The notes under the pieces: generated by a model
Seen by the model: the letters and a program-made list of their open reading frames with translations, nothing else
Databases searched by the model: none
What the model was told of the DNA's origin: nothing
Program-made: the position numbers and the translations under genes
Part shown: positions 1 through 64,000 of the stretch, piece after piece
Numbering within the stretch: the first letter of the stretch is position 1
How the letters are laid out: each line of letters begins with the position of its first letter
Origin: Lachnospiraceae bacterium
GTDB lineage: Bacteria > Bacillota > Clostridia > Lachnospirales > Lachnospiraceae
Direction of reading: 5' to 3'
Assembly (NCBI GenBank): GCA_017618195.1
Contig: JAFZUW010000074.1
Span: forward strand, 1 to 64,000
DNA: 64,000 nt

Positions 1-248
1 ATGCAGACAAACAGATTTGACGGCTTGATTTTATCATGTTTTTTTATTCTTTCCAAGGAGATTTTTCCGGATTTCTTCGTCAAAATCTTCTCACAGCCCA
101 CTTTTCACCGATTGAGTGGAATTTAGTTTTTCATTTGACCGGTAAGTCATACGGCAGGTTTATTGAATCCGATATAAAATTCTCTGTTTCCTGTATTCCT
201 TTAACATCCCGTTGAAAGCAGGATTTCGTTCTGTACGCAGGTTAAAGA

Positions 249-2246
249 TTACCGTTTCCGGTCTGCGTCATTATCTTCGCCGTACAATACCGAGGCTTTC
301 GAAGCAGCCGGCGCATCCGAATCATTCCCGTCGGATTCCGTATCGGCCTGCGCTCCTTCTATGTCCGCGGCAGTTTCTGTTAATTCCGCTTTTGCGGCAG
401 TTTCAACAGATTCCGCATCCGAAGTGCTCTCCGATACTGCCTTTTCCGTCTCCGCTTCCGTAGCCTTAGCCGCAAGTACGGTCTTCCGCTTCTTCACGGT
501 TTTAATCATGAACACTACGGCTGCCGCGAGAAATACGATTCCCGCAACGCACCATAACCACATCAGGCTGTCGGCTTCCTTCTCAGGGGAAGAATCTCTT
601 CCTCTTGCCGATTCCTCCGTCGGAACTGCCGTCGGCGCGGCGGTAGGTTCCGGCGCCGATGTAATGTCGGGTATCGGTTCAACGGTCGGCGTTGGTTCCG
701 GGGTTACGGTAGGAGTAACATTTCCGCCCTTCCCGCGGAATTTCACCCGGATCGTGACATCTTTGGAAGGCATGGTAAAACTATAATGCTCATACCAATC
801 TTCTTTGCTGATTGTCACATCATCCGACGTAACGGAGTCAATAATCGAACCTGCCTCGGGAATGATGAACACGCCGTTGTTTTCTTCCCAATATGCTCCG
901 GATCCAAATACGCTCCCGTACTTCGTATCATCGGAGTTGCACAGCACGAGTTTTCCCTCATTTTCCGTAACCACGGTGATAAGATGATGGTACTTTGACG
1001 GTTCTTTACATACGAACCGGATTTCATGCCGGATTCCTTCTTCCGAAGCGGGAATTGTCACGGAACCGCCCACGAAACTGCAGGAAGGCAGGAATGCATA
1101 CCCGAAGATACTGAAATCTTCGCTTCCGTCTTTATCAAGATCATAGACTCCGCACCTACCTTCGACCTGCCAGGCCTCAAGCGACTTCTTTAGAAGCTCG
1201 GTATTCTTTTCGGAAATACTCATAGGAAGAATATAGTCCGACGTGATCTCATACTGGCCGTCTCCGAGATCCGCCGTTACCGGCCAATAAGGACCTTCAT
1301 TGGGAGTTTCCGCCTTATAGGTATTTACGCTTCTTAACAGGCAGGGATGTATCGTATACCCGGACCACATAGACGACACCGCGATATCGTCCGTTCCGTC
1401 TCCGTCCAGATCATAGCATCCCATTTCCCCGTTACACCATTCCGAATTCAGAATCGACTGCATAAAGCACTCGCCGGGAGAAGTTTTGCATCCCCCATAA
1501 TAGATTTCATCGTCCGCATTTACAAATCCCTCTTTCTGTTTACCGAATTCGGCAGTGAACGAAACATCTGCCGCCGGCATGATAAAGCAGTACGATGTAA
1601 TCTCAGACTCTCCCGGGAATTCTTCCAAAAAACGGATGATATTCGAATTCCACTTCTTTAAATACTGTCCTTTCGGAGCCTCATTTTTCAGATAAATCGT
1701 TTCTCCCGGAGCGGCTTTCGTAACCTTTTCCGGAATCCACTGATCTCCGCCGTCTACATAACGGAAAGCATATCCGCCTTTAACCGAGACGGAATACTCT
1801 TCTTTGATTGTCCGTTTTGTTCCGGTTGTTATCGTAATGTCCGTGATATCGATAACATGAATTCCATCGTTAGAAAGCCAGTTTGTTCCTTCCGGTTTTA
1901 CCGTAAGCTTCTTACCGCCTCTTTCACCGGGCTGAAGCGTGGCAACCGCCTTGAGTGTTAACGGAAAATTAAAGGGACTCCAGATATTGACAGCCATGTC
2001 AAATGATCCGTCTCCGTCGATATCAAACAGCACACCGCTGTTTTCTTCCGACTCGGAAAATGCGACTCCGGCTTCTTTCAGATAATCCGGTACATTTGCA
2101 GGAACGACGCAATAGCCGTTACTCAGATCAATCACAATACTCGTTTTTACAGCTTGCGCTTCCGGATCATCCTCTGCCGCGAAACCGTTTCCGATCATGC
2201 CTGCCGTCAAAACCGCAAGCAGTAAAACAACAATCAGCTTCTTCAT
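249..2246 (-). CDS. Membrane-anchored surface protein with InlB-like repeats
   Basis: Unrecognised secreted protein of about 665 residues. It starts with a classical signal peptide (MKKLIVVLLLAVLTAG, then GFA-AED). Three acidic D-x-D-G loops (DIDGDGSFD near 75, DLDGDGTDD near 279, and DLDKDGSED further on) look like calcium or FG-GAP-type loops. Two segments, FIMPAADVSFTAEF near 221 and FTMPSKDVTIRVKF later, match the end of divergent InlB B-repeat modules. A Thr/Pro-rich linker leads to one transmembrane helix (SLMWLWCVAGIVFLAAAVVF) and an acidic tail of about 84 residues. The start is set at 2246 because GGGGGATGATAAAGTA precedes that ATG; an in-frame extension upstream is less likely. Function is unknown; a cell-surface binding or sensing role is inference. 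Confidence 0.75.
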   Translation of the reverse strand: MKKLIVVLLLAVLTAGMIGNGFAAEDDPEAQAVKTSIVIDLSNGYCVVPANVPDYLKEAGVAFSESEENSGVLFDIDGDGSFDMAVNIWSPFNFPLTLKAVATLQPGERGGKKLTVKPEGTNWLSNDGIHVIDITDITITTGTKRTIKEEYSVSVKGGYAFRYVDGGDQWIPEKVTKAAPGETIYLKNEAPKGQYLKKWNSNIIRFLEEFPGESEITSYCFIMPAADVSFTAEFGKQKEGFVNADDEIYYGGCKTSPGECFMQSILNSEWCNGEMGCYDLDGDGTDDIAVSSMWSGYTIHPCLLRSVNTYKAETPNEGPYWPVTADLGDGQYEITSDYILPMSISEKNTELLKKSLEAWQVEGRCGVYDLDKDGSEDFSIFGYAFLPSCSFVGGSVTIPASEEGIRHEIRFVCKEPSKYHHLITVVTENEGKLVLCNSDDTKYGSVFGSGAYWEENNGVFIIPEAGSIIDSVTSDDVTISKEDWYEHYSFTMPSKDVTIRVKFRGKGGNVTPTVTPEPTPTVEPIPDITSAPEPTAAPTAVPTEESARGRDSSPEKEADSLMWLWCVAGIVFLAAAVVFMIKTVKKRKTVLAAKATEAETEKAVSESTSDAESVETAAKAELTETAADIEGAQADTESDGNDSDAPAASKASVLYGEDNDADRKR

Positions 2247-2294
2247 TACTTTATCATCCCCCGAACTTTCTAAGCAAAATAGATATTCCCGCTC

Positions 2295-2372
2295 AACAGG
2301 GCGCCGCCCCAAGATGAGGCGGCACGCATATGTGCTTCAGCGGGATTCCGCCTCCGAGCGAGGCGGCTTTTT
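2295..2372. other. Cluster of GC-rich hairpins, one terminator-like on the plus strand
   Basis: The spacer between the CE1-type esterase and the surface-protein gene holds CCGCCTC-CGAGC-GAGGCGG (2348-2366), a perfect 7-bp stem followed by CTTTTTATT on the plus strand. GCCGCC and GGCGGC half-stems at about 2302-2322 could pair alternatively with it. The U-tract faces the plus strand although both flanking genes are on the minus strand. Confidence 0.5.
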
Positions 2373-2416
2373 ATTCCTTTGCGCTTCCTCTGAGGGGCAG
2401 CGCCTGTTTCCGTTCG

Positions 2417-3532
2417 TTAGTCCTGAAAGATCTTCGGCAGGAAGCTGTGGATGCAGCGTCTCCATACCGTCCAGTCGTGTCCGCCCGGATAAGTCTCGCG
2501 AATCATGTTGAGGCCCTTGCCCTCAAGGAACTTGTCATCGCCGTCAAAAGCGCTGAAGTACTGGTCCTCGGTACCCATCGCGCGGTAAAATACCTTGAAT
2601 TCCTTATTGAACTTATCGGGATCCTTCAGAATGTCAAGATGCGGCTGCGGCGGCTCCTGTCCGTCGGGTGCGCGGAACGGCATGCGGAGGAATCCGCTGA
2701 ACAGTCCGGCATAACCGAACAGATCGGGATTCGACAGCGTCGTGATGCTCGTCTGCATGCTGCCCATCGAAAGACCTGCCATGGCACGGTTCCATTTGTC
2801 GGTATAAACATTGTAATGCGACTCGATGTAAGGAATGAAATCCTTCAAAAGAACGTCGATGAACGTAAAGCGCGGGAAACCGCCGGGCTGCTCGTCAACC
2901 TGCGTCATGCCGTTGCCCATTACAATGATCATCTCTTTCATCTCGCCCTTCGCAAGAAGGTTATCGGCGATGCGGCCTACATGTCCCTGGTAAACCCAGC
3001 CGGTCTCGTTCTCGCCGTAGCCGTGCTGCAGATAAAGCACCGGATACTTCTTCGCGGGATCGAACTTCGGAGGCGTATAAACAAGCATGATCTCGTGCTT
3101 GCCCGTTACGCTCGAGTACACATACTGTCTCGAAACGGCACCGTGCTCAACGCCGGCAAGACCGTCCCAGTCTTCGCCCGGAACCGGTACGTCGAAGAAA
3201 TGCATCGGACGGCAGCAGCCGTAGCCGATCGGCAGACACGGATTCATCACGTCGTTTCCGTCGTATTTGAGGAAGAAGTACAAAAAGCCTCTTCCCATGT
3301 CAAGCGTTCCTTCAAAGCCGCCCTTGTCGTCAACCTTCTCAAGCGGGAAGATCGTACCGAAACGGTCCAGAACAACCTCCTTCGCGTTGGGTGCAACGAC
3401 CCGTACGTGAACCTTTCCGTCGGGCAGAATTTCATAGCCCTGCATCCCCTCTCGGTTCACTTCGCCGAGCACGCGGTCAAAACACACGGTGGTGTCAAGC
3501 GGCCACGGGCTCCTTGCATTGATTTCTTTCAT
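2417..3532 (-). CDS. CE1-type carbohydrate esterase (alpha/beta hydrolase)
   Basis: Putative esterase of about 371 residues, probably removing acyl or feruloyl groups from hemicellulose. The N-terminal 120 residues look like an E-set or CBM48-like beta domain (VHVRVVAPNAKEVVLD). The C-terminal domain is the esterase D / CE1 fold: LQHGYGENETGW forms the oxyanion region, GLSMGSMQ carries the nucleophile (Ser255) and GGHDW near the end supplies the catalytic His (about 352). No signal peptide, so it is likely intracellular. The start is placed at 3532 because GGAGGGTCTTAAG sits before that ATG; the ATG 15 bases upstream overlaps this site. It is the last gene of the operon that contains the GH10 xylanase, which supports a role on xylan fragments. 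Exact substrate unknown. Confidence 0.85.
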   Translation of the reverse strand: MKEINARSPWPLDTTVCFDRVLGEVNREGMQGYEILPDGKVHVRVVAPNAKEVVLDRFGTIFPLEKVDDKGGFEGTLDMGRGFLYFFLKYDGNDVMNPCLPIGYGCCRPMHFFDVPVPGEDWDGLAGVEHGAVSRQYVYSSVTGKHEIMLVYTPPKFDPAKKYPVLYLQHGYGENETGWVYQGHVGRIADNLLAKGEMKEMIIVMGNGMTQVDEQPGGFPRFTFIDVLLKDFIPYIESHYNVYTDKWNRAMAGLSMGSMQTSITTLSNPDLFGYAGLFSGFLRMPFRAPDGQEPPQPHLDILKDPDKFNKEFKVFYRAMGTEDQYFSAFDGDDKFLEGKGLNMIRETYPGGHDWTVWRRCIHSFLPKIFQD

Positions 3533-3550
3533 CTTAAGACCCTCCATATA

Positions 3551-4210
3551 TTATATTTTTTTGCTTTTCCGTTTTCTTCTGCGTTTCGGTTTTCTTTCTA
3601 CTGTAGTAGAACGCTTGTTTTCCTCACGAAACGCTTCTATTTTCCCGGCAATTTCGGTATAATCCCGCTCAAATAAGAGCCGGCTGAATTCCTTCTTAAG
3701 CGCTTCCTCTTCGATCAGCGTGCCGGCCTTTTCCGCGATTGCCTTTACGACAAATGCCTTGCTCTTGTCCTTGTACCGCGGCATGCCGAACGTTTCCTGC
3801 AGCATCACGAGTTCGGGGCGCCACAGCATGGACAGTTTCCGCTCCCACGATGTCTTCGTTCCCGCCGAAGGCTGCCTCAGGATGTAAAAGTCGGGGCCTT
3901 CCGGAAGCGGATCCACCGTGATGATTCCCCAGTGCTCCGGCACATGCTCCTCAATATGCATCGCGTGGCTTGTTCCGACAACGACCATGTTGCGGTCGAA
4001 GAACCGGTCGTAGTCCTTCACCTGCCTCGCAAGCCTCGTATACGTGTCCGCATCGCTTTTGATCTCAAGTCCCCAGATTTCTTCGGGGAGCACTAAAAAC
4101 ACGTCCGCGCGCGATTTGCCGATCGTCTTCTCTTCGATGATGCGCACCTTGCCGTAAGCTTCCTCCAGAAAATCAAACAGCGGTTCCCGAATGTCCTTAT
4201 CGTAGATCAC
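3551..4210 (-). CDS. MmcB/sce7726-like PD-(D/E)XK nuclease-fold protein
   Basis: Protein of 219 residues with the pattern of the MmcB / sce7726 group of PD-(D/E)XK nuclease-like proteins: DIREPLFDFL at the N terminus, RADVFLVL, then GLEIKSDADTYTRLARQ (the E-x-K of the putative active site) and YDRFFDRNMVVVGTSHA. The last 30 residues are highly basic (KPKRRRKRKSKK), suggesting nucleic-acid contact. The start is a GTG with GGAGG six bases upstream. It sits 18 bases before the CE1 esterase and 12 bases after the NUDIX gene, so it is co-transcribed. Its task in a xylan operon is not evident; a DNA-repair role is known for MmcB relatives but is only inferred here. Confidence 0.7.
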   Translation of the reverse strand: MIYDKDIREPLFDFLEEAYGKVRIIEEKTIGKSRADVFLVLPEEIWGLEIKSDADTYTRLARQVKDYDRFFDRNMVVVGTSHAMHIEEHVPEHWGIITVDPLPEGPDFYILRQPSAGTKTSWERKLSMLWRPELVMLQETFGMPRYKDKSKAFVVKAIAEKAGTLIEEEALKKEFSRLLFERDYTEIAGKIEAFREENKRSTTVERKPKRRRKRKSKKI

Positions 4211-4222
4211 GGCGTTCCTCCG

Positions 4223-4876
4223 CTACTGTCTTCCGAACGCGAAATACCCGAGAAGCGCCCATGTCGCGAGGGAAAATGTGTTGCCGAAACGATCCCTGCC
4301 GCTTCGGTACAGCTCCGCAGCTTCATCCTTTGTAACCAGCTCGAATCCGCGGAACAGCTCCGTTCCGACCGCATTGGTCTGGTTCAGGCAGTCGAGGTTT
4401 TGAAGCGTAATGTCCGCGCACAGAAAGGCATTGCTTTCATCGGTCATTCCGGGTGTGGAAAATGCGCACGGATTCAATACCGTGATCGTATCCGTCTCAC
4501 TCATCCGGATGCCGGACTCCTCGAAAATCTCTCTTGCCGCGCCGCTTCGAAGCGGATCCTCGGCGTCCGCATCTTCCGGATCCAGAAGTCCCGCGATGGG
4601 ACTTAACAGGAACCGTCCGACCGGATAACGGTACTCATAGGAAAGAAGCATCTTCGGCTCCTCTCCCGGCAGATGCAGCACGACCGCGATCGTCACCGCA
4701 TCCGGAAGCATGGTCTGAAACTCTTCATCGCTTTTAATCGCAACAAGGTCCTCCGCTTTTCTTCTGGTCGCATCGAAATAATGCTTCCCTTCCGCATAGC
4801 GAAGGTCATACAGGCGCACGAACTTCGCATCGTAAAGCGTATCAACCTGTTCTTTTTTGATAACGGGCTTATCCAT
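4223..4876 (-). CDS. NUDIX hydrolase, ADP-ribose pyrophosphatase type
   Basis: 217-residue NUDIX family protein that likely hydrolyses nucleoside diphosphate derivatives such as ADP-ribose. The NUDIX box spans about residues 96-123: a Gly (GLLDPEDADAED) followed by GAAREIFEESGI, which carries the REXXEE core. The loop between the glycine and REXXEE is a few residues longer than in the standard 23-residue box. An N-terminal beta region (VRLYDLRYAEGKHYFDATRR) matches the ADP-ribose pyrophosphatase arrangement. The ATG lies 15 bases after the xylanase stop, and the AGGAG site overlaps that stop codon, indicating translational coupling. Substrate is unproven. Confidence 0.85.
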   Translation of the reverse strand: MDKPVIKKEQVDTLYDAKFVRLYDLRYAEGKHYFDATRRKAEDLVAIKSDEEFQTMLPDAVTIAVVLHLPGEEPKMLLSYEYRYPVGRFLLSPIAGLLDPEDADAEDPLRSGAAREIFEESGIRMSETDTITVLNPCAFSTPGMTDESNAFLCADITLQNLDCLNQTNAVGTELFRGFELVTKDEAAELYRSGRDRFGNTFSLATWALLGYFAFGRQ

Positions 4877-4891
4877 AAATCTCAGTTACTC

Positions 4892-6145
4892 CTAAAATTC
4901 CGCCTTAATCTCGGGCGTGTTCTTTCCGAGTACGAAGGTCGTCTTCTTTCCGCCGCACTCCGCTTCGTACGTTCCGCGGTATCCGTGCAGATTGACGCAT
5001 CCGTCCGCATCGGTCTTAAGCGTAACATCGGTCGTCCATTCTTCCTTCGAAAGCCTCTTAAGAGCAAGATAAGACGGTTTTACGGAATTGTCAATACGAA
5101 TCAGTCCGCTCGGTGCGTGAAGCCATGCGCCGTCCGCGAGATCCCAGCCGGTAACCGCCTCAACACTCGGCGACCCGAACAGGATTTCCATCATCTCGGT
5201 CCACTCGCGTGCCTGGCGTTCTTCGCCCTCGGGCGTCGTAGGCCATTCATCCACCTGATAATCGTTCAGATCAACGATATGCGGCGGCATGATTTGGCCG
5301 GAAACGAGCGTATTTTCCGTAAAATGCAACGGAAGCCCGAACTTCGAGAAGCGCTCCACAACATCTTTAAGCCATGCGGCGCCCTTGTATCCCTGATGCT
5401 GGTGTGTCTGCAGACCGATTGCGCCGATCGGAACGCCTGCCTCGAGGCACTCATCGATCACCTTTTCGTATGCGGGTGAAAGGTTAAAGTCGTTGATCAG
5501 AAGAAGCGCGTCGGGGTTGGCATCCTTTGCCGCGGCAAATACTTCCTTAATCAGATTCACGCGGCCGTACGCATTGCAGATTCTCGTGATCGCGTTATCG
5601 TAGCGGTCAAATACCGGCATGATGACGGTCTCGTTGATGACGTCCCAGATATCGATGACGCCCTTGAATGCCGTAACATCTCTCTGAATACGGGCAAGCT
5701 GCTTGTCCATGATGGTTTTGTTGTCGTACTTCAAAAGCCATTCCGCGCAAGCCGTATGCCAGCAGAGCGGATGACCCTTCGGTGTTACGCCGTGAGCCCT
5801 TAAATATTTGGCGGCGTCCATGCGGCTTTCAAACATCACGCGGCCTTCCTCGGGCTCATATCCGCCCCAGTAAAACGGCAGCGTTCCGTAGTTGAAAAGA
5901 TCCGTGAAGCGGTCTACCCTTTCCTGGAAGAAAGCCCGGTCGAGCATGCGGCCGTTGATTACGACCTTCCGCTTCTCATAGTGTCCGTGATTCCCGATGC
6001 TCAATGTGTCAAATGCGCCGCATCCGAAGAAAAACTCGTGATTTACGAGCTTCAGGCGGACGTCCTTGCCGGCAAGCTTTGCGCCGTTTTGATCGACCAA
6101 TGCCACGCGGGCATCCGAGCATCTGTGTTCCGTGTTTCCTTTCAT
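4892..6145 (-). CDS. GH10 endo-1,4-beta-xylanase, apparently intracellular
   Basis: 417-residue glycoside hydrolase family 10 protein. HPLCWH (125-130) is the conserved substrate-binding segment, WDVINET carries the acid/base Glu172 and LHFTENTLV carries the nucleophile Glu277; QTHQHQGY lies between them as expected. The first 50 residues (VALVDQNGAKLAGKDVRLKL) form a short beta extension before the barrel. There is no signal peptide, so it probably acts on imported xylo-oligosaccharides. The C-terminal 50 residues (WTTDVTLKTDADGCVNLHGYRG) form a small beta domain. The start follows GAGAGGG by seven bases and lies 4 bases after the Cys-rich membrane gene. Two esterase genes share the operon, consistent with debranching plus cleavage of substituted xylan. 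Confidence 0.92.
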   Translation of the reverse strand: MKGNTEHRCSDARVALVDQNGAKLAGKDVRLKLVNHEFFFGCGAFDTLSIGNHGHYEKRKVVINGRMLDRAFFQERVDRFTDLFNYGTLPFYWGGYEPEEGRVMFESRMDAAKYLRAHGVTPKGHPLCWHTACAEWLLKYDNKTIMDKQLARIQRDVTAFKGVIDIWDVINETVIMPVFDRYDNAITRICNAYGRVNLIKEVFAAAKDANPDALLLINDFNLSPAYEKVIDECLEAGVPIGAIGLQTHQHQGYKGAAWLKDVVERFSKFGLPLHFTENTLVSGQIMPPHIVDLNDYQVDEWPTTPEGEERQAREWTEMMEILFGSPSVEAVTGWDLADGAWLHAPSGLIRIDNSVKPSYLALKRLSKEEWTTDVTLKTDADGCVNLHGYRGTYEAECGGKKTTFVLGKNTPEIKAEF

Positions 6146-6149
6146 GTCT

Positions 6150-6323
6150 TTACCCTCTCTTATTACATTGTCCTCCCATCGGACAGTTCCCGCAGTCTCC
6201 TCCGCAGGAATGCTTCCCGGTCCGACGGTCGGCTATGATACGCCAGACGGCAAGAACGACAAGCAGAATAATCACAAGCGAAACAACTATCGTCCCGAGA
6301 TGCTGCGTCAATATTTCGATCAT
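6150..6323 (-). CDS. FeoB-associated-type Cys-rich membrane protein
   Basis: Small protein of 57 residues: a single hydrophobic helix (LGTIVVSLVIILLVVLAVW, about 9-27), a short basic stretch, then a cysteine cluster CGGDCGNCPMGGQC. This matches the FeoB-associated Cys-rich membrane protein family, normally encoded beside the ferrous iron transporter FeoB. No feoA or feoB is in this window, so it is an orphan copy. The start at 6323 is chosen because GAGGAGAAGGACG precedes this ATG; a longer in-frame reading from 6440 would be basic and unlike the family. The GH10 gene begins 4 bases after its stop. Metal binding by the cysteines is inference. Confidence 0.75.
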   Translation of the reverse strand: MIEILTQHLGTIVVSLVIILLVVLAVWRIIADRRTGKHSCGGDCGNCPMGGQCNKRG

Positions 6324-6373
6324 CGTCCTTCTCCTCTTCGCTTTGTTACCGTCACGGTATATTTCTCTGCTGC

Positions 6374-6393
6374 CGGCGGAACCCCTTCCGCCG
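6374..6393. repeat. Perfect hairpin upstream of the Cys-rich gene
   Basis: CGGCGGAA-CCCC-TTCCGCCG, an 8-bp perfect stem with a 4-base loop, lies 51 bases before the Cys-rich membrane gene. There is no U-tract on the minus strand, so it is more likely an RNA-stabilising or attenuating structure than a terminator. Confidence 0.6.
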
Positions 6394-6401
6394 TATGGCT
6401 T

Positions 6402-6472
6402 TTCCGCGCGTCTCATCATCCGCGCAGACGTTAAGATCATTCCGTGCGTTTCATCATCCGCGCAGCCGTTAA
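6402..6472. repeat. 33-bp imperfect tandem duplication
   Basis: Two copies, 6402-6434 and 6440-6472, share TCATCATCCGCGCAG and flanking bases, with four mismatches in 33 positions. The second copy includes the stop codon of the membrane-protein gene that ends at 6469. The first copy lies in the 145-base spacer that follows. Confidence 0.8.
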
Positions 6473-6981
6473 TCTTCGGAGCCGTTTTCCTCAGCTCCGT
6501 CCTCGCCCTCTGAATCGTCGACGTCGGCGATGTCCTCCGAGAACGGCTCCTCCTCTTCCGTCACTTTGATGAACTTCCGAAGCACCAGAACGATCATGCT
6601 CATCAAAAACGGAACGAAGATAACGACAATCGCCGCAGTATAGGAAACCACGATCAGAAGCGCCTGTCCGAGCGTACCGACCTCATACGGGAACAGTTCT
6701 CCCGAGATGACCAGATAAGCGAAAACCGAAAGCACAAGCGCCAGTGCAAACATCGCGGCATAATAGAGAACTCTCTTCCATCCTTTTTTGACCGAATCCC
6801 CGCAAAGGATCATGCGTCTGCTGATCTTCGCGGTCGGAAGGCTTACCATCATCACGACGGCGGTAAATACGGCGACGCAGAACAGCCTCGTCGAGATATC
6901 CTCGCTGATCGTTGCGATAAAAAATCCGAACGCCGTTAAGAGACACAGAAGTGCCGAGGCGATCCAATAATGTTTCCTCAT
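6469..6981 (-). CDS. Integral membrane protein with acidic tail, function unknown
   Basis: 170-residue protein that I do not recognise. Four transmembrane helices are visible: about residues 5-25, 32-50, 70-92 and 102-134 (the last stretch is long and may hold two helices). A basic loop (KISRRMILCGDSVKKGWKR) lies between helices two and three. The final 30 residues are strongly acidic (EEEEPFSEDIADVDDSEGED). Its ATG overlaps the stop of the AlkD-like gene as ATGA, so the two are translationally coupled. The tandem duplication at its stop codon may have altered the 3' end. A transport or envelope role cannot be decided. Confidence 0.7.
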   Translation of the reverse strand: MRKHYWIASALLCLLTAFGFFIATISEDISTRLFCVAVFTAVVMMVSLPTAKISRRMILCGDSVKKGWKRVLYYAAMFALALVLSVFAYLVISGELFPYEVGTLGQALLIVVSYTAAIVVIFVPFLMSMIVLVLRKFIKVTEEEEPFSEDIADVDDSEGEDGAEENGSED

Positions 6982-7667
6982 GCCTTGTCCGCCTTTCGTC
7001 TCAATGTCTTAAGATACTCTTTATGCTCCTCCGACACGCGGAAGCTTTCGAGCGCCTTTTGGATTGCCTTGTTGTGTGTCCATGTGTCCAATACGTTCTT
7101 CTCAAGGAACGGAACACACGCGTCATACTGCTTCGCAAGCGCCGTGGCAAAATACCACGCAATCATCATCTTGAGGTAATAGTCCTCTCCGCTTTTCGCC
7201 GCGACCAGGGCAGGATATTCTTCTTTGAAGTCCGCGCCCAGAAACTCATTCATAAGCATGCGCATTCCGAATCGGGACGTGTAAACGTGATCCGAAGCAA
7301 TCCATTTGCGGATATACGGAAGCAGCTTTTCATGGTTCTTCGTGAAAACCTTCGGGCTGGACTGGTCGCAGACCGGCCAGCAGTCCACATACGGAAGGAA
7401 CCGTTCCGTTTCGCGGACGCACGCGTCGAAATCCTTGATTAACGCAATCAAAAAGAAATGCACGAGGTTTTCTTCATAATACCGGTGCGGAAGGTTCTTT
7501 AAAAACCGTTCCGCTTCTTCGGTTCCGTTTACTTCCTTGGCGATCCTGCGCATGTCGGGCGTGCGTACGCCCAGTATCGTATCCGCCGGGATGTTCGGCA
7601 CAAGTTTACTCTGAAAAGCCTGATATTTGGCGTCGCAATGTTCTTTCAAACGATCCGCTACCGTCAT
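6978..7667 (-). CDS. AlkD-like DNA alkylation repair protein
   Basis: 229-residue protein of the AlkD / DNA alkylation repair family, built of ALK (HEAT-like) helical repeats. Recognisable segments include GVRTPDMRRIAKE near residue 33, RYYEENLVHFFLIAL, YVDCWPVCDQSSPKVF and the repeat region RFGMRMLMNEFL. Family members bind DNA through a concave basic surface and some excise N3- or N7-alkylated purines. Its ATG directly abuts the TAG of the upstream feruloyl esterase gene, with AAGGAGG overlapping the esterase 3' end. Being in a xylan operon is odd for a repair protein. Whether it is a glycosylase cannot be told from sequence alone. Confidence 0.85.
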   Translation of the reverse strand: MTVADRLKEHCDAKYQAFQSKLVPNIPADTILGVRTPDMRRIAKEVNGTEEAERFLKNLPHRYYEENLVHFFLIALIKDFDACVRETERFLPYVDCWPVCDQSSPKVFTKNHEKLLPYIRKWIASDHVYTSRFGMRMLMNEFLGADFKEEYPALVAAKSGEDYYLKMMIAWYFATALAKQYDACVPFLEKNVLDTWTHNKAIQKALESFRVSEEHKEYLKTLRRKADKA

Positions 7668-8426
7668 CTACGCCTCCTTCCGCGACTCGAAATACGAGCG
7701 AATCGCTGCTGCCATCTGATCCGGATGTACGGTGAAGCAATGGTCGTCTCCGGCAATCGGAACAAGCGTTGCGTTTTTGTACAACTCCTGCGCCTTTACC
7801 GCGTACGAGAACGGTACAATCGGGTCTTCGTCCCCATGGACGATCAGAACCTCGCCGTCGTAGTTTTCGATTGCCTCTTCGGGATGGATGCTCTGCGCAA
7901 CACGGATATAATCTCCAGAGAGTTCCCAGTCGGACCAGGAATTGCACTGCAGCATATCCGGGATATTCTTCGGGTCAAATTCCAGTCCGAGCACCGAACC
8001 GGCTCTCGCATCGTCCGGGATCATCCATGCAGGAGACAGCGGTAGAATAGCTTTCAGCCAGTCTTTGCACATACTTCCGACAAGCATTGTCAGAAGTCCT
8101 CCCTGTGAATGTCCGCTCAGATAAAGATCGGTCACGAAGTCTAAACTTCTCGCGTAATGAAGCGCCGCCAACGCATTTGCAATCCATTTATGCAGTGTAT
8201 GGTTTTTAAACTCTCCGTCGCTTCCGCCGTGTCCGTACATGTCCACGCGGAGTACCGCAACGCCGGCTTCATTCATCGCCTTCTGCGCCGTTATGATATG
8301 GTCTTCCTCCATATGTCCGGTAAATCCGTGGATCAGCACGCAGAGCGGACACCGCTCCGTTCCCTCCGGCCTGTCCAGTTTCGCATGCAGACGCATGCCG
8401 TCACAATCGATATAAAACTCTTTCAT
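7668..8426 (-). CDS. Est1E-like feruloyl (cinnamoyl) esterase
   Basis: 252-residue alpha/beta hydrolase strongly resembling Butyrivibrio feruloyl esterase Est1E as I recall it: FYIDCDGMRLHAKLD start, LIHGFTGH oxyanion region, DMYGHGGSDG, nucleophile elbow GHSQGG (Ser107), HGDEDPIVPF (Asp199) and GDDHCFT (His229). The triad spacing matches the Ser105/Asp197/His225 layout of Est1E closely. It releases ferulate or p-coumarate from arabinoxylan fragments; with no signal peptide it acts inside the cell. The start at 8426 follows AGGAG by four bases; an in-frame upstream extension lacks family features. First gene of the eight-gene operon ending at 2417. Confidence 0.9.
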   Translation of the reverse strand: MKEFYIDCDGMRLHAKLDRPEGTERCPLCVLIHGFTGHMEEDHIITAQKAMNEAGVAVLRVDMYGHGGSDGEFKNHTLHKWIANALAALHYARSLDFVTDLYLSGHSQGGLLTMLVGSMCKDWLKAILPLSPAWMIPDDARAGSVLGLEFDPKNIPDMLQCNSWSDWELSGDYIRVAQSIHPEEAIENYDGEVLIVHGDEDPIVPFSYAVKAQELYKNATLVPIAGDDHCFTVHPDQMAAAIRSYFESRKEA

Positions 8427-8472
8427 ATTCTCCTGCTCACACTTCCGTTTATTCGGTAAACCGTTATTCCTT

Positions 8473-8478
8473 ATCATA
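8473..8478 (-). promoter_or_regulatory. Candidate extended -10 of the esterase-xylanase operon
   Basis: TATGAT with an upstream TGG (extended -10) lies 47 bases before the feruloyl esterase start, just upstream of the operon. No good -35 is found at 16-18 bases, so this is tentative. Confidence 0.35.
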
Positions 8479-8560
8479 CCACATATTTGTCTCCGCGTAT
8501 ACGGAAACATTGCAAAACCACAAGATATCACATGGAAAATGGAATATCCTCCCAAGACGC

Positions 8561-8609
8561 AAAAACCGGGCGGCCGGGCTCCGAATCTTCTTCGAAGCCT
8601 GCCGTCCGG
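8561..8609 (-). terminator. Terminator of the DUF4838-like gene
   Basis: On the minus strand a long imperfect stem starts CCGGACGGCAGGCTTCGAA and closes with TTCGGAGCCCGGCCGCCCGG. It is followed by TTTTTGCG. It lies about 85 bases after the stop at 8695 and before the esterase operon. Confidence 0.7.
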
Positions 8610-8694
8610 CATTTATTATCCCCCTGCCGTATCGTCACGGCATCTTTCTTTCCGCCGCCTGCATATTCCCGCGGCGTGCGGTTTCTTATACTCC

Positions 8695-11600
8695 TTACTC
8701 CGGCGTGTAGTAATAAAACAGCCTGTCCGGAATATCTGGTTCGAGGTTTCCGCCCGGATTGGTGCTTGAGAACTTGCCGATCATACTGTCGCTTTCCCTG
8801 AACCAGTTGTCCGGATGGTTTCCCGTATAAACGCAGTCCGAGGTAAGCTTTCCGTGAATTGCCGAGAAGTATGTTATGTCGAGGTTCTTCATGTCACGGA
8901 TCAGTTTCGCATTTTCCTGCGAGTAAGTGGACACGTTGTTGAACTCATACACGTTCAGCGTGGATTTGATGAGTCTCCAGCTGAGTTCGAGTTTCTTAAT
9001 CCTGGTGCGGACTTCGTCAGGCTCCTCTTCCGCGATCCGGTTGATCTCCTTCCACAACCCTTCGCAGATGCCGATCTCGGAATCCGGCATACGCCCGTTC
9101 ACCACCTTCTGTTCATCCCAGTAATGAACGCCGGCAAATGTGGTAAGAAGCCTCGTATTGTAAAGACACGTGTCATCCCGGTGATTGACGATCTGATGAT
9201 GGTTCCGCGCCTGCTGTTCGATATGCTTCATGTACTCGCGTACATAGATTCCGGCATTGCCGTACAGCGTATCGGTGATAAACGCAAGCTCTTCCTCGTA
9301 GTCTCTCGTCGGATCCTGCAGGAGGCGTCCTTCAATGTAATTCCGGATATCGCCGAACTCGGAGTCCGACTCAAGATGCCGCGAATTGCTCTGCAGGTAT
9401 ACGCCTTCCACACCGAGCTCATAATAAAGCTTGAGGTCATTCTGCATGACGCTCACGTTCGCATATACTCCCGCCGTCGTCATGAAGTTCGAGTTGTAAT
9501 CCCAGATCCACACATGCTTGCAGATCTTGGTCCAGTTTACGAGTTCCTGATAGTATTTGGCGTTGGTCACGTGGTTCGCCGTGTTCAGATTGTGCGCGTA
9601 GCATCTGCGGATCGGCGCGTAGCGGATGATCACGTGATCGTCGCATACGATATCCTTCGGAGGCGCTTCGACCGTCCACTCATAGGCAAGCATATCGATG
9701 TACAGGTTCGGATATGCTCCGTTTTTATGCAGGTCCTGCGAAATCTTGTTAAGCAGCTGCACATATTCAACGGATTCATACAGTCCTCCGCTGTTTCCGT
9801 GGGCAATCCGGTCATTGATGCACTTTGAACACAGACACAGATCGGAACCATCGTTTTTGGAGATCGAAATGATCTGGATCGGCGCGTTCGGATCGTAACT
9901 GTTCGCGATCATGTCGTAACAGTGCTGCAGTACGATTGCATATGCCTCGGGATCGTTTACAAGCGCGTACGGACACATCTGGGAAGAATTTCTGGTCCGC
10001 TGCGCGTCGGGAACCTGGTGTTTCTGCTCATCCCATGAGGATGCCGCATACCATTCGGGATGCGAAGCAAAATAAGTCTCCGCGGGGAAGAACTCCGCAA
10101 GAAGCGTGTGTGCCTGTCCCGCTGCCAGGCCCTTCACGGTTCTGGGCGACGAATACTGGCTTGTCGTACACGCGGTCAAATACCACGTCTCACGTCCCGC
10201 CTCGGTCTTCGGCAGGCAGTACGTATCGGCGTAGAAGCCGTTCAAACCGAACGCGAGCGAGAACAGACGGCCCGTGCGCGGATACTGGTCCGACGGCCGG
10301 TTGTAGTTGCCGTTTAACGGATCCGTCAGGTCATGACGCGGATCTATGCTTGAAAAGCAGATATCCATATCGGTAAAAAGGAACGGTCTTTCGTAATCGA
10401 TCCGGATACCCGAAGTCTCATACTTGAAATGATTCTGGTTGGTCCGGTAAAGGTCGTTCCACGACAGGTAATAATAGCCGCCGAACGCTTCCAGAAAACG
10501 CATCGCGCCGTGCATCAGTCCGAGCTGTCCGACACCCGTGATCGCGATGCCGCCGTTATAGGAACGGATGCAGTAGCTGTCATTTGAACTGTATGTTGCT
10601 TTTGCGAAGGAACGGTTCGTGTTTCCGACCGAAATCTCAAACGGATACGTTCCCGCCTTCTTCGCATCGGTCACGATCTGAGGCGTATAGCCGTCCTCTT
10701 CTTTGATGTATTTCTGCAGAAGCTTTGCCGCATACTCTTCTTCCGCGGTCGCATTTGCCGGCGTCACGATAACCGCGACGGGCATGTCAACCGTGTATTT
10801 GCTGTTCATGTAATCCGAGTAATCCGTGACCGGAACGGTCTGCATGCTCTCGAGGCATTCCTGAAAAGCGAGATTGTACCAATAGATGCTTTTTACAAGC
10901 TTGCCGAGGCGGTCCTGCGGATTCACTGCAAGCGCGTCGCAGGCATACGAAAGAACGCTGTAGGAAAGTGTCGACTGCTTTCCGTCAATCGATACGGAAA
11001 GCTCATAAGTATGGTCGATATCCCATGCGAGTACGTCCGGGATCTCAATATAATACAGAGCATAATCGGCACCGATCTCGTACTGCTTTACCTGATCCGC
11101 ATCGATGGTCACACCGTCCACCTGAATGAGCGACGATCCCGGAAAACCGGTAAACTTATAGTAATGGCGGATTGTAATCGTGTCGTTCAGCACAAGGCTG
11201 CTTCCGTAATAGGTAATATATGCCGGCAGCTGCCCCGTCATGTTCATCCGGTATGCGGAGAAATCCGCATCCGCAACCGTAACACCGATCGTATCGGAAA
11301 CGAAATAGTTGTATGCGCAGCAGCCGTATACGTCGATTGCCTTTGCAAGACGTCCCATCTCGTCATCCCGGTTCTCGATTTCGGTCAGGTAATCCTTTAC
11401 CGAGTAGTTCAATACTCCGTTCACCGCTCCCGAATTGGTCAGCGCGATCTTCGTATTACCGGAATACAGCGTGATGGACAGTTTCTTCACTACATCCTTT
11501 GCATCCACAAAATGCGTCACCTTATAGGTTCCGTCCGCCTGCTTCGCGGAAAGGCTGTGGGAAACTCCGTCCACCGTGACCCTGCCGTTTTTCGCCTGTG

Positions 11601-11799
11601 TGTCGGTAATACCCGTAAAGAACAGATTCATTCCGAGTCTGCCTTCCGAAACCGTAAGCGAACAGCCGGCCGCTTTGGCACCGTTTTGGGAAGCGTCTGC
11701 CCTTCCCGCTCCCATCTCGGACAGAATTCCGATCAGAAGAACAAGGCAAAGGGCAAACGCAGGGAAGCGGCGCCAATGTCTCCTCATGATGTTTCTCAT
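8695..11799 (-). CDS. Secreted DUF4838-type protein with a novel N-terminal module
   Basis: Secreted protein of 1034 residues. A signal peptide (FALCLVLLIGILSEMGAGRADA) is followed by a module of about 290 residues (37-325) that is nearly the same as in the neighbouring beta-helix protein. From about 345 on (VIVTPANATAEEEYAAKLLQKYI) the protein looks like the DUF4838 family, related to GH67 alpha-glucuronidases and other hexosaminidase-like barrels: GGYYYLSW, HPEWYAASSWDEQKHQ, SISKNDGSDLCLCSKC and YIDMLAYEW are conserved-looking segments. A role in cleaving glycans outside the cell is inference. The start follows GAGGAG by nine bases. The gene lies 108 bases after the beta-helix gene, with a hairpin between. 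Confidence 0.8.
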   Translation of the reverse strand: MRNIMRRHWRRFPAFALCLVLLIGILSEMGAGRADASQNGAKAAGCSLTVSEGRLGMNLFFTGITDTQAKNGRVTVDGVSHSLSAKQADGTYKVTHFVDAKDVVKKLSITLYSGNTKIALTNSGAVNGVLNYSVKDYLTEIENRDDEMGRLAKAIDVYGCCAYNYFVSDTIGVTVADADFSAYRMNMTGQLPAYITYYGSSLVLNDTITIRHYYKFTGFPGSSLIQVDGVTIDADQVKQYEIGADYALYYIEIPDVLAWDIDHTYELSVSIDGKQSTLSYSVLSYACDALAVNPQDRLGKLVKSIYWYNLAFQECLESMQTVPVTDYSDYMNSKYTVDMPVAVIVTPANATAEEEYAAKLLQKYIKEEDGYTPQIVTDAKKAGTYPFEISVGNTNRSFAKATYSSNDSYCIRSYNGGIAITGVGQLGLMHGAMRFLEAFGGYYYLSWNDLYRTNQNHFKYETSGIRIDYERPFLFTDMDICFSSIDPRHDLTDPLNGNYNRPSDQYPRTGRLFSLAFGLNGFYADTYCLPKTEAGRETWYLTACTTSQYSSPRTVKGLAAGQAHTLLAEFFPAETYFASHPEWYAASSWDEQKHQVPDAQRTRNSSQMCPYALVNDPEAYAIVLQHCYDMIANSYDPNAPIQIISISKNDGSDLCLCSKCINDRIAHGNSGGLYESVEYVQLLNKISQDLHKNGAYPNLYIDMLAYEWTVEAPPKDIVCDDHVIIRYAPIRRCYAHNLNTANHVTNAKYYQELVNWTKICKHVWIWDYNSNFMTTAGVYANVSVMQNDLKLYYELGVEGVYLQSNSRHLESDSEFGDIRNYIEGRLLQDPTRDYEEELAFITDTLYGNAGIYVREYMKHIEQQARNHHQIVNHRDDTCLYNTRLLTTFAGVHYWDEQKVVNGRMPDSEIGICEGLWKEINRIAEEEPDEVRTRIKKLELSWRLIKSTLNVYEFNNVSTYSQENAKLIRDMKNLDITYFSAIHGKLTSDCVYTGNHPDNWFRESDSMIGKFSSTNPGGNLEPDIPDRLFYYYTPE

Positions 11800-11814
11800 A
11801 TAATATTCTCCTCG

Positions 11815-11837
11815 AAGGGGCGCCGGTTGCGCCCCTT
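11815..11837 (-). repeat. Intercistronic hairpin beside the RBS
   Basis: AAGGGGCGC-CGGTT-GCGCCCCTT on the plus strand is a 9-bp perfect stem. On the minus strand it is followed at once by CGAGGAG, the ribosome binding site of the DUF4838-type gene, with no U-tract. It may protect a processed 3' end or influence initiation. Confidence 0.65.
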
Positions 11838-11907
11838 ATCAATTCGGTCAAATGCCTGAGGCTTTAGTTCCCAAGGCATCCTGTGATTCTTCGGCAAAAC
11901 GCCCGGT

Positions 11908-14883
11908 TCACTCGTATACCCAGGGCTCGGCCTGCTGAAATACCGTCTTCGTGGGATCGTAATGGAACTGCGTCTTTGAGAACAGGATCTCATCGTTGTT
12001 GCTCTCATTCGGATTCTTGATCGAAACTCCCTTAAACTCATTTCCGATCAGTTCCTCATTCATGAGGATCTTGAGATTGCTTAACGAAACATCCTTCACG
12101 ATACGGAGCGGATACTTGTATTTATCGGGGTTATTCAGATAAGCTTCGGTGATCACGCTGTCCGTATCCGCGAGCAGGTTCGTAAAGATCTGGAATCCGC
12201 TTGTGGCGGTGAACGAGGTCGATGTAACCTTGCTTGCATCAAGGACGAAACCGTCGATGACCACGTTGGTCGGCATCGTACAGTAATAGGTCTTCCCGCC
12301 TTCCATGATCGGGTCATAACCGTACGGATACATTGCATCGTAACTTGTGAAGATCAGACGCGGCGAGTAGTTGCTCTCCGCCAGTCTCCAGGTACAGTTC
12401 TTAATGACGATGTCTCCGTTCCAGTAACTTCCGAAGTCTCTCCGGAGACTGATGAAGTGCGTGGAATATGCGGTAACGTTTTCGACATACAATGTTCCGA
12501 AACCGACAGCAGCGATTCCCCTGTAGCCGAGAACCGAATCCTTTACAGTCAGGTTGTAAGTTCCCATATGCGCATCGATACGGTTGATGCGGCAACCGTT
12601 CTGAACAACCAATCCCTTACAGAAGTTCGTTCCGGTCGTGCCCCATCTTGATTCATCCAGAATACCCGTCGGATCGGCGGGACCCGTAAGGTCATCCGGG
12701 GTCGCCGCACAGGTACAGCCGTCAAGCGTGACATTCGCGCAGTATTCCGCATAGAAATCATACGGCGCGGTGGAGTTCGTATTGTTGCCGTAACTGAAGA
12801 TGCGCAGATGGTTGGAAAATACGCAGTCCTTAAGCGTTACATAAGCACAGTTGTGCACATGGAAGAAGCCCTGATACGGAGCACCGAGTCTCGGAACATA
12901 CTTGGTTTCTTTCGTTTCGTCGTCAATATAAGCGCTGTTCGACGTAAACATCTTGTCTTCGCCGAGCAGATAATGCTGCACTCCGATCAGTTCCGTATTG
13001 GAACGCTCCACGTTGATTCCGCGCAGCACATACGTGTGGGAATTCATCGTATTTACCTTCGTGTAGAATGTGCCTCCGCGAACCGTAAGCGTCGTCTTAT
13101 CGATCGGATACTTCTTGATATCGCAGATCTCGTCCCAGTCCCACTGAAGCGGGGTGCTGCTGTCAATCGTGCCGTCCGCCCGGACGATAATTGCTTCCGT
13201 CTGGTCGCGAAGGTCGGCAGTCGCAGTTGCGGAACCGTTCCGTCCCCATCTCTTGAAAGATGCGGAACGAAGCACATACAAAGCATCTTCCTTAAAGTCT
13301 CCCTCAAGCTTCGTGGTCTCTTTGGAAAATGACCGGTTGATCATTGCAAGAGCCTTCGGAGCGGAGTAATTCCTTCCCGAGCCGAGACTGTAATCGGGAT
13401 AATCGCTCATGTTCGGGTCCATTCCGAGATAGATATGGATGTCGCCCGGCTGAGGATCTTCGTTCGAACTGCGGAATACCCATTTGCCGTTATCCTTTTG
13501 ATACCACCAGAGACCCTGGTTCATCCATTTTCTTTCGGATGCCTTCCGCGAGGCGATCGTGAAGAGAACGCAGTCCTTGTCGGGGATATAATACTCGGTG
13601 ACGGTCTCACCTTTCGCATTCTTGGTCGTCTTGGAAAGAACCTTCATTCCCGAGTCATCGATGATAAACTCTGCGCCGGTCCAGTCCGTGTCGGTCTGCA
13701 CCAGAGCACCCTTCGGGTTGCTCGTGTCCATATGTCCGATGTAGTATTTCGCTCCGGGAGTTGCTTTAACGGGAAGGTCCATCTCATTGGCCGTCTGATG
13801 CGCCAGAACGATCGCGTCGTAGTCGTCCGTTACACCGTCGCCCTTTGCACCGAACATCTCATAGGTGATGTAATCGGTCTCCACCTCTTCCCCGCCGTGG
13901 TACTCGCTGTACGGGTCCGGGGACTGTTTTGCCTCGCGGAATGCGAGGTTGTACCAGTAGATGCTCTTTACGAGGTTTCCGAGCGTATCGTCGGGATTCA
14001 CGGAAAGCGCGTCATGGGCATACGTCAGGACGCTGTAGGAAAGCGTCGACTGCTTTCCGTCGATCGAGATGGAAAGCTCATACGAATGATCGATGTCCCA
14101 CGCAAGAATACCGGGGATCTCGATATAATAAAGCGCGTAATCGGCTCCGACCTCATACTGCTTGACAGCGGCCGCATCGATCGGCGTACCGTCAACCTTA
14201 ATCAGGGACGAGCCCGGAAAATCGGTAAACCTGTAGTAATGACGGATGGAAATCGTATCGTTCAATACGAGGCTGCTTCCGTAATAGCTGACATATGACG
14301 GCAGCTGTCCGGACATACTCACCGCGTACGCGGAGAAATCCGCATTCTGAACGGACACCGGAAGCTTTCCGCTCTTTGCCGGCTTAAAATAGTTGTACGC
14401 GCAGGTGCCGTACGTGTCGATTGCATTTGCCAGCCGTCCGATCGCGCTGTTTTTATCCTTCAGATTGGCAAGATAATCCTGCACGGAATAGAGAAGGGTT
14501 CCTCCTACCGCGCCCGAATTGGCAAGTGCGATTTTGGTGTTTCCGGAATACAACATGATCGTGAGCTGCTTCACCACATCCTTCGGATCCACATAATGCG
14601 TCACCTTGTAGGTGCCGTCCGACTGCTTTGCCGAAAGATTGTGAGAAACGCCGTCCACCGTAACCCGGCCGTTCTTCGCCTGGCTGTCGGTGATCCCACT
14701 GAAGAAAATGTTCATGCCGAGCTTGCCTTCCCCTACCGTGAGGGAAAAACCGGCAACCCGGGCGCCGCTTTGCGAAGCGGCTGCGGCCCTGCCTCCGAAG
14801 TTTAAAGCCGCACTTAACAGAACCGCCGCGCATAAGATAAGCGCCAGAAAGCGGTCTGCAAGCCTTCCAGATGATTTTTTCAT
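11908..14883 (-). CDS. Secreted parallel beta-helix protein (pectate-lyase-like)
   Basis: 991-residue secreted protein with a signal peptide (FLALILCAAVLLSAALNFGGRAAA). Residues about 37-325 are the same unrecognised module as in the DUF4838-type neighbour. From about 340, YEMFGAKGDGVTDDYDAI is the hallmark start of pectate_lyase_3 / GH28-like right-handed beta-helices. Repeated strand turns follow (LRGINVERSNTELIGVQ, VTLKDCVFSNHLRIFSYGN, VTLDGCTCAA, LTVKDSVLGY), with many N-G-C coil positions. The enzyme activity (lyase, hydrolase or none) cannot be assigned. The start follows GAGGAG by eight bases. It is probably the first gene of a two-gene unit, with a -10 at 14942-14947. Confidence 0.82.
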   Translation of the reverse strand: MKKSSGRLADRFLALILCAAVLLSAALNFGGRAAAASQSGARVAGFSLTVGEGKLGMNIFFSGITDSQAKNGRVTVDGVSHNLSAKQSDGTYKVTHYVDPKDVVKQLTIMLYSGNTKIALANSGAVGGTLLYSVQDYLANLKDKNSAIGRLANAIDTYGTCAYNYFKPAKSGKLPVSVQNADFSAYAVSMSGQLPSYVSYYGSSLVLNDTISIRHYYRFTDFPGSSLIKVDGTPIDAAAVKQYEVGADYALYYIEIPGILAWDIDHSYELSISIDGKQSTLSYSVLTYAHDALSVNPDDTLGNLVKSIYWYNLAFREAKQSPDPYSEYHGGEEVETDYITYEMFGAKGDGVTDDYDAIVLAHQTANEMDLPVKATPGAKYYIGHMDTSNPKGALVQTDTDWTGAEFIIDDSGMKVLSKTTKNAKGETVTEYYIPDKDCVLFTIASRKASERKWMNQGLWWYQKDNGKWVFRSSNEDPQPGDIHIYLGMDPNMSDYPDYSLGSGRNYSAPKALAMINRSFSKETTKLEGDFKEDALYVLRSASFKRWGRNGSATATADLRDQTEAIIVRADGTIDSSTPLQWDWDEICDIKKYPIDKTTLTVRGGTFYTKVNTMNSHTYVLRGINVERSNTELIGVQHYLLGEDKMFTSNSAYIDDETKETKYVPRLGAPYQGFFHVHNCAYVTLKDCVFSNHLRIFSYGNNTNSTAPYDFYAEYCANVTLDGCTCAATPDDLTGPADPTGILDESRWGTTGTNFCKGLVVQNGCRINRIDAHMGTYNLTVKDSVLGYRGIAAVGFGTLYVENVTAYSTHFISLRRDFGSYWNGDIVIKNCTWRLAESNYSPRLIFTSYDAMYPYGYDPIMEGGKTYYCTMPTNVVIDGFVLDASKVTSTSFTATSGFQIFTNLLADTDSVITEAYLNNPDKYKYPLRIVKDVSLSNLKILMNEELIGNEFKGVSIKNPNESNNDEILFSKTQFHYDPTKTVFQQAEPWVYE

Positions 14884-14903
14884 ATAATACTCTCCTCTGC
14901 ATG

Positions 14904-14924
14904 TTCAAAACTGTTGGTTTTGAA
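14904..14924. repeat. Palindrome in the 5' leader of the beta-helix gene
   Basis: TTCAAAAC-TGTTG-GTTTTGAA, an 8-bp perfect inverted repeat, lies between the -10 and the ribosome binding site, the position of a downstream operator or a leader hairpin. Confidence 0.6.
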
Positions 14925-14941
14925 ACAATACTAACGAGAGT

Positions 14942-14970
14942 ATTATACTATAAATGATTGCCAAAAGAAA
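14942..14970 (-). promoter_or_regulatory. Promoter of the beta-helix gene
   Basis: Perfect -10 TATAAT (14942-14947) on the minus strand with a weak -35 (TTTCTT, 14965-14970) at 17 bases. The poor -35, together with the GAACAAAAT direct repeats just upstream, suggests that an activator is needed. Confidence 0.55.
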
Positions 14971-15035
14971 GGGAAATATGAATAAATTTTGAACAAAATT
15001 ATGAACAAAATCCACAAATCGATCGCTTTCCAAAG

Positions 15036-15063
15036 AAAAAGCCGCAATCCGATGGCTGCGGCT
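15036..15063 (-). terminator. Terminator downstream of the peptidase-E-like gene
   Basis: Minus-strand AGCCGCA-GCCATCGGAT-TGCGGCT followed by TTTTTCTTT: a 7-bp stem and U-tract. It lies about 220 bases after the stop at 15282, so the transcript would have a long 3' end. Confidence 0.75.
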
Positions 15064-15281
15064 ATATGGATGAATATGCTTTTGATTCGGTTGAAATTCC
15101 AAAAATGGATATATTTTTGCGTCTGTCCGGATTTACCGGCGGAAAATGTGCGTTAAGCCGGCGCAGGCTTGATCTGTTCATAATTTCGGAATCATCTGTA
15201 ATCCGGCCGTACGCGGATAATACTAATCCGTTAACCGGAACGAGCGGTATTCACAAAGAAAAAGTGTTTAAGATTTTTAAA

Positions 15282-16034
15282 TTACTTCCGTTCCTGCCCT
15301 CCGAGAATGATGCTTCCCCCGTTCCGGCAGATCTGCTTCATCACCCCGTCTTTAATGCTGTAAGCCTCTCCGTATAATGTTTCGACACCGTTCTCGGATA
15401 CTATATAGCTCCCGTTATTGAGCGCGGTAATCTCGTGCCCCATACTATCGGCAAATGTGATGTCTTCGATCAGCCGCATCCCGTCGAGCATTTCCTCCCG
15501 AAGACTTTCAAAATGCGGAAAGATATTTGTTTCGGTGAGCCCCAGTCCGCTGATCCAGCGGCGGTAAGAAGGATCGATTGCTTCTCCCGGAAGCTCGGGT
15601 CCCGCGTACACGGTCTTTGCGCTGTTCATGGAGCCTGCACTCCACGCAAGAATAAGTCCTTTATAATCCGCAAGCTTTTCCTTAAGACCGATTTCTTTCA
15701 TAAACGCGTTCTGTGTCGGAACATGCCCGCCGGCAAGAATAACGGCGTCCGTCTCCGGAATATGTCCGGCAATATCCTTATTCCTTCCGTCGCACATCAG
15801 AAACTCCGAATGGCTTAGACCGCTCAGCCGGAAAGACTCTTTCAGACAATTCCGCACATCATCATTTTTTTCGTAATACTCCGGCGATCCGCTGATGATC
15901 AGCACCTTGGATTCCGGCTTCCAGACGGATCTGAGAAGCTGCAGCAGCCCGTTATCCTCCGATAAAGCTGTCGGGATCCTCCTGCCGTTTGCTTTGATCT
16001 GCCCGCCGAGGGAACTTGTCAGAATTGTTTTCAT
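15282..16034 (-). CDS. Peptidase E-like (S51) class I GATase-fold protein
   Basis: 250-residue protein of the peptidase S51 / dipeptidase E-like group. AWSAGSMN carries the nucleophile Ser132 in a nucleophile elbow. AVILAGGHVPTQNAFM precedes it, as in cyanophycinase and aspartyl dipeptidase relatives, and LGLTETNIFPHFE supplies the downstream His region. Members hydrolyse dipeptides with N-terminal Asp or related isopeptides; the substrate here is unknown. Cytoplasmic, no signal peptide. The start at 16034 is chosen because the family begins with a strand like KTILTSSL and the longer frame has no support. A consensus promoter lies 61 bases upstream, so the gene is monocistronic. Confidence 0.82.
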   Translation of the reverse strand: MKTILTSSLGGQIKANGRRIPTALSEDNGLLQLLRSVWKPESKVLIISGSPEYYEKNDDVRNCLKESFRLSGLSHSEFLMCDGRNKDIAGHIPETDAVILAGGHVPTQNAFMKEIGLKEKLADYKGLILAWSAGSMNSAKTVYAGPELPGEAIDPSYRRWISGLGLTETNIFPHFESLREEMLDGMRLIEDITFADSMGHEITALNNGSYIVSENGVETLYGEAYSIKDGVMKQICRNGGSIILGGQERK

Positions 16035-16094
16035 TTTCTCGCCGCCTTTCCCGAACGGTTTCCGTATTGCGCGGTAACCGGTAATAATGTTTCG

Positions 16095-16123
16095 ATTATA
16101 TTCTTTATCCGGGATAATATCAA
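16095..16123 (-). promoter_or_regulatory. Promoter of the peptidase-E-like gene
   Basis: Minus-strand TTGATA (16118-16123), 17-base spacer, TATAAT (16095-16100): close to the housekeeping consensus. Confidence 0.8.
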
Positions 16124-16149
16124 CATGTTTTTCCGGCAAATGTGAAACA

Positions 16150-16168
16150 GGGCCGCAAACTGCAGCCC
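16150..16168 (-). terminator. Probable terminator of the SIR2 gene
   Basis: Minus-strand GGGCTGCA-GTT-TGCGGCCC (one G-U pair) followed by TGTTTCACATTTG. The stem is good but the U-tract is poor. It is the only candidate between the SIR2 stop and the next promoter. Confidence 0.5.
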
Positions 16169-16239
16169 CGCCGTGTCATTGTCCGTAATTACTTTGTGCT
16201 TTTCTTTACCGGTCTTAATACCTGATAAAAGCTTTGATA

Positions 16240-19200
16240 TTAATCTTTATCTAGGAGTTCAATAGCTTTTTCAGGATTCTCACCGTATTGACTGTATTTG
16301 CCAGGATTTAGATTGCGTTCAACAAGCTTCCAGGCAAAACGTTGAATAGAAGAAAAACCTTTTAGCCTAGCTAACTCGCATATTATTTTATCCGCATTAA
16401 ACTCATAAATTGTCTCAGAATAATTTGTCATTTTGTCTATTGAAGAAATGACATCATCATATAAGTTATCTGTTTTTTCGAGACAATCCTCAATGCTATG
16501 CCACAATCCCGACTTAGAAAGGGAAAGATCTATCATTGGACAAATAACCTTCCAGTCATCCTCCGTTATTCTTTCTTTGCGGGATAAGTAATTAATTATT
16601 CCCTTTGCATACTGTGCTTTTGAATCATCGTCAATTATCATGCGAAGCGTTTCGTCGATTAGCATGTAGCATTGCTTTTCTTCGATGCCTTTAATCCCTT
16701 CACATATTGTCCACGCCACATGATTCATTGCATCTTCTTCCAGTGTCTGGAGAAAATGCCGATATTTTTCTTGAGGAAGAAGTCCAAAATGGTAGGCCGC
16801 AACCATATAGGTTATAAAACAATCTGCGTTTCGGTATTCCCGACCGTCTTTTTTTATCACCAAAGAAATGTCATCTATCATTTCGAAAGGTGCGCAAAAA
16901 TTGACCACCAAAGGTATAATAACCGATGTACCACTACACATAGCCAGAGCAACACCAGCTGCGTCTTCAGCACTCCTTAAAACAGGAATGACTAACGACT
17001 TTGTTTTTTTCTTATCAAGATAGAGGAGATTCTGTATCCTAAATGCACAAGCGTAGATAAGCCACTTTCCTGGATTATTCTTTATGGCATCAGTAAACCA
17101 TGCATAGAACTGCTCTTTAAGATCATTTACCTCTTTACAAGCGGCGATGCTATCAATAGTCAGTGAAAAGAACTGACTTTCTGCGACATTAATGATATTC
17201 ATTATCACATCCATGTTTTCATGATAAGGCTCATCATTAACAAAGAGTCTGGCAGGGTCAAAGGAAAGAAGCAGTTCTCCTATTTCTTTTTGTTTCCATC
17301 CAATTTTAGAAAGCTGTTGTAAGGCATATACGAAACTAGAAGTTAACTGAGCGCGTTCTTTTGCGGTGACATCCAATTCACAGATTATTTCATATAACCT
17401 CTGTATGAATGACTTAAGTGTATCACTGGGTATTCTGCAAACAATCGAATCATCAAACAACAAGGAAGCTACTGCGCATAACTCATCTCCTGATTTAGAA
17501 AGCATAAAGTCGACAAACGAACATAACTGTGAATCTGAGATTTTCTTTCCCATCTCTTCAATGAGTTCACGAACATAGTAATACTCATTGCTCCACACTG
17601 ACTTTTCTTTTTCTACTACAATCTTTCCGTAAAGCTCTTCCGCAGAATATGTTGAAAAATCATCATTAGCAAAATGCTCTTCAAGCGGAACATCTCGGAC
17701 CGTATAGTATCTCTCCTTATCTTCAATAGGGGTTTTTTCGTCAAAGCGGACCTCTTCTTTGATTTGATCCCTCAATTCTGCAACTCTCGGATTGACCCGC
17801 GATAAAAGATCAAACAGAAGATATCGCCATGTATTTACCCATTTTATACTGGTGTCATACCAAGTGTTTTCTTTCTCAAGATCATATCCAAAAGACGCCT
17901 GACTGATCCAATCAATAAGTGTCCCAACATCCGCATCATCGTAATGACTAGATGCCAGAAATGAATCTAACCATATGTAAAAATCTACAAATACATGAGA
18001 AAATGATAACGGATTCTCCGCAAAGTCACTCACTTTTCCTTGTGACACCTTTGCTGCTAGGTGAAGAGAAAATTGCCATGTATCTGTAGAATCCGCCTTT
18101 CGTAACAAACCAGATATAATCCTTGTTTGCGTTTCGGAATCCATGTTCTCCAAAAAGATTTCTATAGAATTATACAAGGAAAAGGCATAGCCGGATCTGA
18201 CGAAATGATACCTATCATCAAAGCTTCTATAAAATGGGTTTGGTTCTTCTGCTTCAAGAAACATTGCAAGGCAATATTCAATAATCCGTTCGAGAACCTG
18301 ATTATCGTGGAATGAAGAAATCTCTTGCGCAAGTTTGGGAAACCAATATGAACGGTGTTCCTGGTTTTCAATTTCTCCTGATGCAAAAAAAGCGCAAAAG
18401 AGTTGTGCTGCCTTGTCCCTAGCACATTCAATTACTCTTCCGCAATAGTTTCGTTCCATTAAGCTTATTGCCCAATCGGAACTACTGGCCCAAGCATTCC
18501 ATAACGCCATTTCAATGTCGTCTTCAGGCAATTTACCTAGATTGAGATACACTTCCCAGAGTTGATTGATTACGAATTGGTTTTTCTGGACGTTTTCGTT
18601 TTTGTATGCTTCTGCTATTGCTTTTTTGACAAATTCTGTTATCCGTAGTTTTTCGTGTTCTGCGGGTTCTTTTCTTTTTATGCAGGACAAAATACACGGC
18701 AAAATTGGCCAATTAACATAACTATATGATTTTTCGTTTATTCTCTTAATAACAGGAATCTCGTCGGGGTTTATAATTTCTTTATCGAATAAAAAGATAA
18801 TCCAATCATAACAGTGCAGACACTGCGGAAGAGCGTCTAGCATAGCCGTTAAATCTTTAAGTGAATCTGGTCGCCCCAATCTTTGTTCAATATCGTGACA
18901 ATTTTTGACGGAAAAGTCATCAAGTGCCTCTAATACAGCAAGAATGCCACGACTATTATAGGATGTTTTATTTTTCAGTTCATCTATCCACTCGGAAATG
19001 ATTCTAGCTTGCTGGGCATAACCACATTCGTCTTTGCTGTATGGGATTAGATTTACACCGATGCTTGCGAAATACTCAGCCTTTGCGTTACATAATTCCT
19101 GCTGATATTTAAAGAACCCCTCTAATAGATAATGCTTCAATGGTTTTAAGGGAGGTACAGGTTCAAAAGCAGCATTGATTATTTCGAATTCGGTCAAGCC

Positions 19201-19812
19201 ATAACCAATAAATAATACTGTTTTATCATGCATAACCTGCTTTAAAAAAATCGGCAGTTGATTCCCCGGTTGATACTCTGATAGATACTTATCTTCAGTA
19301 AAAATCAATCGCTCTTTCTCTTCCACAGTTCCGTTACCCCAATTTCCATGTAGGCAATAAACGAAAGGCTTATCAGAGCGTCTTAAGTATTCATCCTTGG
19401 AACAGTCTGTCGTGTACGAGTAAGGGAACTTTTCTACTAACAGACCATCGCAGTTGGTGGTTAAAAAAAGTGTATCAAATAGCGCTATTTTTGCGTATAT
19501 ATCCTCTTTTTTCGGGTCTGGACTAAGCGCACCACGAAATACTTCCCAGAAATCCGCTGTCTTATGTTCTTTTTCAGCAATCCTTTTCGCGATGGTTATT
19601 TTCTCCTTACTGTTTGAACAACTGGATTTAACTTGATCTGCCATGGCTGGAGTGCAGACTTTGTCGACCAATGCATTAGCCATCTGATCCCATCCCTGGC
19701 ACCCCATCAACCGCGAAATGCCCGCCCCTACAAATACTGCTAATTCGTGCCGCTCATAGGCCTCTATAATTCCTTTGGGAAGTGCGGGGGAAAGTTCAAT
19801 ATGTGTATCCAT
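16240..19812 (-). CDS. Large SIR2-domain protein, defence-associated sirtuin-like
   Basis: 1190-residue protein. Residues about 20-290 form a SIR2-like NAD-binding domain: LAVFVGAGIS (GAG at 29-31), FLTTNCD (Asn120, Asp122), YCLHGN (His155) and LFIGYGLTEFEI (203-205). The remaining 900 residues show no P-loop and no named domain; they read as helical, repeat-like sequence, as in DSR-type defence sirtuins, which deplete NAD after phage recognition. STAND-type Avs5 is unlikely without a P-loop. The gene is clearly more AT-rich than its neighbours. It starts 10 bases after the stop of an hsdS remnant, with GAGGAGG before the ATG. Antiphage function is inferred from family and context only. Confidence 0.8.
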   Translation of the reverse strand: MDTHIELSPALPKGIIEAYERHELAVFVGAGISRLMGCQGWDQMANALVDKVCTPAMADQVKSSCSNSKEKITIAKRIAEKEHKTADFWEVFRGALSPDPKKEDIYAKIALFDTLFLTTNCDGLLVEKFPYSYTTDCSKDEYLRRSDKPFVYCLHGNWGNGTVEEKERLIFTEDKYLSEYQPGNQLPIFLKQVMHDKTVLFIGYGLTEFEIINAAFEPVPPLKPLKHYLLEGFFKYQQELCNAKAEYFASIGVNLIPYSKDECGYAQQARIISEWIDELKNKTSYNSRGILAVLEALDDFSVKNCHDIEQRLGRPDSLKDLTAMLDALPQCLHCYDWIIFLFDKEIINPDEIPVIKRINEKSYSYVNWPILPCILSCIKRKEPAEHEKLRITEFVKKAIAEAYKNENVQKNQFVINQLWEVYLNLGKLPEDDIEMALWNAWASSSDWAISLMERNYCGRVIECARDKAAQLFCAFFASGEIENQEHRSYWFPKLAQEISSFHDNQVLERIIEYCLAMFLEAEEPNPFYRSFDDRYHFVRSGYAFSLYNSIEIFLENMDSETQTRIISGLLRKADSTDTWQFSLHLAAKVSQGKVSDFAENPLSFSHVFVDFYIWLDSFLASSHYDDADVGTLIDWISQASFGYDLEKENTWYDTSIKWVNTWRYLLFDLLSRVNPRVAELRDQIKEEVRFDEKTPIEDKERYYTVRDVPLEEHFANDDFSTYSAEELYGKIVVEKEKSVWSNEYYYVRELIEEMGKKISDSQLCSFVDFMLSKSGDELCAVASLLFDDSIVCRIPSDTLKSFIQRLYEIICELDVTAKERAQLTSSFVYALQQLSKIGWKQKEIGELLLSFDPARLFVNDEPYHENMDVIMNIINVAESQFFSLTIDSIAACKEVNDLKEQFYAWFTDAIKNNPGKWLIYACAFRIQNLLYLDKKKTKSLVIPVLRSAEDAAGVALAMCSGTSVIIPLVVNFCAPFEMIDDISLVIKKDGREYRNADCFITYMVAAYHFGLLPQEKYRHFLQTLEEDAMNHVAWTICEGIKGIEEKQCYMLIDETLRMIIDDDSKAQYAKGIINYLSRKERITEDDWKVICPMIDLSLSKSGLWHSIEDCLEKTDNLYDDVISSIDKMTNYSETIYEFNADKIICELARLKGFSSIQRFAWKLVERNLNPGKYSQYGENPEKAIELLDKD

Positions 19813-19822
19813 TTCAGCCTCC

Positions 19823-20031
19823 TCATTTCAGCTTTTCGCACAGTGGCAACAGTTCTTTCAGCTTAATCACGATACTCTTCTATTCTGTAAACAGGGGAAG
19901 AGGAATAACCATATTCTGAATTCATATTATCGCCAGCCTTGGTTCTTCCTGTGGGGATTCTTTTTTCAGCCAAATACCGAGACGAGATTTCCTAAGCGTT
20001 CCCATCTCCATTTCTCAGGAATATCAAATGT
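19823..20031 (-). pseudogene. hsdS: Remnant of type I restriction specificity subunit (hsdS)
   Basis: Two minus-strand fragments in order. At 20031-19966 the sequence reads TFDIPEKWRWERLGNLVSVFG then stop, the typical start of an HsdS target-recognition half (F-D-I-P-E-x-W-x-W-x-R-L-G). At 19879-19823 it reads KSIVIKLKELLPLCEKLK then stop, the usual HsdS C terminus. The two are about 85 bases apart instead of several hundred, are in different frames, and an A-run before the first fragment adds another frameshift (ISEISDDKK lies in the adjacent frame). So the gene is deleted and shifted. Its stop lies 10 bases before the SIR2 ATG, showing that the SIR2 gene once followed hsdS in one operon. 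Identification rests on motif memory. Confidence 0.6.
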
Positions 20032-20128
20032 TTTTTATCGTCGGAGATTTCAGATATAGATTTTTATTATAAATGTTTTGGCTGTTATTTTCAATATTAT
20101 TTTTTTGCTTATTGGTGGCACAATCATG

Positions 20129-20196
20129 ACCACTAGCTGGCTAGTGGTTTCCTCTGCGACTATAAGCCACTGTTCCCTGCTTGCCTCGAAAGAGGC
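20129..20196. repeat. Paired perfect hairpins, possible IS-end remnant
   Basis: ACCACTAG-CTGG-CTAGTGGT (20129-20148) is a perfect 8-bp stem. GCCTC-GAAA-GAGGC (20183-20196) is a perfect 5-bp stem with a GAAA loop. Such subterminal palindromes occur at ends of IS200/IS605-type elements, but no transposase is present. Confidence 0.45.
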
Positions 20197-20366
20197 TCTG
20201 AACCGTCCGCTTTCATATCCGAATATTTCAGCTTCATAAAAAACCCTTATAAGACTTCTGATAGTGCTATGAGGGGTATCGCTATTCAATGCATCATATA
20301 TTAGTGGGTGCTGTATGGGTGCTACCGTCAGTTTTCGAGCAGTTCTCAGCGTGCTTTTCAGATAAA

Positions 20367-20401
20367 AGGAAAACCTCGCAAACGCAATGTTTACGAGGCT
20401 T
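20367..20401 (-). terminator. Terminator of rplM-rpsI
   Basis: Minus-strand CCTCG-T-AAAC-ATTGC-GTTT-G-CGAGG followed by TTTTCCTTTT. The stem has one mismatch. A-rich sequence before the stem would let it act on the opposite strand too. Confidence 0.8.
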
Positions 20402-20438
20402 TTCGTTGTTTTTGATAAAAAAGTAAGTTCGCGACTGA

Positions 20439-20837
20439 TTATCTCTTCGAGAACTGCGGTGCACGACGAGCTGCTTTCAAGCCGTACTTCTTTCTTTCCT
20501 TCATGCGGGCATCTCTGGTAAGGAAGCCTGCCTTCTTGATAGCCGGACGGTTCTCAGCGTCTGCCTTGCAAAGGGCACGTGCGATACCGTGACGGATAGC
20601 GCCTGCCTGGCCGGAAAATCCGCCGCCGCGTACGGTTACGATAACGTCGTATTTGTCAGCAACACCGAGAAGTTCAAGGGGCTGACGAACGATAACCTTA
20701 AGGGTCTCAAGACCGAAATAGCTGTCAATGTCCTTCTTATTGATGGTTACATTGCCTTTACCAGAAAGTAAATATACTCTGGCAACACTGCTCTTACGTC
20801 TTCCTGTTCCATAGAATTTGGAATTATTCTTTGCCAT
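20439..20837 (-). CDS. rpsI: Ribosomal protein S9
   Basis: 132-residue 30S protein near the decoding centre. The body carries [13 protein letters not shown], the domain [21 protein letters not shown] and the invariant C-terminal tail RRAPQFSKR, whose last residues contact P-site tRNA. Length is normal. It follows rplM by 24 bases and both share the promoter at 21362-21390. The 3' end borders the AT-rich island; the coding sequence and tail are intact, so any insertion there did not damage the gene. Confidence 0.98.
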
Positions 20838-20861
20838 ATTCGTAAATCTCCTTTCTGCTTA

Positions 20862-21290
20862 TTAGAACTTGAGCTCTTCGGGCTTCTGTGCTGCATGCGG
20901 ATGCTCAGCACCTGCATAAACATGAAGCTTCGAAAGCATGCTTCTGCCGAGCGGTCCCTTCGGAAGCATGCCCTTTACTGCAAGGGTAATAACGTCCGCG
21001 GGCTTCTTCGCGATCATCTCACGAAGAGTAACTTCTCTCATTCCGCCCGGATAATCGGAGTGGCTGTAGTAAATCTTCTGATCAAGCTTCTTTCCGGTTG
21101 TCTTGATCTTCTCTGCATTGATTACGATTACATAATCACCGGTATCGATGTGAGGCGTAAAGATCGGCTTATTCTTACCTCTCAAAACCTTTGCGATTTC
21201 GGAAGAAAGACGACCGAGGGTCTGTCCGTCTGCATCAACAACGTACCATTTTCTCTCAACGTCAGCGGTTGCTGCCATATAGGTCTTCAT
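20862..21290 (-). CDS. rplM: Ribosomal protein L13
   Basis: 142-residue 50S assembly protein. Diagnostic segments are [20 protein letters not shown] at the N terminus, [24 protein letters not shown] and [12 protein letters not shown] near residues 110-121. The start has AAGGAGG seven bases upstream. First gene of a two-gene unit with rpsI, transcribed from a consensus promoter. The leader of about 65 bases contains two small hairpins and may bind L13, as proposed for L13 leaders in Firmicutes. Confidence 0.98.
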
Positions 21291-21311
21291 TGGTGTACCT
21301 CCTTATTCTTT

Positions 21312-21348
21312 CGGGCGCGAGCCCGTACCATGTTCCTTTTGCGGGAAC
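21312..21348 (-). promoter_or_regulatory. Structured leader of rplM
   Basis: Within the rplM 5' leader, GTTCC-CGCAAAA-GGAAC (21332-21348) and CGGGC-TCGC-GCCCG (21312-21325) form adjacent hairpins, on the minus strand, just before the ribosome binding site. This is compatible with an L13-type autoregulatory leader; that identity is inference. Confidence 0.45.
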
Positions 21349-21361
21349 AGTCACTTTCCGC

Positions 21362-21390
21362 ATTATACTGTACGGAAAAGCATATGTCAA
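21362..21390 (-). promoter_or_regulatory. Consensus promoter of rplM-rpsI
   Basis: Perfect TTGACA (21385-21390), 17-base spacer, perfect TATAAT (21362-21367) on the minus strand. Confidence 0.92.
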
Positions 21391-21416
21391 CATTTCTTTT
21401 CCGATTTTCGCATTAT

Positions 21417-21455
21417 AAAAGCGGAAAATGTCACATTCAATATGACATTTTCCGC
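21417..21455 (-). terminator. Terminator of truA, 13-bp palindrome
   Basis: GCGGAAAATGTCA and TGACATTTTCCGC form a perfect 13-bp inverted repeat with a 9-base loop (21421-21455), followed by TTTTAT on the minus strand. It begins 34 bases after the truA stop. The arms contain the GGAAAATG motif seen in other spacers here. Confidence 0.75.
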
Positions 21456-21488
21456 CATATCTTTTCGAAAGCACGCCTATTTACGGAT

Positions 21489-22244
21489 TCACTCTTCGTT
21501 TCCGCCGTTATCGTACCAAATCTTACAGAGGCGAAGCCCGTTTGCGGGTGCGGTCGGGCCGGCCAAAGCCCTGTCCTTTCCTTCTATGATTGCCTGCATG
21601 GATTCCGGCTCGAACCGGTGCAGTCCCGCCTGTATAAGCGTTCCCGCAAGGATACGGACCATATTGTAAAGAAATCCGTCACCCGTGACGGCGATCACGA
21701 TCTTCCCGTCCTGCTCCGAAACCGTAATCGAGAAAATCGTACGTACCTTGGTTTTCACCTGCGCGCCTGCCGCGCAGAAGCTCGTGAAATCGTGTGTACC
21801 GATCGCGTACTGCGCCATGCGGTTCATTGCATCAATATCCAAAGGTCCGCGCACATGCGCCGCATAACGGACGTCCAAAGGCGAACACACCGCCCCCGTC
21901 ACGATATGGTATTCGTAACGCTTCCGGTGCGCGTCAAACCGCGGATGAAACGTTTCCGGGACCTCTTCCGACTCCATGATGCGGATATCGTCCGGCAGGA
22001 ACGGATTCAGCGCATAGGAGAACTTCTCACCGGGAATCGGCGATTCCGTATCGAACACGGCAACATTACCGAGCGCATGCACGCCCGCATCGGTCCGGCT
22101 CGCACCGATCAGTTCCGGTTTCACGCCGGTAAGCTTTCCGATCGCGTCCGCAACCGTCTCCTCCACCGTCACGCAGCCTTCCTGACGCTGCCAGCCCGAG
22201 TAAGCCGTCCCGTCATATGCGATTGTCAGTTTGATCCGTCTCAT
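21489..22244 (-). CDS. truA: tRNA pseudouridine(38-40) synthase TruA
   Basis: 251-residue enzyme that isomerises U38-U40 in the tRNA anticodon arm. The N terminus RRIKLTIAYDGTAYSGWQRQ is typical, SRTDAGVHALGN contains the catalytic Asp, and FLYNMVRILAGTLIQ near the C terminus is the conserved TruA signature. The ATG at 22244 overlaps the ecfT stop as ATGA and follows AAGGTGG; a GTG two codons earlier is less likely. Last gene of the ecfA-ecfT-truA unit, an order common in Firmicutes. Confidence 0.95.
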   Translation of the reverse strand: MRRIKLTIAYDGTAYSGWQRQEGCVTVEETVADAIGKLTGVKPELIGASRTDAGVHALGNVAVFDTESPIPGEKFSYALNPFLPDDIRIMESEEVPETFHPRFDAHRKRYEYHIVTGAVCSPLDVRYAAHVRGPLDIDAMNRMAQYAIGTHDFTSFCAAGAQVKTKVRTIFSITVSEQDGKIVIAVTGDGFLYNMVRILAGTLIQAGLHRFEPESMQAIIEGKDRALAGPTAPANGLRLCKIWYDNGGNEE

Positions 22245-23041
22245 AGCCACCTTCTGAGGATGATTACCGCGGTAAGATATACCGCCAGATACACCAGTGC
22301 CAGCCAGTCTCTCAGCTTAAACCTTAACGGGCGCATTTTCGTCCGCCCTTTGCCGCCGCGGTAGCACCGCGCCTCCATTGCAAGTGCGAGGTCAAATGCC
22401 CTGCGGAATGCGGACAGCAGCAGCGGAATAAAGATCGGTACCATCGCCTTCACTCTGCGTAGTATGTTTCCGCTTTCAAAGTCCGCGCCGCGCGCCTGCT
22501 GCGCCTTCATGATCTTGTCGGTTTCCTCGAGAAGGATTGGGATAAACCGAAGCGCGATCGACATCATCATGGCAACGTCATGTACCGGAACTCCGATCCA
22601 CGAAAGCGGCTTCAACAGCCGTTCAAGACCGTCTGTCAGCTGCACGGGCGTCGTCGTGAACGTCATCAGAGACGACCCTAGGATCAGAAGAAGCAGCCTG
22701 CACCCGAAGAACGCGCCCCGGTACAGTCCTTCCTTCGTAATCTTGAAGACCCCGAACTTCCAGATCACCTCGCCGGGCGTTAAGAAGAAGTTGAATAAAA
22801 CCGTCATGATCAAAAGGACCAGAATCGGTTTAAGACCTTTTAACGTATAACGAAGCGGAACCTTCGATAAAAACAGCAGCGCGCCGAGAAATACGACCGC
22901 GACCGCCAGCCCGGCAAATGAGTCAAACAGAAACAGACTCACGATATAGACGAGCGTGCCGATGATCTTCACACGCGGGTCCAGTCTGTGAATCAATGAC
23001 GAGACCGGATAATATTGTCCGATTGTAATCTCGCGGAGCAT
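22241..23041 (-). CDS. ecfT: Energy-coupling factor transporter membrane subunit EcfT
   Basis: 266-residue membrane subunit joining the ATPases to interchangeable vitamin-binding S components. Five or more hydrophobic helices are seen (IIGTLVYIVSLFLFDSFAGLA, ILVLLIMTVLFNFFL and others). The two coupling motifs are present: QQARGADFE near residue 183 and AMEARCYRGG near residue 232. The N terminus ITIGQYYPVSSLIHRLDPRVK is standard. It lies 60 bases after the ecfA fusion gene and overlaps truA. No S component gene is in the window, so this is a group II ECF module serving unlinked substrate-binding subunits. Confidence 0.95.
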   Translation of the reverse strand: MLREITIGQYYPVSSLIHRLDPRVKIIGTLVYIVSLFLFDSFAGLAVAVVFLGALLFLSKVPLRYTLKGLKPILVLLIMTVLFNFFLTPGEVIWKFGVFKITKEGLYRGAFFGCRLLLLILGSSLMTFTTTPVQLTDGLERLLKPLSWIGVPVHDVAMMMSIALRFIPILLEETDKIMKAQQARGADFESGNILRRVKAMVPIFIPLLLSAFRRAFDLALAMEARCYRGGKGRTKMRPLRFKLRDWLALVYLAVYLTAVIILRRWL

Positions 23042-23101
23042 TTGCCGTTTCCTCTTTTCGTACGAACTGTGATAAGCGCGCTGACGGCGCTTTGTTTTAT
23101 G

Positions 23102-24883
23102 CTATCGGCCGTCTGCGGGGCAAAGCGCCCGGACGGCATCTTCTATCGTGATAAAATCCATTGCGGGACGCTTCTCCTGCGGGAACAGACCGCGCATGAT
23201 CTCGGTTACCTGCGGTACACCGAGCCCGACCTTTTTAAGTTTCTCCATGTGGGAAAATACGATTGCCGGCTTTCCCGCGTACAGCAGCTTTCCGCCGTCC
23301 ATTACGTGAACCCAGTTTGCGTATTTCGCGACGTCCTCCATGCTGTGGGACACAAGCACGACCGTGATCCCCGCCTCGCGGTGAATCCTCGAAATCTCGG
23401 AAAGGATCTCATCGCGGCCCTGCGGATCAAGTCCCGCAGTCGGTTCATCCAATATCAGCACTTCCGGATGCATTGCCAGAACGCCTGCGATCGCAACGCG
23501 GCGTTTCTGTCCGCCGGAAATCTCAAGCGGCGAATCGTTCCAGATGTCTTCACTGATTCCGACAAGCCGGAGTGCGCCTTCCGCCCGCTTCCTCTGCTCC
23601 TCTTCGGAAAGTCCCTGGTTCTTCGGACCGAAGCAGACGTCCTTTAAGATGGTCGACTCAAACAACTGGTGCTCCGGATACTGGAACACGAGTCCGACCT
23701 TGCTGCGGAGCGCGCGGCGGTCGTATTTGCGTTCGTTAATGTCCTCTCCGCGGAACAGTACGCGTCCGTCGGTCGGCTTCTCAAGGCCGTTCAGCATCTG
23801 GATCAGTGTCGACTTGCCGGACCCGGTATGGCCGATCAGACATACGAACTCGCCCTGGCGGATCTGCAGGGATACGTCCTTTATTGCCTTCTTCTCATAG
23901 GCCGTTTTGGGCGAATAAGTATAGCTTACGTGCTCCAGCTCAAGAAGCGGCGCCTCGTCCTTTTTCAGTTCCGTAAACGACTCCTCGATGTGTTCGGGGA
24001 TGTTTTTATACGGATCGGACACCTGATACTGTTCGGGAAGTGCCCTGTAAGCCTCCAGAATCTCCGTAACCGAAAGAATTCCTTCCGGAAGGGGAATTCC
24101 GCGTCTTCTGAGTTCTGCGGCCAGAATCGTCGCCTGAGGCGCGTCAAGGCCGAGTTCCTGAAGCTCGTCCAGTCTTTTGAATATCTCGCGCGGCGTGCCC
24201 TGCATGGCGACTTTGCCGTGATCCATAACAATAACGCGGTCGGCATCGGTCACCTCGCTCATATAGTGGGTGATGAGAATCACCGTGATCCCTTCCTCGC
24301 GGTTCAGGCGGTGCACGGTCTCGAGTACTTCCTTCCGGCCGTTCGGATCAAGCATTGCAGTCGGCTCATCCATAATGATGCACTCGGGCTTCATCGCCAT
24401 GATGCCGGCTACGGCGACGCGCTGCTTCTGTCCGCCGGACAAATGGTTCGGCGAATCCGCTCTGTGGTCTTCCATACCGACGGCTTTAAGACTCTCGGTA
24501 ACGCGTCTTTCAATCTCTTCGGCCGGTACTCCGAGATTCTCGGGGCCGAATGCGACATCGTCTTCCACCACGGTCGCGATGATCTGGTTGTCCGGATTCT
24601 GGAATACCATTCCCGCAGACTTGCGGATGTCCCACAAACTGTCATCGTCCGCCGTGTTCATGCCGCATACGAGTACCGTTCCGCCGGTCGGCGTAAGAAG
24701 CGCGTTAAGATGCTTCGCCATCGTGGATTTGCCGGAGCCGTTATGCCCCAAAACGGCAATGAACTGCCCCTTCTCCACGTCGAGGCTGACGCCGTCGATC
24801 GCACGCTTTTCGCCGATACGGTCGCCGTTCTCATCGCGTCTTATATACTCAAATACCAGATTGTCCGTGGTAATGATTCCCAT
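23102..24883 (-). CDS. ecfA: EcfA1-EcfA2 fusion, ECF transporter ATPase
   Basis: 593 residues in one frame encoding two complete ABC ATPases that are usually separate genes. Domain one: Walker A GHNGSGKST near residue 45, Q-loop FQNPDNQ, signature LSGGQKQR, Walker B CIIMDEPTAMLD, switch His ITHYM. Domain two: Walker A GHTGSGKST near 350, FQYPEHQ, signature ISGGQKRR, Walker B VLILDEPTAGLD, switch His VSHSM. A linker of about 60 residues (from LRRRGIPLPEG to DEAPLLELEHV) joins them. The first half looks like EcfA1 and the second like EcfA2. It powers uptake of vitamins through EcfT and unlinked S components. The start follows AAAGGA. Confidence 0.93.
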   Translation of the reverse strand: MGIITTDNLVFEYIRRDENGDRIGEKRAIDGVSLDVEKGQFIAVLGHNGSGKSTMAKHLNALLTPTGGTVLVCGMNTADDDSLWDIRKSAGMVFQNPDNQIIATVVEDDVAFGPENLGVPAEEIERRVTESLKAVGMEDHRADSPNHLSGGQKQRVAVAGIMAMKPECIIMDEPTAMLDPNGRKEVLETVHRLNREEGITVILITHYMSEVTDADRVIVMDHGKVAMQGTPREIFKRLDELQELGLDAPQATILAAELRRRGIPLPEGILSVTEILEAYRALPEQYQVSDPYKNIPEHIEESFTELKKDEAPLLELEHVSYTYSPKTAYEKKAIKDVSLQIRQGEFVCLIGHTGSGKSTLIQMLNGLEKPTDGRVLFRGEDINERKYDRRALRSKVGLVFQYPEHQLFESTILKDVCFGPKNQGLSEEEQRKRAEGALRLVGISEDIWNDSPLEISGGQKRRVAIAGVLAMHPEVLILDEPTAGLDPQGRDEILSEISRIHREAGITVVLVSHSMEDVAKYANWVHVMDGGKLLYAGKPAIVFSHMEKLKKVGLGVPQVTEIMRGLFPQEKRPAMDFITIEDAVRALCPADGR

Positions 24884-24927
24884 AGTTACCGTCCTTTGTA
24901 GGATTATAAAACCATATTACAAGAACA

Positions 24928-24950
24928 GCGTAGCCGATACGGCTACGCTG
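24928..24950 (-). terminator. Terminator of the alpha operon
   Basis: AGCGTAGCCG-ATA-CGGCTACGCT is a perfect 10-bp stem, followed on the minus strand by GTTCTTG. It lies 16 bases after rplQ. A TATAAT (24904-24909) just past it may be the -10 for ecfA. Confidence 0.75.
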
Positions 24951-24966
24951 CTGCAATTTCGAAGAT

Positions 24967-25500
24967 TTATACGAGCTCGATCAAAACTTCCATGGCTGCA
25001 TCGCCCTTACGGGGACCGATCTTAACGATTCTGGTGTAGCCACCCTTGCGGCTTGCATACTTCGGACCGATTTCATCAAACATCTTTGCAATCAGGTCAA
25101 CTTCCTTAACTGCTTTTCTGCCCTTCAGCTCCGGATCATTCTTGGTTACCGGATAGAAGTAAGCAAGCATCTCTCTTCTGGCATGAAGTCTCGAGGGGCT
25201 GTCCTTCTTGATGGTCTTCGTGGTCTCAACCATAACGTCAACCTTCTTGCCGTTAACAACTTCCTTTACTCTTCTGCCGTCCTTATCTTTCTGAGCAACC
25301 TTATAGGTAACGGTTACGTTCTCGAAATTGTCCTTTTCCTTAGCTGCGAGAGTGATGAACTTCTCGGCGATCCGACGGATCTCCTTTGCTCTGGCTTCGG
25401 TGGTAATGATCTTACCGTTGGACAAAAGAGCGGTAACCTGGTTTCTCAACAATGCTTTTCTCTGACTTGAAGTTCTTCCAAGTTTTCTGTAGCCTGCCAT
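24967..25500 (-). CDS. rplQ: Ribosomal protein L17 with a central insertion
   Basis: 177-residue 50S protein lining the exit region. The N terminus [20 protein letters not shown] and the end [20 protein letters not shown] are standard. Residues about 56-100 (from KDNFENVTV to TTKTIKKD) are an insertion that raises the length from the usual 115-130. The insert is charged and keeps the frame, so it is genuine rather than an error. The start at 25500 is fixed by GGAGG nine bases upstream. Last gene of the rpmJ-to-rplQ transcript. Confidence 0.96.
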
Positions 25501-25552
25501 GTTATCCTCCATCTGCCGCATTAACGCGGCAACTATTTAGTAATGACGATAC

Positions 25553-26512
25553 TTACTCATCGCCTAAGTTTAACGATAATCCAAGTTCTTTCAGCTTGGA
25601 CAGAACTTCCTCCAGAGACTTGCGTCCGAGGTTACGAACCTTCATCATGTCCTCGGAAGTCTTGCTGCACAATTCTTCAACCGTATTGATACCGGCTCTC
25701 TTGAGGCAGTTATAGGAACGAACGGAAAGTTCGAGTTCGTCGATGTTCATCTCGAGAACCTTCTCCTTCTCGTTGCTTACGCTCTCAACCATAACCTCAG
25801 CGGTCTTAGCGCTTTCGGAAAGGTCGATGAACAGATTCAGATGTTCGCTCAAAACCTTAGCCGCAAGGCTGATCGCCTCGTCGGGAGCAAGTGTTCCGTT
25901 CGTGAAAACATCAAGGGTAAGCTTGTCATAGTCAGTAACCTGGCCGACACGCGTATTTTCCACCGTAATGTTCACTCTCTCAACGGGAGTATAGATGGAA
26001 TCCACGGCGATCACACCGATCGGAGTGTCTTCCTTTTTGTTCTTGTCAGCGCCGATGTAGCCTCTGCCCTTCGTAATCGTCAGCTCCATGTAAAGCTTGC
26101 TGTCGGCACCGCCGTTCAGCGTAGCGATTACCTGATCGGGATTCATGATCTCGATGTCGCTGTCCGCATGAATGTTACGGGCGGTAACAACGCCTTCACC
26201 GGAAAATTCGATGTAAGCGGTCTTGGGCTCGTTCGAATCGCTGTTATTCTTGATCGCGAGGCTCTTGATGTTCATGATGATCTCGGTAACATCTTCCATC
26301 ACACCGGGGATGCAGCTGAGTTCATGAACAACACCGTCGATCTTCACCTGGCTCACGGCAGCGCCGGGCAGGGAAGAAAGCATGATTCTTCTGAGGGAAT
26401 TGCCCAATGTTGTACCGTAACCTCTCTCAAGGGGTTCCACAACAAAACGGCCATACTTCTTATCTTCGGAAATCTCTGCGATTTCAATTCTCGGCTTTTC
26501 AAAATCAAACAT
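25553..26512 (-). CDS. rpoA: RNA polymerase alpha subunit
   Basis: 319-residue core RNA polymerase subunit. The N-terminal domain ([22 protein letters not shown], about residues 29-50) dimerises and binds beta and beta'. The C-terminal domain from about residue 245 ([22 protein letters not shown], then [15 protein letters not shown]) contacts UP elements and activators. A charged linker joins them. Length is normal for Clostridia. AGGAGG lies seven bases before the ATG. It sits between rpsD and rplQ as in most bacteria. Confidence 0.98.
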
Positions 26513-26551
26513 ATGCGCCCCTCCTTATGGGAATCAAGGTTATACTCCGAT

Positions 26552-27154
26552 TTACTTGGAATACAACTCGACAATAAGTACCTCGTTAACCGGAACATCG
26601 ATCTGATCTCTGGTAGGATACTCATTTACCGAACCGGTAAGGTTCTCCGCATCCGCAGTAAGCCAGCCGGGAACAGCTCTGCCGGCAGTGGACTCAAGAA
26701 TATCCTTGAATCTCTGGCCTGCCTTATTCTTAGCCTTCTCGGAGATGGCGATTGCATCGCCGGGCTTTACGGAATAAGAAGGAATGTTAACGCATTTGCC
26801 GTTAACCAATACATGCTTGTGGTCTACGATCTGACGAGCTTCCTGACGGGTTCTTGCGAAACCGAGACGGAAAATAACATTATCCAGTCTGGTCTCAAGA
26901 AGAATCATGAGGTTCTCACCGGTCGTGCCGTTCTTCATCTTCTTAGCCTTATCAAAATTGTTACGGAAAGGCTTCTCAAGTACACCGTAGATGAACTTTG
27001 CCTTCTGCTTCTCACGAAGCTGCATTCCGTATTCACTAACCTTCTTGCCTGCTCTGGGGTTGGCACGGTTAGACTTCTTATCAATGCCGATTACGGAAGG
27101 TTCAATACCAAGCGAACGGCATCTCTTTAAAACAGGACCCATTTCTCTAGCCAT
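26552..27154 (-). CDS. rpsD: Ribosomal protein S4
   Basis: 200-residue 30S assembly-initiating protein. The start [16 protein letters not shown] is family-typical, [20 protein letters not shown] follows, and the S4 RNA-binding domain begins at [20 protein letters not shown] (about residue 88) and includes [18 protein letters not shown]. It lacks the N-terminal four-cysteine zinc site found in some S4 forms; only single Cys residues remain. S4 represses its own operon in several bacteria, and the long structured spacer before rpsM could be its target. Confidence 0.97.
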
Positions 27155-27173
27155 AGTTTAATTCCCTCCTTAA

Positions 27174-27575
27174 TCAGACTCTACGACGCTTAGGCGGTCT
27201 GCATCCATTGTGCGGAACCGGGGTAACGTCTTTAATACTGGTAACATCGATGCCGCATGCCTGAAGAGCACGGATTGCTGCTTCACGACCGGAACCGGGT
27301 CCCTTAACCATAACGTCAACGGACTTCAGACCGTGCGGGATTGCTGCCTTTGCAGCGGTTTCTGCTGCCATCTGGGCAGCATAAGGGGTAGACTTTCTGG
27401 AGCCGCGGAAACCGAGGCCGCCTGCACTTGCCCAAGAGATTGCATTACCCTCTGCATCCGTCAGGGTAACGATTGTATTGTTAAAGGATGACTGAATGTG
27501 TGCCTGACCGTGATCAACGTTCTTCTTGACACGCTTCTTCGCTCCCTTTTTCGCAGCTACTACTTTCTTAGCCAT
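27174..27575 (-). CDS. rpsK: Ribosomal protein S11
   Basis: 133-residue 30S platform protein. The basic N terminus ([20 protein letters not shown]) precedes [33 protein letters not shown] and the end [10 protein letters not shown], all diagnostic. The ATG at 27575 lies seven bases after AGGAGG; a GTG one codon upstream is also in frame but too close to the site. 24 bases separate it from rpsM. Confidence 0.98.
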
Positions 27576-27599
27576 CACGAAACCTCCTAATTAGTATAA

Positions 27600-27968
27600 T
27601 TATTTCTTCTTGTTGGCAACCGTACGCTTCGGACCCTTACGGGTTCTTGCATTGGTCTTGGTCTTCTGTCCGCGGACAGGAAGTCCCTTTCTGTGACGTA
27701 CGCCTCTGTAGCAACCGATTTCCTGAAGTCTCTTGATGTTAAGAGCAGTCTCTCTCTTCAGATCACCTTCCACTACCATCGTCTCGTCGATGACGGTAGC
27801 GATTCTCTTAACCTCGTCATCGGTAAGATCGCGAACACGAGTGTCCGGATTAACCTCAGCCTGGGCAAGAATACGATTGGCGCTTACTCTGCCGATACCG
27901 TAGATGTAAGTAAGGCCGATCTCGACACGTTTCTCTCTTGGTAAGTCAACACCACTGATACGAGCCAT
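27600..27968 (-). CDS. rpsM: Ribosomal protein S13
   Basis: 122-residue 30S head protein contacting P-site tRNA and L5. The start [20 protein letters not shown], the helix-two-turn-helix [13 protein letters not shown], and the C-terminal [15 protein letters not shown] are typical. GGAGG lies nine bases before the ATG. Unlike in most relatives, it is separated from rpmJ by a 337-base spacer rich in hairpins. Confidence 0.98.
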
Positions 27969-28305
27969 GTACTAAAACCTCCGATTTAATAAGTTTTCTT
28001 ACGGGCAAATGCCCGGGACCTGAGTCCCCGGGAGTGCTCTCCCTGCCGGTTTAACCGGCTCAGCCGCTTTAAAGTGTGACAGCCCTCATGCGAGGAACCG
28101 AAAGCAGACGTAGATACTCATCTGCTAAAGCAAAGTCGTCTTTCCTTACGTGACGCTCTTTGCCCACACTATCACAATGTGTGCCGTTCTTTCGGACGGC
28201 GTGTCGTTTTATGGGTTTGTAAAACGACGATTGCAACACAAAAAGCAAGTGCTGTTCTATCGAGTCACCAATACTCTCGGAACAACGCCTCAAGTACTGA
28301 TGTTA
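27969..28305 (-). ncRNA. 337-base structured spacer between rpmJ and rpsM
   Basis: Transcribed region without a credible gene. Hairpins: GTCGTTTTA-TGGGTTTG-TAAAACGAC (28203-28228, 9 bp perfect), GCCGT with ACGGC around TCTTTCGG (about 28182-28199), GCCGG-TTTAA-CCGGC (about 28045-28059) and CCCGGGAC with GTCCCCGGG (about 28012-28032). The 74-codon frame at 28069-28293 has no family features. A leader regulating the S13-S11-S4 genes is a reasonable guess, as S4 controls this operon elsewhere, but no known fold was matched. Confidence 0.45.
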
Positions 28306-28419
28306 TCAGCCTTGTCTCTGTTTGTGTCTCGGGTTCTCACAGATGATCATGATTGCCCCTTTTCTTTTGATGATTTTGCATTTTTCGCAAATGGGCTTTA
28401 CCGAAGATCTTACTTTCAT
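28306..28419 (-). CDS. rpmJ: Ribosomal protein L36
   Basis: 37-residue 50S protein read from the ATG at 28419: [20 protein letters not shown], then [17 protein letters not shown] and stop. The zinc ligands C-x2-C, C and H are all present, so this is the zinc-binding form. GGAGTG lies eleven bases before the start. Here it begins a new transcript instead of following infA directly: a consensus promoter lies 41 bases upstream, and infA is 6.6 kb away. Confidence 0.97.
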
Positions 28420-28459
28420 AAGTGTTATTCACTCCTTTCTCGAAAAAAGTCCGTTTACT

Positions 28460-28488
28460 ATAATAACAGAGCGTTTGGCAAATTGCAA
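28460..28488 (-). promoter_or_regulatory. Promoter of the rpmJ-rplQ operon
   Basis: Minus-strand TTGCAA (28483-28488), 17-base spacer, TATTAT (28460-28465). It gives the second half of the ribosomal cluster its own start after the accessory insertion. Confidence 0.85.
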
Positions 28489-28549
28489 GCACAAATTTCC
28501 CGAAAAACAAGGATTTTCCACGCTTTTTTCGGTCTTTCTGACGGAAAAT

Positions 28550-28580
28550 GAAAACGGAACCCACGAAAGGCTCCGTTTTC
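28550..28580 (-). terminator. Terminator of the lipoprotein cassette
   Basis: GAAAACGGA and TCCGTTTTC form a 9-bp stem around GCCTTTCGTGGGT on the minus strand, followed by ATTTTCC. It lies 32 bases after the stop of the last lipoprotein gene and before the rpmJ promoter. Confidence 0.7.
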
Positions 28581-28611
28581 TGCTTTTTTCCATATAAATG
28601 GACTGCTTTTT

Positions 28612-30330
28612 CTATTGGATGCGCTCACCGATACAACGCCACTTCGCATCCTCTTTGTAACAGTTTGTTTCCGAGGAAACAAGAAAGCCTTCGCTGTCAT
28701 AGGACTCTTTTACGGTTCCCCGCAAAGTGCCCTTTACGGTTACCTTGTTCTCCATCGAAGTCCGGTTGCCGTTTTTATCATATTTATACTGAATGACGGA
28801 AACCACATTCTGTTTGCTGCTGTAATCATCCTCTCCTGAAACTGTGAACGGTGAACCGACATCGGACTCCGTTGTTCCTTTATTCTCTTCCTTGATCAGA
28901 TTGCCTGCGGAATCATAGGAATAACGCGAGTCGAATTTGCCGCAATAGCCTTCCCAGCCGTACTTATGGGTACACTTTTTCGCGGAATTGTACTCATAAA
29001 AGCATTCAGACCCGGAGTAGCCGCGATTGATATAGTGAACCAGCAGGCCGTTTTTATAAGTACTGTCTACCCATGTTTCTTCCGATTCAAACGTATAATC
29101 CGAAGCGGTACCGTCCGATGCGGTTTTCTTCATATTCCCGCATTTGATCAGGTCCCACCCTTCTTCATCGTTCGTAATGGTATCCGGGTCGCGGCCGCTT
29201 AGGAGATATTCCGACTGCAGCTTCGTCGGAAAATACTGCCTTCCGTAATAATTGAAAATCTCGGTACCGTCGTCCGCATACGAAGCCGCCATTCCCCGGT
29301 TGACCTGCAGAACGGATTGGTCATTGTTATAAAAGTATTGTGTTTCCGATTCCGATGCCAGGCATGCTTCTTTATACTGCCCGCTTCTCTTCACAAGGAC
29401 GCTTTGCAGTCTGCCGTCCGGATCCGTCCGGTATGAATACTCTTCTTCGTAATAGAATCTCTTTTCATTAAAGGGCATCATTACCGAATGATGCACAATA
29501 TTACCATTCGCATCATACGTATACAGATGATGCTCATACTCACTCCATTCCGTCTCGCCGTCATACTTTACGAAATGTACTGTCCGTGTCAGCCTGCCGT
29601 TCTCATCATAGACATATTCCTTAACTGAATTCAGCTTCCCGGATAATTTGTAACTTTCTTCCAGACACAGTCTTCCGTCCGCGTCATAGACGCTGCGTTC
29701 AATCGCATACTCCCAATACCGGAAGACTTCCTTTCCGTCCGCACTTTTCTCGGTAAAGTCTATATTTCCCCATCCTCTGCCTTCGTACTCGTAATAAGTC
29801 CCGTAGGAAGTACTGTATTGTGCGAATACTTTTTCTCCGTTAAGAGAATACACCTCCGCATCCGGAACGTCGGAATAATCGAACGTTTTCTTCTTCGGTG
29901 AGGAATAAAAGAACTCCTTCCCGTCATATGTAATGTTCGTGTATTCCGGTCCGTAAAAAAAGTTATCCGTTATCGGGTTCTCATAATCGGCAACCTCGTG
30001 ATAGACGTAGGATATACCTTTTTCTACCTCTTTCCCCATGAGCCCGACGATTTCATCCCTCGTGTACTTCGGTGTGATTGTAAGCTCCGCCGAAGCAGGG
30101 AACCCTTCCGGAAGAGCTTCCGGGGTCGGTGTGGGAGAAGGTGTAGGCGTCGGTCTCTGTGTTGGCGTAGGAGTTACTGCAGCCCTCGGTGTCTCACCCG
30201 GCTGATTCTCCTCCGCTCCCTTCGTCACATCGCCGGAGCCGGGCTTTCCCGGGTCTTTCTCCCTCCCGCATGCCGCGACCGTCATTATGATGCATAACAA
30301 TGTCAGTAGAAGAAACAATCTTCTCTTCAT
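28612..30330 (-). CDS. Lipoprotein with Thr/Pro linker and YD-type repeats
   Basis: 572-residue lipoprotein. The signal sequence ends in the lipobox VAAC (CGREKD follows), then a linker of TPTP repeats (TPTPTQRPTPTPSPTPTP). The mature domain contains degenerate YD/RHS-like repeats: YVYDENGRLTRTVHF, YTYDANGNIVHHS, YSYDSAGNLIKEEN, YKYDKNGNRTSMENK. It would be anchored outside the membrane. Function unknown; RHS-type repeats form beta shells in toxins, but no toxin domain is visible. The start at 30330 follows GGGGGATAAGGAA. It is the most divergent of three related lipoproteins inserted between infA and rpmJ. Confidence 0.78.
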   Translation of the reverse strand: MKRRLFLLLTLLCIIMTVAACGREKDPGKPGSGDVTKGAEENQPGETPRAAVTPTPTQRPTPTPSPTPTPEALPEGFPASAELTITPKYTRDEIVGLMGKEVEKGISYVYHEVADYENPITDNFFYGPEYTNITYDGKEFFYSSPKKKTFDYSDVPDAEVYSLNGEKVFAQYSTSYGTYYEYEGRGWGNIDFTEKSADGKEVFRYWEYAIERSVYDADGRLCLEESYKLSGKLNSVKEYVYDENGRLTRTVHFVKYDGETEWSEYEHHLYTYDANGNIVHHSVMMPFNEKRFYYEEEYSYRTDPDGRLQSVLVKRSGQYKEACLASESETQYFYNNDQSVLQVNRGMAASYADDGTEIFNYYGRQYFPTKLQSEYLLSGRDPDTITNDEEGWDLIKCGNMKKTASDGTASDYTFESEETWVDSTYKNGLLVHYINRGYSGSECFYEYNSAKKCTHKYGWEGYCGKFDSRYSYDSAGNLIKEENKGTTESDVGSPFTVSGEDDYSSKQNVVSVIQYKYDKNGNRTSMENKVTVKGTLRGTVKESYDSEGFLVSSETNCYKEDAKWRCIGERIQ

Positions 30331-30353
30331 TTCCTTATCCCCCAAAAAATGTA

Positions 30354-30509
30354 TTAGTTTTCCGCTTCGGATGACGAAAGGGCTTGGTCATTGCCCTTAA
30401 AGAACAGCATCAGAATCGTTCCGGTTACCGCGAAAGCGATAATCAGCCCGAGCAGCGTGTACGAAATCACTTGCGAACGTCCTTTACGGCTCATGAGCCT
30501 CTTCACCAT
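30354..30509 (-). CDS. Small single-pass membrane protein
   Basis: 51-residue product (MVKRLMSRKGRSQ start) with one hydrophobic helix, VISYTLLGLIIAFAVTGTILM, then FFKGNDQALSSSEAEN. A basic N terminus and acidic C terminus fit an N-in orientation. Internal ATG at 30494 (46 residues) is an alternative start, as GAAGAGG lies just before it, though very close. It begins 9 bases after the stop of the middle lipoprotein and ends 24 bases before the next, so it belongs to the cassette. I do not recognise it; small helper proteins of membrane complexes look like this. Confidence 0.55.
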   Translation of the reverse strand: MVKRLMSRKGRSQVISYTLLGLIIAFAVTGTILMLFFKGNDQALSSSEAEN

Positions 30510-30517
30510 CGTATTTC

Positions 30518-32374
30518 TCAGTCGTTTCCGTCGCCCGTATAGGCGGTCAGGCGGAATGTCTGCTTGACGTTTATCTTTACGGCGTCGTAATCCTTGCGCG
30601 AGTGTAGGAACTCGCCCTTTATGCCGGTCAGCTTGCCGGAAGCATCGTAAGAGTAGGTGATTGTTCCGTCCGTATTTCCGGGATCCATATAGTACTCGGC
30701 ATCCAATACCACTTTTACCACGCGGCCGTTTTGATAGGTAAATTTGTAGCAGATATCCTCATCGGCACCGACATTAGCCTTAACCAGACGCTTTGAGGAA
30801 TCATATTGATAAACGCTGACCCAATTGGATCCGCCACCGCCGGCGTAGAAGGAACTGTAGCTGAGATAATCCCCGTCATACAGGGCATGTCCGCCTTCCG
30901 CGGTGTGTACCCCTTTATCCAAAGGATATTCCTTTCTGTTCAGCAGATCCGACATCAGCACTCTGTAATTCTTCTCGTAATCGTACCGGATCAAAGCGAG
31001 AACTTTTGCGCCTCCGTCATAGGGGCGGAATTCCTCTTTTAACTTTGCATCGAATTGTGCGTCCAATAAAGACGGAATATTATATGAGTCGCCGTCGATA
31101 TTCCACAGATCATCGTCAAGCTGCTGCCGCAGCGTATTAATCGAAAAGCCGTTTCCGGTTTCAAGCGTTTCCTTCATCTTTGCATTCGGAAGGAACACTT
31201 CCGAAGGACATGCAAGCGCATACTCATCTCCGCGAAGCATGCGGGATACAAGCATCACCGGTCCGTTATCATAATACTTTATTTCAAAAAACGTCGTGTT
31301 GTCCGGCTCATTCTCGCGATCGTCGTAGACAATCCCAACGCCGATGATGCGGCCTTTAGCGTCTTTCGTATAGTTATAGTTTACGGTTGCAAGTTTCTCT
31401 CCGTTTTCGGCCGTATGCGTCTCCGCCATCAAAGAACCGTCTTCGTTATACTCATAGGAAATGCGGTAATTGTGAACGGTACTATCGGAAGACAGCGCGG
31501 AATCGCGCATATATATCTCATCCGATGAAATGTAAGCGGAATAACCCTGCAGGGTCCATGAAACGTCTTCCCCACCGTAAACTTCTTTAAGAACGATCTT
31601 TCCTTCTTTATAGGTCTTCTTCTCATGCGTATAAAGGGTATGGTCCTCCTTGAAATAAGAAAAGCATTCTTCGGTGGCCGGATTTCCTTCCGCATCATAA
31701 ACGTACAGGAATTCCTCATACAGGAAATCCCCGTGATACTCCAGTTTGCTTAACAGGAGTCCGTTTTCATCATAGGAATAGAAAACCTTTCTCCATTCCG
31801 AAAGTTCAACCGTCTTTCTTCCCTGCGCGTCCGTTTCCGAATAGTCAAGAAAAATATCGTTCCATTCCGGTTCGGATGCTCCTTCACCGGCCGTCTTCAA
31901 TTCGCCGAAATGTCCCCTGCTTCTGACATAGACTTCCTTATCCTTTAAGAAATACCGGACAAGTCTCTCGTTTCCGTCTGCATCGTAATACCGGATAGCC
32001 TTATCCGCCGGAATATCCCATTCAAATCCGTCGTATGAAGGGTTTTCTCCGACATCGCCCGTAAGCACGTTCTCGGACCGGTAAGCATAAACGACTTCCT
32101 TCGCTTCCGCTATCGCACGCTGCCTGAGTTCCTCATCTGAGTATCCCGCAGGAATCGGTTCTCCGGTCGGATTGGGAGCAGCGGTCGGGGTAGGCTCCTC
32201 CGTTACTGTCGGAGCCGGTGTTCCGGTCACGGTCGGTGTTTCTTCACCGGTCGGGGTAACCTCGCCGGTCGGAGCCGCGCCGGTCGGCGTCGGATCCTTT
32301 CCTCCGCATGCGGTAAGCACCGCAAGGATTGCGGTTGCAATCGCAATCATCAATACTTTCTTCGTCTGTTTCAT
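30518..32374 (-). CDS. Lipoprotein with Thr/Pro linker and YD-type repeats (second)
   Basis: 618-residue lipoprotein with lipobox LTAC (CGGKDP), a Thr/Pro linker (about residues 28-78) and a mature domain starting IPAGYSDEELRQRAIAEA. YD-like repeats occur (FYSYDENGLLLSKLEY, YVYDAEGNPATEE, VYQYDSSKRLVKANV, YSYDASGKLTGIKGE). The segment YYDNGPVMLVSRM and CPSEVFLPNAKMKETLETGN matches the third lipoprotein (YYSNGPVLAVEKT and SEYVFLPGTELKKKLTTASG), so the two are paralogues. AGGAG lies seven bases before the ATG at 32374. The VanZ-like gene ends only 25 bases upstream. Function unknown. Confidence 0.8.
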   Translation of the reverse strand: MKQTKKVLMIAIATAILAVLTACGGKDPTPTGAAPTGEVTPTGEETPTVTGTPAPTVTEEPTPTAAPNPTGEPIPAGYSDEELRQRAIAEAKEVVYAYRSENVLTGDVGENPSYDGFEWDIPADKAIRYYDADGNERLVRYFLKDKEVYVRSRGHFGELKTAGEGASEPEWNDIFLDYSETDAQGRKTVELSEWRKVFYSYDENGLLLSKLEYHGDFLYEEFLYVYDAEGNPATEECFSYFKEDHTLYTHEKKTYKEGKIVLKEVYGGEDVSWTLQGYSAYISSDEIYMRDSALSSDSTVHNYRISYEYNEDGSLMAETHTAENGEKLATVNYNYTKDAKGRIIGVGIVYDDRENEPDNTTFFEIKYYDNGPVMLVSRMLRGDEYALACPSEVFLPNAKMKETLETGNGFSINTLRQQLDDDLWNIDGDSYNIPSLLDAQFDAKLKEEFRPYDGGAKVLALIRYDYEKNYRVLMSDLLNRKEYPLDKGVHTAEGGHALYDGDYLSYSSFYAGGGGSNWVSVYQYDSSKRLVKANVGADEDICYKFTYQNGRVVKVVLDAEYYMDPGNTDGTITYSYDASGKLTGIKGEFLHSRKDYDAVKINVKQTFRLTAYTGDGND

Positions 32375-32399
32375 GTTTCTTCTCCTCACTTAATCCCTT

Positions 32400-33092
32400 T
32401 TATTTCTTTCCGATCAAATTGGTTCTCTTCCAGAGTTTCACCGTCAGCGGATTCCAAAGGAGCACGAAGCCGATCAGCACTCCCGGGAAATTCAAAATCA
32501 CGTCATCGATATCCATGCTTCCGCGCCCGCTCAGATACTGCGCGATTTCCACAAGGCAGATCAGCGCGAGCATGAACGGAAGGAATATGTACCACTTCCG
32601 CATTCCCTTAACAAGAAACGGCACGAACCACGCCATCGGCATGAACAGCAGTATGTTTCCGATCAGGTTCGAAGCCACCTGGCGGATGCGAAGGGAATGA
32701 CTCTTATACGCATCGACATACAGTTGTATCGTCGCGAACGGTTTTAAGGAATACCGCGCTTCGGGGCTCCACCAGCGGTAATAGTTCCGCTCTCCGCCGA
32801 ACAGCAGTCCCGCGAGGATTACGAGATATACCGCGAACAGAACGCCCATGGCAAACTGCGCCGCCCTCGGACGTTTCGGCCTCGGCGTTCCGGCGAGCAG
32901 GAAGCACGTGCCGAGAAATGCGACTCCCCCGATCAGGATGCCCGCCTGCAGAAACGATTCCGTTCCGATAATGTGTCCGTTCCGTTCGGATACGACAAAT
33001 ACGAAGGTCAGCGCCCCGGTGATCAGAAACGATATCACCGCAAGCGTGATCCATACGATTGCTTCGTTATTCTTTTTCTTCTTTCCTGCCAT
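32400..33092 (-). CDS. VanZ-like membrane protein
   Basis: 230-residue membrane protein. Two helices near the N terminus (AIVWITLAVISFLITGALTFVFV and GILIGGVAFLGTCFLLA) precede the VanZ-like domain: RYSLKPFATIQ, SNLIGNILLFMPMAWFVPFL, then LVEIAQYLSGRGSMDIDDVILNFPG and a last helix. The E-x-x-Q and R-x-x-D-x-D-D patterns are family features. VanZ relatives affect teicoplanin resistance or envelope processes, but the molecular role is unclear. It lies between two paralogous lipoproteins with 22-25 base gaps, so co-expression is likely. A functional link between them is inference. Confidence 0.85.
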   Translation of the reverse strand: MAGKKKKNNEAIVWITLAVISFLITGALTFVFVVSERNGHIIGTESFLQAGILIGGVAFLGTCFLLAGTPRPKRPRAAQFAMGVLFAVYLVILAGLLFGGERNYYRWWSPEARYSLKPFATIQLYVDAYKSHSLRIRQVASNLIGNILLFMPMAWFVPFLVKGMRKWYIFLPFMLALICLVEIAQYLSGRGSMDIDDVILNFPGVLIGFVLLWNPLTVKLWKRTNLIGKK

Positions 33093-33114
33093 AATTCAAT
33101 CTTTCTTTGAAATA

Positions 33115-34887
33115 TCATTCTTCCCCTTTGCCGGTATACGGTTCAATCGTTACAAGCGTCTTCCAATTCTGCGGTGATCCGTCCGGGTCACTGTACTGAA
33201 GCGTCATCTCACCGCTCATCTTCTTCAATTTGCCGTTATTGTCATAGACATATTGGAGTTTATAGCGCTGCTCTCCTCCGTAACCATAGCTTATCGTTTC
33301 TTTCCTCTCCGCGCGGATCAAACGTCCGGCGGAATCATACTGATAGTCCGTTTTGATGATTCCTGCGCTTTCTCCGCTTATTGTTTTGACGCGGTTCTTC
33401 GAATCATACTTTATCTTTACTTCGTTCCAGGTTCCGACCGAATCATACAATTCAGTTAAACAATCTCCTTCGAAAAGATAAACGGGACCGAACCATTTTC
33501 CTTCTTTCCGGCCTTTCTCGTTCCACAGCTTGTTCATCGGGAATTCTTTCAAATCGGCAAGACTTTGACCGTTCTCATAAACTCCCAAGAGATAACGGCC
33601 GTTTTCCGCCGGATATTTTTTCGCGCCGCGATACGGAATCGGTGTGAACAGCTCTTTCTCTTCGATGCCCGAAGGATTCCGCTGCGCAGACATATAACCT
33701 AACAGCTCTTCCGTGAATTCCTCCAAACTGAACCCTGAGGCGGTGGTCAGTTTCTTCTTCAGCTCTGTTCCGGGGAGAAAAACGTATTCCGATTCTGCTA
33801 TAACGGGTTTCTCTTCTTTCGGAAGATATATTGTTTTCTCCACCGCCAGCACCGGTCCGTTCGAATAATATGTAAACACAGTCAGAAATTCATTGGTTGG
33901 AAACGGATTCCCGTCAATATACAGATTCTTACGAATTCTCCAGATTCGTCCTTTTGAGTCGATTTCATAGCGGAATTCTTCTTTATATTCCTTCCCGTTA
34001 TCACCGGAAACCGTCTTTCTGTAAAGATTGCCGTCCTCCGAATAAATATATTCCGTTTCGGTTCTGTATCCGAGGTTTAAGCTGACCTGAGAGCCGCTTG
34101 TTACACCGTCGGCATCTATCTCGGTCTTGTCAATCCATATGTTTTGCGCGGACTGTGTCTTCTCCTTTACGGACACGATTCTCCCGTTCTCATCATATCG
34201 GGATATCTTCTCTCTTCTTTCAAATACATACCCTTCAAGCGGATACTCCTGCTCCACGGCTTCTTTCAGGTTTCCGTTCTCATAATAGGTATATTCCCAA
34301 TACTGCACCACATTGTTTCGGCGGATCTCATACTGTTTGATAAGCCGTCCGGTTTCGTCCGTAACGGGGATAGTGGTATTCTTCGTTTCCAATGAGACGG
34401 TTCCGTCAGAGCTGATGCATACCCCGTCCTTACCTATCAGACGTCGCATTACTTCCCGATCACCATCGATGTAGCGCATCAGTTTTGCGGTTCCCTCCGC
34501 ATCGAAATAGGTTAGGATCCGGTCGTATGCGAGTTTCTCCGACATGGCCCCGCTGTAAGAAAGCAGAGAATCCGGACCTTCCTTGATCACTTCTTCCCTG
34601 CGGTAGGTCAGTGTCGCATTCTCCACCTCATCCTGAATCTTTTTGATCACTTCCGCATCGGAGTATCCTTCCGGGAACGCAACCGGAGTAGGCGTCGGCG
34701 ACGGGGTAGGCGTCGGGACCGCTGTGGGTGCAGGCGTAGGCGTTCCCGTCGGTACGGGCGTCGCTTCCGCACTCGGTGCAGGAGCGGTCGGTACCTCCGT
34801 AACGAGTTTCTTTACGCCTTCCTTTCCGCATGCCGCAAGCGCGCACATGAATACTGCAACAGTTAAAACCACAATAATTTTCTTCAT
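33115..34887 (-). CDS. Lipoprotein with Thr/Pro linker and YD-type repeats (third)
   Basis: 590-residue lipoprotein, first gene of the cassette inserted between infA and rpmJ. Lipobox LAAC (CGKEG), Thr/Pro linker (PTPAPTAVPTPTPSPTPTP), mature start FPEGYSDAEVIKKIQDEVEN. YD-like units include ISRYDENGRIVSVKEK, YIYSEDGNLYRKTV, YQYDSAGRLIRAER and YVYDNNGKLKKMSGE. It is closest to the middle lipoprotein. The start at 34887 follows CGGGGGA; GGGGGA also precedes the surface protein at 2246 and the lipoprotein at 30330. A -10 TATAAT lies 32 bases upstream, flanked by the GGAAAATG palindrome. Function unknown. Confidence 0.8.
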   Translation of the reverse strand: MKKIIVVLTVAVFMCALAACGKEGVKKLVTEVPTAPAPSAEATPVPTGTPTPAPTAVPTPTPSPTPTPVAFPEGYSDAEVIKKIQDEVENATLTYRREEVIKEGPDSLLSYSGAMSEKLAYDRILTYFDAEGTAKLMRYIDGDREVMRRLIGKDGVCISSDGTVSLETKNTTIPVTDETGRLIKQYEIRRNNVVQYWEYTYYENGNLKEAVEQEYPLEGYVFERREKISRYDENGRIVSVKEKTQSAQNIWIDKTEIDADGVTSGSQVSLNLGYRTETEYIYSEDGNLYRKTVSGDNGKEYKEEFRYEIDSKGRIWRIRKNLYIDGNPFPTNEFLTVFTYYSNGPVLAVEKTIYLPKEEKPVIAESEYVFLPGTELKKKLTTASGFSLEEFTEELLGYMSAQRNPSGIEEKELFTPIPYRGAKKYPAENGRYLLGVYENGQSLADLKEFPMNKLWNEKGRKEGKWFGPVYLFEGDCLTELYDSVGTWNEVKIKYDSKNRVKTISGESAGIIKTDYQYDSAGRLIRAERKETISYGYGGEQRYKLQYVYDNNGKLKKMSGEMTLQYSDPDGSPQNWKTLVTIEPYTGKGEE

Positions 34888-34918
34888 TGTTTTTCCCCCG
34901 AAATCCAATACTTTTGAT

Positions 34919-34924
34919 ATTATA
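34919..34924 (-). promoter_or_regulatory. -10 of the lipoprotein cassette promoter
   Basis: Perfect TATAAT on the minus strand, preceded by no clear -35. The inverted repeat GGAAAATG...CATTTTCC (34937-34975) spans the place where the -35 would be, so regulation there is plausible. Confidence 0.55.
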
Positions 34925-34936
34925 CTTTGAAATCAG

Positions 34937-34975
34937 GGAAAATGGAATACTTTCTTCATATTCTTCACATTTTCC
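34937..34975. repeat. Inverted repeat GGAAAATG / CATTTTCC
   Basis: Perfect 8-bp arms at 34937-34944 and 34968-34975, 23 bases apart, immediately upstream of the cassette -10. The same arm sequence occurs in the palindromes at 21421-21455 and 50488-50527. Confidence 0.6.
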
Positions 34976-34989
34976 GCCCCGTAAAACAA

Positions 34990-35024
34990 AATAAAAAGAA
35001 CCCGGTACCGAAGTACCGGGGTTC
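34990..35024 (-). terminator. Strong terminator after infA
   Basis: Minus-strand AACCCCGGTAC-TTCG-GTACCGGGTT with one bulged C, a UUCG tetraloop and a following CTTTTTATTTT. It closes the rpsJ-infA transcript 14 bases after the infA stop. Confidence 0.9.
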
Positions 35025-35037
35025 CGAAATATCCAGT

Positions 35038-35256
35038 TTATTTATCACGCCAAATGATACGTCCCTTCGAGAGATCATAAGGGGAAAGTTCCATGGTAAC
35101 CTTGTCGCCGGGAACGATCTTGATGTAATTCATACGAAGCTTGCCGCTGATATGGGCAAGAACGATATGACCGTTCTCAAGCTGCACGCGGAACATGGCG
35201 TTGGGGAGCTTCTCCACAACAGTACCTTCAATTTCAACTACGTCTTGTTTCGACAT
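35038..35256 (-). CDS. infA: Translation initiation factor IF-1
   Basis: 72-residue OB-fold protein that binds the ribosomal A site during initiation. The sequence [20 protein letters not shown], then [19 protein letters not shown] and RIIWRDK at the end, is fully typical. It lies 13 bases after map. In this genome it is the last gene before a strong terminator, whereas rpmJ normally follows at once. Confidence 0.98.
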
Positions 35257-35269
35257 GTAAATCCTCCGT

Positions 35270-36025
35270 TTAATGTTTGATCAGAGATAAGATTTCCGGC
35301 TCGCCGTCCGTAATCAGGATCGTGTTCTCATAGTGAGAAGAAAGTGAGCCGTCTTCGGTGACAATCGTCCAGTCATCCTCCAGGATGCATACCCGCCAGT
35401 CTCCCATGTTTACCATGGGCTCGATGGCAAGCGTCATACCGGGCTGTAACTTGATCCCGCGGCGCTTCTGATGGAAGTTCGGGATCTGCGGATCTTCGTG
35501 CATTTCCGTGCCGATTCCGTGGCCGACCAGGTCCTTGACACAGGAATAACCGTGTGCAACGACATAGTCTTCGATGGCTGCAGATATATCATACAGGTGA
35601 TTGCCCGCTTTTGCAAGTTTAATTCCTTCGTAAAAGCTTTCTTCAGTTACTTTGATCAGATCTGCCGCTTCCGCGGAAATCTTGCCGACACCGTATGTTC
35701 TTGCTGCATCCGAATGATATCCCTGATAAATAAGACCTGCATCGAGGCTCACGATGTCGCCCTCTTTTAAGATCTCATCCTTGCTCGGAATACCGTGGAC
35801 CACTCTGTCATTTACCGAAATGCAGATGGATGCGGGATAACCGTCATAATTGAGGAAGGACGGAATGCAGCCGAAGCTGCGGATCATCCGGTCTCCGATG
35901 TTGTTCAGCTCCATCGTGCTGATACCCGGACGGATGTGCTTGGCCATTTCCTCATGCACCAGTGCAAGAAGCCGTCCCGCTTCTCTCATCTTTTCAATTT
36001 CGCTTTTCGACTTAATTGTAACCAT
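35270..36025 (-). CDS. map: Methionine aminopeptidase type I
   Basis: 251-residue enzyme removing the initiator Met. Metal ligands are in place: two Asp in [20 protein letters not shown], His in [12 protein letters not shown], Glu in [10 protein letters not shown] and Glu in [12 protein letters not shown]. It has no N-terminal zinc-finger extension. The start at 36025 follows AGGAGA by seven bases; a GTG- or ATG-led extension into the adk 3' end is rejected on spacing. It stands 14 bases after adk as in other spc operons. Confidence 0.96.
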
Positions 36026-36039
36026 AGTACCGTCTCCTG

Positions 36040-36684
36040 TCAACCATTGAGGATCTCAACGATATCCTCGAAAACCTTGCCGACTTCCTGCGTTCCGTCA
36101 ACGGATTTCAGGATGCCTTCCTCGGTATAGTAATCAATCAGCGGCTGCGTCTGCGCATGATATACGTTGAGACGCTTCTGAACGGTTTCGGGCTCATCGT
36201 CCTTACGGATGCTGAGTTCTCCGCCGCAAAGATCACAAACGCCTTCCTTCTTCGGAGGGTTAAAGAGAATGTGGAACGTGCCGCCGCATGCAAGGCATGC
36301 TCTCCGGCCGCCCATACGCTTTACGATGTCCTCATCCGGAACATCTACGTCAATCGCATAATCAAGAGCGTCGCCGTTCTTACGAAGACTTGCGGTCAAT
36401 GCTTCCGCCTGTGCGATCGTACGCGGAAAACCGTCAAGAACGTAACCGTTTGCACAGTCATCCTTTGCGAAGCGGTCCATAATCAGTTCGAGTGTCAGCT
36501 CGTCCGGAACCAGAAGTCCCTGGTCCATGAAAGCCTTTGCTTTCTTTCCGAGTTCGGTTCCCTCCTTGATGTTCGCACGGAATATGTCACCCGTGGAAAT
36601 GTGGGGAATCTCATAGCGGGCCGCGATCATCTTGGCCTGCGTTCCTTTGCCTGCGCCGGGGGCGCCGAGCATTACAATCTTCAT
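36040..36684 (-). CDS. adk: Adenylate kinase with zinc-binding lid
   Basis: 214-residue kinase converting ATP and AMP to two ADP. The P-loop GAPGAGKGTQ is at residues 7-16, DGFPRTIAQAE near 84-94, and the LID region has two C-x2-C pairs (CLACGGTF and CDLCGGEL), the zinc form common in Gram-positive bacteria. The start at 36684 follows AAGGA by six bases. It lies between secY and map and is co-transcribed. Confidence 0.97.
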   Translation of the reverse strand: MKIVMLGAPGAGKGTQAKMIAARYEIPHISTGDIFRANIKEGTELGKKAKAFMDQGLLVPDELTLELIMDRFAKDDCANGYVLDGFPRTIAQAEALTASLRKNGDALDYAIDVDVPDEDIVKRMGGRRACLACGGTFHILFNPPKKEGVCDLCGGELSIRKDDEPETVQKRLNVYHAQTQPLIDYYTEEGILKSVDGTQEVGKVFEDIVEILNG

Positions 36685-36762
36685 GTGTTGTCCTTCTTTC
36701 TGTGATTCCATATATTCACGGAAAAAGGGTGAAGCTTAGCCTCACCCAAAAAATCCGTTCAT

Positions 36763-38106
36763 TTACTCACTAAGGAATCCCTTATAATGACGTGTCAGCA
36801 TCATGGATTCAATCTGCTTCAACGTTTCCAAAATTACGCCTACCACGATGATCAGCGATGTGCCGCCGAAACCGAGGCTCGTAATATTGAATGCACCGCA
36901 GCATACAATCGGGATCAAAGCAACAATCGTAAGTCCGACCGCACCGATAAAGATGATCTTGTTCAGAACACCGGTAAGGTAGTCGATCGTAGGCTTGCCG
37001 GGACGGATACCCGGAACAAATCCGCCGCTCTTCTTCAGATTGCCCGCAATCTCAACCGGATTGAAGGTAATGCTTGTATAGAAGTAAGCGAAGAAAATGA
37101 TCATTGCGATGTAGATTAAAGCTCCGATCGTGTACTTGAATGCAAAACGTTCGCCGTCAAAGTCAAACCAGTTATCGGTACGGCACATATAAAGCACCTT
37201 GCCCCAGAATCCGCCGTTACGGTTGGGGTAGCTTCCGAAGAACGAGGAAATAACCAACGGGAACTGGAAGATGGAAACAGCGAAGATTACCGGAATAACG
37301 CCGGCCGTGTTCACCTTTAACGGAATGTATGTCGAGCTTCCGCCCATCATCTTTCTTCCGACCATCTTCTTGCTGTACTGTACTGCGATTCTTCTCTCAG
37401 CATCCTGCAGCAAAACAATCAATACAAGAGTAGCAAGCGCAATAGCGATAATCGCTGCGCCGGCGCCGAGTTTGCCGATCAGCTTACTCTGATTCATAAC
37501 CTTGTTCGTAAAGAGAAGGCCGAACTCAGAAGGCAAACCGGAAACGATGTTGATCAACAGGATAATGGAAATACCGTTGCCGACACCGGACTCCGTGATT
37601 CTCTCCCCAAGCCACATCAGGAATGTGGAACCTGCCGTAAATGCGATTACGACAAGGATAACACCAAGCCATCCGTCCTGAATCGGAGAACCGGAAGTAT
37701 TCTTGAAACCGATAGCCATAGCGGTCGACTCGATCAGTGCAAGAAGTACGGTAAGATAACGGGAATATTTCTCGATTTTCTTACGTCCGCTCTCTCCGTC
37801 TTTCTGCATCTCAGCCAAAGGCGGAATCGCGATGGTGAGAAGCTGCATGATAATGGAGGATGTAATATACGGGGAAATGCTCAATGCGAAGATGGACATC
37901 TTCTCCAAAGAACCACCGGTCAACATATTGATGAAGCCCTGATTCCCCTGAAACATATCACCAATGAGCGAGGTTGCTGCTTCATTACTGATTCCGGGTG
38001 CCGGAATCAAGGATCCGAGACGTACCAGTACAAGACAGGCAAAGGTGAAGAAAAGTCTTCTTCTGATTTCTTTTACCTTAAATGCATTGATAAACATCTT
38101 AAACAT
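36763..38106 (-). CDS. secY: Protein translocase subunit SecY
   Basis: 447-residue channel subunit of the Sec translocon with about ten transmembrane helices. Markers are RLGSLIPAPGI near the N terminus, LSISPYITSSIIMQLL, GNGISIILLINI, YSKKMVGRKMMGGSSTYIPLKVN (cytoplasmic loop contacting SecA) and GIRPGKPTIDYL. The start has AGGTGA six bases upstream and lies one base after the rplO stop, so translation is coupled. Confidence 0.97.
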   Translation of the reverse strand: MFKMFINAFKVKEIRRRLFFTFACLVLVRLGSLIPAPGISNEAATSLIGDMFQGNQGFINMLTGGSLEKMSIFALSISPYITSSIIMQLLTIAIPPLAEMQKDGESGRKKIEKYSRYLTVLLALIESTAMAIGFKNTSGSPIQDGWLGVILVVIAFTAGSTFLMWLGERITESGVGNGISIILLINIVSGLPSEFGLLFTNKVMNQSKLIGKLGAGAAIIAIALATLVLIVLLQDAERRIAVQYSKKMVGRKMMGGSSTYIPLKVNTAGVIPVIFAVSIFQFPLVISSFFGSYPNRNGGFWGKVLYMCRTDNWFDFDGERFAFKYTIGALIYIAMIIFFAYFYTSITFNPVEIAGNLKKSGGFVPGIRPGKPTIDYLTGVLNKIIFIGAVGLTIVALIPIVCCGAFNITSLGFGGTSLIIVVGVILETLKQIESMMLTRHYKGFLSE

Positions 38107-38107
38107 A

Positions 38108-38557
38108 TCAGATCACCTCAGCACTTCCACCAAGAGCCTGAATCTTCTCGATTGCAGATGCGCTGAAGGCATTTGCCTTTACATTCAATTTCTTGGTAAG
38201 TTCACCGTTGCCAAGAACCTTGACACCGTCCTTCGGGTTGCTGAACAAGCCGATCTCTACCATGGAATCGATCGTAACATCTGCGCCGTCCTCAAAACGG
38301 TTCAGCATCGAAACATTCACGGAAACGATCTCGAGCGTATTTCTGTTCTTGAAGCCTCTCTTCGGAAGACGACGATACAAAGGCATCTGACCGCCTTCAA
38401 AACCGGTTCTCGGAGCTCCGGAACGAGCCTTCTGACCCTTGTGACCCTTACCTGCGGTCTTTCCGTTTCCGGAAGCATGACCACGGCCTCTGCGGAATGC
38501 ATCGCTGTGCTTCGCGCCGTCAGCCGGTTTGATATCTGTCAAATTCATCGTGTGCAC
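38108..38557 (-). CDS. rplO: Ribosomal protein L15
   Basis: 149-residue 50S protein. The glycine/arginine-rich N terminus ([22 protein letters not shown]) threads into the ribosome. [20 protein letters not shown] is the family core and [11 protein letters not shown] the C-terminal part. Length is normal. It follows rpmD by 14 bases. Confidence 0.98.
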
Positions 38558-38571
38558 CTCCTATCAAATAA

Positions 38572-38751
38572 TTAGATTTCTTCTACCTTGACAAGATGCT
38601 TAACCTTCGCGATCATACCGCGGGTAGCAGCATTGTCCGGCAACGTGTTGAAGCTGTTGAGCTTATGAAGGCCCAGAGATTCAACAACTTTCTTATGTTT
38701 CGGAATTGCACCGATTGTAGATTTTACTAATGTAACTTTCAACTCTGCCAT
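38572..38751 (-). CDS. rpmD: Ribosomal protein L30
   Basis: 59-residue 50S protein read from the ATG at 38751: MAELKVTLVKSTIGAIPKHK, then TVVESLGLHKLNS-type core (KVVESLGLHKLNSFNT), NAATRGMIAKVKHLVKVEEI and stop. The pattern of short strand, K-S-x-I-G and GLHKLN is diagnostic. It fills the gap between rpsE and rplO, where L30 is expected, 13 bases after rpsE. Confidence 0.96.
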   Translation of the reverse strand: MAELKVTLVKSTIGAIPKHKKVVESLGLHKLNSFNTLPDNAATRGMIAKVKHLVKVEEI

Positions 38752-38764
38752 TTCGTAATTCCTC

Positions 38765-39268
38765 CTATAAATCGCTTACGGAGATGCCACGAAGAGAAGC
38801 AACTTCCTCGGGAGTCTTCAGTTCGGAAAGACCTGCAAGCGTAGCAAGAACTACGTTCTGCTTGTTGTTGGAACCGAGAGACTTGGTACGAATGTTCTTG
38901 TAGCCTGCAAGCTCAAGTACGATACGTGCAGGACCGCCGGCGATGATACCGGTACCGATGGATGCCTTCTTCAGAAGTACGCTTGCACTTCCGAAGTTGC
39001 CGATGTAGTCGTGAGGAATGGAACCATTCTCATCGATCGGAAGGGAGATAACCTTCTTCATGGCATCCTCCTTAGCCTTACGGATAGCTTCCGGAACTTC
39101 GGCTGCTTTTCCGAGACCGGCACCTACATGACCGTTCTTGTCACCTACAACAACAAGTGCGGCAAATCTCATGTTACGACCGCCCTTTACAACCTTGGTT
39201 ACACGCTTGATGGCGACAACCTTGTCTTCCATCTCCATATTGCTCGTGTCAATAATTGTACGTTTCAT
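38765..39268 (-). CDS. rpsE: Ribosomal protein S5
   Basis: 167-residue 30S protein important for decoding accuracy. [20 protein letters not shown] (about 15-34) and [21 protein letters not shown] form the double-stranded RNA-binding domain. [21 protein letters not shown] is the second domain. Length is typical. It follows rplR by 15 bases. Confidence 0.98.
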
Positions 39269-39283
39269 ATTGTCCCTCCTCGA

Positions 39284-39652
39284 CTAAAAGTTCAGACCAG
39301 CTTCGCGAGCTGCATCTGCTAATGCCTGAATTTTGCCTGCGTATATGAAACCGCCTCTGTCGAAGACAACCTCATTAATTCCCTTTTCCAGAGCCTTCTT
39401 GGCAATTACCGTACCGAGAGTGGCTGCAGCGGCAACATTGTCCGTGTACTCAAGGTCCGCCTTAACGTCCTTATCCAGGGTAGAAGCAGCAACCAGGGTC
39501 TTACCGGCAACGTCATCAATGATCTGCGCATACATGTTCTTGTTGGAACGGAATACGGCAAGTCTGGGTCTTTCAGCAGTACCGGAGAAACGATTACGGA
39601 TTTTCATGTGCTTTTTCACACGGATTTCGGATCTACTTTCTTTACTAACCAT
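39284..39652 (-). CDS. rplR: Ribosomal protein L18
   Basis: 122-residue 5S rRNA-binding protein. [20 protein letters not shown] and [20 protein letters not shown], followed by the C-terminal [20 protein letters not shown], are all diagnostic. The basic N terminus precedes the Rossmann-like core. It lies 16 bases after rplF. Confidence 0.98.
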
Positions 39653-39668
39653 GATTCTCTACTCCTTT

Positions 39669-40211
39669 CTACTTCTTACCGGTCTTGCCGACCTTGCGGC
39701 GGATTACTTCGTCAGCATACTTGATACCCTTGCCCTTATAAGGCTCCGGTCCTCTCTTGCTTCTGATCTCAGCAGCATACTGTCCGACCTTTTCCTTGTC
39801 GATACCCTTAACGGTGATCTTGTTCTGACCGTCGAGAACGGTCTCGATTCCTTCGGGATCAACCATAATAACCGGATGGGAGTAGCCGAGGGTAAGGTTA
39901 AGCTCCTTGCCCTGCTTTGCAGCACGATAACCTACACCGTTGATTTCGAGAACTTTCTCGTAACCGTTCGTAACGCCTACAACCATATTGTTAATGAGAG
40001 TTCTGGTAAGACCGTGAAGGGACTTGATTCTCTTCAGATCGTTGGGTCTCTCAACCACTACCTCTGCGCCCTCTACCTTAATGGTAAGCTCGGGTGCAAG
40101 AACTCTTGAAAGGGTACCCTTGGGTCCCTTAACAGTCACTTTATTATTTTCTGCCACTTCAACAGTAACACCTGCAGGAATGGCGATTGGCATTTTTCCT
40201 ATACGTGACAT
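39669..40211 (-). CDS. rplF: Ribosomal protein L6
   Basis: 180-residue 50S protein near the GTPase centre. It has two similar domains: the first begins [19 protein letters not shown] with VKGPKGTL, the second contains [20 protein letters not shown]. The signature [20 protein letters not shown] lies at the C terminus. Length is normal. It follows rpsH by 22 bases. Confidence 0.98.
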
Positions 40212-40233
40212 GCCCGTACCTCCTTATAAATGA

Positions 40234-40632
40234 TTACCAGATATAAGCAAGTACTTCGCCGCCAACGCCTGCGTTTCTTGCTTCTTTATCTGTGATAACG
40301 CCTTTGTTCGTGGAAATGATCGCAATTCCGAGACCGCCGAGTACACGGGGAAGCTCATCCTTGCTTGCATATACACGAAGACCCGGCTTACTGATTCTCT
40401 TCAGACCGGAGAGCGTCTTCTCGCTCTTGTCTTTACCGTATTTAAGGGTGATGTGAATGTTCTGGAACGGACCTGCATCCTCCATCTTCCAGCCTTTGAT
40501 ATAACCTTCCTTCACGAGAATGTCGGCAATTGCAACCTTCATCTTGGAAGCGGGAACATCTACGGTATCATGCTTTGCAGTATTTGCATTACGAATTCTT
40601 GTAAGCATATCTGCAATCGGATCACTCATCAT
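40234..40632 (-). CDS. rpsH: Ribosomal protein S8
   Basis: 132-residue 30S protein binding the central domain of 16S rRNA and, in some bacteria, the spc m[23 protein letters not shown] opens the protein and [20 protein letters not shown] with [14 protein letters not shown] closes it. Two adjacent ATG codons are possible starts; the first has GGAGG nine bases upstream. It follows rpsZ by 35 bases. Confidence 0.98.
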
Positions 40633-40667
40633 TGATATGTACCTCCTATCATCTCTGTGGGGCAGGC

Positions 40668-40853
40668 TTACCAGCTTGCCTTTTTAACGCCAGGGATCTG
40701 TCCCTTGTATGCCAACTCACGGAAGCAGATTCTGCAGATTCCGTACTTTCTCAATACAGCATGCGGACGGCCGCAGAGTCTGCAGCGGGTATATGCTCTG
40801 GTGGAGAACTTCGGAGTACGCTGCTGCTTAACCTTCATTGATGTCTTAGCCAT
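40668..40853 (-). CDS. rpsZ: Ribosomal protein S14, zinc-binding type Z
   Basis: 61-residue 30S protein of the short zinc form. Two C-x2-C pairs, CRLCGRPH and CRICFREL, coordinate zinc; [16 protein letters not shown] precedes them and [11 protein letters not shown] ends the protein. The zinc-independent long form is not seen in this window. It follows rplE by 16 bases. Confidence 0.98.
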
Positions 40854-40869
40854 GAAAATTTCCTCCTAT

Positions 40870-41409
40870 TTACTTAGCAAACGGCATGCCAAACAGTCTT
40901 AACAGCTCGCGTGCCTCTTCATCCGTCTTAGCAGTGGTTACGAAGATAACATCCATACCGCGTACCTTGTCAACCTTATCGTACTCGATCTCGGGGAAGA
41001 TCAGCTGCTCCTTGATGCCGAGTGCGTAGTTGCCTCTTCCGTCGAACGCGTTCGGGTTTACACCGCGGAAGTCACGTACACGGGGAAGTGCGAGGTTGAT
41101 AAGACGATCTGCGAACTCATACATCTTGTCGCCGCGGAGGGTAACCTTGCATCCGATTGCAAGACCTTCACGGATCTTGAAGTTCGCGATGGACTTCTTT
41201 GCTTTCGTAATAACAGGCTTCTGGCCGGTGATGATCTCGAGATCCTTAACTGCGGACTCAAGAGCCTTGGCATTTTCCTTAGCTTCGCCGACACCCATGT
41301 TAATAACGATCTTATCGAGTTTCGGAATTTCCATTACATTCTTGTAACCGAATTTGCTCTGCATAGCAGCCGAAATCTCATTCACATATGTTTCTTTTAA
41401 TCTAGTCAT
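40870..41409 (-). CDS. rplE: Ribosomal protein L5
   Basis: 179-residue 5S rRNA-binding protein. [52 protein letters not shown] and [20 protein letters not shown] are all family signatures, in order. Length matches the bacterial norm. It lies between rplX and rpsZ, 20 bases after rplX. Confidence 0.98.
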
Positions 41410-41429
41410 GTTTGAGACCTCCTCTCCTA

Positions 41430-41729
41430 TTAATCGATTACATCGCCGGTGGACTTAGCCACACGAACCTTCTTATCGCCGTCCATCTTGAATCCGACTC
41501 TGGTGGGCTTGCCCTTATAAACAAGCATTACGTTGGAAGCGTCAACAGGCGCCTCAACCTTAACGATACCGCCCTTCGGATTCTCCTGGCTGGCCTTCTG
41601 GTGCTTTGTTACCATATTGCAGCCTTCAACAAGCACCTTGTTCTCATCTACACGAAGTACCTTGCCCTCGCTGCCCTTATCTTTACCGGTAATAATCTTT
41701 ACGATGTCGCCTTTTTTAATCTTATTCAT
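41430..41729 (-). CDS. rplX: Ribosomal protein L24
   Basis: 99-residue 50S assembly initiator with an N-terminal KOW motif: [20 protein letters not shown] (residues 4-23), then [13 protein letters not shown]. The C-terminal half ([20 protein letters not shown]) is standard. It lies 11 bases after rplN in the usual order L14-L24-L5. Confidence 0.97.
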
Positions 41730-41740
41730 GCTGACACCTC

Positions 41741-42109
41741 CTATAATACTTCCGGAGCAAGGGAAACGATCTTCATGAACTTCTTATCACGAAGCTCTCT
41801 TGCTACGGGTCCAAAAATACGGGTTCCCTTGGGGGTCAAGTCATCCTTGATAATAACAGCTGCGTTCTCATCGAAACGGATGTAGGATCCATCCTTACGA
41901 CGAACGGACTTTACGGTACGAACGACAACTGCTTTAACTACGTCGCCCTTCTTAACAACGCCACCGGGGGCAGCATCCTTAACAGCGGCAACAATGATAT
42001 CACCAATACCGGCATATCTTCTGGTCGAACCGCCCATTACACGAATGCAGAGCAGTTCTTTCGCGCCGGTATTATCAGCAACCTTAAGTCTGGTTTCTGT
42101 TTGAATCAT
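41741..42109 (-). CDS. rplN: Ribosomal protein L14
   Basis: 122-residue 50S protein at the subunit interface. [20 protein letters not shown], then [20 protein letters not shown], and [20 protein letters not shown] are highly conserved signatures. Length is exactly the bacterial norm. It lies 46 bases after rpsQ. Confidence 0.98.
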
Positions 42110-42155
42110 AGCGAAAATCTCCTTTCGTAATCTCTTCGGGATCTCCCGAAAATGA

Positions 42156-42410
42156 TTATTGTGCCTTTTCTACGATTTCAACAAGTCTCCATCTCTTATC
42201 CTTCGAGAGGGGTCTCGTCTCCATTACCTTTACACGATCACCGATCTTGCATTCGTTATTCTCGTCATGCGCCTTCAGCTTGTAAGTTCTCTTAACGATC
42301 TTGTTGTAAAGGGGATGCTTTACGTTGTCTACTACAGCAACGACGATGGTCTTGTCCATCTTATCACTTACGACCTTACCGGTACGTACTTTTCTCAATT
42401 TTCTTTCCAT
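42156..42410 (-). CDS. rpsQ: Ribosomal protein S17
   Basis: 84-residue OB-fold 30S protein. [40 protein letters not shown] and [20 protein letters not shown] are diagnostic. The start at 42410 is preferred: a TTG-led frame from 42431 would place the AAGGAG site inside the coding sequence. Spacing to AAGGAG is ten bases. It follows rpmC by 26 bases. Confidence 0.97.
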
Positions 42411-42436
42411 GAGAATTCTTCTCCTTTCCAAGCCGT

Positions 42437-42649
42437 TTAGTTCGCAGAATTCTTAGCGGTGATAACCGTCTGAATTCTTGCGATGTTCTTGCGAACTTCC
42501 TTAATCCTGCTTGTGTTCTCAAGCTGATTCGTAGCATTCTGGAATCTCAGGTTAAAGAGTTCTTTCTTAGCAGCAACCAACTCGCTGTTCAGTTCCTCTA
42601 CGGTCTTGGAATTCAGACCCTCAAGATAGCTCTTTGTCTTATTTGCCAT
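42437..42649 (-). CDS. rpmC: Ribosomal protein L29
   Basis: 70-residue helical hairpin protein at the polypeptide exit site. [20 protein letters not shown] and [20 protein letters not shown], then KNIARIQTV, are typical. Its ATG overlaps the rplP stop as TAATG, so the two are translationally coupled. Confidence 0.97.
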
Positions 42650-43077
42650 TAGTTCGCACCTCCTTCAAGGTCCGCCTTGCTCACGATCTTGCACTTGCAG
42701 GGCAGCTTGTAGGTTGCAAGACGGAGAGCTTCTCTTGCCGTCTCTTCTGCAACGCCTGCGATCTCAAAAAGAACGCGTCCGGGCTTAACAACCGCTACCC
42801 AGTACTCCGTGGATCCTTTACCGGAACCCATTCGGGTTTCAGCGGGCTTAGCGGTAACGGGCTTGTCAGGGAAAATCTTGATCCATACCTGACCGCCACG
42901 CTTAATGTAACGGGTTACGGCAATACGGGCTGCCTCGATCTGATTGGACTTGATCCAGCAAGGCTCGGTAGCAACGATTCCGTACTCGCCGTTGGAAATG
43001 GTATTGCCTCTCAGGGCCTTACCTCTCATACTTCCGCGAAACTGCTTACGATGTTTCACTCTCTTGGGCATTAACAT
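42649..43077 (-). CDS. rplP: Ribosomal protein L16
   Basis: 142-residue 50S protein near the peptidyl transferase centre. [20 protein letters not shown] opens the protein; [20 protein letters not shown] and [20 protein letters not shown] are the core signatures. Both ends overlap neighbours by one base (rpsC before it, rpmC after it). Confidence 0.98.
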
Positions 43078-43736
43078 TACTTATCCGCTCCTTCCTTCTT
43101 GGTAGCCTTGCGGGGAAGGATTTCCCCGTGATAAATCCAAACCTTAACACCAACCTTGCCGTAGGTGGTATCTGCTTCTGCGAAACCGTAGTCGATATCA
43201 GCGCGAAGAGTCTGCAGCGGGATGGTACCGTCGCTGTAGCTCTCGGAACGAGCGATATCCGCACCGCCCAGACGGCCGGAGCAGGTAGTCTTGATTCCCT
43301 TTGCGCCGGACTTCATGGTTCTGCCCATGCAGGACTTCATTGCACGACGGAAGGAAACACGGTTCTCAAGCTGCTGTGCGATATTCTCTGCAACAAGCTG
43401 AGCGCAGTTATCAGGTCTCTTAATCTCTTTGATCTCAAGGTTTACTTTCTTCGTGGTAAGCTTCTGTACCTCAGCCTTGAGCTTCTCGATCTCCTGGCCG
43501 CCCTTGCCGATTACGACGCCGGGCTTAGCAGTATGAACGATAACCTTAATCTTATCGGAAGTGCGCTCAATCTCAATATCGGAAATTGCCGCTGCAGCCA
43601 ATTTGTTCTTCAGGAATTTTCTGATCTTCTGGTCTTCCACGAGATTGTCGGCAAAATCTGCCTCTGCATACCAGCGGGAATCCCAGTCATTGATAACGCC
43701 GACTCTAAGGCCGTGCGGGTTAACTTTCTGTCCCAT
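43077..43736 (-). CDS. rpsC: Ribosomal protein S3
   Basis: 219-residue 30S protein at the mRNA entry tunnel. [20 protein letters not shown] opens it; the KH domain contains [16 protein letters not shown] (about residues 75-90), and the C-terminal domain has [19 protein letters not shown] and [20 protein letters not shown]. Length is typical. It lies 10 bases after rplV. Confidence 0.98.
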
Positions 43737-43746
43737 GCTCTTCCTC

Positions 43747-44133
43747 CTATCTCTCGTCCAAAACTACGGTGATGTGACTCATTCTCTTCAGAATGCGGTA
43801 AGCTCTGCCCTGCGCTCTGGGATGAATTCTCTTGATCGTAGGAGCCTCATTGGCGAAGCACTCCGCAATGTAAAGCTTTGCGGAATCCATACCGTTGTTG
43901 TTCTCCGCGTTTGCAATCGCGGACTTGAGAAGTTTTTCAATTAATCTGGAAGCATATCTGGGGTTATATGCCAAAATGCCAAGTGCTGACTGTACATCCT
44001 TGCCTCTGATCGCATCGAGAACGAAGCATGCCTTCTGGACGGAAACGCGTGCATTAGAGAGCTTTGCAGACGGTCTCTTGTCCTTGTTGGCATTTCTGTC
44101 TCTCTTAATCTGGGATCTATGTCCTTTTGCCAT
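43747..44133 (-). CDS. rplV: Ribosomal protein L22
   Basis: 128-residue 50S protein whose beta hairpin lines the exit tunnel. [20 protein letters not shown] and [20 protein letters not shown] are conserved, as is [20 protein letters not shown] at the end. An extended basic N terminus ([18 protein letters not shown]) is about 15 residues longer than in Bacillus. The 86 bases before it contain a small hairpin (AACGG-AGAA-CCGTT) and AAAAGGAGG. Confidence 0.97.
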
Positions 44134-44219
44134 CGGATGTGTACCTCCTTTTCATGTTAACGGTTCTCCGTTAGTAATTCTTCCTGTGCATTCCGCACAA
44201 ATGTATCTGTAGGGCTGAA

Positions 44220-44498
44220 TTATCTCTTACCCTTCTTCTCGTCCTTACCGTGACCGCGGAAGGTTCTGGTAGCAACGAACTCACCGAGCTTGTGACCTAC
44301 CATATCCTCGGTAACGTATACCGGAACATGCTTTCTGCCGTCATAAACAGCGATCGTATGACCGACAAAGGAAGGGAAAATGGTGGAACGACGGGACCAA
44401 GTCTTAAGAACGCTCTTGTCTCCGCTCTTGTTCATCTCGTCAACCTTGTCAAGCAGATACTGGTCTGCAAAAGGTCCCTTTTTCAAAGAACGTGCCAT
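44220..44498 (-). CDS. rpsS: Ribosomal protein S19
   Basis: 92-residue 30S head protein. [20 protein letters not shown], then [20 protein letters not shown] and the C-terminal [19 protein letters not shown] segment are diagnostic. It lies 16 bases after rplB and 86 bases before rplV, the longest internal gap of this part of the cluster. Confidence 0.98.
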
Positions 44499-44514
44499 TA
44501 TGGTTTACCTCCTG

Positions 44515-45363
44515 TTATTTCGTCTTGATTACGCTGCCGTCTCTTCTGCGGACGATGAGCTTGTTGGAAGCCTTCTTCTTGTTGCGGGTCTTAAGACCGA
44601 GAGCAGGCTTGCCCCAAGGAGTGCTCGGACCGGGACGACCGATACCGCACTTACCTTCACCACCGCCGTGAGGATGGTCATTCGGGTTCATTACGGAACC
44701 GCGAACCGTAGGACGGGTGCCCATATGACGCGTACGACCGGCTTTACCGATGTTGATCAGCTCATGATCAATGTTGCCGATCTGGCCGATGGTTGCGCGG
44801 CAGATGATCGGAACCATTCTCATCTCGCCCGAAGGGAGACGGAGGGTTGCGTATTTGCCTTCCTTAGCCATCAGCTGTGCGCTGTTGCCGGCTGCGCGAA
44901 CAAGCTGTCCGCCCTTGCCGGGATAAAGCTCAACATTGTGTACCAGAGTACCGATCGGGATGTTTGCAAGCGGGAGGCAGTTGCCTACTCTTGCCTCGGC
45001 GTTCTCACCGTTCATAACGGTCTGGCCGACCTCAAGTCCAACCGGTGCGAGGATGTATGCCTTCTCGCCGTCTGCGTAGCAGATCAGAGCGATGTTGGCG
45101 GTTCTGTTCGGATCGTACTCGATTGTCTTAACAACAGCCGGTACGCCGTCTTTCTTTCTCTTAAAATCGATAACGCGATACAGTCTTCTGGAACCGCCGC
45201 CGATGTGTCTAACCGTGATCTTACCCTGGTTGTTACGGCCTGCAGTCTTCTTCAGAGATACGCACAAGGACTTTTCCGGCTTATCGCAGGTAATCTCGGC
45301 GAAATCGGAGCAAGTCATGTTTCTTCTCGAAGGCGTATACGCAGTATATTTCTTAATTCCCAT
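44515..45363 (-). CDS. rplB: Ribosomal protein L2
   Basis: 282-residue 50S protein needed for subunit joining and peptidyl transfer. [20 protein letters not shown] and [20 protein letters not shown] are conserved. The C-terminal [20 protein letters not shown] contains the functionally important His. Length is slightly over the norm of about 275. It lies 32 bases after rplW. Confidence 0.98.
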
Positions 45364-45395
45364 TGCTGTAACTCCTTTCGTTCACAATCCTGATC

Positions 45396-45695
45396 TTACA
45401 GACCAGTGAAAATCTCAATCTCAGCGCTGTCAGCGGTAAGCTGAACAATTGCCTTCTTCTTCGCAGCGGTCTTGCCTACGATGAGGCCGCGTCTGCGGTT
45501 CTTTCCGTTGAGGTTCATCGTGTTAACGCTTGCAACCTTGGTGCCTGCGAACATCTTCTCAACAGCCTCGGCAATCTGTGTCTTGGTAGCGTCGGGATTT
45601 ACATAGAATGCATACTTCTTATCTGCCATGGAGTTCATGGTTTTCTCGGTTACTACGGGCTTCAGAATGACATCGTAATACTTCAGATCTGCCAT
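45396..45695 (-). CDS. rplW: Ribosomal protein L23
   Basis: 99-residue 50S protein at the exit site that docks trigger factor and SRP. YYDVILKPVVTEKTMNSMAD, then KYAFYVNPDATKTQIAEAVE and NTMNLNGKNRRRGLIVGKTA are typical. Its ATG shares one base with the rplD stop. Confidence 0.97.
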   Translation of the reverse strand: MADLKYYDVILKPVVTEKTMNSMADKKYAFYVNPDATKTQIAEAVEKMFAGTKVASVNTMNLNGKNRRRGLIVGKTAAKKKAIVQLTADSAEIEIFTGL

Positions 45696-46315
45696 TATGC
45701 ATACACCTCCTCGATCTTAGCTACCGCATCCTTCGTGATAACGAGGTTGCTGTACTTCAGGATGTCGTAAACGTTGATTGCATTGGAAGTTACGGTACGT
45801 ACGCCCGGAAGGTTTCTTGCGGAAAGGATTACGTTCTCATCCTTGTCGGCCGTAACGATCAGTGCCTTGTCAAGAGTCAGCTTGTCGAGAATGTTCTTAA
45901 CCTGCTTCGTCTTGATTGCCTCAAAGCTAAGATCCTCCATTACGAAAATCTTGTCCTCGGCAACTCTTGAGGTAAGGGCGGACTTGATAGCGCCTGCCTT
46001 TTCCTTCTTATTCATCTTTACAGAGTAATCTCTCGGCTTCGGGGCAAATACAACGCCGCCGCCGGTCCACTGGGGAGCACGGATGGAACCCTGACGGGCA
46101 TGACCTGTTCCCTTCTGTCTCCAGGGCTTTCTGCCGCCGCCACTTACTTCGGAGCGGGTCTTTGCGCTCTGGGTACCCTGACGCTTGTTTGCGAGCTGGC
46201 TTACAACCGCAAGGTGCATCAAATGGGTATTTACTTCAACGCCGAAGATGCTGTCGTTCAGATCAAGCGTTCCGACTTCAGCGCCTTCTATATTATAAAC
46301 TTTAACGTTTGCCAT
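45695..46315 (-). CDS. rplD: Ribosomal protein L4
   Basis: 206-residue 50S protein. [20 protein letters not shown] opens it, and the long loop [20 protein letters not shown], then [15 protein letters not shown] reaches the exit tunnel. L4 is the autogenous repressor of the S10 operon in E. coli; the 285-base leader before rpsJ could be a target here, though Firmicute control differs. Confidence 0.98.
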
Positions 46316-46339
46316 TGTTCAGTTCCTCCTTTCTCAAGA

Positions 46340-46975
46340 TTACTTTCCGCTCTTCACGGTTTCCTTAAGGATAACCAAAGACTTCTTGGCTCCGGGAACG
46401 GCACCCTTTACAAGAATCATGTTGTTCTCAACGTCTACGCGAACAACTTCAAGATTCTGTACCGTTACGTTCACATTACCCATCTGACCGGGCATATGCT
46501 TGCCCTTGAATACACGGCCGGGGGTCGTTGCGGGTCCGTTGGAACCTGCATGTCTGTGATACTTGGAACCATGTCCCATAGGTCCTCTGGAAAGACCGAA
46601 TCTCTTGATCGCGCCGGCATAACCTTTACCTTTGCTTACGCCGCTTGCATCGATCTTGTCGCCTGCAGAGAAGATGTCAGCCTTGATCTCCTGACCTACG
46701 CTGTACTCTGCTGCGTTCTCGAAACGGAACTCCTTGAGAAATCTCTTGTTTGCAACATTTGCCTTGGCAAAATGTCCCTTCTTCGGCTTGTTAACCAGCT
46801 TCTCTCTGATGTCACCGAAACCAACCTGTACTGCCTCGTAGCCATCCTTCTCAACCGTCTTAACCTGAACAACGGGGCAGGGACCGGCCTGCAGTACGGT
46901 TACCGGAATGAACGAACCGTCTTCTGCGAAGACCTGGGTCATTCCGACCTTTGTAGCCAAAATAGCTTTCTTCAT
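46340..46975 (-). CDS. rplC: Ribosomal protein L3
   Basis: 211-residue 50S assembly initiator. [20 protein letters not shown], then [18 protein letters not shown] and [20 protein letters not shown] with [20 protein letters not shown] are diagnostic. It lies 64 bases after rpsJ. The start follows AGGAGG. Confidence 0.98.
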
Positions 46976-47039
46976 TGTAGTACCTCCTGTTAAATCTACA
47001 GCGGACCCCGGATGGGGTCATTCTAAATCACAAGATGAT

Positions 47040-47357
47040 TTATTTGGTGATCATCTTGATGCCGATGAAAACACCGGCCGGCATTTCCAAGCGCTGAAGA
47101 ACTTCCATTGTCTTCTCGCCGGGGTTAATGATGTCAATCAATCTCTTATGCGTTCTCTGCTCGAACTGCTCACGCGAATCCTTATACTTGTGAGTAGCAC
47201 GGAGAATCGTTACGATGTCCTTCTTCGTCGGCAACGGCACAGGTCCGCTCACCTTGGAACCGGTCTTCTTCGCGTTCTCCACGATCTTTGCTGCAGATGC
47301 ATCGATTAACTGATGATCATAAGCCTTCAATGTGATTCTCATTACATTGCTTGCCAT
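47040..47357 (-). CDS. rpsJ: Ribosomal protein S10
   Basis: 105-residue 30S protein, also part of antitermination complexes as Nus[21 protein letters not shown], then [20 protein letters not shown] and [14 protein letters not shown] are typical. The start at 47357 follows AGGAGG by nine bases; an in-frame ATG 24 bases upstream would bury the site. First gene of the ribosomal block, after a 285-base leader. Confidence 0.98.
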
Positions 47358-47452
47358 AAAAATAGCGCCTCCTTTTCGCACTTAGTGGGTAAAGTACAAC
47401 AAGTGGTGCCTGTACACTCAACCGTGTGTTTCCTGCTTTTCGGAAAATAAGA

Positions 47453-47524
47453 CCAAGCATTTCTGCTTGGCTGTGTTACCGAATTACCTTTGTTTCACAC
47501 GTCTTATCTGCCGCATTTGGCAGA
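47453..47524 (-). promoter_or_regulatory. Hairpins in the rpsJ leader
   Basis: Two perfect stems, 7 bp with a GAAA tetraloop (47453-47470) and 6 bp (47507-47524), lie within the transcribed leader 96-167 bases before rpsJ. They may be part of an L4-responsive leader; this is inference. Confidence 0.4.
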
Positions 47525-47647
47525 AGCATGTTGGTATTGGTACAGTGACTTGTCGCCAGAATTGACTCATGACATTCGCTCCACGGAAAACCCGACCTTG
47601 CGGCCGGCAACCTCACGCTTCACAGCTATCACGTCACAGCGAAACCA

Positions 47648-47676
47648 ATTGTAACATAACGAAATATAAAATGCAA
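47648..47676 (-). promoter_or_regulatory. Promoter of the S10 operon
   Basis: Minus-strand TTGCAT (47671-47676), 17-base spacer, TACAAT (47648-47653), with TG one base before the -10 (extended -10). Confidence 0.85.
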
Positions 47677-47742
47677 GCATTATTTTCAAGAAATTTTCTG
47701 CTGTTTTTCCCCTCTTTCCGGCCTTTTCACATCGTATTTTCC

Positions 47743-47785
47743 GAAAGAAGAGGGGGTGCCATGCGGCACACCCCCCTCTTCTTTC
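47743..47785. terminator. Long GC-rich hairpin after the solute-binding-like lipoprotein gene
   Basis: GAAAGAAGAGGGGGTGCC pairs with GGCACACCCCCCTCTTCTTTC around ATGC, nearly 18 bp with a small bulge. It lies 26 bases after the stop at 47811. There is no clear U-tract on the minus strand, so it may act as a 3' stabiliser as well as a terminator. Confidence 0.55.
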
Positions 47786-47810
47786 TAATACCGGTTTCGT
47801 ATTTATTCAA

Positions 47811-49277
47811 TCAACTGCCGGAATTCTGCTTTTTTCGAAACTCCCCAAGCAGCCGGCGATACTCTTCTATCAGCCGCGAATAGGAAAGGCTTTTCTTTTC
47901 ATCGGTAAAATCCAGTTCGTGATAAACCGGATTCACGGTGCGGTTCGGACTGTAGTGGTTTGCACCAAACAATTCTATTAAAACCGACGTGATAACATGC
48001 TCGGACATATAGTTTTCCGCAGGATATTCGGCCTTATTAACAAATACCGAAAACCCGAATAACGGTGCCTTTGTGATATCCACATCCTTTAACCGTTCCA
48101 TTCGCTCCTCCCAGCTTCCTTCCTCCTCCGCATCTACCGGCTTTCGAAGAATTGCCGCAATCTCCGGATCGGAATAACATGTCGCCAGAACCTGAAAAGC
48201 AAGATCTTTCTTGTCTGAGTCCTTGGATATTCCGTAATTGAATCCGCGGCGCGCAAGACCTAAATCTTCCGTAATCAGGATATCCGTGTAACCTTCCTTT
48301 TTCTTTCGGTCAAACCGGTAATACTCCGCGAGAACTTCTTTCTCGACCTTTTCCTGCCCATACGGCGCCACCAGTATTCCTTCCGACAAATCCCGATGCA
48401 ATTCGGCCGTAAGCGTATTCAACTGATCGCTGACATCTAAAACAGACAGAATCCTGTCCTGCTTTTGGTCATAGAGGATTGCATTGTTGATCGTTTGATA
48501 TCCCATACACGCGAACAGCACCTGGCCTGTCAAATCCATTTGAATTACAAGATTTCGGTCTCCGATATCGTCATAGATCTTACGAAGACTCTCGTAACTT
48601 CCGTCAAAGTCTTCAAACCATTCCGCATATTTATCGTTTACACTTAAAAACACGCCCCGATACCGATGACTCAAAGTTGTGATACTCGGGATTGAACGAA
48701 TGGCTCCGTCAATTCTTATCAGATCCCAGTCCATCGGCGCATACGCCTGATAAAGCTTTGCTCCCGTCTCCGTTTGCAAATACTCCGTCAGGTCAATCAT
48801 ATAATCCCTTTCAATGATCAAAGGATAATTCGTGTTGCTTTTTGCCGGTCTCGCCTGAGAATTGATAATGTCATATTTCATATACGAAGTGTGTGCCTCG
48901 TTCAGCCACTTCAGGTATTCTTCCGAATCATCCGCTTTGGGATTAAAGATAAAGTTTACATAACAGTCGATTCCCTTCTCCCTAAGCAGGCGGTTAATCT
49001 TATCCTGTTCCGCCTTGGTCGGACCATTAATAAAGCTGACCACCCAGTTGATTCTGGGTTCGTAAGCCGGGTTAAGCGTCGGGGTCAGCGTATTTTTCTG
49101 CGTCGGAGTCGGGGAGATGGTTGCCTCTGCCGTCGGCGTTCCCTCCGGCGTAATCTCAGGGTTGACCGCCTGTGTAACTTCCGACGGGGTTACAGAAGGA
49201 TTATCCTGCTTCTTCGTACATGAGACCGCTGCCAGCACGACAAGGATCAATCCCAATACCGCTACTGTCTTCTTCAT
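47811..49277 (-). CDS. Lipoprotein resembling ABC solute-binding proteins
   Basis: 488-residue lipoprotein with lipobox AVSC (CTKKQD), a Thr/Pro-rich linker (ISPTPTQKNTLTPTLNP) and a domain that resembles family 1 extracellular solute-binding proteins (DKINRLLREKGIDCYVNFIF, LIRIDGAIRSIPSITTLSHR, RGFNYGISKDSDKKDLAFQV). No permease or ATPase genes adjoin. It is the third gene after an ECF sigma factor and a single-pass membrane protein, with only 4 bases between. It could be a sensor rather than a transporter component. The match is distant and the ligand unknown. Confidence 0.7.
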   Translation of the reverse strand: MKKTVAVLGLILVVLAAVSCTKKQDNPSVTPSEVTQAVNPEITPEGTPTAEATISPTPTQKNTLTPTLNPAYEPRINWVVSFINGPTKAEQDKINRLLREKGIDCYVNFIFNPKADDSEEYLKWLNEAHTSYMKYDIINSQARPAKSNTNYPLIIERDYMIDLTEYLQTETGAKLYQAYAPMDWDLIRIDGAIRSIPSITTLSHRYRGVFLSVNDKYAEWFEDFDGSYESLRKIYDDIGDRNLVIQMDLTGQVLFACMGYQTINNAILYDQKQDRILSVLDVSDQLNTLTAELHRDLSEGILVAPYGQEKVEKEVLAEYYRFDRKKKEGYTDILITEDLGLARRGFNYGISKDSDKKDLAFQVLATCYSDPEIAAILRKPVDAEEEGSWEERMERLKDVDITKAPLFGFSVFVNKAEYPAENYMSEHVITSVLIELFGANHYSPNRTVNPVYHELDFTDEKKSLSYSRLIEEYRRLLGEFRKKQNSGS

Positions 49278-49281
49278 AATA

Positions 49282-49887
49282 CTATTCTCCTCCTTCCAAA
49301 AGCACGGATTCCTCCGCTATGATAAAAAACCGTTCGGTATACACCGGACTTCCGTTTTCATAGATTATATGCTCGGTACAGATGCGGTTGATTACCTCAT
49401 TTTCGGAAACCGCAATGGGTATTTCCGCCGAAGTACCCGTGCAGGACTTTTCTACCGTATGGGAAGTGATTTGATTGAACTCCGCATTCAGACTGTAATA
49501 GGTCACGATAACGGTTGCAGTCCGGTTTTCCTCCGTGTTATTGGTTACGGCATATACTCTCTTTTGGTCCCTGTCAATTTCCGCGTAGGCTTCCTGAGTT
49601 TCCGCCTTCCAGGAACATACATACGCCTCCGGAGTAACCACAGGGGTCGGCGAAAGAACCGTCGGGCGCTGAACAAGCTCTCCGGTAACAACATTGTCGC
49701 GGTTTTGGGGAACGTTCTCAGCATTCCTCACTGCCACGATTAACGCAATTACCAGCAGAATTGCGACACTGCCGGATAATGCTAAAATACAGATTCGCCG
49801 GATTCTCTTATGCCGTGATTCCCGCATCAGCAGATACTCTTTCTCCCGTTCCAGCAGACGGGAGAATACTTCTTCATGACTCCTCAT
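49282..49887 (-). CDS. Single-pass membrane protein, candidate anti-sigma factor
   Basis: 201-residue protein with a cytosolic N terminus of about 30 basic and acidic residues (EEVFSRLLEREKEYLLMRES), one helix (ICILALSGSVAILLVIALIVAV, about 32-53), a short Thr/Pro linker and an extracellular beta-rich domain with three Cys. It overlaps the ECF sigma gene by 14 bases. That position is typical of anti-sigma factors, but the cytosolic part is short and has no zinc H-x3-C-x2-C motif, so the role is inference. Confidence 0.6.
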   Translation of the reverse strand: MRSHEEVFSRLLEREKEYLLMRESRHKRIRRICILALSGSVAILLVIALIVAVRNAENVPQNRDNVVTGELVQRPTVLSPTPVVTPEAYVCSWKAETQEAYAEIDRDQKRVYAVTNNTEENRTATVIVTYYSLNAEFNQITSHTVEKSCTGTSAEIPIAVSENEVINRICTEHIIYENGSPVYTERFFIIAEESVLLEGGE

Positions 49888-50431
49888 ACGGAAATCCCTC
49901 CTTTTCCAATTCTGTCCGTAATGCTTCTTTTGCTCTCTTCAAAAGATGCTCCACGCTGTACACGCTTTTCTTCATAACAGCCGCGATCATTTTATTGCTC
50001 ATCTGTTCATAATACCGAAGCCAGATCACCTGGCGGTAATCATCCTTCAGACGGCTGAGGCACCGATACAGATTCCGATCCCTTTCCTTTATTAATATCG
50101 TCCTCTCGGCATCCCATACCTGCACCCGGCCGGATTCCGATTCCATATCTGCGACCGAGACCTCCCGGGAACGATGGTGAAGATAACGGATGGCCGTATG
50201 CCTTCCGATCGCATAAAGCCAGGTCTTGAAAGAGGATTTCCCGGAAAATGCCGGTTTCTTTGAAACAAGAACAAACAGCGTCTCTTCTGCAAGTTCCTCC
50301 GCTTCGGTCAGGTTCCGTACATACAGATTCAGGTACAGAATCAAACCGTCGTAATATAATCCGATAATCTCTTCCAGTCCGCTCTTATCGCCCAAGAGGT
50401 ATCTGCGGTAACTTTCCGCTCCCGGATCCAT
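49874..50431 (-). CDS. ECF-type sigma-70 family factor
   Basis: 185-residue sigma factor with only regions 2 and 4. Region 2: YYDGLILYLNLYVRNLTEAEELAEETLFVLVSKKP followed by FKTWLYAIGRHTAIRYLHHR (promoter melting and -10 contact). Region 4 near residues 120-175: LSRLKDDYRQVIWLRYYEQM, then KMIAAVMKKSVYSVEHLLKR, a helix-turn-helix for the -35. AAGGGG lies before the ATG. The leader contains the 50488-50527 palindrome. Target genes are unknown; the two downstream genes suggest control by an envelope signal. Confidence 0.88.
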   Translation of the reverse strand: MDPGAESYRRYLLGDKSGLEEIIGLYYDGLILYLNLYVRNLTEAEELAEETLFVLVSKKPAFSGKSSFKTWLYAIGRHTAIRYLHHRSREVSVADMESESGRVQVWDAERTILIKERDRNLYRCLSRLKDDYRQVIWLRYYEQMSNKMIAAVMKKSVYSVEHLLKRAKEALRTELEKEGFPYEES

Positions 50432-50487
50432 ACATTTTCCCCTTTCCTGTAACCCTTCTGCTTATTAGTGCATCCGATTGAAAAATT

Positions 50488-50527
50488 CAGCCCCGGAAAA
50501 TGCATTTTTTCACATTTTCCGAGGCTG
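50488..50527 (-). terminator. 15-bp palindrome between purL and the sigma gene
   Basis: CAGCCCCGGAAAATG and CATTTTCCGAGGCTG pair over 15 bp (one G-U) around a 10-base loop; AATTTTT follows on the minus strand, as in a terminator of purL. An extended -10 (TGTTATAAT) lies just upstream on the minus strand (about 50531-50539), so the hairpin may also sit at the start of the sigma-gene mRNA. Confidence 0.65.
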
Positions 50528-50565
50528 ATATTATAACACAAATACTTTTCTCAATAAAAACGGGA

Positions 50566-53500
50566 TCAATCCTTATAATAGGAAACACCGCTCTCGAAGA
50601 TCAGCTGGTTCTGCTCGCCGGTGATGTTCTTCGCGACGCCGGTTCCGCGGCGCTCGGAGTGAGCCATCTTACCGAGTACACGGCCGTCCGGAGATGTAAT
50701 ACCCTCGATTGCCCAGTAGGAACCGTTCGGGTTGAACTGCTCGACCATCGTCGGGTTGCCGTTCTCATCAACGTACTGCGTTGCAATCTGACCGTTCGCG
50801 AGAAGCTTGCCGAGCCACTCGTCATTGGCTACGAAGCGGCCTTCGCCGTGCGAAGCGGGAATGCTGTATACGCCGCCGAGCTCGGCCTTCTTAAGCCACG
50901 GGCTCAGGTTGCTGACTACCTTCGTGTATACGCTCTTGCTGATATGGCGGCCGATATTGTTCATCGCAAGCGTCGGGCTGTCCGAAGTCTGCGGAACGAT
51001 CTCGCCGTACGGAACAAGTCCGAGCTTAATGAGTGCCTGGAAACCGTTACAGATACCGAGTGCCAGACCGTCGCGGTCCTTCAGGAGGCGGTTAACCGCA
51101 TCGCTGATGCGCGGGTTACGGAAAGCGGTAGCGATGAATTTGCCCGATCCGTCGGGTTCGTCACCTGCGGAGAAACCGCCGGGGAACATCAGGATCTGCG
51201 CGTCGTCGATTGCCTTTACGAAATCCTCTACGGAATCGGCGATATTCTGCGCGGTCATGTTGCGGAATACTACCGTTTCAACCTCCGCGCCCGCACGCTC
51301 GAACGCAAGCTTCGTATCGTATTCGCAGTTCGTACCCGGGAATACCGGGATGAATACCTTCGGCTTTGCAATCCTGTTCTTTGCGATATAAATGTTCTTT
51401 GCTTCGTAGATCGGAGCGGGAACCTTGGTGCCTTCGATCTGCGCCGCAACCGGAGACTTGGTCGGGAATACCTTCTCAAGCGTTCCGTTGTATGCGTTCA
51501 GAGCTTCCTCGAGACTGATCTCCATGAACTCTTCCGATTCACTGCCGCCGTTGCAGCAGCCGGACTTCATCTTCCAGAGGAAGGTTGCGTTGTCGGTTAC
51601 TTTGCCGACCTTGCGGTAAGCGATGCCAGCCTCATCAAGCATTGCGAGCTTCTCTTCGTCGATTTCGGCAAGGATGCTGCCGTATGCCGGGGCAAATGCT
51701 TCCTCGCGGGATACTTTTCCGCAAAGGCGGATGCCGAGGCCGTTACCGAATGCCATCTTGCTCATTGCTTCCGCGATACCGTACTTGCCGAGCGCGTACA
51801 TCGAACGGAACGCGCCCTTTCCGGACAGTTCGTGGATCTTATCGTACATCGCCATTACCTGCTCGTAATCGGGAAGGTCATAAGCGTCTCTTACCATGTC
51901 AAATACGACTACCTTGCTTCCGGCCTGCTTGAACTCGTCGGTTACGATGTCGGAAAGCTTCGCCGTGTCTACGGCAAAGGAAACAAGTGTCGGAGGAACG
52001 TCGATCTCGTTGAAGGAACCGGACATCGAGTCTTTACCGCCGATGGACGGAAGTCCGAGCTTCACCTGCGCCTCATACGCACCGAGCAGTGCCGCAAGCG
52101 GCTCGCCCCAGCGCTTCGGGTCGTTTCCGAGACGGCGGAAGTATTCCTGGAAGGTGAAACGGATTTTCTTATAGTCACCGCCCGAAGCAACAATCTTCGC
52201 AACGGAACTGATCACCGCATAAGCGGAACCGTGGAACGGGCTCCAGGAGGACAGGTACGGATCGAAGCCGTAGCTCATCATCGTTACGGTGTCGCATGCG
52301 CCGTCAAGAACCGGAAGCTTCGCGATCATCGTCTGGGTCGGGGTGCTCTCATATACGCCGCCGTAGGGCATCGTTACCGTGCACGCTCCGATCGAGGAGT
52401 CGAACATCTCTACGAGACCCTTCTTCGAGCAGACATTCAGGTCGGAAAGCATCGTAAGCCAAGCCGCCTTGCGTCCTTCCGCGTCGTCCTTCGACGCATC
52501 GCCGAAGCCGCCCTTCTTATCTACGCTGTGTGCCTTATAGGTATTATCCTTATTAAAGAAGGAGTCTTTCTTCGACGGGGTCTTCACAACCGCCGTAGTC
52601 TCCTGATGCGCGCCGTTCGTGTCAAGGAATGCGCGGCTGATGTTAACGATTTCCTTGCCTCTCCAGGTAAGAACGAGACGGGGCTCCTTCGTGACCTCGG
52701 CTACGATAACCGCCTCAAGGTTCTCCTCCTCGGCGTAAGCAAGCATCTGCGCCGCATCCTTCTTATCGACAACGATTGCCATACGCTCCTGGGATTCGGA
52801 AATCGCAAGCTCGGTACCGTCAAGACCGGCATACTTCTTCGGAACCTTATCAAGATCCACGCGGAGTCCTGCCGCCAGCTCGCCGATCGCTACCGAAACG
52901 CCGCCGGCACCGAAGTCGTTACACTTCTTGATGAGCTTGCTTACTTCGCCTCTGCGGAACAGTCTCTGCAGCTTACGCTCGGTCGGAGCGTTACCCTTCT
53001 GTACTTCCGCACCGCAGGTGTGGATGGATTCGGTCGTGTGCTTCTTCGAAGAACCGGTTGCTCCGCCGCAGCCGTCACGGCCGGTACGGCCGCCCATCAG
53101 AATGATCACGTCGCCGGGATCGGAATTCTCACGTTTTACATTTGCCCTCGGAGCGGCACCCATAACCGCACCGATCTCCATACGCTTTGCAACGTAGTTC
53201 GGATGATAGATTTCATCAACAAGTCCGGTTGCGAGACCGATCTGGTTGCCGTAGGAGCTGTAGCCCTTTGCCGCGCCGGTCGTCAGCTTTCTCTGCGGAA
53301 GCTTGCCTGCGAGCGTATCCTTAAGGGATGCGGTCGGGTCGGCAGCACCGGTCACACGCATTGCCTGATATACATAGCCGCGGCCCGACAGCGGGTCACG
53401 GATTGCACCGCCGAGACAGGTTGCGGCGCCGCCGAACGGCTCGATCTCGGTCGGATGGTTGTGTGTCTCATTCTTGAAGAACACGAGCCACTCTTCGGTA

Positions 53501-54456
53501 ACCGGTCCCTCTTTCTTCTCGATCGTAACCGGAACGACGATCGAGCACGCGTTGATCTCATCGGAAACTTCCATGTCGGCAAGCTTGCCCTCGGCACGGA
53601 GCTTCTTCATTGCAAGAAGCGCAACGTCCATCAGACAGATAAACTTGTCGTTGCGGTCCTTATACAATACGGTACGCTCCGCCTTATAGTCGGCAAATGC
53701 CTGACGGATCGGCTCGGCATAGTCGCCGTCCTCGATCTGCACGTCGGTCAGCTCGGTCTGGAACGTCGTATGACGGCAGTGGTCGGACCAGTAGGTATCA
53801 AGCACGCGGATCTCGGTCATGGACGGATCGCGCTTTTCTTCGTTTTTAAAGTAGTTCTGGATGAACTTGAAATCATTGAAGGTCATCGCCAGATTCAGCG
53901 AATCGTAAAGCGCCTTCAGTTCGGTCTCCGCCATAGCGGTAAATCCGTCGAAGATCTTCACGTCCTCGGGAACGGCGAACTCGGTAACGAGCGTCTCGGG
54001 CTTCTGCTCGCCTGTCTGTCTCGAATCCACGGGGTTGATGCAGTAGCTGACAACGCCGTCGAATTCCTCGTCGGTGAGGCTTCCCTTTAAAATATATGTC
54101 GTAGCGGAGCGGATGATCGGCTCCTCGGTCTCCTTTAAGAGCTTAACGCACTGCTCCGCGGAGTCGGCTCTCTGGTCGAACTGTCCCGGCAGATACTCTA
54201 CCGAGAACACGCGGTCGCCGTCCGCAAGCGGAAGCTTCTCCTCGTATACGTCATCGATCGGCGGCTCGGAGAACACGGTCACCAAAGCCTTCCGGTAAGT
54301 TTCCTCGCTGATATTCTCCACGTCATAGCGGACAAATACGCGAACCTCCTCAAGTCCGGTCAGTCCGAGATAATCCCGAAGCTCGCTCTTCAGTTCCTTT
54401 GCGCGGACCGCGAAGGGAGCTTTCTTCTCCACATAAATTCTGCGTACCTGACTCAT
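50566..54456 (-). CDS. purL: Phosphoribosylformylglycinamidine synthase, single-chain
   Basis: 1296-residue enzyme of purine step four, with N-terminal, AIRS-like synthetase and glutaminase domains in one chain. DTYWSDHCRHTTF lies in the first part, FKNETHNHPTEIEPFGGAAT binds ATP and substrate, GRTGRDGCGGATGSS and GGKDSMSGSF follow, and the class I amidotransferase end has PGTNCEYDTKLAFE, the nucleophile in LGICNGFQALIKLG and the His/Glu in SHGEGRF. The start at 54456 follows AGGAGG by seven bases; the longer in-frame reading is not supported. It is monocistronic with a possible operator overlapping its promoter. Confidence 0.97.
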   Translation of the reverse strand: MSQVRRIYVEKKAPFAVRAKELKSELRDYLGLTGLEEVRVFVRYDVENISEETYRKALVTVFSEPPIDDVYEEKLPLADGDRVFSVEYLPGQFDQRADSAEQCVKLLKETEEPIIRSATTYILKGSLTDEEFDGVVSYCINPVDSRQTGEQKPETLVTEFAVPEDVKIFDGFTAMAETELKALYDSLNLAMTFNDFKFIQNYFKNEEKRDPSMTEIRVLDTYWSDHCRHTTFQTELTDVQIEDGDYAEPIRQAFADYKAERTVLYKDRNDKFICLMDVALLAMKKLRAEGKLADMEVSDEINACSIVVPVTIEKKEGPVTEEWLVFFKNETHNHPTEIEPFGGAATCLGGAIRDPLSGRGYVYQAMRVTGAADPTASLKDTLAGKLPQRKLTTGAAKGYSSYGNQIGLATGLVDEIYHPNYVAKRMEIGAVMGAAPRANVKRENSDPGDVIILMGGRTGRDGCGGATGSSKKHTTESIHTCGAEVQKGNAPTERKLQRLFRRGEVSKLIKKCNDFGAGGVSVAIGELAAGLRVDLDKVPKKYAGLDGTELAISESQERMAIVVDKKDAAQMLAYAEEENLEAVIVAEVTKEPRLVLTWRGKEIVNISRAFLDTNGAHQETTAVVKTPSKKDSFFNKDNTYKAHSVDKKGGFGDASKDDAEGRKAAWLTMLSDLNVCSKKGLVEMFDSSIGACTVTMPYGGVYESTPTQTMIAKLPVLDGACDTVTMMSYGFDPYLSSWSPFHGSAYAVISSVAKIVASGGDYKKIRFTFQEYFRRLGNDPKRWGEPLAALLGAYEAQVKLGLPSIGGKDSMSGSFNEIDVPPTLVSFAVDTAKLSDIVTDEFKQAGSKVVVFDMVRDAYDLPDYEQVMAMYDKIHELSGKGAFRSMYALGKYGIAEAMSKMAFGNGLGIRLCGKVSREEAFAPAYGSILAEIDEEKLAMLDEAGIAYRKVGKVTDNATFLWKMKSGCCNGGSESEEFMEISLEEALNAYNGTLEKVFPTKSPVAAQIEGTKVPAPIYEAKNIYIAKNRIAKPKVFIPVFPGTNCEYDTKLAFERAGAEVETVVFRNMTAQNIADSVEDFVKAIDDAQILMFPGGFSAGDEPDGSGKFIATAFRNPRISDAVNRLLKDRDGLALGICNGFQALIKLGLVPYGEIVPQTSDSPTLAMNNIGRHISKSVYTKVVSNLSPWLKKAELGGVYSIPASHGEGRFVANDEWLGKLLANGQIATQYVDENGNPTMVEQFNPNGSYWAIEGITSPDGRVLGKMAHSERRGTGVAKNITGEQNQLIFESGVSYYKD

Positions 54457-54549
54457 TGTATATCCTCCTTTTATCCGGCAGGCGCCGGTATGCTTCGTTC
54501 CGCTCCGCCCTTTTCTCTTAACGAGGAAGAGTACGGATTCTTTTCGTTC

Positions 54550-54618
54550 AGTATAACATTCCTTCATTTATAAATGAAATTAATAAAAGTCATTTCACTT
54601 ATAAGGTTCACTTATGAA
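54550..54618 (-). promoter_or_regulatory. purL promoter with palindromic operator-like repeats
   Basis: Extended -10 TGTTATACT (TATACT at 54550-54555, minus). The perfect 16-bp palindrome TTCATTTATAAATGAA (54563-54578) fills the spacer and -35. Related sequences TTTCACTTATAAG (54593-54605) and TTCACTTATGAA (54607-54618) follow upstream. The layout suits a repressor; no PurR box or purine riboswitch was found. Confidence 0.55.
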
Positions 54619-54624
54619 ATTTGC

Positions 54625-54653
54625 TTGCATTTCCGGCGCCTTTGCGCTACAAT
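54625..54653 (+). promoter_or_regulatory. Promoter of the MraY-like gene
   Basis: Plus-strand TTGCAT (54625-54630), 17-base spacer, TACAAT (54648-54653). It starts seven bases beyond the TTCACTTATGAA repeat, so both divergent promoters may share regulation. Confidence 0.8.
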
Positions 54654-54701
54654 ATGCGGGAAGGCCGCGGCAGGAAAATGCCCGGCAAAGGAGGTCTCTC
54701 T

Positions 54702-55706
54702 ATGCTTTTTAAACTGCTGGGGATCAATCCCCACGGATATAACCGTTATGCCGTGCTTGTGGCAATTGCCGCCGCCGGATTCGGCATGACCATTCTTCTG
54801 CTCCGCTTTCTGAAGGGATATCTTCCCGCCGACGGCGGACGGGCATTTGCCGTAAACGGCGAAAAATCAAAAGGCAAGCCCCGCGGTGCGGGCATTATCT
54901 TCATTCTTGTCTTCGCCGTACTTTCCGCACTCTTCCTTCCGGTTAAAGCGGAAGACCTGCTGTACCTTGCGGCGATTGTCCTCGGCATGCTGAGCGGATT
55001 TTTCGATGACGCGAGCGAACATCCGTGGAATGAATATAAGAAGGGATTTCTCGATTTTCTGATTGCCGCAGGCGTTACGGCGACATACATTTGGAGCAAC
55101 GGTCCGGTTATCCGCCTGCTTCTTGTGCGCGACGGTGACTCCCCGAAGAGCATCACCCTTCCCATATGGCTCTTCGCAATCCTCTCGGTTATCCTGATCT
55201 GGGTTGCCATCAACGTCGTAAACTGCACGGACGGCGTGGACGCGTTAAGCGGAACCCTTTCCGTTATCGCCGCGGCATCGTTTCTGTTCGCGCTGCCGTT
55301 CCTCCGCCCCGCCATTACCACCGAACGTCCGGTAGGCTTCTGTGTCATTCTGATCGGCTGCCTGCTCGCGTACCTATGGTATAACTGTCCGCCGAGCGTA
55401 TTGATGATGGGCGATGCCGGGTCCCGCGCGATCGGACTGTTCCTTGCGATCATCGCGCTCAGGACCGATCCTCTTTTATTCATCCCGTTCTGCTTCATCT
55501 TCATCTTAGACGGCGGACTCGGACTGATCAAAGTATCCCTCAAGCGCTTCCTGAAGATTTCCATCCTGAAGAATATCCGCACTCCTCTGCACGACCACGC
55601 GCGCAAAAAGGCCGGCTGGTCCGATACGCAGACCGTATACCGCTTCATGCTTTTACAGGTTATGATCTCCGGATTATTCTTCCTTGCTGCTTTCTGGGTC
55701 AGATAA
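54702..55706 (+). CDS. MraY-like phospho-sugar transferase (glycosyltransferase 4)
   Basis: 334-residue membrane enzyme of the MraY/WecA family with about ten helices, transferring a phospho-sugar to undecaprenyl phosphate. FFDDASEH (Asp102, Asp103), NVVNCTDGVDAL (the N-x3-D-G-x-D/N loop), LMMGDAGSRAIG and the histidine motif PLHDHARKKAGWSDTQ are present. K-G-K-P-R-G-A-G near 57-64 matches the GTPTMGG-like N-terminal loop only loosely. AAAGGAGG lies before the ATG at 54702. It stands outside a dcw cluster, so it may be an accessory MraY-type enzyme or the sole copy. Confidence 0.85.
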   Translation: MLFKLLGINPHGYNRYAVLVAIAAAGFGMTILLLRFLKGYLPADGGRAFAVNGEKSKGKPRGAGIIFILVFAVLSALFLPVKAEDLLYLAAIVLGMLSGFFDDASEHPWNEYKKGFLDFLIAAGVTATYIWSNGPVIRLLLVRDGDSPKSITLPIWLFAILSVILIWVAINVVNCTDGVDALSGTLSVIAAASFLFALPFLRPAITTERPVGFCVILIGCLLAYLWYNCPPSVLMMGDAGSRAIGLFLAIIALRTDPLLFIPFCFIFILDGGLGLIKVSLKRFLKISILKNIRTPLHDHARKKAGWSDTQTVYRFMLLQVMISGLFFLAAFWVR

Positions 55707-55746
55707 TCTATCGGCCCGCTGACGATTCCGCGAAAGGAGCCGGCTC

Positions 55747-56655
55747 ATGGATATTAACTACGAATTATACAAAGTCTTCTATCACGTGGCGAAAAGCCTC
55801 AGCTTTTCCGAGGCCGCGGCCGGACTGTACATTTCCCAGTCCGCGGTCAGCCAGTCTGTCAAGCTCCTTGAAAAAAGGCTCGGACAGACACTGTTCGTAC
55901 GGAACACAAAGCGTGTTTCCTTAACGCCCGAAGGCGAGATGCTTTTAAAGCACATCGAACCGGCGATCCAGCTGATCACGCGCGGTGAGAACCAGCTCTC
56001 AAGAGATGCTTCCGAGGGCGGCATGCAGCTTCGTATTGCAGCAAGCGACACGATCTGCCGCTACGTCCTCGTTCCTTTCTTCCGTGCTTTGCACGAACAG
56101 TATCCGGACGTACATATCAACATTATAAACGGCACTTCGCCGCGGTGCGCGCAGATGCTCGAAGCGGGTCAGGTCGACCTGATCGTAACAAACTCTCCGA
56201 ACGAGTCTCTGACCGGCAACATGCAGATCCGCAACATCCGCGAATTTGCCGACGTCTTCGTCGGGAATCCGTCGCATTTTCCGGAATGCTTTACCGACAG
56301 TTCCGGAAAGGCCAGGACGCTTTCCATGAAGACGCTTTTAACCTATCCGATCATGATGCTCTCAAAGAGTTCCGCAACAAGCGAATTCCTTCACAAACAG
56401 TTCCAGCGCCTGTCGCTTGACCTTGTTCCGTCGATCGAACTGAACAGCAACGACCTGCTGCTCGATCTTGCGCGGATCGGTCTCGGAATTGCGTGTGTCC
56501 CCGACTTCTGCATCCCGCAATCCGATGAAACGCTGAAGCCGCTTTCCATCCGGGAATCGCTTCCGAAACGAAAGCTTGTGATCGCTTATGACGAAAAATG
56601 GCCCCTCTCCCTTCCCGCAAGATCCTTGATCGACGCGCTGACCGGCGAGGCATAA
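55747..56655 (+). CDS. LysR-family transcriptional regulator
   Basis: 302-residue regulator. The N-terminal winged helix-turn-helix (LYKVFYHVAKSLSFSEAAAG, then LYISQSAVSQSVKLLEKRLG, residues about 5-45) is classical, followed by LFVRNTKRVSLTPEGEMLL. The C-terminal substrate-binding domain starts near residue 90 (MQLRIAASDTICRYVLVPFF). AAAGGAG lies before the ATG, 40 bases after the MraY-like gene, so both may be co-transcribed. Ligand and targets are unknown. Transcription ends at the bidirectional terminator that follows. Confidence 0.92.
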   Translation: MDINYELYKVFYHVAKSLSFSEAAAGLYISQSAVSQSVKLLEKRLGQTLFVRNTKRVSLTPEGEMLLKHIEPAIQLITRGENQLSRDASEGGMQLRIAASDTICRYVLVPFFRALHEQYPDVHINIINGTSPRCAQMLEAGQVDLIVTNSPNESLTGNMQIRNIREFADVFVGNPSHFPECFTDSSGKARTLSMKTLLTYPIMMLSKSSATSEFLHKQFQRLSLDLVPSIELNSNDLLLDLARIGLGIACVPDFCIPQSDETLKPLSIRESLPKRKLVIAYDEKWPLSLPARSLIDALTGEA

Positions 56656-56662
56656 CACATAA

Positions 56663-56717
56663 AAAACCTCCTTTCCGCTCCGGTTCTCCGGATGCCTGAA
56701 AGGAGGTTTTCTTTATT
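56663..56717. terminator. Bidirectional terminator
   Basis: AAAACCTCCTTTC and GAAAGGAGGTTTT form a 13-bp perfect stem around 22 bases, with T-rich sequence on both outer sides. It separates the convergent LysR gene and PrsA-like lipoprotein gene. Confidence 0.88.
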
Positions 56718-56759
56718 CTTTATTCTGTGACGCGGTGCCCGAGGCACCGGACGGATTTT

Positions 56760-57866
56760 TTACTTGGTGATTGCGTATTTGCCGAGCTCAATCTTATCCC
56801 ATTCCGAAGTCTTTTCGATGTTGTACTTGTTCTCGTAGCTCAAATACAGGTCGGCAATACCGGAACTCTTCGCTTTCTCGATTGCATCCTGCACTGCTTC
56901 GTCATAACCGTCGAACTGCGTTCTGTCATCAAGACGGATCACATAATAGCCGCCGCTCGTCTCGATGAACTTACACTTGTTCTTCGAAAGTTCCATGGAC
57001 GCCTGAACGTATTCTGCCTCAAGCGTTTTATCGTTGCGCTTGATGCTTCGCGTACCGTAAGTCATGAACTCACTGTACGTCTTCTGAATCTCGCCCATGT
57101 CTTCGCCTGCTTCGCATCTTGCAAGCGTATCGTCCATTGCCTCTCGCCTCGCCGCAGACTCCTCAGCGCTGAATTCCACGCGCTTGAAGTCCTCGTCGTA
57201 GTCGTATTTGGCGACATACAGATAATAGGTCTTATAAAGGCGGTAATCTTCCTTATCGATCGTTGCCTTTACCGCAGCCTCGTCAACCGTAAAATCGGCC
57301 GTCATCTGCGTTGCGTACTGGTCGGCAAGAAAAACCTTCTCATAAATGTCGCGGATGCACGCTTCGGTCATTCCGCATCTCGCGCGCTGCTCCGCCGAGA
57401 ATCCCGCAAGGAAATTCTGCGTTGCACTGTCAAGCTTCACTCTGCGCACCTCTTCGAGCTGAGTGCCGGCTTTCTTCGCCTCATTATAGAAAATGTAAGT
57501 ATATGCGATGGTGGAAAATGCGGCGTTCTTGTAGCTGTCCTTCATCATGGTACCGGACGAATCACGCAGATCCCAATAGTTGTATTCGTCACCGTATATG
57601 GCGCGGTAATTCGCATCCTTTGAGGACTTGTCGTTATAACCGCTCTTCTCATTGTAGGCAAGGAAGTATACAAGGTCATATGCGGTAATGTCGGTCGTCT
57701 GACCGTCAACCGTGATCTTAAGCAGCACGGTCTTCTTGTTCTTCTCCGCCTGCTTCTCGGCGAGCTCCGCGTACTCCTTGTCCGTGATTGTCTTTTTGCA
57801 GCCGGCCAGACTCATGGCAACTGCCAGAACAAGAAGAATCGCCGTAATCTTTCGTAACTGTCTCAC
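56760..57866 (-). CDS. PrsA/SurA-like lipoprotein, possible foldase
   Basis: 368-residue lipoprotein with lipobox SLAGC (CKKTIT). The arrangement of N-terminal helical region with a SurA-like chaperone part, internal KTYYLYVAKYDYDEDF and a C-terminal GGYYVIRLDDRTQFDGYDEA resembles parvulin-type foldases such as PrsA. The parvulin core is weak: no clear H-I-L start or Q-G-G segment is visible, so isomerase activity may be missing. It would assist folding of exported proteins outside the membrane. It follows the EamA transporter gene by 24 bases and is probably co-transcribed with it. Confidence 0.65.
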   Translation of the reverse strand: MRQLRKITAILLVLAVAMSLAGCKKTITDKEYAELAEKQAEKNKKTVLLKITVDGQTTDITAYDLVYFLAYNEKSGYNDKSSKDANYRAIYGDEYNYWDLRDSSGTMMKDSYKNAAFSTIAYTYIFYNEAKKAGTQLEEVRRVKLDSATQNFLAGFSAEQRARCGMTEACIRDIYEKVFLADQYATQMTADFTVDEAAVKATIDKEDYRLYKTYYLYVAKYDYDEDFKRVEFSAEESAARREAMDDTLARCEAGEDMGEIQKTYSEFMTYGTRSIKRNDKTLEAEYVQASMELSKNKCKFIETSGGYYVIRLDDRTQFDGYDEAVQDAIEKAKSSGIADLYLSYENKYNIEKTSEWDKIELGKYAITK

Positions 57867-57890
57867 TGTCTTACTCCGTTTCCGTCATGC

Positions 57891-58844
57891 CTATGAGAAG
57901 GGGATCACCGCGATCACGATTCCCGCAATCACCAAAGCGGCACAACACAGTTTGTATTTGATATGTTTCTCGCGGAAGAATATCCTTCCGCCGATAATGG
58001 TGCAGATCACACCCGATTGTTTCAATAACGTCATGATCGTCACGCGGGAAGCCGGATCCCTGTTCGCGATGAACAAAGCACGGTCGGCGATGATAAATGC
58101 CACGCTCAAAAGCCACACGTATTGGTTCGTGAACATTCCCTTAAGCCGGATTCTGGTTCCCATCATGATGGTATAGCCGATATATAAAAGAACGAGGAAC
58201 AGCATGTACCAGAACTGCAGCTGCGTTTCGTTCATGTCCTTCATCAGGACCTTGTCCATCGTACCGCTGACGGCGTTAAAGAAGCTGGAAAGGAAGGCCA
58301 ATATCACGACACCTGCCGTTGTGGCAGTCAGCCGTTTCCAGATGCGCTGCTCCCTCGTTTCCGGCTGCGAAGCAGTTTCAGAAGTCTCTTCATCCTTCTT
58401 TTCACTAGATACTACAATTGTAGTCTCTTCTTTCTCCCGGTTCTTTAACCCGCTCAGGGCGTACAGTCCGGTGCACACAAGCACCAGTCCGATTGTCCCC
58501 GGAATCGTCATCTTCTCATGAATGATGAACACGCCGAGTAACGTTGAAAAAACAACTCTCGACATATCCAGTATTCCGTACAGACTTACCGGCATGCACG
58601 ACAAAGCGTGGAAGCTGCAGAGCCATGCCAAAAAGATAACGAACGATTTCGCAAAGATCGCCGCATACGCTTCGGGTTTCAGTCCGCCGGCCTTCGGCGC
58701 GGTCGGAAGCAGAATCAGAAACGAAAGCAGCGTATACATCAAAAGCACTTCCATTACCGTATTCCGGCTCAGTGCTTTCTTTTTTAAAATCTCCCGGACT
58801 CCCTTCAGGATACCGTAGAGCGCTACGAGACTGATCCAAACCAT
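57891..58844 (-). CDS. EamA/DMT-superfamily transporter
   Basis: 317-residue membrane protein with about ten helices in two EamA halves, split by a charged cytosolic loop (KNREKEETTIVVSSEKKDEE, about residues 130-165). The second half contains FFNAVSGTMDKVLMKDMNET. Each half ends in a helix pair typical of drug/metabolite transporters (YGILDMSRVVFSTLLGVFII and LLKQSGVICTIIGGRIFFRE). Substrate is unknown. The promoter lies 51 bases upstream of the start and the PrsA-like gene follows. Confidence 0.87.
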   Translation of the reverse strand: MVWISLVALYGILKGVREILKKKALSRNTVMEVLLMYTLLSFLILLPTAPKAGGLKPEAYAAIFAKSFVIFLAWLCSFHALSCMPVSLYGILDMSRVVFSTLLGVFIIHEKMTIPGTIGLVLVCTGLYALSGLKNREKEETTIVVSSEKKDEETSETASQPETREQRIWKRLTATTAGVVILAFLSSFFNAVSGTMDKVLMKDMNETQLQFWYMLFLVLLYIGYTIMMGTRIRLKGMFTNQYVWLLSVAFIIADRALFIANRDPASRVTIMTLLKQSGVICTIIGGRIFFREKHIKYKLCCAALVIAGIVIAVIPFS

Positions 58845-58894
58845 ATCGTCACTCCGCCTTCCGTCTTACCCCATAGCATCCCTCATACCGTTTC

Positions 58895-58922
58895 AGTATA
58901 CCACATTCAACGATGAATTCAA
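58895..58922 (-). promoter_or_regulatory. Promoter of the EamA transporter gene
   Basis: Minus-strand TTGAAT (58917-58922), 16-base spacer, TATACT (58895-58900) preceded by TGG, an extended -10. Confidence 0.7.
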
Positions 58923-58953
58923 GAAAAAACACAATTTCAACATGTTACGTCCG

Positions 58954-58984
58954 CGGAAAATACAATTTCTCACGGCATTTTCCG
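58954..58984. repeat. Inverted repeat CGGAAAAT / ATTTTCCG
   Basis: Perfect 8-bp arms at 58954-58961 and 58977-58984 between the divergent EamA and metallopeptidase promoters. It shares its arm with the GGAAAATG palindromes elsewhere in the window. Confidence 0.55.
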
Positions 58985-59002
58985 GCCCTGCTTCGGTTTT
59001 AT

Positions 59003-59032
59003 TTGACGAAAGTGCGCCCGGTAGGGTATTCT
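59003..59032 (+). promoter_or_regulatory. Promoter of the YgjP-like gene
   Basis: Plus-strand TTGACG (59003-59008), 18-base spacer, TATTCT (59027-59032). Confidence 0.65.
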
Positions 59033-59084
59033 TTAGAAAGAAAACACACCGCCTTTTAAGGCGATGCACGGTTAAGCATAAAAA

Positions 59085-59103
59085 ACGGCGGAAATTCCGC
59101 CGG
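59085..59103 (+). promoter_or_regulatory. Hairpin abutting the RBS of the YgjP-like gene
   Basis: CGGCGG-AAATT-CCGCCG lies directly before GGGGAGATATCCG and the ATG. In the mRNA it would stand against the ribosome binding site and could affect initiation. Confidence 0.5.
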
Positions 59104-59114
59104 GGAGATATCCG

Positions 59115-59828
59115 ATGACGACCAAGGAATGGTATACCGTACAATTCACGAACCGAAAGACAATCGGGCTCTCCGTCTCAAAGGACGGAAGGCTTACGGT
59201 CCGCGCGCCCTACGGCACGTCGCGGCTTACGATTGAGCGCGTTATCAAGCAGAAGGAAGACTGGATCCGAAAGGCGATGGAAAAGGTGATGAAAGAAGCC
59301 GCGGAGCAGAATGCTCCGTCCGACCGCTACTTTGACGGAGCGCTGTTCCCTCTTCACGGCGGTGCTGTCGAACTCGTTTTATACGAAGTTGCCGACGCGG
59401 AACGGATCAGTGTCGCGCTTCGTCCCGACCCGCGCGAAACGCTTCTCACGGTGCGCGGAGCGGATCTCACTCCCGAGCGCGTACAGGAGGCGGTCAACGC
59501 CTGGGGCCGACGCTACGCGAAAGCCTATCTCGAAGCACGCGTGCGCAAATACGCCGACCGTCTCGGGATAACCGTCGGACGCATCACCATCCGCGAAACA
59601 AAAACCCGCTGGGGCAGCTGTTCCTCGGACGGGAACCTGAACTTCCACTGGAAGCTCATCCTGCTCCCGGAAGCGATCTGCGACTACGTCATCGTCCACG
59701 AACTCTGCCACCGTTACGAGATGAACCACAGCAAAGACTTCTGGGCACATGTCGGCGGCATCTTCCCCGACTACAAGGAGCGCCGCCGGAAACTCAAGGA
59801 AGTCGAGAAACGAATCCTAAGCTGGTAG
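59115..59828 (+). CDS. YgjP/DUF45-type zinc metallopeptidase-like protein
   Basis: 237-residue protein of the YgjP (DUF45, M48-like) family. The diagnostic block is TRWGSCSSDGNLNFHWKLIL (about 164-183), followed by VIVHELCHRYEMNHSKDFW, in which His195, Glu196 and His199 form the HExxH zinc site and His205 is the likely third ligand. The N-terminal part (FTNRKTIGLSVSKDGRLTVR) is the family beta domain. Cytosolic, no signal peptide. The family often adjoins restriction or helicase genes, but here it is alone with its own promoter. Biochemical role is unproven. Confidence 0.92.
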   Translation: MTTKEWYTVQFTNRKTIGLSVSKDGRLTVRAPYGTSRLTIERVIKQKEDWIRKAMEKVMKEAAEQNAPSDRYFDGALFPLHGGAVELVLYEVADAERISVALRPDPRETLLTVRGADLTPERVQEAVNAWGRRYAKAYLEARVRKYADRLGITVGRITIRETKTRWGSCSSDGNLNFHWKLILLPEAICDYVIVHELCHRYEMNHSKDFWAHVGGIFPDYKERRRKLKEVEKRILSW

Positions 59829-59860
59829 AGAAACAACAGGGTGCCTTACATAATAAAATA

Positions 59861-59931
59861 AGCAGCCGCGCCCGCGGGACGTTGCGGAAGGATTTTGTTC
59901 CTTCCGCGATGTCCTGCGCAGGCAGGCTGCT
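59861..59931. terminator. Nested bidirectional terminator
   Basis: AGCAGCC and GGCTGCT form the outer arms; GCGGAAGGA and TCCTTCCGC (884-892 and 899-907) form a perfect inner 9-bp stem. T-tract follows on the plus strand and A-rich sequence precedes it. It separates the convergent YgjP-like and AICAR transformylase genes. Confidence 0.8.
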
Positions 59932-59970
59932 TTTCGTTTACTTTCGGGCACTCCGTCCCTTACACCTGAA

Positions 59971-61149
59971 TTAGTGGTGGAACAGTCTGATACCGGTAAA
60001 TGCCATGAACAGGCCGTGGTCGTCGGCCGCCTTGATAACAAGGTCGTCACGAACGGAACCGCCGGGCTCTGCAATGTACTTAACACCGCTGCGGAATGCG
60101 CGCTCGATGTTGTCGCTGAACGGGAAGAACGCATCGGAACCGAGTGCTACGTCGGTGTTCTTATCGAGCCATGCGCGCTTCTTCTCCGCGGTAAAGACTT
60201 CGGGCTTTGTCTTGAAGATGTTCTGCCATTTGCCTTCCGCAAGAACATCCATGTAGTCCTCGCCGATGTAAAGGTCGATTGCGTTGTCGCGGTCGGCACG
60301 TCCGATCGTATCAAGGAAAGGAAGGTTCAGAACTTCGGGAGACTGGCGGAGCCACCAGTTGTCAGCCTTCGAACCGGCAAGACGCGTGCAGTGGATACGG
60401 GACTGCTGTCCTGCACCGATACCGATTGCCTGTCCGCCCTTGCAGTAGCATACGGAGTTGGACTGCGTATACTTAAGGGTAATCAGGGAAATGATCAGGT
60501 CGATCTTCGCAAGCTCGGGAAGCTCTTTATTCTTAGTCGGGATGTTCGCGAACAGCTCGTCGTCGATCTTCAGTTCGTTACGGCCCTGCTCGAAGGTGAT
60601 GCCGTAAACCTGCTTGCGCTCGAGAGGCTCGGGAACATAGTTCTCATCAATCTTGATAACGTTGTAGTTGCCCTTCTTCTTGGTCTTGAGAATTTCAAGA
60701 GCCTCGGGCTCATAACCGGGAGCGATGATACCGTCGGAAACTTCTCTCTTGATCATGTTGGCGGTCGGTACGTCACACACATCGGAAAGAGCGATGAAAT
60801 CGCCGAAGGAACTCATGCGATCCGCGCCTCTTGCTCTTGCGTATGCGCATGCAAGCGGGGAAAGCTCGCCGAGATCGTCAACCCAGTAAATCTTACGAAG
60901 CGTATCGGTCAAAGGAAGACCTACCGCAGCACCTGCGGGGCTTACGTGCTTGAAACTCGTTGCAGCCGGAAGACCGGTTGCCTTCTTCAGTTCCTTCACC
61001 AGCTGCCAGCCGTTGAAAGCATCCATAAAGTTAATGTAGCCCGGCTTGCCGTTCAGTACTTCGATCGGCAGATCCTTGCCGTTTTCCATGAAAATGCGGG
61101 AAGGCTTCTGATTCGGATTACAGCCGTACTTCAGTTCCAGTTCGTTCAT
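59971..61149 (-). CDS. purH: Stand-alone AICAR transformylase (PurH C-terminal type)
   Basis: 392-residue enzyme adding the formyl group to AICAR in purine step nine. It corresponds only to the transformylase domain of bifunctional Pur[17 protein letters not shown] at the N terminus, [17 protein letters not shown] with the active-site Lys-His pair, [20 protein letters not shown] and [13 protein letters not shown], and the end [17 protein letters not shown]. The IMP cyclohydrolase domain is missing, and its function is supplied by the gene just upstream (18-base gap). The two genes share one promoter. Confidence 0.93.
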
Positions 61150-61167
61150 GTTTCGTTCCTCCGGATA

Positions 61168-61881
61168 TTATTTGTTCTTATTTACGATCCGGCTCTCATA
61201 TGCGCCGGTCTCAATATCGATAAAGCGTACGAAGAGGGATACCTTGTTCTCTTCATTCAGGCTGTTCCATACAAGATCCGTAAAGGAATCGATGTCGCCT
61301 GCGATATCCACGCAGGTAGGCTCGCCCTCGAAGCTCGGAAGCGGGTTGCCGTCGCCCATGTAGGTATGGATGAAGCGGCCCTCTCCTGCCTTCGGATTCG
61401 TGTATGCGTACGTGTAGCGGTTGCACGAAGAAGGATCGCCGTTGTTGCTCTTCAGAATCGAAAGAGCGTAATTGTACGTGCCGTTCTCCACATGCATGAT
61501 GCCGCTGATACGAGGGGTATAGTTCGGAGCGTCGGGCTCAAACTCTCTCGTTCTGAGCGCCTGCTCAAACGTGGACTGCTTGTCCATCATCTCGTAAATG
61601 GTATCGGTCTGGTCGCCGTTCGTAACGATCGTCTTGTTGCCGAGTACGCGGACAGGTGCGTAAATAATGAGGCTCGGATCGGAAAGTTTCGAAGGATCGA
61701 ATGCCTGTGTGCGGATTCCGTTTCCGTCCTCCACGAATACGCGGTTGCGGCTGTTAACGCTGCGGCCCATAATGAAATATGCGGTTACCGCATAACGTCC
61801 GTCTGCGGACTTACCCAATACGATTCCTCTTCCGGGATACGAATTGCTCTTAAGGTCCTGACTCAAAGATACTTTCTGCAT
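61168..61881 (-). CDS. purO: PurO-like IMP cyclohydrolase
   Basis: 237-residue protein resembling archaeal-type IMP cyclohydrolase PurO, which closes the ring of FAICAR to IMP. Matching segments are PGRGIVLGKSADGRYAVTAY, GRSVNSRNRVF (family S-R-x2-N-R), IIYAPVRVLGNKTIVTNGDQ, TDTIYEMM and PRISGIM. The protein is somewhat longer than the archaeal ones (about 200). Its place before the AICAR transformylase gene supports this role. The family link rests on motif memory, not a search. A consensus promoter lies 52 bases before the start. Confidence 0.85.
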   Translation of the reverse strand: MQKVSLSQDLKSNSYPGRGIVLGKSADGRYAVTAYFIMGRSVNSRNRVFVEDGNGIRTQAFDPSKLSDPSLIIYAPVRVLGNKTIVTNGDQTDTIYEMMDKQSTFEQALRTREFEPDAPNYTPRISGIMHVENGTYNYALSILKSNNGDPSSCNRYTYAYTNPKAGEGRFIHTYMGDGNPLPSFEGEPTCVDIAGDIDSFTDLVWNSLNEENKVSLFVRFIDIETGAYESRIVNKNK

Positions 61882-61932
61882 GAAACAATCCTCCTAAAAA
61901 CTCATTGTGTGTGTGAAACCACTGCCGCATCC

Positions 61933-61961
61933 ATTATAGCGAATAGTGTTTTCGTTATCAA
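61933..61961 (-). promoter_or_regulatory. Promoter of the purO-purH pair
   Basis: Minus-strand TTGATA (61956-61961), 17-base spacer, TATAAT (61933-61938). It lies just past the MATE gene terminator. Confidence 0.85.
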
Positions 61962-61964
61962 GAA

Positions 61965-61981
61965 GAAACCTCTGCGGTTTC
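61965..61981 (-). terminator. Terminator of the MATE transporter gene
   Basis: Minus-strand GAAACC-GCAGA-GGTTTC followed by TTCTTG, 10 bases after the stop at 61991. The 6-bp stem is short and overlaps the next promoter region. Confidence 0.6.
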
Positions 61982-61990
61982 CGCTTTTCG

Positions 61991-63367
61991 TTATACTGTT
62001 CCGGGTTCCCGGATCATGTCTCCGTCCGGCGGGAGCGTCTTCAAAAACCGGATGACGAACGGCAGGGCGATGACAAATGTGATAATGTCGGAAACGGGCT
62101 GCGCCGTCTGGATTCCGATCAGTCCGAACTGTTTCTCCGAAAGCCACAATACCGGTATCAGGATCACGCCGCTCCGGAGTCCCGAAAGGAACGAAGCGAC
62201 ACGGTTGGCGCCGATGCTTTGAAACAGCATGTTGGCAAATACGGACACCGGCTGGAATATGAGCGCCCATACGAAATAGCGAAGCGCCGTCGTTCCGATA
62301 CGGATTACTTCCGGATCCTTCTGGAATATCCGGACAAGATCCTTTGAGAAAACCCATCCGACAACCGCCATGATCGTCAGAAGCGTCTCTCCGAGAAGAA
62401 GCGTTACCAGAAACGCCTTCTTTACGCGGGAATACTTCTTTGCTCCGTAGTTAAATGCCGAAACGGGCTGGAAGCCCTGACCGATTCCGAGCGCGAAGGC
62501 AAATGCGCAGAAGGATATCCGGTTTACGATCGTCATGGCCGCAACCGCGGCGTCGCTGTAATACCCCGCAAGGCGGTTTAATACCATCGTGCTGATGCTG
62601 GAAAGTCCCTGTCTGAGCATGCTCGGAAATCCCGTCGCGCAAATCCGGTACACGTCCGCCGGGTCGGTGCTGCAGAATGCGGCTTCAATCCTGCTCTCCG
62701 TCTTATGCATCAGGAACATGCTGAACAGAAGCAGAAATCCGATCGTCTGCGATACCGCCGTTGCGATTCCCGCGCCGGTTACTCCGAGTCCCATCCGAAG
62801 CGTGAACAGCCAGTCCAAAAAGATATTCAGTACGCCGCCGGACATCAGTCCGATCATCGCAAGACTCGCGCGTCCCTCATACCGGAGGATGTTGTTCAAA
62901 ACACAGCTGGTCGTCAGAAACGGCGCCGCGAGCAGAATGTAGCGGGTGTATTCCTTCGCAAACGGAAGAATCGTCTTCGTGCTCCCGAGAAGCTTCATCA
63001 AAGGGGTCAGGAACACTAACCCCGAAACGGAAAGGATGACACCCGTAGCAAAGCAGCAGAAGAAACCGGTACTTGCGAATTTGGTCGCATTTTCCTTATC
63101 CCTCTTGCCGAGCGATCTCGCGATGATGCTTCCCGCGCCGTGTCCGAACATGAATCCGAACGCCTGAAGGATTGCCATCAGACCGAATACGACGCCGATC
63201 GCGCCCGAAGCGCTCGGGTTGTCCAATTTGCCGACGAAATAGTTGTCGGCGAGATTGTACACGGTCGTAACGAGCATACTCAGAGTCGTCGGAAGCCCCA
63301 GCCGGATTACGAGCATCGCGACCGGGGTCTCCGTCATTTTTCGGAATTGTCTGTCATCCGTTTCCAA
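61991..63367 (-). CDS. MATE family efflux transporter
   Basis: 458-residue multidrug and toxin extrusion type transporter with twelve helices in two halves. DDRQFRKMTETPVAMLVIRLG opens the protein as in many clostridial MATE members; TTVYNLADNYFVGKL, GHGAGSIIARSLGKRDKENA and ALGIGQGFQPVSAFNYGAKK are typical. The start is taken as TTG at 63367: it has GGAGAG eight bases upstream and keeps the conserved DDRQFRKMTETP segment; the ATG at 63337 lacks a site. Substrate unknown. It follows the partial secreted-protein gene by 17 bases. Confidence 0.88.
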   Translation of the reverse strand: METDDRQFRKMTETPVAMLVIRLGLPTTLSMLVTTVYNLADNYFVGKLDNPSASGAIGVVFGLMAILQAFGFMFGHGAGSIIARSLGKRDKENATKFASTGFFCCFATGVILSVSGLVFLTPLMKLLGSTKTILPFAKEYTRYILLAAPFLTTSCVLNNILRYEGRASLAMIGLMSGGVLNIFLDWLFTLRMGLGVTGAGIATAVSQTIGFLLLFSMFLMHKTESRIEAAFCSTDPADVYRICATGFPSMLRQGLSSISTMVLNRLAGYYSDAAVAAMTIVNRISFCAFAFALGIGQGFQPVSAFNYGAKKYSRVKKAFLVTLLLGETLLTIMAVVGWVFSKDLVRIFQKDPEVIRIGTTALRYFVWALIFQPVSVFANMLFQSIGANRVASFLSGLRSGVILIPVLWLSEKQFGLIGIQTAQPVSDIITFVIALPFVIRFLKTLPPDGDMIREPGTV

Positions 63368-63384
63368 TATATGGTCTCTCCGTG

Positions 63385-64000
63385 TTATTGTTTCTTCAGC
63401 GTTCCGCTGACGGGAACGATGTAATAGCAATCCGTGATATCATCCCCGTTTTCATTAATTACATGAATGTACCGGGGCGTATTGGACGACGAGCCGATCT
63501 CATACTGGCTTGCGTCCAATGTAAGCTCGATCCGGTCTCCGCTTGCAAGGGAGCCCTTCGAGATGTACCATCCGCTGCTTTCGAGGCGGCCGTCCATCTC
63601 TCCGCCTTCCATTCCGTAGGTCGTGATTTCCAGGGAACGCTGCTTGATTTTGATGGTCGGAACGGTTTTGGCCGCGATCAGGTATTTGTCCGAAACGTCA
63701 TTTCCGGCGCTGTCGAGCACGTACGCCTCCCAATAGAAAATGTACTCGCCGACATATTCCGGCGCGGACATGGTTTCCGCTTCGCAAACAACCATCTCAT
63801 CGGGTTCAATGGTTCCGTAAAGGAATTCGCCGCCCGGGTTGATGTCCAAAACCGGCAGGCCGTCATACTCTTTTTCGTAGTAGGTGAAATCAACGATGAT
63901 CGGATTGTCCTCTTCTTTAAGCTCTATTCCCTCAATACCGCCGTACTCTCCGAAACCGCCGCCTCCTCCGCCGCCTCCCTGAGAAGGATCCGAAGCGGCT
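63385..64000 (-). CDS. C-terminal part of a secreted protein with Gly-rich linker (partial)
   Basis: Open to the right edge, so the start is missing. The visible 204 residues begin AASDPSQ, then eight glycines and FGEYGGIEGIELKEEDN, followed by two beta-rich, Ig-like parts: IVDFTYYEKEYDGLPVLDIN (resembling MBG-type repeats) and IKIKQRSLEITTYGMEGGEM. The end reads YYIVPVSGTLKKQ. No anchor is visible at the C terminus. A surface or secreted role is inference. It lies 17 bases before the MATE gene and may be co-transcribed with it. Confidence 0.65.
   Translation of the reverse strand, partial: AASDPSQGGGGGGGGFGEYGGIEGIELKEEDNPIIVDFTYYEKEYDGLPVLDINPGGEFLYGTIEPDEMVVCEAETMSAPEYVGEYIFYWEAYVLDSAGNDVSDKYLIAAKTVPTIKIKQRSLEITTYGMEGGEMDGRLESSGWYISKGSLASGDRIELTLDASQYEIGSSSNTPRYIHVINENGDDITDCYYIVPVSGTLKKQ

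Follow-up and report, generated by a model that had tools for sequence, protein, structure and literature searches.

A probable single-gene antiphage protein of the DSR1 kind in a Lachnospiraceae genome

Within the 64,000-nucleotide stretch of Lachnospiraceae DNA that was analysed (the window, whose positions are used throughout), one gene encodes a long SIR2 protein that probably acts by itself as an antiphage system like DSR1. Instead of founding a new type of system, it seems to be a DSR1 relative that has diverged far and, by analogy with known systems, most likely destroys NAD upon phage infection. Support at the level of sequence comes from the catalytic residues, the architecture of the protein, the placement of its SIR2 domain, transfer between genomes and selection. 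Oligomerisation, a phage trigger, loss of NAD+ and the outcome of infection would follow by analogy.

The gene, its SIR2 domain and family placement

The dsr1-like gene is a single open reading frame on the minus strand at 16240..19812, with an ATG start, 1190 codons plus a stop and no internal stops, exactly as the first-pass annotation had placed this SIR2 protein (P0001, the window protein). Its description there as AT-rich also holds: the G + C content is 38.6%, compared with 50.1% for the window, and the five lowest-GC of 303 sliding 3573-nt stretches all overlap the gene. A Shine-Dalgarno sequence, AGGAGG, can be read 5 nt before the ATG (19818..19823, minus strand). Further upstream there is a weak promoter-like TTGAAA-17-TATAAT (20066..20094, minus strand) that matches at 11 of 12 positions in a region holding 8 such sites against 12.7 expected from shuffles, and a terminator-like hairpin follows rpsI (20370..20402, minus strand), where the region has 3 sites compared with 3.5 expected.

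The SIR2 domain, of the NADase type, spans residues 1 to ~283 (18964..19812, minus strand), as judged from matches to Pfam, the PADLOC Dsr1 model and DSR2 chains of PDB. The sole Pfam family found in the protein is SIR2_2, at residues 114-210 (E 1.1e-12; 48.7 bits against a cutoff of 24.5). Residues 1-290 alone match PADLOC Dsr1 over 4-285 (E 1.2e-63), and in a search with a profile made from the window protein and two relatives, residues 12-258 align with the solved DSR2 chains (E 2.5e-14). The motifs that had been reported as intact in the N-terminal part were all found, each on the minus strand: GAGIS (residues 29-33, 19714..19728; kept in all three rows of an alignment), TTNCD (118-122, 19447..19461), HG (155-156, 19345..19350) and GYG (203-205, 19198..19206). 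GAGxS and TTNxD are described as common to the SIR2 domains of Avs5, DSR1, DSR2, ThsA and Ago-associated proteins (PMC12931631). Asn120 and His155, singled out earlier as key residues, align with Asn133 and His171 of DSR2, and changing either of these to alanine is reported to decrease NADase activity (PMC10981675). The absence of a P-loop was borne out as well, with no match to the Walker A pattern anywhere in the window protein.

The best PADLOC matches of the protein are to defence models. The Dsr1 model PDLC04166 aligns with residues 4-424 (234 bits, E 6e-70) and the ThsA models with residues 15-208 only (E 3e-7). The NCBIfam Dsr1 model NF041818, which has an equivalog cutoff of 1400 bits and gives an E. 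coli Dsr1 a score of 1674, had no match to the window protein at E up to 1, nor had any other model of NCBIfam. In a tree of 58 SIR2 domains drawn from the search matches of this analysis, the window protein groups with a close relative from another genome, L001 (support 100/100), then with L050 (99/95) and L051 (99/98), and a Vibrio domain joins this side with weak support. The NCBI-named Dsr1 proteins (L100, L101 and L102) fall into a separate, distant group (100/100) that also contains L053, a Rhodococcus protein and four additional matches. L050 aligns with PDLC04166 over residues 7-1174 of 1198 (299 bits), and L051 likewise matches this model over nearly its full length. The tree and the model matches place the window protein among the PDLC04166 members of the proteins that PADLOC names Dsr1. 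The layout of a defence-associated sirtuin, which had been recognized from the letters, is thus upheld by the PADLOC match, the SIR2 clade and the alignment of the catalytic residues with DSR2.

Relation of the C-terminal region to Dsr1

The C-terminal region, residues 291-1190 (16243..18942, minus strand), is presumed to be the part for sensing and oligomerisation and is probably a diverged DSR1-type region. Taken alone, it matches no model of PADLOC at E up to 10 or of Pfam at E up to 1, and its best hit among solved structures in PDB has a meaningless E of 2.2. The first-pass annotation had stated that these 900 residues match no known domain; this stands for the region on its own, but in the full-length protein the PADLOC Dsr1 model extends past residue 290, as far as 424. 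The C-terminal part of L050 likewise matches nothing in PADLOC or Pfam when used alone, the Dsr1 model included, which indicates that its end-to-end Dsr1 alignment is carried by the SIR2 part. A hydrophobic peak starts at residue 952 of the window protein (mean 2.03 over 19 residues).

L050, whose genome belongs to a different family within the order, aligns collinearly with the window protein from 7 to 1116 (24% identity, E 6e-68); protein lengths agree, at 1187-1219 aa. The relationship includes the C-terminal regions when these are compared by themselves. For example, blastp against that of L050 gave E 1e-8 for the window protein, with collinear alignment, and 4e-11 for L001, compared with 0.73 for the best control; these controls comprised 200 shuffles, 20 rows from 15 other SIR2-match proteins both forward and reversed, and reversed L050. 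With phmmer the corresponding values were 1.9e-8 for the window protein (best control 0.28) and 2e-12 for L001 (best control 0.013).

A profile of the C-terminal regions of the window protein, L001 and L050 was compared with nine pooled Dsr1 regions, and the hhalign scores with three aligners were 67.3, 82.2 and 77.5. In 27 leave-one-out runs of this comparison the score ranged from 36.2 to 84.3, and was lowest when the Vibrio sequence was dropped. Controls for the three-row profile gave at most 23.1 (40 column shuffles), 25.0 (two reversed profiles) and 30.6 (14 unrelated single C-terminal regions). These data suggest that the sensor half of the window protein is likely to be homologous to the Dsr1 C-terminal region, and the earlier proposal that the sensor may be new becomes less likely, given that L050 is collinear and that the pooled Dsr1 profile is matched once L050 is included.

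This homology hangs on one bridge sequence, L050. When it is omitted, the window protein and L001 score 22.2-28.1 against pooled Dsr1, and the C-terminal region of L050 alone scores 22.9-28.4, in both cases no better than controls. The three-row profile also fails to match smaller sets of Dsr1 proteins: it scored 31.9 with L051 plus Vibrio, 27.0 with a set of five from the NCBI-named Dsr1 side, and 23.6 with L028, a single Dsr1. In hmmsearch with Dsr1 C-terminal profiles the region of the window protein never rose above shuffles, and that of L001 was barely above the best of them with one aligner (9.4 compared with 7.7 bits), while a three-sequence Dsr1 profile found the first 140 C-terminal residues of L050 (E 8e-5).

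The main rival explanation is a sensor module of separate origin. It proposes a chimaera in which the first ~424 residues, made up of a DSR1-clade SIR2 domain and the Dsr1 linker, were fused to a C-terminal sensor from elsewhere, the fusion having taken place in the common ancestor with L050 and the sensor having a target outside those of DSR1 and DSR2. The end of the recognizable Dsr1 match at residue 424, the lack of matches to either C-terminal region alone, and the failure of the profile match without L050 or against Dsr1 subsets would all fit such a history. However, the three-row profile scored well above controls against pooled Dsr1 with each of the three aligners and through the leave-one-out runs, and both the collinear order of the alignment and the agreement in length speak against a fusion, so that we regard it as unlikely.

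Far less probable still is that the window protein is itself a DSR2, Thoeris ThsA or Avs5 protein. Its SIR2 domain does resemble the DSR2 chains and the ThsA models, but these models remain confined to residues 15-208, Walker A is absent, and the C-terminal region appears to have no relation to its counterparts in seven long SIR2 proteins from the phylum, including an end-to-end homologue of DSR2. Against these seven, taken singly or pooled, the three-row C-terminal profile gave hhalign scores of 15.4-20.7. The homologue in question, L118, was the only one of the seven compared with solved DSR2 from end to end (E 4e-92); in the other six the C-terminal region is related to that of L118, although the relation is weaker for L117 and L123. 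PADLOC at E up to 1e-10 matched no Dsr2 model in these contrast proteins and found matches to their SIR2 parts only.

Locus, transfer and distribution

The dsr1-like gene stands alone between rpsI, which ends at 20439, and an S51-peptidase-like gene. Upstream is the 84-bp relic end of an insertion sequence (20119..20202, no strand assigned), which has 84-93% identity to six copies in the same genome and in the genus and appears, by eye from its hairpins and an adjoining reading frame, to be of IS200/IS605 type. The earlier description of a gene isolated in an island holds only in part: the gene does stand alone, and no PADLOC family was matched in seven flanking reading frames of the window. 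Around the gene, a search for repeats found just one chance-like direct pair. A dedicated defence spot after rpsI was considered and rejected because the downstream content, as judged by eye from the reading frames, varies among eight loci of the genus that had downstream sequence (two further loci ended too soon).

The hsdS debris that had been noted beside the gene is real but small. In the window the relic lies at about 19821..20026 on the minus strand, almost wholly within the block that L001 has in common with it, and its hsdS-matching frame is broken by stops; the L001 remnant has an unbroken 47-aa piece that matches Methylase_S with E 3e-4 and, at 21.3 bits, narrowly misses the cutoff of 22. 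Methylase_S was sought in both genomes, which are assemblies in contigs, and found in neither, compared with 9 of 14 in a positive control. For this reason an intact type I restriction-modification locus was rejected as the context, and the debris is best seen as the relic of such a locus.

A full-length copy of the window protein, 87% identical, is encoded in at least one other genome, that of L001 (the MAG uncultured Lachnospiraceae bacterium RUG13475). The two loci have in common a block at 16227..20021 (minus strand) with 90% nucleotide identity that contains the dsr1-like gene, the hsdS relic and no other gene, as would be expected of a single-gene system. When positions 14901-22400 were compared with the L001 locus by blastn, nothing outside this block matched. 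The L001 copy stands at an unrelated site, next to a Schlafen/AlbA_2 protein and, further out, an RHS-like frame recognized by eye. Between the two genomes dS is 0.285 for the dsr1-like gene and 1.69 for rpsI, while rplM is saturated and gives no value; dN/dS for the gene is 0.22 overall, 0.14 in residues 1-290 and 0.25 in residues 431-1190. A dS so far below that of rpsI, with dN/dS of 0.22, shows that the gene was transferred horizontally and is under purifying selection. In 85-codon windows of this one pair, dN/dS rises to 0.45 (residues 596-680) and 0.42 (936-1020), but the changes are too few for these to be read as hot spots of the sensor. Judging by the two loci compared, the gene travels from genome to genome as single cargo and takes a dead hsdS fragment along with it.

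Matches that extend past the SIR2 part are rare. They were found in 2 of 392 genomes of the order, the genome of the window included, in 1 of 397 genomes of the family (the window's own) and in 1 of 24 genomes of the family of L050 (its own), and all other matches were to SIR2 only. At the DNA level, no match to the gene was listed in the other genomes of the genus (21/22) among the candidates scored, 13 each for nearly all of them, and none was found among all 27 candidates of the genus genome G1299. The window protein had no match in the phage records searched. Three pattern scans of viral contigs, with a reach of close relatives or the span of two short patterns, gave no confirmed case, and in plasmid records the matches listed covered the SIR2 part only, with none of 47 further rows covering 80% of the query. 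The motifs shared with other sirtuins would also be accounted for if the protein served the cell outside defence, for instance in protein deacylation or in the control of NAD, but this is very hard to reconcile with the patchy distribution, the transfer between lineages and the defence models at the top of the PADLOC matches.

Proposed mode of action and comparison with known systems

If the window protein is an antiphage system of the DSR1 kind, its C-terminal region would keep the protein inactive in an oligomer, by analogy with DSR2 (PMC10973363, PMC10981675, PMC11263360). A phage component made during infection would bind this region and open the SIR2 catalytic pocket, and cleavage of NAD+ dependent on Asn120 and His155 would lower NAD+ and block the phage cycle. 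In DSR2, a distant analogue, the trigger is the monomeric tail tube protein. DSR1 is described as blocking phage without cell death, unlike other such systems (PMC10952713), and so the death of an infected cell should not be assumed here. A search of the literature found no experiment on the window protein.

It is conceivable, and we suggest it tentatively, that L050 and the two close copies, L001 and the window protein, are a subfamily of their own among DSR1-like proteins which senses a phage component other than those of DSR1 and DSR2, the C-terminal region having diverged far or been replaced because the ligand differs. Such a subfamily would point to a new phage trigger for immunity by SIR2 NADases. 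There are also implications for genome surveys: those that demand full-length coverage by a model may miss DSR1-like proteins of this type, because the sensor half lies beyond the family models tried, and L050 offers a bridge sequence with which a better model could be built.

Comparisons with DSR1, DSR2, ThsA and Avs5, as proposed in the first-pass annotation, were run at the sequence level and favour the DSR1 side, with DSR2 and ThsA matched in the SIR2 domain only. Thoeris ThsA consists of a SIR2 domain and a C-terminal SLOG/STALD domain; it was rejected because its models stop within the SIR2 domain of the window protein and the C-terminal region matches no family. Avs5 has a P-loop STAND ATPase after its SIR2 domain, and was set aside on the absence of Walker A and of any STAND-type family in the PADLOC and Pfam scans. 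DSR2 (Bacillus subtilis, e.g. 8k98) shares the SIR2 domain, the aligned catalytic Asn and His and, presumably, the logic by which C-terminal sensing leads to SIR2 activation. It differs in a C-terminal region with no detectable relation to that of the window protein, and was rejected since the PDB profile search aligned only residues 12-258, besides a meaningless stretch at -4.5 bits, and the C-terminal scores were as low as given above.

The NCBI-named Dsr1 proteins (NF041818) have in common with the window protein a SIR2 domain and a long C-terminal region, but their model does not match it, their SIR2 domains lie on a distant branch and the C-terminal profile score was 27.0. Their own C-terminal regions are related to those of L051 and Vibrio (hhalign E 1e-10). 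From the DSR1 proteins of PDLC04166, such as L051 from G848, the window protein differs in a C-terminal part that, alone, escapes the family model, and in low identity in a multiple alignment (29% to L051 in the SIR2 part and 16% in residues 431-1190). With these proteins it shares the SIR2 clade, an architecture of one long protein of similar length, the linker to residue 424 and, once L050 is included and Dsr1 is pooled, the likeness of the C-terminal profile.

A Dsr1-type C-terminal region with a different N-terminal part

A Dsr1-type C-terminal region, the presumed sensor part, is encoded at L052:5958-9587 (-), a locus of genome G767, where it aligns to positions 292-1120 of the PADLOC Dsr1 model, PDLC04166. 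The protein has no SIR2 match, and its N-terminal part, compared alone with PF18165 (predicted pPIWI-associating nuclease), scored 26.1 bits, slightly below the cutoff of 26.3. Together, these sequence matches suggest that a Dsr1-type sensor is able to carry another effector.

Surroundings of the window gene and its close copy

The relic end of an IS200/IS605-like element, its type judged by eye, lies at 20119-20202 of the window, and copies of the same end occur close to contig ends in the bacterium's own genome and in several genomes of its genus. Two adjoining large reading frames in the window (8695-11799 and 11908-14883) have N-terminal stretches that look alike by eye; the former contains DUF4838, and the latter matches no Pfam family. 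In L001, a Lachnospiraceae locus, the 87% identical copy of the window gene is adjoined by a Schlafen/AlbA_2 protein (L001:1327-2994) that also matches portions of Argonaute-associated PADLOC models (best E 6.7e-15), and an RHS-like frame, recognized by eye, lies farther from the copy.

A DSR1-like system in two genes

A Vibrio coralliilyticus plasmid carries a DSR1-like system in two overlapping genes (L054:4980-8721, +), comprising a SIR2 protein and a separate C-terminal protein of 942 aa.
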